A DNA stretch of 44,065 bases from Herbaspirillum lusitanum P6-12 (GTDB lineage: Bacteria > Pseudomonadota > Gammaproteobacteria > Burkholderiales > Burkholderiaceae_D): NCBI RefSeq assembly GCF_000256565.1, contig NZ_AJHH01000577.1, forward strand, positions 1-44,065, written 5' to 3'. Positions 1 through 44,065 of the stretch are shown here, one piece after another; position 1 is the stretch's first letter; each line of letters starts with the position of its first letter. Position numbers and translations under genes: made by a program. A model generated the notes under the pieces. It did no database searches, was not told the origin of the DNA, and was given only the letters and a program-made list of their open reading frames with translations.

Positions 1-357
1 GCACATTTTTCCCGCAAAGGCGTGCCGCTGCAACTTGCAAGTTCGCATGCGGCTGGCGGCGATGCCTTGTTCCTGTTGCGACCGGAGCGGATTCGTTTGT
101 CGGCATCGTCGACCGATGCGCAACAGACCAACCCGGCCAACCCGGCCAACAGCGTCGCCGGCGTGGTGCGCGACGCCAGCTATACCGGTGCCGAACTTCA
201 CGTGACCGTCACGTTGCCGGGCGGCGGCGAGCTGGTGGTGGAAGCGCCCGAGGCCCACTTCGTCGAGGTGCCGCAAGCCGGCGCGCCCGTACAGCTTGCC
301 TGGAATGCCGACGATCTCGCGGTGCTGCCTGCCGAAAGCAAGGGTGCGCGAATATGA
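1..357 (+). CDS. ABC transporter ATP-binding protein, C-terminal part (partial)
   Basis: Reading frame 1 is open from the window edge to TGA at 355-357, so only the last ~118 residues of the protein are present; the Walker motifs lie outside the window. The visible part contains LLRPERIRL followed by a beta-rich segment, typical of the TOBE domain that ends PotA/FbpC-type ATPases of polyamine, iron and sulfate importers. The stop overlaps the start of the next permease gene (ATGA), so it is the ATPase of the same import operon. It would energise uptake through the two permeases that follow. The substrate cannot be read from this fragment; spermidine/putrescine-type is inferred from the permeases. 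Confidence 0.8.
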   Translation, partial: AHFSRKGVPLQLASSHAAGGDALFLLRPERIRLSASSTDAQQTNPANPANSVAGVVRDASYTGAELHVTVTLPGGGELVVEAPEAHFVEVPQAGAPVQLAWNADDLAVLPAESKGARI

Positions 358-1268
358 GATTACCTATGCGCTTCCCCGTGAGCCTGACTTTGAGCCGCGT
401 CTCCACCTCAGGCAATTCTCTTTTCTCCTGGCTGCTGCTGGCGCCGGGCATGCTGTTCCTGGCGGCGTTCCTGGTGGTGCCGGGCATCCTGCTGATCGTG
501 CTCAGTTTGCATGACGTCGACGGCATGCTCATGGTATTGCCGACATACAGTTTTTCCCACTACATCGAAGCCTTCACTTCGGCCGGATATATCCGTGCGC
601 TGGGCACCACGCTGTGGGTGGCGGCGCTGACGGCGGTGCTGTGCGTGCTGCTGGCGTATCCGGCCGCCTGGCTGCTGGTGAGTACGCGCAGCCGCGCCTG
701 GCGCACCGTGCTGTACGTGATCCTGATTTCACCTTTGCTGACCAGCGTGGTGATCCGTACGTTCGCGTGGATCGTGCTGCTGGCCCAAAACGGCCTGATC
801 AACGACGTCCTGCGCCGTCTTGGTCTGATCGATGCGCCGCTGGCGTTGCTGTGGAACATGAAGGCGGTCATCGTCGCCTACGTGCAGGTCATGCTGCCGT
901 TCGCGGTGTTGCCGCTGGCGACGTCGCTGGGCGAGATTCCCGCCGCCTTGCCGCGCGCCTCGCAAAGCCTCGGGGCGGGCGCGCGTCATACCTTCCTGCA
1001 TGTGGTGTTGCCATTGACGATTCCGGGCATGATGAGCGGCGCCATCATCGTGTTCGCACTGGCGGCAGGCAGCTACGTGACGCCGTTGTTGATTGGCGGA
1101 CGCCTGCAGCCGTTGCTGCCGATCGGGATTTACCAGCAGGCCTTGCAGATCGCCAACCTGCCGCTGGCGGCGGCGCTGTCGCTTACGCTGTTGGTGGTGA
1201 CAGCGGCGATTGCCGGGCTGATGAGCTACGTTCAAAAACGTTGGGAGCGGCGCGTCTATGGCCACTGA
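354..1268 (+). CDS. ABC transporter permease, PotB/PotH type
   Basis: A 304-residue inner-membrane protein with about six hydrophobic segments: a first helix near residues 22-45, then a cluster from about 80 to 290. The cytoplasmic EAA loop that docks on the ATPase is visible as EIPAALPRASQSLGAGA followed by the downstream Gly-containing stretch (about residues 197-225). Length and layout match the PotB/PotH permeases of polyamine-type importers. It overlaps the preceding ATPase gene by 4 nt and the following permease by 11 nt, indicating translational coupling in one operon. The periplasmic binding protein is not in the window, so the substrate stays open. Confidence 0.88.
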   Translation: MRLPMRFPVSLTLSRVSTSGNSLFSWLLLAPGMLFLAAFLVVPGILLIVLSLHDVDGMLMVLPTYSFSHYIEAFTSAGYIRALGTTLWVAALTAVLCVLLAYPAAWLLVSTRSRAWRTVLYVILISPLLTSVVIRTFAWIVLLAQNGLINDVLRRLGLIDAPLALLWNMKAVIVAYVQVMLPFAVLPLATSLGEIPAALPRASQSLGAGARHTFLHVVLPLTIPGMMSGAIIVFALAAGSYVTPLLIGGRLQPLLPIGIYQQALQIANLPLAAALSLTLLVVTAAIAGLMSYVQKRWERRVYGH

Positions 1269-2076
1269 TCGCGATTTCACGGCGCCGGTTTCTTCCATCG
1301 GATGGCGTTGGCTCGGCAGGGCGGCAGGCGGGCTGGTGTACCTGTTCCTGATCCTGCCGGTGCTGGTGATTTTCCTGTCGGCCTTCAGTCCCGGGGCGTA
1401 TCCGCAATTTCCGCCTGAGTCGGTGTCGCTGCGCTGGTTCCAGGCCTTCTTCGACAACCGTGCGTGGCTCAAGGCCTTGCAGGTGAGCGCCTGGCTGTTG
1501 CTGGTGGTGACGCCGCTGACGACCTTGCTTGGCACCACGGCGGCGTATGCGTTGGCGCGGCTGCAGTTTCGCGGGCGCGACGTGCTGCAGGCGTTCGTGC
1601 TGTCGCCGCTGATCATTCCGCAAGTGGTGCTCGGTATCGCCTTGCTGTACGTGCTGACCGGGATGGGCTTGTCGGGTTCGCTGACGGGACTGGCGATCGG
1701 CCACATCCTGGTGGCGCTGCCGTACGCCGTGCGCACCGTGAGCGTGAGCCTGGCCAGCATGGACCGCCGGCTGGAGACGGCGTCGATGAATCTTGGCGCG
1801 ACGCCGGCCTACACCTTCCGTCACGTGACCTTGCCGCTGATCAAGCCGGGCATCGTCGCCGGCGCGGTGTTTGCGGCAGTGACCTCGTTCGGCGAAGTGT
1901 CGGTCAGCCTGTTCCTGACCGCACCGGGAACCGTCACGATGCCGGTGCGCATCTTCACCTACATCGATCAGACCTTCGATCCGGTGGTCAATGCGGTGTC
2001 AGCGATCTTCATCGTGCTGGCGGTGCTGGCGCTGGTGTTGATCGAACGGACCATCGGCCTGACCAAGGCGATGTAG
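1258..2076 (+). CDS. ABC transporter permease, PotC/PotI type
   Basis: A 272-residue inner-membrane permease with about six transmembrane segments, the second half of the heterodimeric channel formed with the upstream permease. The EAA loop reads LETASMNLGATPAYTFRHV at about residues 171-190, followed by a helix with FAAVTSFGEVSVSLFL, a segment characteristic of PotC/PotI-like proteins. It starts inside the 3' end of the previous gene and is the last gene of the operon: a strong intrinsic terminator follows 28 nt after its stop. Family assignment is firm; the transported compound is not. Confidence 0.88.
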   Translation: MATDRDFTAPVSSIGWRWLGRAAGGLVYLFLILPVLVIFLSAFSPGAYPQFPPESVSLRWFQAFFDNRAWLKALQVSAWLLLVVTPLTTLLGTTAAYALARLQFRGRDVLQAFVLSPLIIPQVVLGIALLYVLTGMGLSGSLTGLAIGHILVALPYAVRTVSVSLASMDRRLETASMNLGATPAYTFRHVTLPLIKPGIVAGAVFAAVTSFGEVSVSLFLTAPGTVTMPVRIFTYIDQTFDPVVNAVSAIFIVLAVLALVLIERTIGLTKAM

Positions 2077-2104
2077 CAAGCGGATGGATGCAGTCAAGAA
2101 AAAG

Positions 2105-2136
2105 CGCCTGAGGGAAATCCCTCAGGCGTTTTTTTT
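2105..2136 (+). terminator. Intrinsic terminator of the ABC transporter operon
   Basis: A perfect 10-bp stem CGCCTGAGGG / CCCTCAGGCG around the loop AAAT, followed by eight T. It lies between the last permease gene and the convergent cpxA-like gene. The T run overlaps the stop codon of the latter. Confidence 0.93.
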
Positions 2137-3562
2137 ATGCATCGTCGCCGGATAGTGTTGGCGGTATTTCGGATGAGCTCTCGATGGCGTCATACGGCAG
2201 GATGATATCCACGCACAGTCCGCCGTCGACGCGGTTGAAGGCACGGATGCGGCCGCCGTGTGCTTCGATGATGCGGCGCGCGATGGTCAGGCCGAGGCCG
2301 TAGCCGTTGCTGTTTTCCCGGGTGCGGCTGCTGCGGAAAAAGGGCTCGAAGATCAGCTGCAATTCTTCTTCCGGCACGCCCGGGCCGTGGTCGATGACCG
2401 ACACCAGCAGCGACTGCCGGTCCTTGTCGACCTGGGTATTGATGGCGATCGTGGTGTCAACGGCGGTTTGCTTGATGGCGTTGCGCACGACGTTTTCGAT
2501 GGCGCGGTAGAGCAGCTCGGCGCCGCCCTTGATCACGACGTCGCAGCGGACCATGCCTTCGATATGGCGATCAACCGCTTCCGCTTCGAAGCGGGCGTCG
2601 TCGATGATTTCGGTCAACAGGTCTTCCATGCGGATGTGATCTTCCATGGCGCCGGTGACACCTGTTTCCAGCCGCGACAAGGTCAGCAGTTCCCCCACCA
2701 GCTTGTCCATGCGCACGCCTTCGCGCTCGATGCGTTCCAGCGTGGCGGCGGTTTTTTCCGGTTGCAGGCGCGCCAGTCCGATCGAGGCCTGCAGGCGTGC
2801 GATCGGCGAGCGCAGTTCATGCGAGACGTCGTGCAGCAGGCGGCGCTGGCTATCCATCAAGGCGCGCAGCTTGTCGGTCATGCCGTCGAAGTCGCGGCCG
2901 AGGTCGGTCAGTTCGTCGTTGCGCTTGCCCATCTGCGGCGCCAGACGATCGTTCAGATTGCCGGACGAGGCGCGCGCGAAGGCCGACTTGAGCAGACGGA
3001 TCGGTTGCGAAAAATACCAGGCCAGCAGCATCGCGAAAAACAGGCTGGCGACAGTAGCCACCAGCATCGGCATCATCGGGAAAAAGAACGGCGGCGGTTG
3101 CATGCGGCGCGGTCCGCGCTCTTCGTGCGGCGGCGGTCCGCCGAATTCCGGATTGACGGGAGAGGGCAGGAACAGCAGATAGGTATGGCCGTCGGCGGCT
3201 TTGACTTCTTCGACCACGCGGCGACGCGTCTCCTGCTTTTCGGCGCCGAGCAGGGTGCGTGCTTCTTCGATCAGGCGCGGATGGACTTCGCGGCCGAGCA
3301 GTTCATGCTGTTGTTCATCCACGGCGTAGACGTGATGGCGTTCGGAATTGAGCACTAGTTTACGCAAGGCTTCCGTGCCGCCGTATTGCAGCGTGGCGGC
3401 GGCGGAGCGGATCATGAAAGCGGCCGGAGGGCTCTGGTCGAGATCGCTGGTGCGGCGGTCTCGTTCGCGATTCTCCAGCGAGAACATGATGCCGACACCG
3501 ATCGTCGCGGTCAGTTGCGCCACCATGATGAAGAAGAAGAACTTCCAGAACAGCCGACCCAC
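2135..3562 (-). CDS. cpxA: Sensor histidine kinase, CpxA-like
   Basis: A 475-residue membrane histidine kinase starting at a GTG codon 2 nt after the response-regulator stop. Layout: TM helix about residues 7-28; periplasmic sensor region 29-160 ending in a proline/phenylalanine-rich stretch; second TM about 163-184; HAMP about 185-240; H-box LLHDVSHELRSPIARL with phospho-acceptor His248; N-box RAIENVVRNAIKQT; G1 DHGPGVPEEEL; F-box IFEPFFRSS; G2 GYGLGLTIARRI. All catalytic boxes are intact, so it should autophosphorylate and phosphorylate the adjacent regulator. The short CpxA-type architecture, the CpxR-like partner and the CpxR boxes upstream support the envelope-stress assignment. The periplasmic part is proline-rich, unlike the E. 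coli protein as I recall it, so the stimulus may differ. Confidence 0.85.
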   Translation of the reverse strand: MGRLFWKFFFFIMVAQLTATIGVGIMFSLENRERDRRTSDLDQSPPAAFMIRSAAATLQYGGTEALRKLVLNSERHHVYAVDEQQHELLGREVHPRLIEEARTLLGAEKQETRRRVVEEVKAADGHTYLLFLPSPVNPEFGGPPPHEERGPRRMQPPPFFFPMMPMLVATVASLFFAMLLAWYFSQPIRLLKSAFARASSGNLNDRLAPQMGKRNDELTDLGRDFDGMTDKLRALMDSQRRLLHDVSHELRSPIARLQASIGLARLQPEKTAATLERIEREGVRMDKLVGELLTLSRLETGVTGAMEDHIRMEDLLTEIIDDARFEAEAVDRHIEGMVRCDVVIKGGAELLYRAIENVVRNAIKQTAVDTTIAINTQVDKDRQSLLVSVIDHGPGVPEEELQLIFEPFFRSSRTRENSNGYGLGLTIARRIIEAHGGRIRAFNRVDGGLCVDIILPYDAIESSSEIPPTLSGDDA

Positions 3563-3564
3563 CG

Positions 3565-4254
3565 CTATTCCTTGATGAACTGATACCCCAGGCGGTAAAC
3601 AGTCTGGATGCAGGATTTGTCGCTGCCGAGCGTAGCGATTTTCTGGCGGATGCTGCTCAGGTGAACATCGATATTGCGGTCGAAGCGCGCCAGCGGACGG
3701 CCCAGGCCTTGCTCCGAAAGATGCTGCTTGCTGACCGGTTTGCCGGCGTTGCGGGCCAGCACTTCAAGCAGGTTGAATTCGCTGCTGGTCAATTCCAGCG
3801 GGCGGCCGGACCAGGTGGCCCGACGTTGCTCGGGCCACATCGACAGCGCGCCCACGGCCAGCGGCGAGTAGGGGCTGTGGTCGGGATTGTCGATCACGGT
3901 GCGGCGCAGGATGGCGCGCACGCGGGCGGTCAGTTCGCGCGGCGTGCACGGCTTGGGAACGTAATCGTCGGCGCCCAGCTCGAGGCCGATGATGCGGTCG
4001 GTGTCGTCGCCCTTGGCGGTCAGCATGAGCACCGGAAGATTGCTCTTGGCGCGGATGCGGCGCAGGGTTTCCAGTCCGTTCAGGCGCGGCATCATGACGT
4101 CGAGGACGACGATGGCGTACTGGCCGGAGAGGGCCTCGACCACGCCGCTTTCGCCGTCGTAGGCGACGCGTACTTCAAACTTCTCCTGCTCGAGGTATTC
4201 CTTGAGCATGTCAACGAGTTCAATGTCGTCGTCTATCAGCAATACTTTGGACAT
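3565..4254 (-). CDS. cpxR: OmpR-family response regulator, CpxR-like
   Basis: A 229-residue two-domain regulator. Receiver domain, residues 1-120: acidic pocket IDDD near residue 7, phospho-acceptor Asp52 in VVLDVMMP, and Lys in DDYVPKP. Winged-helix DNA-binding domain, about 135-225: LELTSSEFNLLEVLARNAGK, then FDRNIDVHLSSIRQKI and a YRLGYQF wing. The segment around HLSEQGLGRPLARFDRNID resembles CpxR closely. I take the ATG at 4254 (MSKVLLIDDD) as the start; an upstream in-frame start at 4302 would add a 16-residue tail unusual for the family. The gene is followed after 2 nt by its kinase. Two perfect GTAAA-N5-GTAAA boxes upstream suggest autoregulation. Confidence 0.9.
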   Translation of the reverse strand: MSKVLLIDDDIELVDMLKEYLEQEKFEVRVAYDGESGVVEALSGQYAIVVLDVMMPRLNGLETLRRIRAKSNLPVLMLTAKGDDTDRIIGLELGADDYVPKPCTPRELTARVRAILRRTVIDNPDHSPYSPLAVGALSMWPEQRRATWSGRPLELTSSEFNLLEVLARNAGKPVSKQHLSEQGLGRPLARFDRNIDVHLSSIRQKIATLGSDKSCIQTVYRLGYQFIKE

Positions 4255-4357
4255 CGTCGCTTGTTTCACTTTCTCTGATTTGCGGTGCTTCGGATTGCGC
4301 AATCATATGCGCAAAAGACCGCCGCACGGTACTGCGGTAACGATTGGTGGCTGCATC

Positions 4358-4372
4358 TTTACAATCTTTTAC
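4358..4372 (-). promoter_or_regulatory. Perfect CpxR box 1
   Basis: On the minus strand the sequence reads GTAAA-AGATT-GTAAA, an exact match to the enterobacterial CpxR consensus GTAAA-N5-GTAAA. It is about 105 bp upstream of the cpxR start, a position that suits autoactivation. Confidence 0.7.
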
Positions 4373-4475
4373 CGCGCTTTTGCCGGGCGTAAATATCGGA
4401 GCGGCGGCGAAGATTGCCCTTTTGAAACGCATGGTCGTTTACCGCCGCCCCGCAGCAAAACCCGCGCCGCCGGAA

Positions 4476-4490
4476 TTTACCCGGTTTTAC
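4476..4490 (-). promoter_or_regulatory. Perfect CpxR box 2
   Basis: The plus strand reads TTTAC-CCGGT-TTTAC, i.e. GTAAA-N5-GTAAA on the minus strand. It is the second exact CpxR box in this intergenic region, 166 bp upstream of the TPR gene start. It could serve the TPR gene, cpxRA, or both. Confidence 0.65.
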
Positions 4491-4655
4491 ACAAAGAGGT
4501 GGCCTTTGTATCAGGCTATAGCCGATACTGCGGCCTTGTTGATACATGCCGCCAACACCTTCGCGGTTTTGGTTGCCGATGCAAATGACGGTAAAAGAGA
4601 GGCCGCGGCGCGTGAGGAAATAATGTGCACGACATAGATGAGACGGACTTGAACC

Positions 4656-6242
4656 ATGTTGCATGAAAAACTTTTGCACGACCCGGGTCACCTGCAGCAA
4701 CTGATGACGTTGTTGACGCAGAGCATTGCGGCCGATCTTGAGGGCCGGCCGGATGAAGCGCTCGACGTCATCGGACAGGCCATCGTGCTCGACCCCGCTT
4801 TCGTACCGGCGCTGATGCGTCGCGCCTATCTGTTGATGGCGCAGGAGCGCTATGCAGAGGCGATCGTTGCCTACGACGATTGCCTGCAGCGCTTTCCCGC
4901 TCTGGAAGAAGCCGCGCAGTCGCGCCATCGCGCCGTGATCCTGGCGCTGGATCATTGCCGGATCATGCTGGAGGAGCGGCCGCAGGACGCGGGTCTGCTG
5001 TGCGGGCAGGCGGCATTGCTGGAGCGGCTCGGGCGTTTCGACGAAGCGCTGGCGAGCCTGGACCGGGCGCTGGGATACGCGCCGACGCATCAGCAGGCGT
5101 TGAATCAACGCGGCAACGTGCTGCTGCATCTGAACCGCCATGAAGAAGCGGTGCTGTGCTACGACCGTATCCTGGCACAATCGGCGGTCAACGCGGCGGC
5201 GATTTTCAATCGCGGCAACGTGCTGCAAAAGATGAACTGCATCAACCAGGCGCTGTGGTGCTACGAGCAGGCGCTCACCTTGCAACCGAATTTCCCCGAG
5301 GCGGAGATGGCGCAGAGTCATTGCCTCCTGCTGCAAGGCGACTTCGCCGGCGGCTGGCAGCATCACGAAGCGCGCTGGCGGACGTCGCAGCTGCGCGACC
5401 AGGGCCTGTTCCCGCATGAGCCGGCCTGGCTGGGCGAGCCGTCGCTGGCAGGGCGCAGCATCCTGTTGTGGGCCGAGCAGGGGCTGGGCGACACGATCCA
5501 GTTCGCGCGCTACATTCCTCTGGTAGCCGACTTGGCCGCGCAGGTGACGGTCTGCGTACCGGAGAGCTTGCGACGGCTGCTGGCTTCACTGACGGCCTTG
5601 CCCAATGTCACGCTGGTCAGCAACGACAAGGCGCTGACGCCGCACGATTTCCATTGCCCGTTGATGAGCTTGCCGCTGGCGCTGAGCTGGACGCTGGCGA
5701 CGATTCCGGCGGCGGTGCCGTATCTGCATGCCGACATCGAACTCAAACAGCAGTGGTCGGCCGTGCTGGGGCCGGCATCGCCGCGACTGCGTGTCGGCCT
5801 GGCCTGGGCCGGACGACAGTACGGCGAACGCAATCACACACGCGATATTCCACTGAGTCATCTGCGCCCGCTGGCAGAGATCGAGGTGGAACTGGTCAGC
5901 CTGCAGCAGCAGATTCCCGCCGGCGATCTCGCCGAACTGGCGCAGTGGGCGCGCATGCACCGGCTGGAGGCGGCCATGACGGACATGGCCGAGACCGCGG
6001 CGCTGATTGACAACCTGGATCTGGTGATCAGTGCGGATACGGCGGTGATCCATCTGGCCGGCGCGCTGGGCAAGCCGGCCTGGTTGCTGCTGCGCTATGA
6101 AAGTGAATGGCGCTGGGGCTGGCAGACCGGCAGCTCGCGCTGGTATCCGACGGTGAAAGTGTTCCGCCAGCAACATCGCGGCGACTGGTCGGGCGTGGTG
6201 GAAGAGGTGGCGGAGTGTCTGCGGCTGGCGGCAGGCGGATAA
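4656..6242 (+). CDS. TPR protein with GT9/GT41-like glycosyltransferase C-terminal domain
   Basis: A 528-residue soluble protein. Residues ~20-240 are successive tetratricopeptide-type helical pairs (for example PDEALDVIGQAIVLDPAF, RFDEALASLDRALGYAP, CINQALWCYEQALTLQPNF). Residues ~250-525 resemble the glycosyltransferase-B half of bacterial TPR-glycosyltransferase proteins: LLWAEQGLGDTIQFARY, then LDLVISADTAVIHLAGALGKPAWLLL and a WRWG...WYPTVKVFRQ ending. Such proteins are usually linked to surface or flagellar glycan decoration, but no glycan genes adjoin it, so acceptor and donor are unknown. It is divergent from cpxRA across a region with CpxR boxes, so it may belong to an envelope-stress regulon (inference). 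Confidence 0.75.
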   Translation: MLHEKLLHDPGHLQQLMTLLTQSIAADLEGRPDEALDVIGQAIVLDPAFVPALMRRAYLLMAQERYAEAIVAYDDCLQRFPALEEAAQSRHRAVILALDHCRIMLEERPQDAGLLCGQAALLERLGRFDEALASLDRALGYAPTHQQALNQRGNVLLHLNRHEEAVLCYDRILAQSAVNAAAIFNRGNVLQKMNCINQALWCYEQALTLQPNFPEAEMAQSHCLLLQGDFAGGWQHHEARWRTSQLRDQGLFPHEPAWLGEPSLAGRSILLWAEQGLGDTIQFARYIPLVADLAAQVTVCVPESLRRLLASLTALPNVTLVSNDKALTPHDFHCPLMSLPLALSWTLATIPAAVPYLHADIELKQQWSAVLGPASPRLRVGLAWAGRQYGERNHTRDIPLSHLRPLAEIEVELVSLQQQIPAGDLAELAQWARMHRLEAAMTDMAETAALIDNLDLVISADTAVIHLAGALGKPAWLLLRYESEWRWGWQTGSSRWYPTVKVFRQQHRGDWSGVVEEVAECLRLAAGG

Positions 6243-6245
6243 AGA

Positions 6246-6275
6246 AACGCCGCGCTGATGGCGCGGCGTTGATGT
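6246..6275. terminator. Bidirectional terminator between the TPR gene and smpB
   Basis: A perfect 10-bp stem AACGCCGCGC / GCGCGGCGTT with a 5-nt loop lies between two convergent genes. It is flanked by moderately T-rich tracts on both strands (GATGTTGTTT rightwards, TTTCTTTATC leftwards), so it can serve both. Confidence 0.75.
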
Positions 6276-6278
6276 TGT

Positions 6279-6728
6279 TTAACGGCGGTGGGTTTTCATC
6301 GCAGCCTGGATTTCACGCTGGCTGTCGCGTTGCTTCTCGGTCTCGCGCTTGTCGTGCTGCTTCTTGCCCTTGGCCAGGCCGATTTCGCATTTGATGCGGC
6401 CTTTGCTGAAATGCAGGTTCAGCGGCATCAGCGTGTAACCCGAACGTTCGACCTTGCCGATCAGTTTGTCGATTTCGGACGCATTGAGCAGCAGCTTGCG
6501 GGTGCGCGTGGTTTCCGGATGGACGTGCGTGGATGTGCTGGTCAGGGCGCTGATGTGCGCGCCGAACAAAAAGATCTCGCCGTTGCGGATCGTCACGTAG
6601 GCTTCCTTGATCTGCGCCTTGCCGGCGCGGATGGCCTTGACTTCCCAGCCTTCCAGGACGATCCCGGCTTCGAAGCGCTCTTCGACGAAGTAATCGAAAA
6701 ATGCTTTTTTATTATCAACAATACTCAT
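6279..6728 (-). CDS. smpB: SsrA (tmRNA)-binding protein SmpB
   Basis: A 149-residue protein with all SmpB hallmarks: [22 protein letters not shown] at the N-terminus (oligonucleotide-binding barrel), [21 protein letters not shown], and a basic C-terminal tail rich in [13 protein letters not shown] that folds into the ribosomal A site. It binds tmRNA and is required for trans-translation rescue of stalled ribosomes. It is transcribed divergently from ratA across 68 bp, the arrangement usual in beta- and gammaproteobacteria. Confidence 0.97.
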
Positions 6729-6796
6729 CTGGTCGGAAAATCCGTGGTCTCGGTTAAAATTTCAACTTTGCGATTTTATCAAACGGACCACCTTTC

Positions 6797-7228
6797 ATGG
6801 CAGTCGTACATAAAACAGTCCTGATCAATTACAGCGCCGAGCAGATGTTCAAGCTGGTCGACCGCGTCGAAGACTATCCCGAATTCCTGCCGTGGTGCGG
6901 CGGCGTCGACGTTGAAGAACGTCAGGGCGACAAGCTCAAGGCCAAGCTGAAGATCAACTATCACGGCCTCAAGCAATCCTTCACCACCGAAAACACCAAC
7001 ACGCCGCCGGCCAGCATGACCATGCATCTGGTGGAAGGTCCGTTCAAGCATTTCGAAGCGCGCTGGAACTTCAAGGCCTTGCGCGAAGATGCCTGCAAGA
7101 TCGAATTCGACATGGAATATGAATTTTCCAGCCGCATTCTTGAAGGCGTCATCGGACCGGTCTTCAGCATGATCGCCAACAGCTTCGTCGATTCCTTCTG
7201 CAAGCGCGCCGAACAGATATATGGCTGA
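6797..7228 (+). CDS. ratA: RatA / COQ10-type START-domain protein
   Basis: A 143-residue protein of the polyketide cyclase/START fold (COQ10 family): VLINYSAEQMFKLVDRVEDYPEFLPWC at the N-terminus and the C-terminal helix with GPVFSMIANSFVDSFCKRA. In E. coli the homologue was reported to bind 50S subunits and named a toxin (RatA); in mitochondria and other bacteria the family binds ubiquinone. A ubiquinone-handling role is equally likely. It overlaps the next gene (rnfH) by 8 nt, so the two are translationally coupled. Confidence 0.9.
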   Translation: MAVVHKTVLINYSAEQMFKLVDRVEDYPEFLPWCGGVDVEERQGDKLKAKLKINYHGLKQSFTTENTNTPPASMTMHLVEGPFKHFEARWNFKALREDACKIEFDMEYEFSSRILEGVIGPVFSMIANSFVDSFCKRAEQIYG

Positions 7229-7526
7229 TGTGTCTGTTTTGCAAGTGCAGCTGTGCTACGCAGCGCCCGGCCTGCAGATACTGCGCGACCTGGAAGTCCA
7301 GTCGGGCTGCACCATCCAGCAGGCCATCCTGGACAGCGGCCTGCTGCGCCAGCATCCTGCCATCGATTTGTCGGCCTGCAAGGTCGGCATCTTCGGCAAG
7401 GTCAAGCCGCTCGAGACCCCCTTGCGCCAGCGCGACCGTATCGAAATCTACCGCCCCCTGATCGCCGATCCCAAACAATCGCGCCGTCGTCGCGCCCAGG
7501 GGAAGGAGCCGACCACTCAATCTTGA
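7221..7526 (+). CDS. rnfH: RnfH family ubiquitin-fold protein
   Basis: A 101-residue beta-grasp protein (RnfH/UPF0125): VQLCYAAPGLQILRDLEVQSG, TIQQAILDSGLL, KVGIFGKVKPLETPLRQRDRIEIYRPL, then a basic tail RRRRAQGKEP. RIEIYRPL is the diagnostic strand. Its biochemical role is unknown; it is commonly paired with ratA, as here, by an 8-nt overlap. It is the last gene of the ratA-rnfH unit. Confidence 0.93.
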   Translation: MADVSVLQVQLCYAAPGLQILRDLEVQSGCTIQQAILDSGLLRQHPAIDLSACKVGIFGKVKPLETPLRQRDRIEIYRPLIADPKQSRRRRAQGKEPTTQS

Positions 7527-7552
7527 GTGGGGCGGGGCTTGTCGCGATTTCA

Positions 7553-7586
7553 ATCCATCCAGCGTTTTTGCCACGCCTGGATGGAT
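7553..7586. repeat. Inverted repeat upstream of guaB
   Basis: Arms ATCCATCCAG (7553-7562) and CTGGATGGAT (7577-7586) with a 14-nt spacer, partly extended by CGT/ACG pairing inside. There is no clear T run on either side, so a terminator is uncertain. It lies between rnfH and the guaB promoter. Confidence 0.5.
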
Positions 7587-7600
7587 AAACGCAAGCAGGG

Positions 7601-9116
<1,516 letters not shown>

Positions 9117-9117
<1 letters not shown>

Positions 9118-9260
9118 GAACCTGTTCGCGCTCTTACTGCGAGGCCATGATCCGGCGTCGGGCGGTGCTCCGAATCCTCATGTACTTAAGTACATTCCGG
9201 TTCGTCCGCTCCGTCCGCCACCGGCTGATGGCCTCTCGCTACAGAGCGCAAACAGGTTCT
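9117..9260. repeat. 144-bp imperfect palindromic repeat element
   Basis: The stretch folds end to end: outer arms AGAACCTGTT (9117-9126) and AACAGGTTCT (9251-9260), then GCGCTCT / AGAGCGC and GAGGCCAT / ATGGCCTC pairs. At the centre is the 16-nt perfect palindrome ATGTACTTAAGTACAT (9180-9195). It begins on the last base of the guaB stop codon. The layout resembles dispersed palindromic (REP/MITE-like) elements that I recall from other betaproteobacteria. Only one copy occurs in this window. Confidence 0.75.
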
Positions 9261-9281
9261 GAGCAAGGTGACGATAGTGAA

Positions 9282-9316
9282 AAAAGGCCGCGCTCCTTTT
9301 CGAGCTGCGGCCTTTT
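9282..9316 (+). terminator. Intrinsic terminator between guaB and guaA
   Basis: Stem AAAAGGCCGC / GCGGCCTTTT with an inner GCTC/GAGC pairing and a small loop. The A and T tracts form the outer part of the stem. It should end guaB transcripts, leaving about 50 bp for a separate guaA promoter. Confidence 0.75.
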
Positions 9317-9366
9317 GACTTATTTTTGCCGCTGAAATAATTTCAAACTTGCCTACCATCACAGCC

Positions 9367-10947
<1,581 letters not shown>

Positions 10948-10993
10948 TTTTACATCAGGCAAGCAGGCGCAATGACAGGCGCTAATACCTCAG

Positions 10994-11026
10994 AAAGCCC
11001 CGTATTTACGGGGCTTTTTTCTTTTT
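10994..11026 (+). terminator. Intrinsic terminator of guaA
   Basis: Stem AAAGCCCCGTA / TACGGGGCTTT around a very small loop, followed by six T, C and more T. It lies about 45 nt after the guaA stop. The following 140 bp up to the LysR gene hold nothing recognisable. Confidence 0.9.
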
Positions 11027-11168
11027 GAGCTGGCGGTAACGGGCCAATAAAAAGCGAACAGCAGTTGGTCAGCAGCTCGCTGCGACAGCGCGCAGCGGTG
11101 GCGTTTCCTGGGAAGTCGGGAAACAAAGAGCCAACCCGGTCAGTGAGTCAATAAAAGCCCTTGCAAGG

Positions 11169-12053
11169 CTAAGTCGATTGGAATCGCTCTAATAACCACC
11201 TGCCAGCGGGACCGGGCAGCCGATCACTCAGGTAGGTAGCCTGGAACGGCAACAAGCCTGCCGACGGCCCTTCCAACTCGATGCGTACAAGACGACCTTC
11301 CTTTACATCTTCATTGATCAGCCAACGTGGCATGTGACCCCATCCGAGACCTGCACGCAAGAAAGCATGCTTTGCACCAAGATCAGCAAGCCGCCAGATG
11401 TTCTTGCCTTGCACGCCGTAGTCCACGCCGCTGGTCAGGGAGGAGCGATCGGTCAGCACCAGCTGTGTTTCGTCCAACAGCTCCCGAAATGCAATGGGGC
11501 CTTGTCTGCCGGTCAAGGGCGATCCCGGAGCCACCACCGTCACCATCTCCTCGCTGAATAGTCGTTCAGCTGCAAGCCCCGGTGGCAGGAACGGCAGCGT
11601 CCCGGTGATGCCGAGGCTGCACTGACCATTGAGTACAAGCTCCGCAACGCGGCCCAGAGCCTCGACATGGAGCCTGAGCGGAGTGGAACGGAACCGTTCC
11701 TTGAAGCTGCCGAGGGCGTCGGTAAGGCACGGGTGCGGAAACATGACATCGACGACGATGGACAGTTCGGACTCCAGCCCGGCGGAGAAGCTGCGTGCCT
11801 TGGCTGTCAACGCATCAGCACCCATCACGACGCGGCGCGCATCGGCCAGCAGGTTTGTCCCTTGAGGCGTCAATTTCGGGTAGCGGCCGACCCTCTCGAA
11901 CAATGCTACGCCGAGCTGCCCCTCCAGGCTGGCGATGGTCTGGCTGACCACCGACTGCGCCCGCCCGATTGCGCGGCCAGCAGCCGAAAAGCTGCCGTGG
12001 TCTGCGGCAGCGACGAAAGTCCGCAGGTAATCCAGGGAAATACCGTTCAGCAA
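11169..12053 (-). CDS. LysR-family transcriptional regulator
   Basis: A 294-residue LysR-type regulator. The N-terminal winged helix-turn-helix spans about residues 4-65 (LDYLRTFVAAADHGSFSAAG, AQSVVSQTIASLEGQLGVALFER); the periplasmic-binding-protein-like effector domain runs from about 90 to 290. The start is a TTG at 12053 with AAGGAG eight nt upstream, and an in-frame TAG lies shortly before. It is divergent from the epimerase/SDR operon, with a T-N11-A palindrome between them, so it most likely controls that operon. The inducer is unknown. Confidence 0.88.
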   Translation of the reverse strand: MLNGISLDYLRTFVAAADHGSFSAAGRAIGRAQSVVSQTIASLEGQLGVALFERVGRYPKLTPQGTNLLADARRVVMGADALTAKARSFSAGLESELSIVVDVMFPHPCLTDALGSFKERFRSTPLRLHVEALGRVAELVLNGQCSLGITGTLPFLPPGLAAERLFSEEMVTVVAPGSPLTGRQGPIAFRELLDETQLVLTDRSSLTSGVDYGVQGKNIWRLADLGAKHAFLRAGLGWGHMPRWLINEDVKEGRLVRIELEGPSAGLLPFQATYLSDRLPGPAGRWLLERFQST

Positions 12054-12073
12054 AGTATCTACTCCTTGTATGG

Positions 12074-12088
12074 ATGATATCTAATCAT
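12074..12088. promoter_or_regulatory. LysR-type operator (T-N11-A palindrome)
   Basis: The sequence ATGAT-ATCTA-ATCAT is a perfect 5-bp-arm palindrome containing the LysR T-N11-A signature. It is located between the divergent LysR gene and the epimerase/SDR operon. Confidence 0.6.
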
Positions 12089-12153
12089 ATAGGCTTTTCA
12101 GAGACATGGATAGGCCCTACGCTACAAACAAAGGAGCAACAAAGGAGCCATTC

Positions 12154-13089
12154 ATGTCACAAAATATCTTCATCATTGGTGCGTCGGGGTTTGTCGGAAG
12201 CATGTTGGCAAAGCACTTCCTGGCGGATGGGCAACGAGTGTCGGGACTCGCCCGAACTGATGCCGCAGAAGCTGTCCTGAGAACCGCTGGTACCTCGGTA
12301 ATTCGCGGCGATCTTGACGCCAACGTCGCACCCGTGCTCGCTGCGGCACGTTCAGCGGATGTGACAATCTACGCCGCGCAAGTTGCCTTCGAGCGCGAGC
12401 CGACCATCATCCGGACGCTGTGCGAAGCACTTGCGGGAAGCGGCAAGACGTTCATCTTCCTTTCGGGCAGCGGTGTTTTCATGCAGCGCACGGGCGGCGC
12501 GTGGAGTCCGGACAGCTTTGCCGAAGACGACCCCTTTGTGCCGGAGCCACTGGCACTTCCTCGGGTGGAGGCAGAGGCCATCGTCCGCGCTGCTGCCGAG
12601 CATGGCTTGCGAAGCATGGTGATCCGGCCCCCGGTGATTTGGGGACCGGGCGACAAAGGACCTTTAGCGAGCGTGTACCGCTCCGTTGCGGTCACCGGCG
12701 CCGCCTGCTACGTCGGCTCCGGACTTGCCGCCTATTCCAACGTGCACAGCGCCGATCTGGCGCAGCTATTTTCTCTCGGCGTCGAACGCGGGCGGGCTGG
12801 CGCGCTGTACCACGCCGCTGCCGGGGAAATCCCATACCGCTGGATTGCCGAGGCCGTGGCGCGCGACTTAGGCGTCAAAACGCGCAGCCTGACGATGGAC
12901 GAGGCCTCCGGGGTATTCGGCCCATTCGGGGCGCTACTGCTGTCGGCATGCAGCCGCTCGCGCGATCCGCGGACACGATCCGATCTGGGCTGGCAGCCTA
13001 CCCAATTCGATTTTCTGTCACAGGTGGGCGAGCCACGGCTGCGTGCGCTCGCAAACCATAATCAATTCAACCAAGGAGCAAATCCATGA
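12154..13089 (+). CDS. NAD(P)-dependent epimerase/dehydratase-like protein (atypical SDR)
   Basis: A 311-residue Rossmann-fold protein. The cofactor loop IIGASGFVGSMLAKHF is at residues 6-21; LSGSGVFMQ and a VIRPPVIWGPGDKGPL stretch follow, as in extended and atypical SDRs. I choose ATG 12154 because AAAGGAG lies 6 nt before it; an upstream in-frame start at 12106 has no such site. The usual catalytic YxxxK is not evident, so it may be a reductase or epimerase of the NmrA/atypical type rather than a classical enzyme. It overlaps the downstream SDR gene by 4 nt. The substrate is unknown. Confidence 0.75.
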   Translation: MSQNIFIIGASGFVGSMLAKHFLADGQRVSGLARTDAAEAVLRTAGTSVIRGDLDANVAPVLAAARSADVTIYAAQVAFEREPTIIRTLCEALAGSGKTFIFLSGSGVFMQRTGGAWSPDSFAEDDPFVPEPLALPRVEAEAIVRAAAEHGLRSMVIRPPVIWGPGDKGPLASVYRSVAVTGAACYVGSGLAAYSNVHSADLAQLFSLGVERGRAGALYHAAAGEIPYRWIAEAVARDLGVKTRSLTMDEASGVFGPFGALLLSACSRSRDPRTRSDLGWQPTQFDFLSQVGEPRLRALANHNQFNQGANP

Positions 13090-13826
13090 AGACACATGAA
13101 AACAAGGTCGCTATCATCACTGGTGGCAAGCAGGGCATCGGACACGGCATCGCCAAACTTTTGGCCCGGCGTGGGGCGAAAGTCGTCCTCGTCAATCGCC
13201 AGGATGCGGCGGAGGAAGCGGCCCGGATCGGCAATGGCGCGATTGCCATCGCCGCTGACGTGACGAGTGAGGCCGACTGGGCGCGGGTCGCCGCCGAGGT
13301 GGAGCAGAAATTCGGTCGTGCCGACATCCTCGTGCATGCGGCCGGTATTTACCCGATCACCGGACTCGACCAGATGACGCAGGACGAATGGCGCCGCGTC
13401 ATGGCTGTGAACCTCGATGCGCATGTGATCGGCGCCCGGGCGATCGTGCCGCTGATGCGCAAGGCCGGTGGCGGGGCGATCGTCGCCGTGGGTTCCGACG
13501 CCGTCGGCATGGTGACACCGCCCGGAATGGGCTTCTCCCATTACATCACGTCGAAGATGGGCGTGGTCGGTCTCGTCCGCGCTCTCGCCAATGAGCTTGC
13601 GGCCGACAACATCATCGTCAACGCCGTCCATCCTGGCATCACCGACACGGAAGGCGCGAGCGGCATGCCGAACGAGCAGAAGGCGCAGGTCTACATGATG
13701 CAGGCGATCAAGCGTCTCGGCACGCCGGCCGACATCGCCGGACCGGTCGCCTTCCTCACCAGTGAGGACGCGCGTTTCGTGACGGGGCAGACGCTGGTGG
13801 TTGACGGTGGACTGATGCGGCTCTGA
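13086..13826 (+). CDS. SDR-family oxidoreductase
   Basis: A 246-residue classical short-chain dehydrogenase/reductase. It has TGGKQGIG at residues 12-19 (cofactor glycine motif), HAAGIY (NAAG equivalent), a catalytic Ser in VGSDAVGM, and the Tyr/Lys pair in YITSK. The C-terminus FVTGQTLVVDGG is the standard SDR ending. The full active-site set is present, so it should be an NAD(P)-dependent alcohol/ketone oxidoreductase. It starts within the stop of the upstream gene (ATGA) and is probably induced through the divergent LysR regulator. The substrate is not predictable. Confidence 0.9.
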   Translation: MKTHENKVAIITGGKQGIGHGIAKLLARRGAKVVLVNRQDAAEEAARIGNGAIAIAADVTSEADWARVAAEVEQKFGRADILVHAAGIYPITGLDQMTQDEWRRVMAVNLDAHVIGARAIVPLMRKAGGGAIVAVGSDAVGMVTPPGMGFSHYITSKMGVVGLVRALANELAADNIIVNAVHPGITDTEGASGMPNEQKAQVYMMQAIKRLGTPADIAGPVAFLTSEDARFVTGQTLVVDGGLMRL

Positions 13827-14030
13827 AAAGGGAAGGTGATTGCCTAAAACATTGCAACTCGCGACTTGGGCCGGACCGGTGAGCGATGACGCATGGGAGT
13901 GCTCCGAGAGACCCGCGCGGACTTATTCTTCCATCGCGTTCGCTTTCGGATGCGCCCCTGGCACCGGTCCGATCCAGGATGACGGATAATAGCGGCCACA
14001 TCTTTTAGGCATCATTTTTGGAATTCCCCC

Positions 14031-16235
14031 ATGGAAATTAAAGTCAACTTCCTCGACAAGCTGCGTCTCGAAGCCAAATTCGATGATTTCACGGTCATCG
14101 CCGACCAGCCTATCCGCTACAAGGGCGATGGCTCGGCGCCCGGACCCTTCGATTATTTCCTGGCATCGTCGGCCTTGTGCGCAGCTTATTTCGTGAAGTT
14201 GTATTGCAACACGCGCAACATCTCCACCGAAAATATCCGTCTGTCGCAGAACAATATCGTCGATCCGGAAAACCGCTATCAGCAGATTTTCAAAATCCAG
14301 GTCGAGTTGCCGGCGGATATCGAGGAAACCGATCGTCGCGGCATCCTGCGCTCCATCGAGCGCTGTACGGTGAAAAAAGTGGTGCAGGCCGGCCCCGAAT
14401 TCATCATCGAAGAGGTCGAGAGCCTGGATGCCGATGCACAGTCCTTGCTGACCCTGAAGCCGGATTCGGACGCCAGCACCTTTATCCTGGGCAAGGATTT
14501 GCCGCTGGAGCAGACCATCGCCAACATGTCCGGCATTCTGGCCGGCCTGGGCATCAAGATTGAAATCGCTTCGTGGCGCAATATCATTCCCAACGTGTGG
14601 TCGCTGCATATCCGCGATGCGCATTCGCCGATGTGCTTCACCAACGGCAAGGGCGCGACCAAGGAGAGCGCGCTGGCTTCGGCGCTGGGTGAATACATCG
14701 AGCGGCTCAACAACAATCATTTCTACGCCGGTGCATTCTGGGGCGAAGACATCGCCGAAGCGGCGTTTGTCCATTACCCGAACGAGCGCTGGTTCCAGCC
14801 CGGCCGCAAGGATGCGCTGCCGAAAGAAATCCTGGATCCGTACTGCCTGGAAATCTACAATCCCGACGGCGAGCTGCGTGCTTCGCATCTGGTCGATACC
14901 AACTCCGGCAACGTAAAGCGGGGCATCTGTTCGCTGCCGTACGTGCGGCAGTCGGACGGCGAGACGGTGTATTTCCCGTCCAACCTGATTGAAAACCTGT
15001 TCGTCAGCAATGGCATGAGCGCCGGCAACACGCTGGCCGAAGCACAGGTGCAATGTCTGTCCGAAATTTTCGAGCGTGCGGTCAAGCGCGAAATCCTGGA
15101 AGGCGAGATCACCTTGCCGGACGTGCCGCAGGAAGTGCTGGCGAAATATCCCGGCATCCTGGCCGGCATCAAAGGCTTGGAAGAGCAGGGCTTTCCGGTG
15201 CTGGTGAAGGATGCGTCGCTGGGCGGGATTTACCCGGTGATGTGCGTCACCCTGATGAACCCGCGCACGGGCGGCGTCTTTGCCTCGTTCGGCGCACACC
15301 CGAGCTTTGAAGTCGCGCTGGAACGCAGTCTCACGGAGTTGTTGCAAGGTCGCAGCTTTGAAGGCCTGAACGATTTGCCTGCGCCGACCTTCGAGAGCAA
15401 CGCGGTGACCGAGCCGAACAACTTCGTTGAGCACTTCATCGATTCCAGCGGCATCGTGTCGTGGCGCTTTTTCAGTTCGAAAGCGAACTACGAATTTGTC
15501 GAGTGGGATTTTTCAGGCCAGGGTGAAAATTCAAATGCCGAAGAAGCCGCGACCTTGTTCGGCATTCTGAAAGAGATGGGCAAGGAAGCATACGTGGCCG
15601 TGTACGACCAGCTGGGCGCCATGGCCTGCCGGATTCTGGTGCCAGGATATTCAGAAGTCTATCCGGTGGAAGATCTGATCTGGGACAACACCAACAAGGC
15701 GCTGTTGTTCCGCGCCGATGTGCTGAACCTGCATCGCCTGGATGATGCCGCGCTGGAAGCGCTGCTTGAGCGTCTGGAAAACAGCGAGCTCGATGAATAC
15801 TCCGATATCGCCACGCTGATCGGCATCGAATTCGACGAGAACACAGTCTGGGGGCAACTGACGGTGCTCGAACTGAAGCTGCTGATCCAGCTTGCCCTGC
15901 AGCAATTCGAGGAGGCGCAGGATCTGGTCGGCGCCTTCCTGCAATACAACGACAACACGGTCGAGCGCGGCTTGTTTTACCAGGCCTTGAAGGTGGTGCT
16001 GGAAGTGCAGCTTGATGACGACCTGGAACTGGACGATTACGTGCTCAACTTCCGCCGCATGTTCGGCGACGCCCGCATGGACGCGGTCATGGGCTCGGTG
16101 GACGGCAGTGTGCGCTTCTTCGGCTTGACGCCGACGAGCATGAAGCTGGAAGGCCTTGACAGGCACCAGCGCCTGATCGACAGCTACAAGAAGCTGCACA
16201 AGGCGCGCGCCAACGCCGCGGCTGCAGCAAGCTAA
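14031..16235 (+). CDS. ycaO: OsmC domain / YcaO domain fusion protein
   Basis: A 734-residue two-domain protein. Residues 1-140 form an OsmC-like module (GDGSAPGPFDYFLASSALCAAYFVKLYC, carrying the conserved Cys region). From about 170 to 560 is a YcaO domain with nucleotide-binding signatures ATKESALASALGEYIERL and VQCLSEIFERAVKREI. The rest (about 570-734) is an acidic helical C-terminal region ending in an Ala-rich tail. YcaO enzymes phosphorylate amide backbones with ATP in azoline/thioamide formation; E. coli YcaO itself has been linked to RimO-dependent methylthiolation of ribosomal protein S12. No RiPP precursor or partner lies beside it, so a housekeeping role is more likely. A thpR gene follows after 12 nt. 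Confidence 0.88.
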   Translation: MEIKVNFLDKLRLEAKFDDFTVIADQPIRYKGDGSAPGPFDYFLASSALCAAYFVKLYCNTRNISTENIRLSQNNIVDPENRYQQIFKIQVELPADIEETDRRGILRSIERCTVKKVVQAGPEFIIEEVESLDADAQSLLTLKPDSDASTFILGKDLPLEQTIANMSGILAGLGIKIEIASWRNIIPNVWSLHIRDAHSPMCFTNGKGATKESALASALGEYIERLNNNHFYAGAFWGEDIAEAAFVHYPNERWFQPGRKDALPKEILDPYCLEIYNPDGELRASHLVDTNSGNVKRGICSLPYVRQSDGETVYFPSNLIENLFVSNGMSAGNTLAEAQVQCLSEIFERAVKREILEGEITLPDVPQEVLAKYPGILAGIKGLEEQGFPVLVKDASLGGIYPVMCVTLMNPRTGGVFASFGAHPSFEVALERSLTELLQGRSFEGLNDLPAPTFESNAVTEPNNFVEHFIDSSGIVSWRFFSSKANYEFVEWDFSGQGENSNAEEAATLFGILKEMGKEAYVAVYDQLGAMACRILVPGYSEVYPVEDLIWDNTNKALLFRADVLNLHRLDDAALEALLERLENSELDEYSDIATLIGIEFDENTVWGQLTVLELKLLIQLALQQFEEAQDLVGAFLQYNDNTVERGLFYQALKVVLEVQLDDDLELDDYVLNFRRMFGDARMDAVMGSVDGSVRFFGLTPTSMKLEGLDRHQRLIDSYKKLHKARANAAAAAS

Positions 16236-16247
16236 GGTAGCGGGGCC

Positions 16248-16856
16248 ATGGCTGAACAGGATCTGTTTGGAGAGGTACCGGCACCGGCCGCGCGACCGCG
16301 CCAGTCCCGCCCACGCCCATCGGTAGCACCGCCGCAGCACACCTGGTTCTTCGCGTTACGTCCTGCGGTCGCGGACGCCGTGCGTCTGGATGCATTCGCT
16401 GAAAAACTGCTGGCATTGCATGGCGTCACCGGCAAACGTGTCGGACCGGAGCGGCTCCACATCACGCTGGAACTGGTTGGGCACGACAGCGACGAGCGTG
16501 TGGTGGAGGCGGCATGCCGTGCGGCCGATGCGGTTCGGTTTGCGGCCATTGACGCGCGTTTCGACGCCGCCATGACTTTCTCCGCGCCCAGCGGGCCGTT
16601 CGTGCTGCTTGGCGGCAAGGGGCTCGATGGCGTGCGCGAGCTGCGCACGGCGCTGGGTTGTGCGATGGCCGAGCATGGTTTTACGCCGCAGCGTTCCTAT
16701 GAACCGCACATGACCCTTGGCTACGATCCGCGTCACCGTGTGGAACGCATTGCCATTGATCCCATCGGCTTTCGGATTGCCGAATTCGCGCTCGTCAAAA
16801 GCCACATCGGACTGTCGCGGCATGAAGTGTTGCGCGTATGGCCGCTTGGCGGCTGA
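16248..16856 (+). CDS. thpR: RNA 2',3'-cyclic phosphodiesterase ThpR (2H family)
   Basis: A 202-residue 2H phosphoesterase. The two His-x-Thr-x motifs are visible as HITLELVG (about residue 69) and HMTLGYDP (about residue 156), with WFFALRP at the N-terminus of the domain. The enzyme hydrolyses 2',3'-cyclic phosphodiester ends of RNA; the family was first described as 2'-5' RNA ligase. The first ~30 residues are Pro/Arg-rich and lie outside the fold. It follows the OsmC-YcaO gene by 12 nt and may be co-transcribed with it. Confidence 0.9.
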   Translation: MAEQDLFGEVPAPAARPRQSRPRPSVAPPQHTWFFALRPAVADAVRLDAFAEKLLALHGVTGKRVGPERLHITLELVGHDSDERVVEAACRAADAVRFAAIDARFDAAMTFSAPSGPFVLLGGKGLDGVRELRTALGCAMAEHGFTPQRSYEPHMTLGYDPRHRVERIAIDPIGFRIAEFALVKSHIGLSRHEVLRVWPLGG

Positions 16857-16920
16857 GCTCGTCCGCCCGGCGAGATTCGCCACTTTCACCGCCGCACGCG
16901 GTCGTCACGGGCAGACACGC

Positions 16921-16926
16921 TATAAT
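16921..16926 (+). promoter_or_regulatory. Candidate -10 box upstream of queE
   Basis: A perfect TATAAT lies 85 bp upstream of the queE GTG start. No good -35 hexamer is visible at 16-18 bp, so this is only a candidate. I found no preQ1 riboswitch pattern in the leader. Confidence 0.35.
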
Positions 16927-17010
16927 GCCGGCTTACGGACAACGCACGGCGCAAGCCTGCTCGCACAGCTCCGAAACCCGCGGCGCACACGCCGCCAGCT
17001 TCCTATCATC

Positions 17011-17646
17011 GTGACTTACAGCATCAAAGAAATCTTCTATACCTTGCAAGGCGAGGGCACGCACGCCGGTCGTCCGGCGGTGTTTTGCCGTTTCAGCGGC
17101 TGCAACCTGTGGACCGGCCGCGAAGAAGACCGCAGCAAGGCGATTTGCCAGTTTTGCGATACCGATTTCGTCGGCACCGACGGCGAGGGCGGCGGCAAGT
17201 TCAAGACCAGCGACGCGCTGGCGCAGACCATCAACAATCTCTGGCCGGAGACTTATGCCGCCAGCAAGTATGTGGTGTTCACCGGCGGCGAACCGCTGCT
17301 GCAGCTCGACGAAGCGCTGATCGCCAGCATGCATGCGGTCGGCTTCGAGATCGCCATCGAAACCAACGGCACGATTCCGGTGCCGCCGGGCGTTGACTGG
17401 ATTTGCGTCAGCCCCAAGATGGGCTCCGAGCTGAAGGTATTCAAAGGCAGTGAACTGAAGGTCGTGATTCCGCAGCAGGCGCAGGTTCTGGCCGACTATG
17501 AGAAGCTGGATTTCGCGCATTTCCTGCTGCAGCCGATGGACGGCCCCGACGCCGCGCGCAATACAAAAATGGCGATCGAGCTGGTCAAGAATAATCCAAA
17601 GTGGAAGCTGAGCATCCAGACGCACAAGCTGTTGCAGATACCGTAA
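17011..17646 (+). CDS. queE: 7-carboxy-7-deazaguanine synthase QueE
   Basis: A 211-residue radical-SAM enzyme of queuosine synthesis that converts 6-carboxytetrahydropterin to 7-carboxy-7-deazaguanine. The iron-sulfur motif is the expanded CX14CX2C form (CNLWTG...AICQFC), known from Burkholderia QueE, instead of CX3CX2C. Further marks are EIFYTLQGEG at the N-terminus, FTGGEPLLQLD, ETNGTIP and the C-terminal SIQTHKLLQIP. The GTG at 17011 gives the family N-terminus VTYSIKEIFYTLQGEG; the same frame stays open upstream but carries no homologous sequence. queD follows, so consecutive pathway steps are encoded together. Confidence 0.95.
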   Translation: MTYSIKEIFYTLQGEGTHAGRPAVFCRFSGCNLWTGREEDRSKAICQFCDTDFVGTDGEGGGKFKTSDALAQTINNLWPETYAASKYVVFTGGEPLLQLDEALIASMHAVGFEIAIETNGTIPVPPGVDWICVSPKMGSELKVFKGSELKVVIPQQAQVLADYEKLDFAHFLLQPMDGPDAARNTKMAIELVKNNPKWKLSIQTHKLLQIP

Positions 17647-17739
17647 GCGCTTGCGATATATCGGTTATCGGCTCGCGCCCCTGTTGCCGGGCGCGCGTTT
17701 GTTTACAATCCATTTCTATTTTCAATCCGTAAGGCGTTC

Positions 17740-18762
<1,023 letters not shown>

Positions 18763-18953
18763 GACCTTGCTCGCTCCCGATATCCACGTGCCGGCCGGCG
18801 CCTGCGTCGCCATCGTCGCCCCTGGCGGTTATGCCCCCGACGAGGCGGCGGTCGCACGCGGCATCGCCTTGCTGGAAGCGCAAGGCTGCAAGGTCAAAAG
18901 CTACTACGATCACGCGGCGCGCCACCAGCGTTTCGGCGCTACCGATGCCGGCC

Positions 18954-19129
18954 AGCAAGCGGCTGCCGATCCCGAAGTGCAGGTCGTCATCGCCTTGCGC
19001 GGCGCCTACGGCATGTCGCGCATCCTGCCGGTGCTGAATTATGAAGCGCTGGCCGCCAGCGGCAAATTGTTCGTCGGCTACAGCGACATCACTGCCTTGC
19101 ACCTGGCCTTGCTGGCGCAGACCGGCGCC
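18954..19129 (+). repeat. Direct repeat copy 1 (176 bp) in ldcA
   Basis: Identical to 19145-19320, offset 191 bp. The copies are separated by the 15-nt spacer CCGCCCATTGGCCCA (19130-19144). Copy 1 is the one in frame with the gene's 5' part. Confidence 0.95.
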
Positions 19130-19144
19130 CCGCCCATTGGCCCA

Positions 19145-19320
19145 AGCAAGCGGCTGCCGATCCCGAAGTGCAGGTCGTCATCGCCTTGCGCGGCGCCTAC
19201 GGCATGTCGCGCATCCTGCCGGTGCTGAATTATGAAGCGCTGGCCGCCAGCGGCAAATTGTTCGTCGGCTACAGCGACATCACTGCCTTGCACCTGGCCT
19301 TGCTGGCGCAGACCGGCGCC
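19145..19320 (+). repeat. Direct repeat copy 2 (176 bp) in ldcA
   Basis: Identical to 18954-19129 and in frame with the 3' part of ldcA. The following bases GGCGGCATTGCGGGG match the inter-copy spacer if most C and G calls are swapped, which points to a low-quality contig end. Confidence 0.95.
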
Positions 19321-19881
19321 GGCGGCATTGCGGGGCCGATGCTGTGCAGCGATTTCGGCGCCGAGACGCCGAGCGCGATGACGATGAACAGTTTCTGGCG
19401 CACCCTTACGCAGCCGACGCAGACCATTGCCGTGGAAGAGGCGGGCAACCCGGCGCTGAAGGTGTCGGGCAAGTTGTGGGGCGGCAACCTGGCGATGGTT
19501 GTGCATCTGCTCGGCACGCCGTACTTCCCGCAGGTCGACGGGGGGATCCTGTTCGTGGAAGACGTCAACGAACATCCGTATCGCGTCGAGCGCATGCTGC
19601 TGCAGCTGGAACACGCAGGTGTGCTGGCGCGTCAGAAGGCGGTGCTGCTGGGGGATTTCTCCAATTACCGATTGTCCGACTACGACAACGGCTACAACTT
19701 CGAACAGATGCTGGGTTATGCGCGCCAGCATCTGTCTGCGCCGCTGCTGACAGGATTGCCGTTCGGCCACATCGCCGACCGCGTCAGCCTGCCGGTCGGC
19801 GCCCATGCCGAGCTGGAATCCGACGCGCGCGGCTTTTCGCTGCGTCTCAGCGGCTATCCGATCCTGTCCTGAGGGACGGAC

Positions 19882-20475
19882 CTACAAAGGCTTGATCTCG
19901 ACCTTGACGCCATCGCTGAGCACCGTGATGGCGCCCGGTTCGAAACGCTTGCCGTTCATTTCCAATTGTTCCGGCTTGAAGGTGTAGAGCGGGTAATCCT
20001 TGAGCACCTGTTCCGCCGCGGCGTTGCCGATGGCATTGAGCTGCGGTGCGTATTGCGCCGGTACGCCGGCGATGTCGACCTTTTCCACCGAGGGCGAATC
20101 CAATCGCACCGAACGCGAGGCGGCGTCGTACTTGAGCGCGCTGCTCATCGACAGCGTGCCGTTGACGGGTTTGTTCATGAGCAGCTTGTTGTCGATCTGG
20201 GCGTCGACCACGGTGCTCAGGCGATTGCTTTCCGGATTGAGCGCGAGGCGCGGATTGCTCAGGTTGATGTCGAACATGTCCATGTAGCGCAGCTTGCGCG
20301 GGAATTGCGTGGCAATGGCCGACTGCAGGTCTTTCTTCGGGAAGGTGTATTCGCTGGTCCAGATGTTGTACGCGGCCTGGCTGGCGCCGGCCGCCGCCAA
20401 CGCGCCGCAGGCCACCAATGCTGCGCTGGCCAGGGTACGCCAGCGGCTGAATGGGGATGTTGTCGTTTTGATCAT
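19882..20475 (-). CDS. DUF1439 domain protein, exported (YceB-like)
   Basis: A 197-residue envelope protein of the DUF1439/YceB family. The N-terminus has a basic start and a hydrophobic core (ASAALVACGALAAAGASQA), either a type-I signal or a lipoprotein signal with LVAC as lipobox. The mature part is a single beta-rich domain: YTFPKKDLQSAIATQFPRKL near the start and PLYTFKPEQ near the end. Function is unknown; relatives are periplasmic lipoproteins thought to bind lipids or hydrophobic ligands. It converges on ldcA and diverges from ybiT. Confidence 0.8.
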   Translation of the reverse strand: MIKTTTSPFSRWRTLASAALVACGALAAAGASQAAYNIWTSEYTFPKKDLQSAIATQFPRKLRYMDMFDINLSNPRLALNPESNRLSTVVDAQIDNKLLMNKPVNGTLSMSSALKYDAASRSVRLDSPSVEKVDIAGVPAQYAPQLNAIGNAAAEQVLKDYPLYTFKPEQLEMNGKRFEPGAITVLSDGVKVEIKPL

Positions 20476-20698
20476 CAGTCTTTCCTGTCATCGGGCAAAG
20501 CGGTTGGAACCGTTGCCGGGCAAATAATTCAAAGCGTTTGCCCCCGAATTACCTCCGTTCCGGGGCGCAGTCATGCCGGACTCGGCCTGCAATGGTAAAA
20601 TCACGCGTTTACACCTGACTTGGCGGGTTGGCTTGGTTTCCGGCAACTTGCCGGGGCAACTCCTCAGGCAATATCTAAATACGTAAGGGCTTTTTTCA

Positions 20699-22297
20699 GT
20701 GTTATCCACGGCAAACATCACGATGCAGTTCGGCCCCAAGCCGCTGTTTGAAAACATTTCGGTCAAATTCGGCGACGGCAACCGCTACGGTCTGATCGGC
20801 GCCAACGGCTGCGGCAAGTCGACGTTCATGAAAATCCTCGGCGGCGATCTCGAGCCGTCGGCCGGCAACGTCAGCCTGGACACCAACGAGCGTCTCGGCA
20901 AATTGCGTCAGGACCAGTTCGCCTACGAAGAGATGCGCGTGCTGGACGTGGTCATGATGGGCCATACCGAAATGTGGGCGGCGATGGCCGAGCGCGATGC
21001 GATTTACGCCAATCCGGAAGCCACCGACGACGACTACATGAAGGCGGCCGACCTGGAAGCCAAGTTTGCCGAGTACGATGGCTACACCGCCGAAGCGCGC
21101 GCCGGCGAGCTGCTGCTGGGCGTAGGCGTGGCGATCGAACAGCACCAGGGCCCGATGAGCAACGTCGCGCCGGGCTGGAAGCTGCGCGTCTTGCTGGCGC
21201 AGGCGCTGTTCTCGAATCCGGACATCCTGCTGCTCGACGAACCGACCAACAACCTCGACATCAACACCATCCGCTGGCTGGAAGACATGCTCAACGAGCG
21301 CAACTCCACCATGATCATCATTTCCCATGATCGCCACTTCCTGAACCAGGTCTGTACGCACATGGCCGACATGGACTACGGCACGCTGAAGGTCTATCCG
21401 GGCAACTACGACGAATACATGCTGGCGTCCTCGCAAGCGCGTGCGCAGCAACTGTCGGTCAATGCCAAGGCCAAGGAAAAGGTCGCGGAGTTACAGGATT
21501 TCGTGCGCCGCTTCTCGGCCAACAAATCCAAGGCGCGCCAGGCCACATCGCGCGCCAAGCAGATCGACAAGATCAAGGTCGAAGACATCAAGCCGTCCAG
21601 CCGCGCCAATCCGTTCGTGCGTTTCGACGGCGAGAAGAAGCTGCATCGCCTGGCGGTGGAAACGCAAGGCATCAGCAAGACCTATGACCGTCCGATATTC
21701 AAGAACTTCAGCATCATGGTGGAAGCCGGCGAGAAGATCGCCATCATCGGCGCCAACGGCGTCGGCAAGACCACCTTGCTGCGCAGCATCGGCGGCGACG
21801 TCACCGGCTTGCATCCCGATGGCGGTCTGGTGAAGTGGGCCGAAAACGCCAACGTCGGCTACATGCCGCAGGATCCGACCGAAGAATTCGCCAAGGGTGA
21901 AATCCTGACCGACTGGATGGGCCAATGGACCCAGGAAGGCGACGACGACCAGGCGGTACGCTCGATCCTCGGTCGCCTGCTGTTCTCCGGCGACGACGTC
22001 AAGAAGTCGGTCCAGGTGCTGTCCGGCGGTGAAAAGGGCCGCATGATGTACGGCAAACTGATGCTGGGTCGCCATAACATCCTGCTGATGGATGAGCCCA
22101 CCAACCACATGGATATGGAATCGATCGAATCGCTCAATATCGCACTTGAAAAATATGCCGGCACACTGATCTTCGTGTCGCACGACCGTGAGTTCGTTTC
22201 GTCGCTGGCGACGCGCATTCTGGAAGTGAAGGAAAACGAGATCATCGACTTCCGCGGCAGCTACGAAGATTATCTGTCCAGCCAGGGCATCGAATAA
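20699..22297 (+). CDS. ybiT: ABC-F family ATPase YbiT
   Basis: A 532-residue soluble protein with two ABC domains in tandem and no membrane part. Domain 1: Walker [10 protein letters not shown], Walker [13 protein letters not shown], and [16 protein letters not shown] as a degenerate signature. The linker (about 240-300) is basic and helical with [20 protein letters not shown]. Domain 2: [19 protein letters not shown] and [12 protein letters not shown]. It matches E. coli YbiT almost end to end from memory ([23 protein letters not shown] end). ABC-F proteins act on the ribosome E site to relieve stalled translation. The start is a GTG at 20699. Confidence 0.95.
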
Positions 22298-22305
22298 CTT
22301 TTTTC

Positions 22306-22334
22306 AGGCGATCGATTTTTCGATCGCCTTTTTA
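22306..22334 (+). terminator. Intrinsic terminator after ybiT
   Basis: Stem AGGCGATCGA / TCGATCGCCT with a four-T loop and a T-rich tail. It ends only about 12 nt before the nadA start codon, so nadA must be expressed by read-through or from a promoter overlapping this hairpin or the ybiT 3' end. Confidence 0.85.
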
Positions 22335-22345
22335 TCGTCCAAGCC

Positions 22346-23485
22346 ATGCAAGCAACCGCAATGAAGGTCGTCGAATTTGAACGACCGCAGATGGAGACAG
22401 GCAGCAGCTGCACAGCCAACGCGTGGGCCAAGGTCCCGGCCACGCCGACGGCCGATGAGCGCCAGGCGTTGAAGGCGCGCATCAGACAGTTGCTGAAGGA
22501 AAAACAGGCAGTGCTCGTCGCGCATTATTACGTCGACGGCGACCTGCAAGACCTCGCCGAAGAAACCGGCGGTTGCGTCTCCGATTCGCTCGAAATGGCG
22601 CGCTTCGGCCGCGACCATGCCGCGCAGACGCTGGTGGTCGCCGGCGTGCGCTTCATGGGCGAAACCGCCAAGATACTGAGCCCGGAAAAGCGCATCCTGA
22701 TGCCGGATCTGGACGCCACCTGTTCGCTCGACCTCGGTTGCCCGACCGATGAGTTCAACGCCTTCTGCGATGCTCATCCGGACCGCACCGTGGTCGTGTA
22801 CGCCAACACCAGCGCCGCCGTCAAGGCGCGCGCCGACTGGATGGTGACCTCGTCGATCGGTCTGGATATCGTCAAGCACCTGCATGCGCAAGGCAAAAAA
22901 ATCCTGTGGGCTCCCGACAAGCACCTGGGCGGCTACATCCAGAAGCAGACCGGCGCCGACATGCTGCTGTGGCAGGGTTCCTGCCTGGTGCACGACGAGT
23001 TCAAGGGCGTCGAACTGGAACTGCTGCGCAAGGAATATCCCAAGGCCCTGATCCTGGTGCATCCGGAGTCGCCCGAAGGCGTGGTGGCGCAAGCCGACGT
23101 GATCGGCTCGACTTCGCAACTGATCGCCGCGGTGCAATCATCGGACGCGAAGGAATTCATCGTCGCCACCGACAACGGCATCCTGCACAAGATGCGCGCC
23201 GCCGCGCCCGGCAAGGTCTTCATCGATGCGCCGACCGCCGGCAATTCCGCCACCTGCAAGAGCTGCGCGCATTGCCCGTGGATGGCCATGAACGGTTTGC
23301 AGAACCTGCTGCACGTGCTGGAAACCGGCAGCAACGAAATCCACGTCGATCCTGCCATCGGCAGGAAGGCCGTGGTCTGCATCGACCGCATGCTGGATTT
23401 CGCGGCGCAGAAAAAAGCCAATGTGCGCCCGACCGGCGCATTGGAAAACGAACAAACACTGTTTGCAGGAATCGGCCCAGCATGA
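22346..23485 (+). CDS. nadA: Quinolinate synthase NadA
   Basis: A 379-residue [4Fe-4S] enzyme condensing iminoaspartate with dihydroxyacetone phosphate to quinolinate in de novo NAD synthesis. Three pseudo-repeated domains are visible with cluster-ligand cysteines in [26 protein letters not shown] and [34 protein letters not shown] and [12 protein letters not shown] form the substrate site. A second ATG five codons in (22361) is a possible alternative start. The stop overlaps the nadC start by 4 nt (ATGA). Confidence 0.97.
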
Positions 23486-24369
23486 GTCTCACCGTCAGCA
23501 GCACCAGCAATCTGCGCAATCCGTTTGCACCTTTCGATCCGGCCTTGTCGGCGGCCTTCGACGCCAACGTCAACCTGGCGATTGCCGAAGATGTCGGCAA
23601 CGGCGACCACACCGGCAAGCTGGTGCCGGAAAACGAACACGTCAAGGCCCGCGTCATCGTGCGCGAACAAGCCGTGCTGTGCGGCGCGCCCTGGTTTGAA
23701 GCCGTCATGGCGCGGCTCGATCCGCGCCTGCGCGTTGACTGGAAGTTCGGCGAGGGCGACTTGATGCCGGCCGATGCCGAAGTCTGCCGCATCGAAGGCC
23801 CGGCGCGCGCCTTGCTGACTGCGGAACGCGGCGCATTGAATTTCCTGCAATTGCTGTCCGGCGTGGCGACCGCCACGCATCGCTACGTCGATCTGATCCG
23901 CGATACCCGCGCGCGCATCCTCGACACCCGCAAGACCTTGCCGGGCCTGCGCCTGGCGCAGAAGTACGCCGTGCGCGTCGGCGGCGGCATGAACCAGCGC
24001 CTGGCGCTGTACGACGGCATCCTGATCAAGGAAAACCACATCGCCGCAGCCGGCGGCATCACCGCTGCCGTGACGGCGGCGATCAAGCTCAACGCCGGCG
24101 TCAGCATCCAGGTCGAAGTCGAAAGCATCGATGAGCTTGGCGAAGCGCTGGCGGCAGGCGCCACCTCGATCCTGCTCGACAACTTCTCGCTCGACATGAT
24201 GCGCGAAGGCGTCATGATCAACGCGCGCCGCGCCGTGCTGGAAGCGTCCGGCGGCATCAACATGGAAACCGTACGCGCCATCGCCGAGACCGGCGTGGAC
24301 CGCATTTCGGTGGGTAGCCTGACCAAGGATCTGCAGGCGATCGACTACTCGCTGCGAATCATCGGCTGA
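23482..24369 (+). CDS. nadC: Nicotinate-nucleotide pyrophosphorylase (carboxylating) NadC
   Basis: A 295-residue quinolinate phosphoribosyltransferase, the step after NadA. ATG 23482 lies inside the nadA stop; the same frame is open further upstream but only as an antisense-like shadow of nadA. Family marks: [10 protein letters not shown] near the N-terminus, [57 protein letters not shown] and [15 protein letters not shown]. The phosphoribosyl-binding residues RISVGSLTK are intact. Length is normal. Confidence 0.97.
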
Positions 24370-24421
24370 GGTTGGCTGAGGTCGGTTGGCCGGCTTTCTT
24401 CCTTCTTTCGATATAGCCTCT

Positions 24422-24466
24422 CGACACAGCCCGCGTGCCTTCACGGCAGGCGGGCTGTGTCGTTTT
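24422..24466 (+). terminator. Intrinsic terminator of nadAC
   Basis: A perfect 13-bp stem CGACACAGCCCGC / GCGGGCTGTGTCG with a 15-nt loop that can pair internally, followed by TTTT. It lies about 55 nt after the nadC stop. Confidence 0.88.
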
Positions 24467-24597
24467 GCAGCTGCGCTTGCTGCGTGCGCTGATAGAATGC
24501 GCCATTGCATCGGGCGTCAGGCAAGGCAATTGGACGGCTGCACATACTGATACTGCACGTACGCCCGCGCCGGCACGCCATCTTCGGGGAAACCATC

Positions 24598-25893
24598 GTG
24601 AAATCAAACAATCTCGCTGCACCGCTGCTATGGGCCGCTCTGTACTTCGTGTTCGGTTTCGTCTCGCATGCGTTGAACGGCTCTTTCGTCGCCACCGGCT
24701 ATATCTGGCTGCCGGCCGGCATCACCGTTAGCGCCTTGTTGCTGACGCCGACCGTGCGCTGGTTTCCATTACTGGTGCTGTTGTTCGCTGCACAGATTCT
24801 TCTGGGCTGGCTGGAGCATCGCGAGCTCTGGCGCATGGCCTTGTTTTGCCTGGATGAAATCGGCGTCGCGGCGGTGGCGGTGTGGCTGGTCCGGCGCGCG
24901 CCTTTCCCGATGGAAGGCTTGTATTTCGTCCGTGGCCTGCTGATGGTCGGCGTCGGCGCCAGCGTCGTCAGCGGCCTGTTCGGCGCGGCCTGGTTCGCGG
25001 CAACGCAAGGCACGTCATTCTGGCCGACCTTGCGCGTCTGGGCGTTGTCGGACCTGGTCGGCATCCTGATCATGACGCCGGTGCTGGCGAGCTGGTCGCA
25101 GTTCCGGGCGACGCGCTCGGGCGGGATCGCGCGTACCGAATTCCTGCTGGGGCTGGCTTGCTTCATTGCCGTCATTGCGACCGGTTACCTTGCATTCGAC
25201 AGCGACCTTGACCGTATCATTTTCGATATCGATTTTTCAACGACGTATCTGCCGCTGTTTTTCATCGCGCTGGTCGCCTTGCTGTGGGGCGGTCGCGGCG
25301 GCGCCTTGTCGGTCGCGGTATTGTCCTTGATGGCGTTTATCTACAACTCGCTGGGACGCGGACCGTTCGTCGAGCTGGTCCGGCTGAATTCCAGCAATGC
25401 CTTGCTGGAGTTGCAGATCTATCTGGCGGTGGCGTCGTTGCTGTCGCTGCTGATCAGCGCATTGAAGACCACGCGCGAGCAACTGCATGAAGATGTCGCG
25501 CGCTGGAAGAGTAACGTCGAGCTGGCGCTGACGGTGAGTCGCCAACTGGTGTACAGCATCGATCCGGGGAAAAAGACCATCGCCTGGAGCGGCGACGTGC
25601 AAAGTTTGCTCGGTCTTTCACCGGACAAGCTCGCGACGCTGGACCATGCATTGAAGCTGGTGCATCCGTTGGATCAGCATCGCCTGCGTCAGCGTTGGCT
25701 GGAAGAAGAGAGCGGCGGCAGCGACGACGCCCGCGAAGACATGCCGTTCCGCTTGCTGCTGGCCGACGGAAAAATCATCGGCGCAATTGACATGAGCCGC
25801 AGTTTGCGCGATCCCGACGGCAGTCTCGTCATGGTCGCCGGCACGTGGCATTTCGACGGCGCAGATCTCGCGCAGGGCCGGAGCGAAAAATGA
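24598..25893 (+). CDS. MASE1-PAS membrane sensor protein without output domain
   Basis: A 431-residue protein. Residues ~5-310 are a MASE1-type membrane sensor of about eight hydrophobic helices (APLLWAALYFVFGFVSHAL; YIWLPAGITVSALLL; WALSDLVGILIMTPVLASW). After a short coiled linker (LKTTREQLHEDVARWKSNVE) comes a PAS-like domain, about 330-425 (LVYSIDPGKKTIAWSGDVQ, LLGLSPDKL, VHPLDQHRLRQRW). The usual GGDEF, EAL or kinase domain is absent: the ORF ends soon after the PAS core. The GTG start at 24598 has GGGGA upstream. The stop overlaps the hydrolase start by 4 nt, so signalling may pass to another protein, possibly that hydrolase. Confidence 0.8.
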   Translation: MKSNNLAAPLLWAALYFVFGFVSHALNGSFVATGYIWLPAGITVSALLLTPTVRWFPLLVLLFAAQILLGWLEHRELWRMALFCLDEIGVAAVAVWLVRRAPFPMEGLYFVRGLLMVGVGASVVSGLFGAAWFAATQGTSFWPTLRVWALSDLVGILIMTPVLASWSQFRATRSGGIARTEFLLGLACFIAVIATGYLAFDSDLDRIIFDIDFSTTYLPLFFIALVALLWGGRGGALSVAVLSLMAFIYNSLGRGPFVELVRLNSSNALLELQIYLAVASLLSLLISALKTTREQLHEDVARWKSNVELALTVSRQLVYSIDPGKKTIAWSGDVQSLLGLSPDKLATLDHALKLVHPLDQHRLRQRWLEEESGGSDDAREDMPFRLLLADGKIIGAIDMSRSLRDPDGSLVMVAGTWHFDGADLAQGRSEK

Positions 25894-26699
25894 CAGCCCG
25901 CGTCGGCGTCATCATGATTCACGGCTTGGGCGGCACGCAATACGATTTGGGAGCCATGCACAAGATCCTGCAAAAAGCGGGCGCCGATACGCATGCCGTG
26001 ACCTTGCCCGGACATGGGACCAGGCCGGAGGATCTCATCCCGATCCGCGCCGAGCAATGGATCGACTTGCTCATTGCGCAATATCGTGAATTGCAGCCGC
26101 AGTACGAGCAGTTGCATGTCATGGGCATGTGCATGGGAGCATTGCTGGCGCTGGCCTTGTGCGAGCGCGTCGGGCATACGGCAAAGCAGGGCAAGCTGGT
26201 CACGCTGGCGCCGCCGATCTACATCGACGGCTGGTCAACGCCGTGGTATGCCAATTTGCGCCGGCTGTTCTATCTGATTCCGGGTGTCGCCTCGCGCATG
26301 AAGGTGGAAGAGGGCGAGCCTTACGGCATCAAGAACACGCTGGTGCGCGCCGTGGTCAAGGCCAAGTTCGAGCGCGGCGACAATTTCCACTATCCGTGGG
26401 TGCCGATGGCCTGCATCCGCCAGGTTGACCGTCTGCGCGGCTGGGCCGCTGCCGGCGCGAAGAACATCAAGGCGCCGACGCTGATCGTGCATGCGCGGGA
26501 AGATGAGCTCACCAGTTTACGCTCGGCGGAATTCCTGCAGGCGCGCATTGCAGATGCCCGCACCGTGGTGCTGGAGAACAGCTATCACATGATCTGCGTC
26601 GACAATGACCGCGACCAGGTCGCCAACAGCGTGCTGGAATTTTTCGGCTTTCCACCGATGGCGGAGCGGATACGCCGGCAGCGCGGCGCGGCTGCCTGA
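25890..26699 (+). CDS. Alpha/beta hydrolase with cysteine in the nucleophile elbow
   Basis: A 269-residue alpha/beta hydrolase of the carboxylesterase / monoacylglycerol-lipase type: VIMIHGLGGTQYDLG (oxyanion region), AVTLPGHGTRP, then the elbow GMCMG with Cys81 where esterases have Ser. A candidate acid is the Asp in VHAREDELT, and the His is in NSYHMICVDNDRD. A Cys nucleophile is known in dienelactone hydrolases, so activity is plausible but may differ from a serine esterase. There is no signal peptide. ATG 25890 overlaps the MASE1-PAS stop; an upstream in-frame ATG at 25845 lies inside that gene. The two are translationally coupled. It converges on the patatin gene with a 6-nt gap. Confidence 0.82.
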   Translation: MTARVGVIMIHGLGGTQYDLGAMHKILQKAGADTHAVTLPGHGTRPEDLIPIRAEQWIDLLIAQYRELQPQYEQLHVMGMCMGALLALALCERVGHTAKQGKLVTLAPPIYIDGWSTPWYANLRRLFYLIPGVASRMKVEEGEPYGIKNTLVRAVVKAKFERGDNFHYPWVPMACIRQVDRLRGWAAAGAKNIKAPTLIVHAREDELTSLRSAEFLQARIADARTVVLENSYHMICVDNDRDQVANSVLEFFGFPPMAERIRRQRGAAA

Positions 26700-26705
26700 G
26701 GCATA

Positions 26706-28982
26706 TCAGAACACGCGTCCAAGCTGCAGATAGACGTTCCACACGCCCTGATCGCCCAACGCGGCGCCAAAGTACAGCGGTCCGACCGGACTGCTGCCGC
26801 CGAGGAACAGGCTGACGCTCTTTCGATACGGACCGTCGCCCATGGCGCTGCGCGACTGCCACACATTGCCGGCTTCGAGGCTGGTGCCGAGCACCGGATT
26901 GCGCAAGCCCGGTACGGCGAAGTCATTGAGGTCGCGCAAGTAGGTCAGCCTGCTGTAGAGCAGATAATTGCCGTAGAACTGGTCGGCCGCGTATGCCGAC
27001 AGACGCTGGAATCCACCCAGGAAAAAGCCCGGTCCCGCGCTGTTGGAAGACAGGTTGCTGGCTGCTTCCAGCGCCACGTTAACGGTATTGCGGTCATGGC
27101 TGAAGGCCCACAGGCTCTTGAACTGGGCGTCGCTGTAGCGATCTTCTTGCTTGCCGAAACCGCGATGCGCTTCGGCGAACAGGTAATAGCCCTTGCGCGG
27201 GAATAGCGGATCGTCGAGCTGGTCGATGGTCAATCGTGCGCGCGCCACCGGCTGGTTGCTTTGCGCGGCGTCATAGAGTGAACCGAACGCAGGATCCGAC
27301 AGGTTGTAGGACGGCGTGTATTTGTTGTGCTGGTAATTGACACCCAGCCGCACTTCGCCCAGCCGCGCCAGCGGCATGCCGAGGTCGACGCCGGCAGTGT
27401 AGGTGTCGATGCGGTATTGCGTTGCCGGCGATGCTTTGGCGTCGCTGCCGTCGAGGTAGATGTCGACATAGCGGCGGCTCAGGTCGACATACGGCGACAG
27501 GTAAATGCCGCTGGTGCCGAAGACCGGCTGGCGCAGTTCGCTGTGCAGGCTGGCGCGGTTGTTGCCGAGCACCAGGTCGTTGCGCCATTCGAGGCCGCTC
27601 TGGTCGATCCATGGATAGCGATGGCCGATCTGCAGATTGACGCCGCCGCGACCGTTGAAATTATTGGACAGGCCGAGGCCGAACAGCAGGTACTGCGGTC
27701 CCCAGGACTTTTCTTCGGCGTCGATCAGCAGCACATTGCGGCCATCTTTTTCGACGATCTCCTGCGTCAGCGCATTGAAGTCGCCATTGGTCGCCAATTG
27801 CGACAACTGCTGGTTGATCTTGTCGGCGTCATAGACGTCGCCTTCCTTCACACTGAGCCGGCTGCGCACATACGCTGCGGGGATTCGTCCGGTGGTCTTG
27901 ATTTCGATGGCATCGACGCGGGTGTCGTGCGCCAGAACCACCCCGGTCCGGCGCGCCGCCAGATAGGCTTGCCACTCGGTCGGTGACAGCGACAGTTCGG
28001 TGAGCCGGGCGCTCTGTGCCTGCGCTGCGTTCCAGCCGGCGTTGACGCCATCCTTGCCGCGTGCAAAATCGGTGAAGGACATGCCGCTCAGCTCCGGTTC
28101 GATCAGCACGTCGTTCTTGCCGAGCAAGGCCTTCTGCGCCTTGACGTTCTGCTGGATCAGGATGCCCACCATCTGCTGCGCGACGGCGGTGGGGGATTGC
28201 AGATTGGCGGGATCCTGCAGGGGCGTGGCGATGTTGACCGCGATGATGACGTCGGCGCCCATGTCGCGCGCTTCCTGCACCGGCAGGTTGCTGACCAGGC
28301 CGCCGTCGACCAGGGTGCGGCCGTCGATCGGATACGGCGCAAACAGCCCCGGCACCGCCATGCTGGCGCGCATGGCGCGTGGCAACGAGCCTCGCTCCAG
28401 GATGACTTCGGTGCCTTTGCCCAGATCGGTGGCGACGGCGCGAAACGGAATCGGCAACTGGTCAAAGGAGATGTTGGCCGGCAACTGCGCCGTCCAGTTC
28501 TGCAGCAAGGTCAGCAGGTTGTTTCCCTGCACCAGGCCGGGGGCGAGCTTGAGCTTGCCGTCGTCGTAACCGGCGGCGATCGAGATCGGATACTGGAAGT
28601 CGTCTTCACGTTGCGATTGCGGCAGCTTGGCGCGTTCGTTGCGGTCGAAGGCGATGTCGGACAGATTGGTGGCCGCCAGCCGCCGCTCCAGCTCCCCGGC
28701 ATCCAGCCCGCTGGCGTAGAGCCCACCGATGAGCGCTCCCATGCTGGTGCCGGCGATGCAATCGATGGGGATATGCAGCTGCTCCAGGTATTGCAGTACG
28801 CCCAGGTGGGCGTAGCCGCGCGCGCCGCCGCCGGACAGGACCAGGCCGATGCGCGGACGCGGCTTGGCTGCGGTTGCGGAGGAAGCGTCTGCTGCCGATG
28901 AAGATGCGGTAGTAGCAAGGAATGCAACCCCCGCCAGCAGGCAGAGCAAGCGAAGGGGGATAAGGTCGGCGGGGCGTGTCAC
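26706..28982 (-). CDS. Patatin-like phospholipase / outer-membrane barrel (type Vd autotransporter)
   Basis: A 758-residue exported protein. After a signal peptide (hydrophobic LLCLLAGVAFLATT, cleavage near SSAADA) comes a patatin domain with GGGARGYAHLG (oxyanion hole), GTSMG (nucleophile Ser) and DGG (catalytic Asp in LVDGGLVSNLP). A POTRA-like module follows (VDAIEIKTTGRIPAAYVRSRL...), then a C-terminal beta-barrel of the Omp85/surface-antigen type, ending in ...YLQLGRVF with terminal Phe. This is the PlpD-type architecture: the lipase domain is carried through the outer membrane by its own barrel. I use GTG 28982, which gives a normal signal peptide; a GTG at 29057 would add 25 residues. 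Neither has a clear Shine-Dalgarno sequence. Confidence 0.88.
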   Translation of the reverse strand: MTRPADLIPLRLLCLLAGVAFLATTASSSAADASSATAAKPRPRIGLVLSGGGARGYAHLGVLQYLEQLHIPIDCIAGTSMGALIGGLYASGLDAGELERRLAATNLSDIAFDRNERAKLPQSQREDDFQYPISIAAGYDDGKLKLAPGLVQGNNLLTLLQNWTAQLPANISFDQLPIPFRAVATDLGKGTEVILERGSLPRAMRASMAVPGLFAPYPIDGRTLVDGGLVSNLPVQEARDMGADVIIAVNIATPLQDPANLQSPTAVAQQMVGILIQQNVKAQKALLGKNDVLIEPELSGMSFTDFARGKDGVNAGWNAAQAQSARLTELSLSPTEWQAYLAARRTGVVLAHDTRVDAIEIKTTGRIPAAYVRSRLSVKEGDVYDADKINQQLSQLATNGDFNALTQEIVEKDGRNVLLIDAEEKSWGPQYLLFGLGLSNNFNGRGGVNLQIGHRYPWIDQSGLEWRNDLVLGNNRASLHSELRQPVFGTSGIYLSPYVDLSRRYVDIYLDGSDAKASPATQYRIDTYTAGVDLGMPLARLGEVRLGVNYQHNKYTPSYNLSDPAFGSLYDAAQSNQPVARARLTIDQLDDPLFPRKGYYLFAEAHRGFGKQEDRYSDAQFKSLWAFSHDRNTVNVALEAASNLSSNSAGPGFFLGGFQRLSAYAADQFYGNYLLYSRLTYLRDLNDFAVPGLRNPVLGTSLEAGNVWQSRSAMGDGPYRKSVSLFLGGSSPVGPLYFGAALGDQGVWNVYLQLGRVF

Positions 28983-29096
28983 GATGTCGGGAGGGGAGGC
29001 GAAGATTGGCGATGGCCCAATAGTAAATCGGGCCGGACCAAACAGGCAACGCAACACGTTCAGAGTGTCTTCATTCCGAAGACGCGTGATGAGCTT

Positions 29097-29375
29097 TTAT
29101 TGGTAGTAACCGCCGACCGGTGGTGACGCCAGCATGGTTTTCACTTCCTCGATGCTTTCGTGCGGCACGTGTTGCAGCGATTGGTGATGGGCGTCGATGC
29201 TGTCCCAGACTTCGATGATGACCATGCGTGCCGGGATGGTCTGGTCCTGCAGCAATTGACAGGACTGGCAACCGGATGACGCGCGGATGGCCGGCAACAG
29301 GGCAGTCAGGAACTTCTTCAGCGCGTCGACCTGGTCGTCGAGCGCACGGAATGTATTGATACGCGTAATGCTCAT
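29097..29375 (-). CDS. Antibiotic biosynthesis monooxygenase (ABM) domain protein
   Basis: A 92-residue ferredoxin-like (alpha-beta barrel) protein of the ABM/YgiN type: INTFRALDDQVDALKKFLTAL at the N-terminus, SSGCQSCQLLQDQ, and VIIEVWDSIDAHHQSLQH as the core strand-helix. Such small dimeric proteins include quinol monooxygenases and heme-degrading enzymes; the substrate here is unknown. ATG 29375 has a strong ribosome binding site, AAGGAGGAGA. It lies between the patatin gene and nadB, both also on the minus strand. Confidence 0.8.
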   Translation of the reverse strand: MSITRINTFRALDDQVDALKKFLTALLPAIRASSGCQSCQLLQDQTIPARMVIIEVWDSIDAHHQSLQHVPHESIEEVKTMLASPPVGGYYQ

Positions 29376-29475
29376 CGTCTCCTCCTTGGGCAGGCTGCAT
29401 TCAATGACGTGGCGAGCTGGTCGTTGCTGTTCCTGCGGCCATTATGAACCGAATTGCCGAGCGATTGTTCCTACG

Positions 29476-31043
29476 TCATTTTTGCTGCGTCAGCACCGTC
29501 GGCACGGCTTCCGCCAGCGTGTCCGGATAGTCGAGGCTGTAATGCAGGCCGCGGCTTTCTTTCCGTGCCAACGCGCTGTTGACGATCAGCGAGGCGACTT
29601 CGACCAGGTTGCGCAGTTCCAGCAGATCGCGCGTGATGCGGAAATTGGCGTAGTACTCGTCGATTTCTTCGCGCAGCAGACGGATGCGGTGCTGCGCCCG
29701 TTCGAGGCGTTTGTTGGTGCGCACGATGCTGACGTAGTTCCACATGAAGCGGCGCAGCTCGTCCCAGTTGTGCGAGATCACGACTTCTTCGTCTGCGTTG
29801 GTGACGCGGCTTTCGTCCCAGGCCGGCAAGGCGATCACGGGCGCCGCGGCTTGCTGTTCGATGAACTGCGCGGCGGCGCGGCCCAGCACCAGGCATTCCA
29901 GCAGCGAATTGCTGGCCAGGCGGTTGGCGCCATGCAGGCCGGTATAGGCGGTCTCGCCGACGGCGTACAGGCCGGGCAGGTCGGTGCGGCCGGACATGTC
30001 GGTCACTACGCCGCCGCAGGTGTAGTGCGCTGCAGGCACGACCGGGATCGGTTGCTTGGTGATATCGATGCCGAACTCCAGGCAGCGCGCCTGGATGGTC
30101 GGGAAATGTTCCTTGATGAATTCGGGCGGCTGGTGGCTGATGTCCAGGTCCACATGGTCCAGGCCGCGCTTTTTCATCTCGAAGTCGATGGCGCGTGCTA
30201 CCACATCGCGCGGCGCCAGTTCGGCGCGCTCATCATGTTCCGGCATGAAGCGCTGTCCGGCTGCTGCACCGGCCGACAGCGGCAGCTTCAGCAGGGCGCC
30301 TTCGCCACGCAGCGCCTCGCTGATCAGGAAAGACTTGGCGTAAGGGTGGTACAGGCAGGTCGGATGGAACTGGATGAACTCCATGTTGGCGACGCGGCAA
30401 CCGGCGCGCGAGGCCATGGCGATGCCGTCGCCGGTGGCGGAGTCCGGGTTCGACGTGTACAGGTAGACCTTGCCGGCGCCGCCGGTGGCCAGCACGGTAT
30501 GGTCGGCCGCGATGGTGACGACCTTGCCCTGTTTGATGTCCTGCACGTAGACGCCGACGCAGCGCGGCGTGCCTTCTGCAGCAGGATCGAGCTTCTTGGT
30601 GGTGATGACGTCGATGGCGCAGTGATGCTCCAGCAGCGTGATGTTGGGATGGGCGCGTACGCGTTGTTCCAGCGTGACCTGGACGGCGTGGCCGGTGGCA
30701 TCGGCGGCATGGATAATGCGGCGCTGGCTGTGGCCGCCTTCGCGGGTGAGGTGATAGCCGAGTTCGGCGCTGGCGTCGCGCGTGAAGGGCACGCCCTGTT
30801 CGATCAGCCATTCGATCGCTTCGCGGCCATGCTCGACGATGAAGCGATCAGCGTGTCGTCGATGTGCTGGTCATGACTATCGCCCGAATCGAGCACCGCG
30901 GCGATGCCGCCTTGCGCCCAGTTGCTGGCGCCGTCGAGCAATTCGCCCTTGGAGACCACGACCACGTTTTTCTTTTCGGCAAGATGCAGGGCGACGGACA
31001 AACCGGCAAGTCCGCTGCCGATGATGGCGACATCGCACTTCAT
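29476..31043 (-). pseudogene. nadB: L-aspartate oxidase NadB, with internal deletion and frameshift
   Basis: NadB oxidises L-aspartate to iminoaspartate, feeding NadA. The N-terminal part (from ATG 31043, [20 protein letters not shown], the FAD dinucleotide motif) runs to DDTLIA and then leaves frame near 30845. The rest continues in another frame with [38 protein letters not shown] and [11 protein letters not shown] to the stop at 29476. Compared with NadB in general, about 11 residues (a GAGxCD... segment) are missing at the junction together with the frame change. All other motifs are intact. A small deletion from misassembly is as likely as a real mutation. nadA and nadC lie about 5 kb away on the other strand. 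Confidence 0.9.
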
Positions 31044-31081
31044 GATCGTAAGCAAAGCTGCTGTAGTGGAGGGAGGCGACG

Positions 31082-31117
31082 ATTATAACCAGTCGCGGCC
31101 AGGATATTGTTTATATC
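31082..31117 (-). promoter_or_regulatory. Candidate nadB promoter and operator-like inverted repeat
   Basis: On the minus strand TATAAT (31082-31087) lies about 40 bp upstream of the nadB ATG. The inverted repeat GATAT-AAACA-ATATC (31103-31117) covers the region expected for the -35 box. No consensus -35 is visible, so a regulator may act at the repeat. Confidence 0.4.
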
Positions 31118-31147
31118 GTTTTCCCGTCCCGGCGCAGCCGGCCCGGG

Positions 31148-31186
31148 TAAAAGCAAAACGGGCTCCGATGAAGCATCGGAGCCCGT
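31148..31186 (-). terminator. Intrinsic terminator of purT
   Basis: A perfect 13-bp stem ACGGGCTCCGATG / CATCGGAGCCCGT with a 3-nt loop. Reading leftwards it is followed by the T-rich tail TTTTGCTTTT. It lies just downstream of the purT stop on the minus strand. Confidence 0.92.
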
Positions 31187-31209
31187 CAGTACGCCGATGA
31201 CGTGCAGCC

Positions 31210-32421
31210 TTATTCCGGGATCACCGGCTTGACCTTGGCCGCAGCCTGCTTGGCGCGGATGCGGGCGGTCTCGACGTTGTCGGCGCTGGCCAGGGCCACG
31301 CCCATGCGGCGGCGGGCAAAGGATTCAGGCTTGCCGAACAGGCGGATCTCGGCGCCGGGAATGCGCAGCGCCTCAGCCACGCCATCGAAGGCGATGCCGC
31401 GGGCTTCATGCTGGCCATAGATGACAGCCGAAGCGCCGGGTGTGCGCAGCGCCGTGTTGACGGGCAGCCCCAGGATCGCCTTGGCATGCAGTTCGAATTC
31501 GCTCTGCACCTGACTGACCATGGTGACCATGCCGGTGTCGTGCGGACGCGGGCTGACTTCGGAGAACCAGACCATCTCGCCCTTGACGAACAGCTCGACG
31601 CCGAACAGGCCCAGGCCGCCGAGGTTTTCGGTGACTTTGCGGGCGATGTCGCGCGCCTTGTCCAGCGCGGCCGGATGCATCGGATGCGGCTGCCAGGATT
31701 CGACGTAATCGCCCTTGACCTGCACGTGGCCGATCGGATCGCAGAAGCTGGTGATGGTGTCGCCGTTTTCGTTGAGCGAACGCACGGTCAGCAGCGTGAT
31801 TTCGTAATCGAAATCGATGAAGCCTTCGACGATCACGCGACCGGAGTCGACGCGGCCGCCGGCAGCGGCGTAGTTCCACGCGGCTTCAACTTCGGCGGCG
31901 CTGTCGATCTTCGACTGGCCCTTGCCGGAAGACGACATGACCGGCTTGATCACGCAGGGGAAGCCGATTTGTTCGGTGGCGGCCTTCAGTTCTTCGAGGC
32001 TGTCGGCAAAGCGGTAAGGCGAGGTCGCCAGACTCAGCGTTTCACCGGCCAGGCGGCGGATGCCTTCGCGGTTCATGGTCAGCCAGGCGGCGCGGGCGGT
32101 CGGGATGACATGCGCCTTGCCGGCTTTTTCCAGTTCGACCAGGGTTTCGGTGGCGATGGCTTCGATTTCAGGCACCACCAGGTCGGGTTGCTCCTTGGCG
32201 ATCAGCGCAGCCAGCGCGGCGCCGTCGGTCATGTTGATGACATGCGAGCGATGCGCGACCTGATGGCCCGGCGCATCGGCGTAACGATCCACTGCAATCA
32301 CTTCCACGCCCAGGCGTTGCAGGGCAATGATCACTTCTTTGCCAAGCTCGCCGGAACCGAGCAGCATGACTTTGGTGGCGGAAGGGGACAGCGGGGTGCC
32401 GAGGCGAACGGGTGTCTTCAT
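31210..32421 (-). CDS. purT: Formate-dependent phosphoribosylglycinamide formyltransferase PurT
   Basis: A 403-residue ATP-grasp enzyme that formylates GAR with free formate and ATP, the folate-independent third step of purine synthesis. Marks: [20 protein letters not shown] at the N-terminus, [32 protein letters not shown] (ATP-grasp lysine and loop), [36 protein letters not shown] and [11 protein letters not shown] choose ATG 32421 ([12 protein letters not shown]), which agrees with the family; the frame extends 51 codons upstream without recognisable sequence. It is a single-gene unit with its own terminator. Confidence 0.96.
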
Positions 32422-32599
32422 TGGATAAATGCGGAAAGGAAAGGATGGGAAAGTCGGGGAATCGCGCGACGATACCAAATCCTGGCGGTTTTGGACAGCC
32501 AAAATTGCGCCGCCGTTAGCAAATCGGAAAGCTCTTGAGAGAATGCTTGAAGAAAGGCGGATAAGTGCAAGCAATCCTTAAAAACGCCTCAGCTGCTCC

Positions 32600-32911
32600 T
32601 TATTTCCGTTCGGGCAAGGTGATGGATAGCATCGCCCCGCTCAGACTCTTCCCATGCGCATCCAGCGCCAGCGAGCGCGTCACGCCGCCGCCCAGCGCGT
32701 GCTGCATGACGAAGTTGAGTGCGCCAAGGTGTGGCAGCTCGTAGCGAACCACGTCGCCTTGCACCACGCCGGCGAAATGCGCCTTCACGCGTTCCGTGGT
32801 CAGGTGCTTTTCCAGCAGGGCGTAGTCCTTGAGGTCGTAGGCGATGACGGAGATGTTGGATATGTCGCCCTTGTCGCCGGCGCGCGAATGCGCGATGTCT
32901 CGCAGCAGCAT
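32600..32911 (-). CDS. AtuA-like C-terminal (ferredoxin-fold) domain protein
   Basis: A 103-residue protein: LRDIAHSRAGDKGDISNISVIAYD near the N-terminus, LGALNFVMQHALGGGVTRSLALDAHGK in the second half. This is the small domain that in some AtuA/DUF1446 proteins is fused C-terminally; here it is a separate gene. The ATG at 32911 follows the stop of the larger AtuA gene by one nucleotide, so the two subunits should be made together. The same frame is open further upstream, but that is a shadow of the large gene. Function is unknown; AtuA itself belongs to acyclic terpene catabolism. Confidence 0.8.
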   Translation of the reverse strand: MLLRDIAHSRAGDKGDISNISVIAYDLKDYALLEKHLTTERVKAHFAGVVQGDVVRYELPHLGALNFVMQHALGGGVTRSLALDAHGKSLSGAMLSITLPERK

Positions 32912-32912
32912 C

Positions 32913-34253
32913 TCAGTTCTCCTCGAAATGGATGGCCGGCGCGACCAGTTCGCGCGGCAGCAGCATCGATAATACGGCAATGACTTCGCGCGCCGATTTG
33001 GTGGCGCCGCCGCCGCCGGCCGGGCCGCAGGTGTAGAGCGTTTCGACTTCGTTGCCGATGCGTATGGCTTCGCGCAGGCTGGCGGTTCTGCCGGCGACGC
33101 GGGCGCGCACTTCGTAGGGTTCGTTGACGGCGGCAGAGAGTTGCGCGCCGTGGATGGCGTTGACGCCGATGAGGTCGTAGCGCACTTCGTCGGTCTGTAC
33201 GCCGGTGAGGGCGAGGCGCTCCCTGACGATGTCCAGCGCCAGCTGGCCGCGTGCTTGCGCTCCGGGACCGGCATAGGAAATCTGGCCTTCGCCGACGTAG
33301 CTGTCAATGTAGCCGAGCGTGGTCTTGAGCGTGGCGGGACGGGCGCGACCGTTGCCGCCGCTGATGGCGACGCGGTCGGGGCCAACTTCGGTGATCGTCA
33401 CTTGGGAGAAGTCAGCGATCACGTCGGGCGTGAAGTACGCCGCAGGATTGTGGATTTCGTACAGCAGCTGTTCCTTGCAAGTGGCCGCAGTGACTTGTCC
33501 GCCCGAGCCGGCGACTTTGGTGATGACGACGCTGCCGTCTTCGCTGACTTCGCCAATAGGAAAGCCGAGACGCGCCAGATCCTTGACATCTTTCACGCCG
33601 GGATCGGCAAAGTAGCCGCCGGTGATCTGACCCGCACATTCGAGCAGATGGCCGACCACGGTGCCTTGGCCAAGTCGTTGCCAGTCGTCCATCGCCCAGC
33701 CGAATTCATGGATAAGCGGTCCCAGTGCCAGTGCCGGATCGGCGATGCGACCGGTAATGACGACATCGGCACCGGCTTTCAGCGCGTCAACAATCGGCTG
33801 CGCACCGAGATAGGCGTTGGCGGATATCAGTTTGTCGCCGAGCGACTTGACCGGGAGCCCGTTGTCTTCGACGCGGTAGTCTCCTTGTTGCAGAATCTCC
33901 AATACGTCATCGCCGCAGATGGAAGCAATTTTCAGGTGGGATAGTCCGAGTTGCAGCGCGATTTCACGGATCCTGGCGGCACCTGCGAGCGGATTGGCGG
34001 CCCCCATATTGGTAATGATTTTGATGCCCTTGTCGGCGCATAATTTCAACACTGCGTGCATGCGGTCAGCCAGCAGAGGATCGTAACCTTTTTGCGGATC
34101 GGCGCGGCGTGCCTGCTGACCAATGGCGATGGTGCGTTCTGCCAGGCATTCGAAAATCAGATAGTCAAGCTCGCCTTTTTCGACGAGCTCGACGGCGGGT
34201 TCAATACGGTCGCCGGAATAACCGGCGCCAGCGCCGATGCGGATGGTTTTCAT
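32913..34253 (-). CDS. AtuA-like / DUF1446 family protein (large subunit)
   Basis: A 446-residue cytoplasmic protein of the AtuA N-terminal (DUF1446) family: IRIGAGAGYSGDRIEPAVEL, DYLIFECLAERTIAIGQ, IITNMGAANPLAG, VVITGRIADPALALGPL, LLECAGQITGGYFADPG, GPDRVAISGGNGRARP and the C-terminal YTCGPAGGGGATKS. ATG 34253 (MKTIRIGAGAGYSGDR) fits the family; a GTG six codons upstream is possible. It lies between the CitMHS transporter gene and the small AtuA domain gene on the same strand. That suggests breakdown of an imported carboxylate, but the reaction is unknown. Confidence 0.85.
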   Translation of the reverse strand: MKTIRIGAGAGYSGDRIEPAVELVEKGELDYLIFECLAERTIAIGQQARRADPQKGYDPLLADRMHAVLKLCADKGIKIITNMGAANPLAGAARIREIALQLGLSHLKIASICGDDVLEILQQGDYRVEDNGLPVKSLGDKLISANAYLGAQPIVDALKAGADVVITGRIADPALALGPLIHEFGWAMDDWQRLGQGTVVGHLLECAGQITGGYFADPGVKDVKDLARLGFPIGEVSEDGSVVITKVAGSGGQVTAATCKEQLLYEIHNPAAYFTPDVIADFSQVTITEVGPDRVAISGGNGRARPATLKTTLGYIDSYVGEGQISYAGPGAQARGQLALDIVRERLALTGVQTDEVRYDLIGVNAIHGAQLSAAVNEPYEVRARVAGRTASLREAIRIGNEVETLYTCGPAGGGGATKSAREVIAVLSMLLPRELVAPAIHFEEN

Positions 34254-34290
34254 GGATGCTGGAGGTATCACGTGTCAGGTATCTGAGCGG

Positions 34291-35607
34291 TCAGAGTGGA
34301 AATAAGCCCAGCATAATCGCCACGATGGTCATGAAGATGGTGGTGGCGAACAGGAAGGGGATGGTGAATTTTTGATGGTCGCTGAGTTCAATGCCGACCA
34401 GCCCGATCAGCAGGAAGGTCGCCGGCGTCAACGGACTGACCGGAAAGCCCGTGGTCATTTGTCCCAATAGAGACGCTTGCGCCATTTGCACCGATGGCAC
34501 GCCGAGGGCGCTGGTTGCTTCGGCCAACACGGGCAGCACGCCGAAGTAGAACGAGTCGGGGTCGAACAGCAGGCTTAAGGGCATGGAAATTACCGCCAAC
34601 GCGGCCGGCAGATGGTGTGCCATATCTACAGGGATGCTGCCAGCGACAAACTTGGCCATCGCGGTCAGCATACCCGTGCCTTTCATGATGCCGGTGAACA
34701 CACCGGCCGCCAGCAGGATGCTGGCCATCATGAGAGCTGCTTTCGCATGTGCATCGATGCGGGCGCGTTGCTGCGCCATATCTGGATAGTTGATGAAAAG
34801 GGCTAGTACCGTGCCGATCATGAAGCACACAACCGGATCGACTTTGCCGGTGATCATCGTCCCTAGCACGACAAGCACCAGAGCGACGTTGATCAGAAAG
34901 CGGCCGGGACGACGCAGCTCCTGCTGATCTTCGCTTAGTTCCTGTTGATGATGACTGATGCCCTGGTACTTTATGGCGGCGTTTTCACTGGTAAGGCCGA
35001 GGCGACGTTCCTCTTTTTTTCCGAGCAGCCAGGCGCAAGTGAAGACAAAAAGCATCCCGCAAATTTGTACCGGCACCAGCGGCAGGTATAGATCAGCCAC
35101 CGGAATGTGCAGCGCGGCGGCTGCGCGCAAGGTCGGGCCACCCCACGGCAAGGCATTGGCTACGCCAGCTGCCATGGCGACTACGCAGGCCAAGATGCGC
35201 TTGTCCATCTGTAGCCGTTCGTACAACGGCAGCAGCGCCGGAATCGTCACCAGGAATGTCACGGCACCGGAGCCGTCGAGATGCACTACTGCCGCCAGAA
35301 CAGCGGAGCCAAGCACGATGCGCGACGGCCGCATGCCGACAACTTTGAGGACTTTGTTGATGATTGGATCGAGCATGCCAGCGTCCTTGAGGATGCCGAA
35401 GAACAGAATGGCGAAGACGAACATGCCGACAATCGGAGCAATGCTCTTGATCCCATCGACCATGAATTTCCCGACGCCGAGGCCGAAGCCGCCGATCAGC
35501 GCGGCGGCAAATGGAATGGCAATGAGGGCCGCCAGCGGTGACATTTTTTTTGTCAGGATGGCGGTGAGTAAAACAATGATCGTGATAAAACCGAGCAGGG
35601 CAAGCAT
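34291..35607 (-). CDS. CitMHS family carboxylate transporter
   Basis: A 438-residue inner-membrane symporter with about 12 hydrophobic helices: LALLGFITIIVLLTAILTKK first, and SPLAALIAIPFAAALIGGFG next. CitMHS-type signatures are VHLDGSGAVTFLVTIPALLPLY, VANALPWGGPTLRAAAAL and the late SLLFDPDSFYFGVLPVL. The family carries metal-citrate complexes or related di/tricarboxylates. ATG 35607 has GGAGACA upstream; the long open frame before it has no family sequence. It is the first gene of a leftward operon with the two AtuA-like genes, and diverges from a LysR gene. Confidence 0.9.
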   Translation of the reverse strand: MLALLGFITIIVLLTAILTKKMSPLAALIAIPFAAALIGGFGLGVGKFMVDGIKSIAPIVGMFVFAILFFGILKDAGMLDPIINKVLKVVGMRPSRIVLGSAVLAAVVHLDGSGAVTFLVTIPALLPLYERLQMDKRILACVVAMAAGVANALPWGGPTLRAAAALHIPVADLYLPLVPVQICGMLFVFTCAWLLGKKEERRLGLTSENAAIKYQGISHHQQELSEDQQELRRPGRFLINVALVLVVLGTMITGKVDPVVCFMIGTVLALFINYPDMAQQRARIDAHAKAALMMASILLAAGVFTGIMKGTGMLTAMAKFVAGSIPVDMAHHLPAALAVISMPLSLLFDPDSFYFGVLPVLAEATSALGVPSVQMAQASLLGQMTTGFPVSPLTPATFLLIGLVGIELSDHQKFTIPFLFATTIFMTIVAIMLGLFPL

Positions 35608-35755
35608 GCGTGTCTCCGGTATTTTTGTTGACGGAATTACCGGTAGCCGGTTTCCGTGGATTCTTGTTGATCCGTCTGGATACGTCTGTTCCAGACGCAG
35701 TGCAATGTGGGGCGAGTGTAGGTGCCGGGCAATTTTGTTGTAAAGTTCATTTTTT

Positions 35756-35769
35756 CGATTGATTAATCG
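35756..35769. promoter_or_regulatory. Candidate LysR operator between the CitMHS operon and its regulator
   Basis: CGATT-GATT-AATCG is an inverted repeat in AT-rich sequence, about 20 bp upstream of the LysR ATG and 150 bp upstream of the transporter start. It is the only clear dyad in this 181-bp divergent region. Confidence 0.4.
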
Positions 35770-35788
35770 GTTTTGTGAATGAATCCAT

Positions 35789-36694
35789 ATGCAAGCAAAT
35801 ATCTCGACCCGGCTGTTGCAGGGCTTTCTCGCACTTAACGACTGCCGCCACTTCGGCCACGCTGCTGAACGCTGCCATGTGTCGCAATCGGCGTTCAGCG
35901 TGATGATCCAGAAGCTGGAAGCCGCTGCCGGTGCGAAGTTGTTTGTGCGCGACACCCGCAACGTGACGCTGACAGCGGAAGGCGAGTTGTTCGTCGAAGT
36001 GGCGCGCCAGCTGATGACCGATATCGAGGCGGCGTTTTCCAACATGAGCGACTACGTTGCTCGCCGCAAGGGCAAGGTCTCCATCGCCGCCTTGCCGTCG
36101 TTGGCGGCAGGATGGCTGCCTCCGGTGCTGGCTGCATATCGCGCGCAGTATCCGGGCGTGACGGTGGAGCTGTTCGATGCGCTGTCGGATCATTGCCTGA
36201 ACTATCTGCGGCAGGGCAAGGCTGATATTGCGCTGACCGCGCCGGGGCCGAACCTGATGGAGTTCGACACGCAACCGTTGTGCGAGGATCCGTTTTACCT
36301 GGTCTGCCGGCGCGACCACAAGCTGGCGAAGAAGCGCGTCATCCAGGTGCCGCAGCTGGCCGGCTGCGAACTGATCCACCTGGCGCGCTCCACCAGCGTG
36401 CGCCAGCATCTCGACGCGCTGCTGCAGCCGGTCGGGGTGGTCAATACGGGATTGGAGGTGGAGCATCTGGCGACGGTCGCCGGCCTGATCGAAAGCGGGC
36501 TGGGCGTGAGCCTGGTGCCGGAGCTGACGCTGTTCCAGTTCCGTCATCCGAACCTGGTGGCGATACCGTTGAATGCACCCGATCTGGTGCGGCCGCTGCT
36601 GATCGTCAAGGCCAAGGAACGCAGCCTGTCGATTGCGGCGCAAGGTTTGCTGGAGCTGATACAAGAAAAAAGCCGGTCAGGATTTGCACCCTGA
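35789..36694 (+). CDS. LysR-family regulator of the CitMHS/AtuA operon
   Basis: A 301-residue LysR-type regulator. The HTH domain is at residues 5-65 (LLQGFLALNDCRHFGHAAERCHVSQSAFSVMIQKLE), and the effector domain begins at about 90 (KGKVSIAALPSLAAGWLPPVL, CLNYLRQGKADIALT, VAGLIESGLGVSLVPEL). It is divergently oriented to the transporter/AtuA operon and is presumably its inducer-dependent activator. The stop codon sits within a hairpin that reads as a leftward terminator. Confidence 0.9.
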   Translation: MQANISTRLLQGFLALNDCRHFGHAAERCHVSQSAFSVMIQKLEAAAGAKLFVRDTRNVTLTAEGELFVEVARQLMTDIEAAFSNMSDYVARRKGKVSIAALPSLAAGWLPPVLAAYRAQYPGVTVELFDALSDHCLNYLRQGKADIALTAPGPNLMEFDTQPLCEDPFYLVCRRDHKLAKKRVIQVPQLAGCELIHLARSTSVRQHLDALLQPVGVVNTGLEVEHLATVAGLIESGLGVSLVPELTLFQFRHPNLVAIPLNAPDLVRPLLIVKAKERSLSIAAQGLLELIQEKSRSGFAP

Positions 36695-36700
36695 CCGGCT
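36661..36700 (-). terminator. Leftward terminator at the LysR / MHS transporter junction
   Basis: Stem AGCCGGTCAGG / CCTGACCGGCT with an 8-nt loop. Reading leftwards it is followed by TTTTTTCTTGT. It overlaps the end of the convergent LysR gene and should terminate the MHS transporter transcript about 85 nt past its stop. Confidence 0.8.
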
Positions 36701-36784
36701 CGACGTACTCTCTCACTTGTATTTGCAGATTCTGCAGACTCCTTGCAAGCGAGGGAGCCGTCCGGCTTCCCCCTCTTGATGCTT

Positions 36785-38446
36785 TTAGTACTCTTCGGCG
36801 TTGATGTTGTTGTCCTTGGATTCCTTGACGAAGAGCAGACCGATGATAAATGTCGCCAGCGCGATCACGATCGGATACCACAGACCGTAATAGATGTCGC
36901 CCTTGTACGCCACCAGCGCGAAGGCCGTGGTCGGCAGCAGGCCGCCGAACCAGCCGTTACCGATGTGGTAAGGCATGGACATCGAGGTGTAGCGGATGCG
37001 GGTCGGGAACATTTCCACCAGCGCGGCAGCAACCGGACCGTAGACCATGGTCACGTAGAGCACCAGGATGAACAGCAGCAGCAGGACCATCGGCTTGTTC
37101 ATCTGATCAGGATCAGCCTTGGTCGGGTAACCGGCAGCCTTGATATCGTCAGCCAGTTCCTTGGAGAACGCCTTGTCCTTCGCTGAAGCATCTTCCTTGG
37201 ACAGGCCTGCGGCATCATACGAAGTGAGGATCTTCTCGCCGATCTTGATGGTGGCGACGGAGCCCGGGGCGCCAGCCACGTTTTCGTAGTTCACCGAAGC
37301 GGCGGACAGCTTGGCCTTGGCGATATCGCAAGACGAAGTGAATTTCTTGGTGCCGGTCGGGTTGAACTGGAATTGGCAAGTTGCAGGATCGGCGGTGACG
37401 ATCACAGGCGCTTTTTTCAGGGCTGCTTCCAGCGCCGGGTTGGCGTAGTGAGTCAGGCCCTGGAAGATCGGGAAGTAGGTCACTGCAGCGATCAGGCAGC
37501 CGCCCAGGATGATAGGTTTGCGGCCGATCTTGTCGGACAGCGAACCGAACACCAGGAAGAACGGTGTTGCCAGCAGCAGCGCCAGCGCGATCAGGATGTT
37601 GGCCAGCGGACCGTCGACCTTCAGCGTTTGCGTCAGGAAGAACAGCGAGTAGAACTGACCTGCATACCAGACCACGGCTTGACCCGCAGTCATGCCGATC
37701 AGCGCCAGGATGACCAGCTTCAGGTTCTTCCATTTGCCGAATGCTTCGGTCAGCGGCGCCTTCGACAGCTTGCCTTCGGATTTCATCTTCAGGAAGGCCG
37801 GCGATTCATTCATCGACAGGCGGATCCAGACGGAAATGCCCAGCAGGATGATCGAGACCAGGAACGGAATGCGCCATCCCCAGTCGGCGAATGCGGCTTC
37901 GCCGACGGCGGTGCGTACGCCCAGGATCACCAGCAGCGACAGGAACAAGCCCAGCGTCGCTGTCGTTTGAATCCATGCCGTGAACGAACCGCGTTTGCCT
38001 TCCGGCGCGTGCTCGGCGACGTAGGTCGCTGCGCCGCCGTATTCACCACCCAGCGCCAGGCCCTGCAGGATGCGCAGGATGATCAGGATGATCGGAGCGG
38101 CAATGCCGATGGAGTTGTAATTCGGCAGGATGCCGACGATGAAGGTTGACGCACCCATGATCAGGATGGTCACCAGGAAGGTGTATTTACGTCCGACCAG
38201 GTCGCCCAGGCGGCCGAACACCAGCGCGCCGAACGGACGCACGATGAAGCCTGCGGCAAATGCCAGCAGCGCGAAAATGAAAGCGGTGTTTGGATCCGTG
38301 CCGGCGAAGAACTGCTTGGCGATGATCGCTGCCAGCGAGCCGTACAGATAGAAGTCGTACCATTCGAAAACAGTACCCAGCGAAGACGCGAAAATGACTT
38401 TGCGCTCTTCGGGAGTAATGGTGTGCGCAGTGGAAGCTGTCGCCAT
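36785..38446 (-). CDS. MHS-family MFS transporter with a large periplasmic insertion
   Basis: A 553-residue major facilitator protein of the metabolite:H+ symporter type (ProP/ShiA/KgtP group). N-half signatures: GTVFEWYDFYLYGSLA, GALVFGRLGDLVGRKYT (motif A) and LRILQGLALGGEYGGAATYVAEHAP. C-half: FGSLSDKIGRKPIILGG and ALVEMFPTRIRYTSMSMPYHIGNG. Between the ninth and tenth helices is a hydrophilic insertion of about 115 residues (332-451) with two cysteines, predicted periplasmic, not found in the short members. The start ATG is preceded by AGGAGACA. The substrate is unknown; a metabolite-proton symporter is inferred. Confidence 0.88.
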   Translation of the reverse strand: MATASTAHTITPEERKVIFASSLGTVFEWYDFYLYGSLAAIIAKQFFAGTDPNTAFIFALLAFAAGFIVRPFGALVFGRLGDLVGRKYTFLVTILIMGASTFIVGILPNYNSIGIAAPIILIILRILQGLALGGEYGGAATYVAEHAPEGKRGSFTAWIQTTATLGLFLSLLVILGVRTAVGEAAFADWGWRIPFLVSIILLGISVWIRLSMNESPAFLKMKSEGKLSKAPLTEAFGKWKNLKLVILALIGMTAGQAVVWYAGQFYSLFFLTQTLKVDGPLANILIALALLLATPFFLVFGSLSDKIGRKPIILGGCLIAAVTYFPIFQGLTHYANPALEAALKKAPVIVTADPATCQFQFNPTGTKKFTSSCDIAKAKLSAASVNYENVAGAPGSVATIKIGEKILTSYDAAGLSKEDASAKDKAFSKELADDIKAAGYPTKADPDQMNKPMVLLLLFILVLYVTMVYGPVAAALVEMFPTRIRYTSMSMPYHIGNGWFGGLLPTTAFALVAYKGDIYYGLWYPIVIALATFIIGLLFVKESKDNNINAEEY

Positions 38447-38629
38447 GCTTGTCTCCTAGATTTATTGATGTAATTGGATGTACAAACGGGCGACCGGGAC
38501 GACCCAAACTGCGCAGGCGCCATTTGTGCACGGATGGAGTGTGCGACGCGAACCTTACGCAGGACTTGCTTGAAACTTACATAAGCTTACAGGGAATTTT
38601 CCGCATTGCAGCGTAGACGGCGATGACGA

Positions 38630-39247
38630 TCAGGCCGCTTGCTGTTGCAGGAAAACCGGCACTTTGGCGGCAGGCAGGCGGTTGATTGCCGCCAGCAAGG
38701 TGGGGTCGACGCGTGTGCATTTGTGGTGGCCGCGCAGGCGCTCGCTCAAGTGCAGCAGCAACTCGGCGGAGACTTCGGCATCGGCTTCCGCTCTGTGGGC
38801 ATGGCCGCTGAAGCGGATGCCGAGGCTGTCGGCCAGGCTCGACAAACGATAGCTGGACAGGCCCGGCAGCAGCCGGCGCGACAGCAGCAGTGAGCAGACC
38901 AGCTCGGAATAACCGGCCTGCAAATCAAGGCGTTCGGCTTCGGCGGCGAGGAATTTGGCGTCGAAACTGGCGTTGTGCGCTGCAAGAGCGTCGCTGCCGA
39001 TGAAACGCAACAATTCCGGCAATACGCGTTCCACCGGCGGAGCGGAATCGACCATGTCCTGGGTGATGCCGGTCAGTACGGTGATTTCGTAAGGCACTTC
39101 GGCGCCACAGTTGATCAGCGAGACGAAACGCTCGACCACGCGGCCGTCGACAATGCGCAGCGCAGCGACTTCGGTGATGCGGGCGCCTTGCGCAGGACTC
39201 AGGCCGGTGGTTTCGAAGTCCAGCATGACGACAGGTTGGTTGATCAC
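38630..39247 (-). CDS. DEDDh 3'-5' exonuclease (DNA polymerase III epsilon-like)
   Basis: A 205-residue exonuclease-domain protein. Exo I: MLDFETTGLSP; Exo II: AAHNASFDAKFL; Exo III: HRAEADAEVSAELL, which supplies the DEDDh His and Asp. It resembles the epsilon/DinG-type proofreading exonuclease fold but lacks the C-terminal polymerase-binding tail of DnaQ. It is more likely a stand-alone RNase T/ExoX-like nuclease. The last 40 residues (HHKCTRVDPTLLAAINRLPA) are of unknown function. It is divergent from the Dabb gene. Confidence 0.88.
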   Translation of the reverse strand: MINQPVVMLDFETTGLSPAQGARITEVAALRIVDGRVVERFVSLINCGAEVPYEITVLTGITQDMVDSAPPVERVLPELLRFIGSDALAAHNASFDAKFLAAEAERLDLQAGYSELVCSLLLSRRLLPGLSSYRLSSLADSLGIRFSGHAHRAEADAEVSAELLLHLSERLRGHHKCTRVDPTLLAAINRLPAAKVPVFLQQQAA

Positions 39248-39399
39248 GGCAACGGCAATTCAAAAGATGACGAAGGACGAATTTTAATACGGCGTGAGGT
39301 TTCGCTCTGAAAATCATCCAGGAGAAGCACGCGTCCAGAGCATCTCGGACGGCCTTCGCTTATCATTACGGCTTTGCTTATTTTGCCGGGAGACTCGCC

Positions 39400-39702
39400 A
39401 TGCTGAAACACATCGTCATGTGGAAACTGAAAGACCAGGCCGAAGGCGGCGACAAGGCGACCAATGCGCGCAAGATGAAGGAGCTGCTGGACGGTTGCAA
39501 GAACCTGGTGCCAGGCATCCTGAAGTTCGAAGCGGCGCTGGCGCAACCGGGGCTGGAAGCGACTTACGACGTGGTGCTGTATTCAGAGTTCGAATCGCAG
39601 GCGGCGCTCGATGCCTATCAGGATCATCCCGACCACATCGCCATCAAGCCTTTCATCGGCGCGGTCCGCGAGGCGCGTCAATGCATGGACTATCTGGCCT
39701 GA
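39400..39702 (+). CDS. Stress-responsive A/B barrel (Dabb) domain protein
   Basis: A 100-residue dimeric alpha/beta-barrel protein: MLKHIVMWKLKDQA at the N-terminus, the variable loop, VLYSEFESQAALDAYQDHPDH (family signature) and a C-terminal CMDYLA. Dabb proteins are small and usually of unknown function; plant members are salt-stress induced. GGGAGA precedes the ATG. It is followed after 12 nt by the thioesterase gene, with which it may form an operon. Confidence 0.88.
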   Translation: MLKHIVMWKLKDQAEGGDKATNARKMKELLDGCKNLVPGILKFEAALAQPGLEATYDVVLYSEFESQAALDAYQDHPDHIAIKPFIGAVREARQCMDYLA

Positions 39703-39714
39703 ACACGCGCGGAC

Positions 39715-40152
39715 ATGACTCATTCACTCTCTGAAGTTTTCACCAACGGCAATCCCTATCTGGAGAGCCTGGGCGTCGAGGTCCTGGAATACGGCGACGG
39801 CAAGGCCTCCATGGCATTGCTGCTGCGCCCCGAATTCATGAACAGCTGGCTGGTCGCACAGGGCGGCATTTCGATGACGCTGATGGACGTCGCAATGGGA
39901 CTGGCGGCGCGCACCGCGATTCCCGACGCCAAGTCGTCCGCCACGGTCGACATGAGCACCAGCTTCCTGCTGCCGGCGGGCAAGGCCGGCGAAACCATCG
40001 TTGCCAAGGGCGTTGCCTACCATCGCTCGACCACCATGTGTTTTTGTGAAGCCGAGCTGTGGAACGGCGACAAGCTGGTCGCCAAGGCCATGGGCACCTT
40101 CAAGGCGATCAAGCGCCTCGACATCGCCAAGAAGCTGACGGACGAGTCGTAA
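39715..40152 (+). CDS. PaaI-family hotdog thioesterase
   Basis: A 145-residue hotdog-fold thioesterase of the PaaI/YiiD type: YLESLGVEVLEYGDGKASMAL, WLVAQGGISMTLMDVAMGLAA (the helix-strand element where PaaI proteins usually have HGG; the His is replaced by Gln here), and SSATVDMSTSFLLPA. It probably hydrolyses acyl-CoA, possibly an aromatic acyl-CoA; the altered catalytic loop leaves the activity open. The Dabb gene is upstream and a broken GNAT gene follows. Confidence 0.85.
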   Translation: MTHSLSEVFTNGNPYLESLGVEVLEYGDGKASMALLLRPEFMNSWLVAQGGISMTLMDVAMGLAARTAIPDAKSSATVDMSTSFLLPAGKAGETIVAKGVAYHRSTTMCFCEAELWNGDKLVAKAMGTFKAIKRLDIAKKLTDES

Positions 40153-40200
40153 TTCGTCATTGACCTCACCGACATCACCAGAACAACAGAGATTCCGAAC

Positions 40201-40508
40201 ATGAGCTACAACATCAAGATTGCCGCCTGGGACGTGCTGCGCGAGGACGCCGCAGTGATTCGTAATGAAGTCTTCGTCATCGAACAAAACGTGCCGGCCG
40301 AACTGGAAATGGACGAGATGGATGCGGTATGCGTACATGCCGTAGCCTACGATGCCGCCGGCGTGCCGGTGGCGGCGACAGTGAAGTGGCGTTGAACGCA
40401 CAAACGCATGCAGCTTCCTTCTACGGCAGCCACGGTTTCACCCGGGAGGGCGCCGAGTTCATGGAAGCCGGTATCCCGCACATCCACATGCGCGCTGCGT
40501 TGGGCTGA
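40201..40508 (+). pseudogene. GNAT-family N-acetyltransferase, internally deleted
   Basis: The 5' part encodes MSYNIKIAAWDVLREDAAV, VRNEVFVIEQN and VHAVAYDAAGVPVA, the ElaA/YjcF-type GNAT N-terminus. The frame then ends early at 40395. The 3' part, in another frame, encodes LNAQTHAASFYGSHGFTREG and IPHIHMRAALG, the normal C-terminus. The central acetyl-CoA-binding motif A region is missing; the sequence jumps at about 40369-40380. The product cannot be functional as written. The missing block is roughly 40 codons by comparison with the family. Confidence 0.85.
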
Positions 40509-40779
40509 TCCCGCTGTCAAGCCCGGGGTGAGGGCGGTTCTCGTCCTTGCCCGCATTCCCCGATTTTTGTTTATTTTCGGTACGCGCCTGCTGTCCCATG
40601 TGGATGGCAGCGTGGTGTTGTCGTGGGGAAATGAATTGTATTTTGTTGTGGTTTCCCACAATATCTAGAGGTATGCCGGTCGGGCATACTTGCGCCCGCA
40701 GCGACTCATGCCGTGTTACATACCTTGCGACGTCGACTGCAGACAGTTTCCTGGATTTCATAATAAACGGAGAACCGCA
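40509..40779. other. Intergenic region upstream of dctA
   Basis: A 270-bp stretch without a supported gene. It holds two inverted repeats (listed separately) and the dctA ribosome binding site ACGGAG before ATG 40780. No clear -10/-35 pair stands out. Confidence 0.6.
40646..40689. promoter_or_regulatory. Two inverted repeats upstream of dctA
   Basis: TTGTGG-TTTC-CCACAA (40646-40661) and GTATGCC-GGTCG-GGCATAC (40671-40689), adjacent perfect dyads about 90-135 bp upstream of the dctA start. They could be operators or RNA hairpins; I cannot tell which. Confidence 0.4.
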
Positions 40780-42072
40780 ATGGCCGCCAAAACGCCGATT
40801 TACAGATCCCTCTACTTCCAGGTACTGGTGGCAATTGCCATCGGCGTGCTGCTGGGCCACTTCTATCCACAGTCGGGCGAGGCGATGAAGCCGTTCGGCG
40901 ACGGCTTCATCAAGCTGATCAAGATGATCATCGCGCCGGTGATTTTCTGCACCGTCGTGCTCGGCATCGCCGGCATGGAAGACATGAAAAAGGTCGGCAA
41001 GACCGGCGGCCTGGCGCTGCTGTACTTTGAAGTCGTCAGCACCCTGGCGCTGATCGTCGGCCTGATCCTGGTCAACGTGCTGCAACCGGGCGCGGGCATG
41101 AACATCGATGCAAGCACGATCGACACCAAGAGCATCGCCGCCTACACCGCACCGGGCAAGATGACCAGCACGACAGACTTCGTGATGAACATCATCCCGA
41201 CCAGCATGTTCGATGCGTTCGCCAAGGGCGACGTGTTGCAGGTGCTGCTGATTTCGGTGCTGTTCGGTTTCGCGCTGCATAAGTTCGGCGGCCGCGGCAC
41301 GCTGGTGTTCGATTTCATCGAAAAAATCTCGCATGTCCTGTTCTCGGTCGTCGGCACGATCATGAAGGCTGCTCCGATCGGCGCATTCGGCGCGATGGCA
41401 TTCACCATCGGCAAGTACGGCGTCGGCTCGCTGCTGTCGCTGGGCAAGCTGATGGGGACGTTCTACCTGACCTGCCTGTTCTTCATCTTCGTCATCCTTG
41501 GCACCATTACGCGACTGCACGGTTTCAGCGTGTGGAAGTTCGTCAAGTACATCAAGGAAGAACTGCTGATCGTGCTGGGCACTTCGTCGTCTGAATCGGT
41601 GCTGCCGCGCATGCTGGCCAAGATGGAAAACCTGGGCGCCAAGAAGACCGTGGTCGGCCTCGTGATTCCGACCGGTTATTCGTTCAACCTGGACGGTACT
41701 GCGATTTACCTGACCATGGCGGCGGTGTTCATCGCCCAGGCGACCAACACGCCGATGACGTTGGTGCAGGAACTGACCTTGCTGGCCGTGCTGCTGCTGA
41801 CTTCCTTCATCGTGCTGGCGGCGACGCTGTCGGCGGTCGGCCATGTGCCGGTTGCGGGCCTGGCGCTGATTCTCGGCATTGACCGCTTCATGTCCGAAGC
41901 GCGCGCGTTGACCAACACCATCGGCAATGGCGTCGCGACCCTGGTCGTGGCGAAGTGGAGCAACGAGCTTGATGAGAAGCGCCTGCATGCCCAGCTCAAC
42001 AATGAGACATCGGAAGAGGCCGACGAGCCGGAAGCGGTCCTGGATCGCACCGAAGCCAAGATCCATCATTGA
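40780..42072 (+). CDS. dctA: C4-dicarboxylate transporter DctA
   Basis: A 430-residue Na+/H+:dicarboxylate symporter (SLC1-like) taking up succinate, fumarate and malate. N-terminal helix [20 protein letters not shown], then [19 protein letters not shown]. The serine-rich re-entrant loop is [13 protein letters not shown]; the substrate motif is [20 protein letters not shown]; the C-terminal [24 protein letters not shown] is typical of DctA. ATG 40780 has an ACGGAG site. The final 268 bp and the following terminator region are repeated immediately downstream. Confidence 0.95.
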
Positions 42073-42133
42073 CGTGGTTGTCGCTCGCTGATGCGGGCGG
42101 CGCAAAAAAAGGCGGCGAGACTAATGGTCTCGC
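41805..42133 (+). repeat. Direct repeat copy 1 (329 bp), dctA 3' end
   Basis: Identical to 42136-42464, offset 331 bp with a 2-nt spacer. It covers the last 268 bp of dctA and the left part of the terminator hairpin. Copy 1 ends inside the hairpin, so its terminator is incomplete. Confidence 0.95.
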
Positions 42134-42135
42134 GG

Positions 42136-42403
42136 CTTCATCGTGCTGGCGGCGACGCTGTCGGCGGTCGGCCATGTGCCGGTTGCGGGCCTGGCGCTGA
42201 TTCTCGGCATTGACCGCTTCATGTCCGAAGCGCGCGCGTTGACCAACACCATCGGCAATGGCGTCGCGACCCTGGTCGTGGCGAAGTGGAGCAACGAGCT
42301 TGATGAGAAGCGCCTGCATGCCCAGCTCAACAATGAGACATCGGAAGAGGCCGACGAGCCGGAAGCGGTCCTGGATCGCACCGAAGCCAAGATCCATCAT
42401 TGA
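42136..42403 (+). pseudogene. dctA: Duplicated 3' fragment of dctA
   Basis: This fragment encodes a second copy of the last ~88 residues of DctA ([20 protein letters not shown]... to IHH), without promoter or start. It is not a functional gene and is probably an assembly duplicate of the dctA end. Confidence 0.85.
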
Positions 42404-42464
42404 CGTGGTTGTCGCTCGCTGATGCGGGCGGCGCAAAAAAAGGCGGCGAGACTAATGGTCTCGC
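42136..42464 (+). repeat. Direct repeat copy 2 (329 bp), dctA 3' end
   Basis: Second copy of 41805-42133. Here the terminator hairpin is complete and runs on into unique sequence. Confidence 0.95.
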
Positions 42465-42476
42465 CGCCTTTTTTAT
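42435..42476 (+). terminator. Intrinsic terminator of dctA (complete copy)
   Basis: Stem GGCGGCGAGAC / GTCTCGCCGCC with a 5-nt loop, flanked by an A run on the left and six T on the right. In copy 1 of the repeat (about 42104-42133) the same hairpin is cut after its right arm begins. Confidence 0.92.
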
Positions 42477-42479
42477 TGT

Positions 42480-42521
42480 CATCGGCCGCACAAAAGAAAA
42501 GACCCATAACGGATGGGGCAC
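42480..42521 (-). terminator. Leftward terminator-like hairpin
   Basis: On the minus strand GACCCGTAACG and CGTTATGGGTC pair (one G-T wobble) around the loop TGCCCCATC, followed by TTTTCTTTTG. It faces the dctA terminator, so it would end a leftward transcript from this gene-free region. TATAAATAAT on the minus strand near 42620-42630 could be that transcript's -10 region. Confidence 0.6.
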
Positions 42522-42689
42522 GTTACGGGTCCGGGTCTCCTCGCAGCCTCTTGAGGACTGGATTTATTTGGACCTATTGTGTGCCGTTTGACGTGATTAG
42601 TCATTCTGCAGTGCAGCATTATTTATAGTGAGGAGAGCGGTGGAATGCGGGTTTGCGCGCAGGTGGCCGAAATTGGCAAACCGAAAAGG

Positions 42690-42724
42690 CAAAAAAAAAG
42701 CCCGCGACCTGACGGTGCGGGCTT
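42690..42724 (-). terminator. Leftward intrinsic terminator (end of candidate sRNA / NRDE transcript)
   Basis: Stem AAGCCCGC / GCGGGCTT with an 11-nt loop, then nine T on the minus strand. It lies about 140 bp past the stop of the leftward NRDE gene. Confidence 0.9.
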
Positions 42725-42785
42725 AAATCCAATTCTTTAAGGAGGAAATTGGAGGAGACAGGTGCAACTTTAATGCTCTGCACAA
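42691..42785 (-). ncRNA. Candidate small RNA with anti-Shine-Dalgarno motifs
   Basis: The minus-strand RNA would fold into three stem-loops. SL1: GTGCA / TGCAC (42779-42783 with 42762-42766). SL2: CCAATT / AATTGG (42747-42752 with 42729-42734), with TCCTCCTT in its loop, matching the 16S anti-SD end. SL3: AAGCCCGC / GCGGGCTT, followed by nine T (terminator). Between SL1 and SL2 is single-stranded CTGTCTCCT. C-rich, anti-SD-bearing loops with a rho-independent end are typical of trans-acting sRNAs such as the CcsR/Cuckoo type. No strong promoter is visible, so it may instead be cut from the 3' UTR of the NRDE transcript. Confidence 0.5.
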
Positions 42786-42861
42786 AAACCATCTACTTTA
42801 TTTCTCAAATATCAGATATGCGTTTTGGTGATAATGCCAGTATTTTCGCCCGAGGCCAGCC

Positions 42862-43603
42862 TTAGCTGGGGCTTTCAGGACGCTCGATTTCCGGTTGGAG
42901 CTTGAGTTTGCAGGGTGATTTCTTTTGTTGCGGCTCGGTGGCCGGGGGCGACTGGCAAGACGTGATCGGATCCGATACGTGCTCACTCAGGACCGGTTCG
43001 CCGACGATGGGTACGCGCACGACCGTGGAAGCGCGGGTGCCATAGTCGGGCGAGCAGATGAAGATGGAGGAGAGGACGCGCTCCCATTCCTGGCTGACGC
43101 CGGTGCTCGGGAGGCGGCAGTCGTTGGCGCGCGTGCTGTCGCTGAGCAGCTCGAAAAAGGTTTCTTCCGGCGCGCCTTGGCACAACAGGCTGGCGAATTG
43201 CGCCTTGGCGCGGGTCAACTTGGGCCATGGCGTGTCGAGCAAGGCATTGGACAGGCCGTAGACGCCATAGCCCAGCGGTTTGCCGTTGCGCGGATCCTCC
43301 TCTCCCTTATTGGAGTACCAGAGCAGGGTTTCGCGATCGCCGACGATCAGGTTGAAGCCGTTGTATTGGCCGGCATCGGCACGGATGTGCTCGACGTATT
43401 GTTCCGGCGTCAATGCGCCCGCCAGATAATCCGACACCAGTTTGCCGCGCGTGGGCGCATCCGGGCGTTTTTCAGTCGGTGCACGCACGTTGGTCAGCGC
43501 CGCGAAACGGCCGTGGCCCTGCCGCCAACGCGTGTGCGCGATTGGCCGCCGCAATCAGCGGCATGCCGGGGATGACTTTCCACGCAAAAATGATCAGGCA
43601 CAT
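42862..43603 (-). pseudogene. NRDE-family protein (TANGO2-like), internally deleted and frameshifted
   Basis: The gene starts at ATG 43603 with MCLIIFAWKVIPGMPLIAA followed by ANR, the beginning of the Asn-Arg-Asp-Glu motif. The sequence then jumps at about 43535-43541: the DE and the following segment up to GRFAALTNVRAP are missing and the frame changes. The rest (42862-43554) is intact: LIVGDRETLLWYSNK, GVYGLSNALLDTPWPKL, and STVVRVPIVGEP, then a basic tail. NRDE/TANGO2 proteins have been linked to heme and lipid handling. The start overlaps the DUF4936 stop by 10 nt. The deletion is probably an assembly fault. Confidence 0.85.
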
Positions 43604-43881
43604 GGTGAAAAATCCAGGAAGTATTCGGTGTGGCGCGGTCCGTCGATCAGTGCGGGCAAGCCGGAGCTTGTGACTGCCGCTTCAAGGACGCTTTCAAAGC
43701 CGTCCGGAGTATCGAGGTAGACCTCCATCCACGTATGCAAGCCGTCCTTGTCCTGCGGCCGTCGCTTCAGTTCGGTGGCGACCTGATACTGCTGCGACAG
43801 GCGTGCTTGCAAGGCGATTGCCTGTTGCTCCAGCTGTGCCGATTTTCCGGCAGGGACGCGGTAGTAAATATAAAGATCCAT
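43594..43881 (-). CDS. DUF4936 family protein
   Basis: A 95-residue protein of unknown function: MDLYIYYRVPAGKSAQLEQQ at the N-terminus, then HTWMEVYLDTPDGFESVL and PRHTEYFLDF. The strand-helix pattern suggests a small ferredoxin-like fold. I recall this family between ygfZ and the NRDE gene in Burkholderiales, as here. Its 3' end overlaps the NRDE start, implying co-translation. Confidence 0.8.
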   Translation of the reverse strand: MDLYIYYRVPAGKSAQLEQQAIALQARLSQQYQVATELKRRPQDKDGLHTWMEVYLDTPDGFESVLEAAVTSSGLPALIDGPRHTEYFLDFSPCA

Positions 43882-43916
43882 CGACGGGCTCCGGTCGCTT
43901 ATGTCGCGGGTGCCGC

Positions 43917-44040
43917 TTACTGCGGGTCCGTCAATTCATACGGCAGCGTCTGCAATTGCAGCGCAGGGCCGTCGACACTGCCCAGATGGATGCTGCCGGA
44001 TTCCGCCGCAGCCAGTTTGATTTCCACCAGGCAGGCCGAA
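43917..44040 (-). CDS. ygfZ: YgfZ/GcvT-like folate-binding protein, C-terminal end (partial)
   Basis: Only the last ~41 codons are present before the window runs into 25 T: ACLVEIKLAAAESGSIHLG, then SVDGPALQLQTLPYELTDPQ. HLG...DGPALQL...LPYEL matches, from recall, the end of YgfZ proteins (folate-dependent Fe-S cluster maintenance), and the next gene is DUF4936, its usual neighbour. The identification rests on a short piece, so it is moderate. Confidence 0.6.
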
Positions 44041-44065
44041 TTTTTTTTTTTTTTTTTTTTTTTTT
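44041..44065. other. Terminal run of 25 T
   Basis: An uninterrupted homopolymer that truncates the ygfZ reading frame. It looks like a sequence-end artefact or gap filler rather than genomic DNA. Confidence 0.8.

Follow-up and report, generated by a model that had tools for sequence, protein, structure and literature searches.

A short minus-strand region beside the NRDE gene of the window (the whole 44,065-nt stretch of Herbaspirillum lusitanum P6-12 DNA analysed here) raises the question of which RNA is encoded there, where it begins and what controls it. In the initial annotation it was described as a structured sRNA candidate with three consecutive stem-loops, ending in a strong terminator, and with two anti-Shine-Dalgarno (anti-SD) motifs.

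The double-hairpin sRNA and its 5' end

The segment 42692–42760 of the minus strand (69 nt) is matched by the Rfam model RF02278 (Betaproteobacteria toxic small RNA, or double-hairpin sRNA) over the full length of the model (1–64), with 58.4 bits against the gathering score of 50 (cmscan, E 2.6e-9). The two hairpins with a CU-rich 5' end and a CU-rich loop, which characterize the family, are present, and membership is almost certain: this is a new member of an already known family. The description as a structured minus-strand sRNA with two anti-SD motifs is upheld by the fold and by conservation in the genus and the order. The RF02278 model scores above the cut-off in 34 of 34 genus genomes (3–13 matches per genome) and in 93 of 250 genomes of the order. 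Among 274 genomes of the class three exceed the cut-off, all of them from the window's own order, and among 14 control genomes none does. The window's genome carries 10 matches at E 0.001 or better, 5 of them above the cut-off. The MmgR model RF00519 matches the window sRNA weakly, with 25.8 bits, and does not reach its cut-off of 41.

Matches to RF02278 below the cut-off (28.7–48.7 bits), some of them tandem arrays, occur in 80 of the 274 class genomes, for example at G296:C3:217943-218301 and G210:C27:1129-1336; they perhaps represent a wider superfamily or terminators that look alike by chance. The window's genome also contains a tandem RF02278-like pair (L007 and L008, C711:4490-4552 and 3855-3917) with the 5' ends CGUCUCCUCC, likewise below the cut-off (45.3 and 35.8 bits).

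Orthologues were found by DNA similarity, not by structure: matches exist in 34 of 34 genus genomes, and the best match was fetched for 30, the window's own included. After exclusion of L069, which is devoid of the NRDE gene, 29 syntenic loci remain in the alignment, the window among them. The sRNA is predicted to fold as two hairpins with a U-tailed terminator at −25.3 kcal/mol (z −4.96), a stability reached by 0 of 200 shuffles. Hairpins and terminator lie on the minus strand; the two plus-strand ribosome-binding sites without a gene behind them are the reverse complements of the anti-SD stretches. The first of these stretches, the 5' UGUCUCCUCC (42751–42760), has the same letters in 29 of 29 loci and is unpaired in the minimum-free-energy structure up to nt 7 (UGUCUCC). 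The second, CCUCCUU, sits in the loop CCUCCUUAAA of hairpin 1 (42728–42753), so that the assignment of one motif to a loop and of the other to a single strand is borne out. All 8 predicted pairs of hairpin 1 are invariant, and both anti-SD stretches and the hairpin are the same in the 29 loci except for one T in the loop. In the strong terminator hairpin with its U-tail (42692–42724), 5 of 11 pairs have changed on both sides, and 99.7% of cells are paired. When the alignment is widened to 40 family loci, which the Rfam model recruited and which are for this reason biased to it, 3 of 5 counted hairpin-1 pairs have two-sided changes.

The first of the three stem-loops (GUGCA..UGCAC, 42762–42783) retains all five pairs in 5 of 29 loci, the window being one of them, and 74.8% of its helix cells are paired, as compared with 100% and 99.7% for the other two helices. 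It is therefore most likely not an RNA stem-loop, which leaves two hairpins; conservation of stems and CCUCC motifs holds for the anti-SD stretches, hairpin 1 and the terminator, not for this stem. The same letters are conserved in the manner of a promoter, with an inferred −10 TAAAGT (42767–42772) invariant in 29 of 29 loci, and the paralogues L003 and L005 have TATAGT at the equivalent position. Because the full stem is so rare and the conserved −10 stands six bases before UGUC, the stretch is most likely a promoter rather than RNA. For the same reason the start of the sRNA is placed at 42760 and not at 42785, and we regard this position as very probable on comparative grounds. A simple sigma-70 scan of 41500–44065 gave no promoter at all, that of the sRNA included, and the promoter calls therefore rest on conservation. 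A sigma-54 promoter was considered for the sRNA and rejected, no −24/−12 pair being visible by eye.

A single three-stem-loop RNA starting near 42785 would find some precedent among the relatives. The window's own sequence does form the first stem when folded; the H. seropedicae sRNAs with RNA-seq support include four RF02278 members, Hsnc059/063/086/107, of 93–115 nt with the Rfam part beginning at nt 25–48 (PMC7011215), and ncS27 of B. cenocepacia measures 92 nt prior to processing (PMC5688073). However, the stem is lost in most loci and the −10 lies at the right distance from UGUC. Moreover, three of the four B. cenocepacia homologues with mapped 5' ends have 57–67 nt, and the fourth, ncS27, is processable to that short form (PMC5688073), whereas the Hsnc lengths come from nocoRNAc predictions supported by RNA-seq, a program that can over-predict length according to the authors themselves (PMC7011215). 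The longer RNA is thus highly improbable, and the start at 42760 is retained below.

Further upstream the element ATATCTGATAT...AATAAAG (42796–42819) is kept across the 29 loci with variation. The pattern CTGMTAT-N6-AATAAAG, built from three RF02278 paralogues (window 42796–42815, L003 and L005), occurs exactly nowhere else in the genome; it may be equivalent to the upstream motif that three of the four Burkholderia copies have in common (PMC5688073, Fig. S3). The NRDE/TANGO2 gene itself (42862–43554, minus strand; PF05742, 132.7 bits) adjoins the sRNA in 29 of 30 fetched loci, in line with the placement of the sRNA downstream of it. The sRNA begins about 100 nt past the NRDE stop on the same strand, and it might be a processed 3' UTR of the NRDE mRNA, like S17S, which is cut out of a longer RNA by RNase E (PMC11722255), or the short ncS27, also a product of processing (PMC5688073). 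Against this origin, which appears very unlikely, the 29 loci show upstream elements conserved as far as about −60. The NRDE/TANGO2 gene appears split over two frames (43472–43603 with the 5' part, and 42862–43554), of which Pfam matches the longer part only; this is perhaps a sequencing indel.

The window sRNA has in common with ncS03, ncS05, ncS27 and ncS62 of B. cenocepacia and with the four Hsnc RNAs of H. seropedicae, as well as with the relative S17 of B. pertussis, the two hairpins, the 5' UGUCUCC, the loop CCUCC, the U-rich terminator and the occurrence of several siblings per genome. It differs from them in its AAUU stem and its degenerate PhaR-like box. Cloned RF02278 RNAs proved toxic to E. 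coli (as told in PMC4603805); S17S leaves exponential growth of E. coli unimpaired, and in Bordetella it directly represses a sigma-54 regulator (PMC11722255). Growth is attenuated by overexpressed ncS27, which also acts on predicted targets in the use of amino acids and carbohydrates, and the predicted ncS27 interactions concentrate on ribosome-binding sites (PMC5688073, PMC10987360). In the available text of these papers direct repression is shown for S17S on one target, and the other targets are predicted or come from overexpression (PMC11722255, PMC5688073, PMC10987360).

A putative complementary RNA downstream of the sRNA

About 120 nt downstream of the sRNA, on the same strand and between the sRNA and the convergent gene dctA (Na+:dicarboxylate symporter, 40690–42072, plus strand; PF00375), lies a second conserved block, absent from the initial annotation and designated here RNA2 (42492–42569). 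It consists, in this order, of the PhaR box TGC-ACT-GCA (42607–42615), a −35-like ATGACT (42599–42604), 17 nt, a −10-like CACAAT (42576–42581), AAAUAAAUCCAGUCCUCAAGAGGCUGCGAGGAGACC and a terminator hairpin with a T-rich tail. Boxes, body and terminator are conserved in 9 of the 29 loci between flanks that cannot be aligned, with TGAC and CACAAT in 9 of 9 such window-type loci; at the remaining 20 loci RNA2 was not found within 700 nt. The RNA2 strand has no match to any Rfam family at E 1. RNA2 is very likely a transcribed RNA.

RNA2 contains 8-nt exact complements to GUCUCCUC and UGGAUUUA of the sRNA, i.e. to both ends of its 5' module, in the right order. The former is provided by GAGGAGAC (42535–42542), invariant in 9 of 9 loci, and the latter includes AAATCCA (42559–42565), as seen in the duplex computation. 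Since both ends of the module are complemented, RNA2 most likely captures double-hairpin sRNAs, and its action as a decoy (sponge) is rather favoured by the sequence comparison. The computed RNA2-sRNA duplex has −29.5 kcal/mol (−29.5 to −31.7 over the nine loci), and none of 1000 dinucleotide shuffles is as good; for the paralogues L005, L001 and L003 the numbers are 0, 1 and 2 of 1000. Seed complementarity is beyond chance by this measure, but if the SD-like GAGGAGACC is retained, 8 of 1000 random contexts equal RNA2 in pairing. Duplex energy alone is weak evidence, because values of −35 kcal/mol or below are reached by GC-rich windows flanking family loci; an energy scan of flanks for antisense partners was for this lack of specificity not used. 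A search of the window for complements of the sRNA 5' seed gave 12 sites at two or fewer mismatches, one of them the sRNA itself, as compared with 7.8 expected; no signal was seen in this.

Recurrence is stronger evidence for RNA2 than duplex energy. BLAST with RNA2 in 116 family genomes returned only the window's own copy. The covariance model R2 (the window RNA2 scores in its models by construction) matches in 13 of 34 genus genomes. Its hits include a second copy in the window's genome, on contig C707 downstream of the paralogue L005, as well as a copy adjacent to an sRNA in each of G006, G008, G013, G015, G016 and G022. Twelve weaker or second R2 matches were inspected, and in five of them the upstream 420 nt contain no sRNA (L217, L218, L219, L226, L227). 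The broader model R3 matches 98 of 195 family genomes at E 0.001 and reaches other genera, with E 2.5e-15 or better in the 12 same-genus genomes listed in this sample. From its matches 28 new loci were fetched, to which checking of its weak tail was confined. At 22 of the 28 the same strand carries an RF02278-like sRNA, with 110 to 282 nt between the two starts. The sRNA lies upstream of RNA2 in Herbaspirillum and G567, downstream in the genus g226 and G700, and on both sides in G710. By cmscan of 19 of the 28 loci (and of L224), RF02278 stands beside RNA2 in 13, of which 9 are above the cut-off and 4 at 46.7–49.8 bits; the other 9 loci, all Herbaspirillum, have sRNAs above the cut-off according to the genus search. 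No sRNA was found within 500 nt at 6 of the 28 loci. Four RNA2-like loci without an sRNA in that range, L306, L307, L308 and L310, of which two carry the PhaR box, are possible trans-acting decoys.

After centring, binding is stronger in cognate RNA2-sRNA pairs than in swapped ones, with a permutation p of 0.0001 over 15 related pairs and of 0.014 over 9 cluster representatives. No more than 1 of 15 rows has its cognate RNA2 as the single best partner; the preference lends modest support to co-evolution of the two RNAs. Among 84,980 species a scan with the RNA2 pattern gave 58 stretches, many of which are reverse complements of RF02278 copies (in Herbaspirillum too) or due to chance. Only those followed by a terminator look RNA2-like by eye, e.g. 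in Duganella, a betaproteobacterial MAG and Herbaspirillum.

The block might also be an independent regulator with a GA-rich seed, or the relic of an inverted copy of the sRNA gene. Its reverse complement does resemble the sRNA module, its SD-like stretch pairs with any anti-SD RNA, and the 6 of 28 loci that stand alone fit such a role. Nevertheless, the promoter-like boxes and the terminator are conserved and read in the RNA2 direction, and a relic would hardly have preserved its complementary blocks both at two paralogous loci and in further genera. The linkage of 22 of 28 loci to RF02278-like sRNAs and the cognate preference also favour the decoy, and we consider the independent regulator or relic unlikely. 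Much less probable still is an RNA-RNA toxin-antitoxin pair. The family is called toxic from growth inhibition of E. coli (PMC4603805) and a complementary RNA does adjoin the sRNA; however, the sRNA is present in all 34 genus genomes searched, in 3–13 matches each, as opposed to at most two clear copies of RNA2 by its model. A decoy encoded next to its own sRNA would add an unusual layer of control, and one that is easy to test. The available text of the papers on the B. cenocepacia, H. seropedicae and B. pertussis relatives mentions no antisense partner, and a literature search, with subscription papers mostly outside its coverage, found no decoy or antisense partner of double-hairpin sRNAs.

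Likely PhaR boxes in the promoters

The regulator of double-hairpin sRNA accumulation was stated to be unknown (PMC5688073). For PhbF, the PHB-sensing repressor PhaR of H. seropedicae, the motif is TG[N]TGC[N]3GCAA, which is footprinted in the promoter of its own gene (PMC3206438), and the motif of S. meliloti PhaR, which represses the sRNA MmgR, is YGCRNYGCR (PMC12542648). The core TGC-N3-GCA was sought within 160 nt upstream of RF02278 loci. It is present at 26 of the 30 order loci and at 26 of the 29 best loci of the genus, as compared with 10–12% of distant windows. Spacings N1 and N6 are also raised (N5 too in the genus), and the other spacings are near background. Box and TANNNT are separated by 13 nt in 17 instances from the order and 26 from the genus.

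PhaR (TIGR01848) is matched in 171 of the same 250 order genomes. The best RF02278 promoter of each of the 93 order genomes above the cut-off was compared with the presence of PhaR (69 with, 24 without), the two tables being joined by hand-copied genome handles. The box is found in 54 of 69 genomes with PhaR and in 4 of 24 without (Fisher 1.3e-7, kinship ignored), where mononucleotide shuffling predicts about 2.1 and 0.6. By family the figures are 16 of 19 and 1 of 9 (p 4e-4, tree ignored); the genomes without PhaR are concentrated in few families, and some of them are incomplete, such as G427 (85%), which carries the box. The inner triplet is RNY in 53 of 54 boxes from genomes with PhaR and in 1 of 4 from those without, and a looser form of the published motif occurs in 63 of 69 and 1 of 24, respectively. 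The strict box is missing in 15 of 69 genomes with PhaR, including all 7 of family f192. In the RNA2 promoters the operator YGC-RNY-GCR is present in 9 of 9 window-type loci, with an RNY inner triplet. The form TGC-N3-GC[AG] followed after 2–3 nt by TGAC is found in 37 of 44 RNA2-like promoters (19 with GCA, the rest with GCG; L217, L218, L219, L226 and L227 left out of the set) and in 0 of 1286 control windows, with an RNY triplet in 37 of 37 boxed promoters.

Control of the RF02278 family by PhaR is likely on this comparative evidence. If true, it would link a widespread Burkholderiales sRNA family to carbon storage, and the operator in 54 of 69 genomes with PhaR names a testable regulator where PMC5688073 has none. 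Alternatively, the box may belong to the −35 region as such or be bound by a regulator other than PhaR: it overlaps the −35 in many promoters, and its correlation with PhaR tracks families, some of which have PhaR without the box. A strict box is also missing directly upstream of the window genome's own phaR gene, although PhbF footprints its own promoter in H. seropedicae (PMC3206438). On the other hand, promoters from genomes without PhaR mostly retain a TTGC-type −35 without the box (judged by eye), the RNY core is present in 53 of 54 boxes, and the same-genus PhbF footprint motif (PMC3206438) and the S. meliloti PhaR motif (PMC12542648) are in agreement. The window's genome encodes PhaR and has the same box upstream of both phasin genes. 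A site foreign to PhaR is therefore rather unlikely. In a literature search with the coverage described above no PhaR control of double-hairpin sRNAs was found either; neither this link nor the RNA2 partner was met there, and the nearest precedent is the rhizobial PhaR-MmgR circuit.

The window sRNA has a degenerate PhaR-like box TGC-N3-GCA (42774–42782, minus strand) overlapping the stem-loop discarded above. TGC and GCA are invariant in 29 of 29 loci, and the inner triplet is RNY in 0 of 29, i.e. the operator YGC-RNY-GCR is absent from this promoter. Since the RNY core is missing in all loci, PhaR control of this particular sRNA is doubtful, and this copy may have escaped it. Two sites in the genome fit the full sRNA-promoter pattern (box, 9–11 nt, TANNNT) exactly, the paralogue L001 being one of them, and the reversed pattern fits 1. 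The other exact match, C177:2415-2444 (L141, L204), could be due to chance, as the reversed pattern also has one.

Proposed circuit and related systems

Taken as a whole, an RF02278 anti-SD sRNA with RNA2 as its decoy, both set by PHB status via PhaR/PhbF, is a probable explanation of the locus. The locus would produce the 69-nt double-hairpin sRNA (42760 to 42692), whose 5' UGUCUCCUCC and loop CCUCC would pair with Shine-Dalgarno regions of mRNAs and lower their translation. By analogy with the relatives the targets would be chiefly genes of carbon and amino-acid uptake and metabolism. RNA2, made from its own promoter-like boxes, would capture double-hairpin sRNAs as a decoy. We infer transcription of RNA2, this capture and PhaR control of both RNAs from sequence comparison. 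In Cupriavidus PHB releases PhaR from DNA (PMC9049629). Without PHB, PhaR would silence the L001-type sRNAs and RNA2; when PHB granules form, PhaR would be drawn off the DNA, the sRNAs would damp further nutrient uptake, and RNA2 would then limit or end their effect. PHB status would in this way set the level of the sRNAs and of their decoy. There is about an even chance that this represents a recurrent two-gene RNA module of Herbaspirillum and its relatives, in which an anti-SD sRNA stands beside a dedicated antisense decoy, with the decoy (and most such sRNAs order-wide) under PhaR, so that the state of carbon storage would govern a global brake on the translation of nutrient-uptake genes and also the release of this brake.

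Sponges such as SroC pair with an sRNA and remove it from its targets, and are mostly derived from mRNA or tRNA precursors. RNA2, in contrast, appears to be a stand-alone gene beside the sRNA, with the box of a regulator. The tandem NmsR sRNAs of Neisseria are likewise neighbouring small RNAs with two CU-rich unpaired stretches, but both NmsRs bear these stretches (PMC5688073), whereas RNA2 is complementary to the window sRNA. MmgR of S. meliloti (RF00519) also has a PhaR link: PhaR (AniA) represses it, as judged from a promoter box and EMSA (PMC12542648). MmgR differs in belonging to Alphaproteobacteria, in its sequence and in acting on phasins, and the available text of that paper mentions no antisense partner (PMC12542648).

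Some further features of the window were observed. dctA is present in 20 of the 30 fetched flanks, in one of them as a 35-aa fragment. Its 3' end is repeated exactly over 300 nt in the window (41805–42104 and 42136–42435, 331 nt apart); among the 20 fetched loci with a dctA match this doubling occurs only here, and it is a recent duplication or an assembly artefact. The contig ends in a run of 25 T (44041–44065), likely an assembly artefact. Finally, positions 9180–9265 give a marginal Rfam match to the Xanthomonas sRNA sX9 (44.8 bits, cut-off 44).
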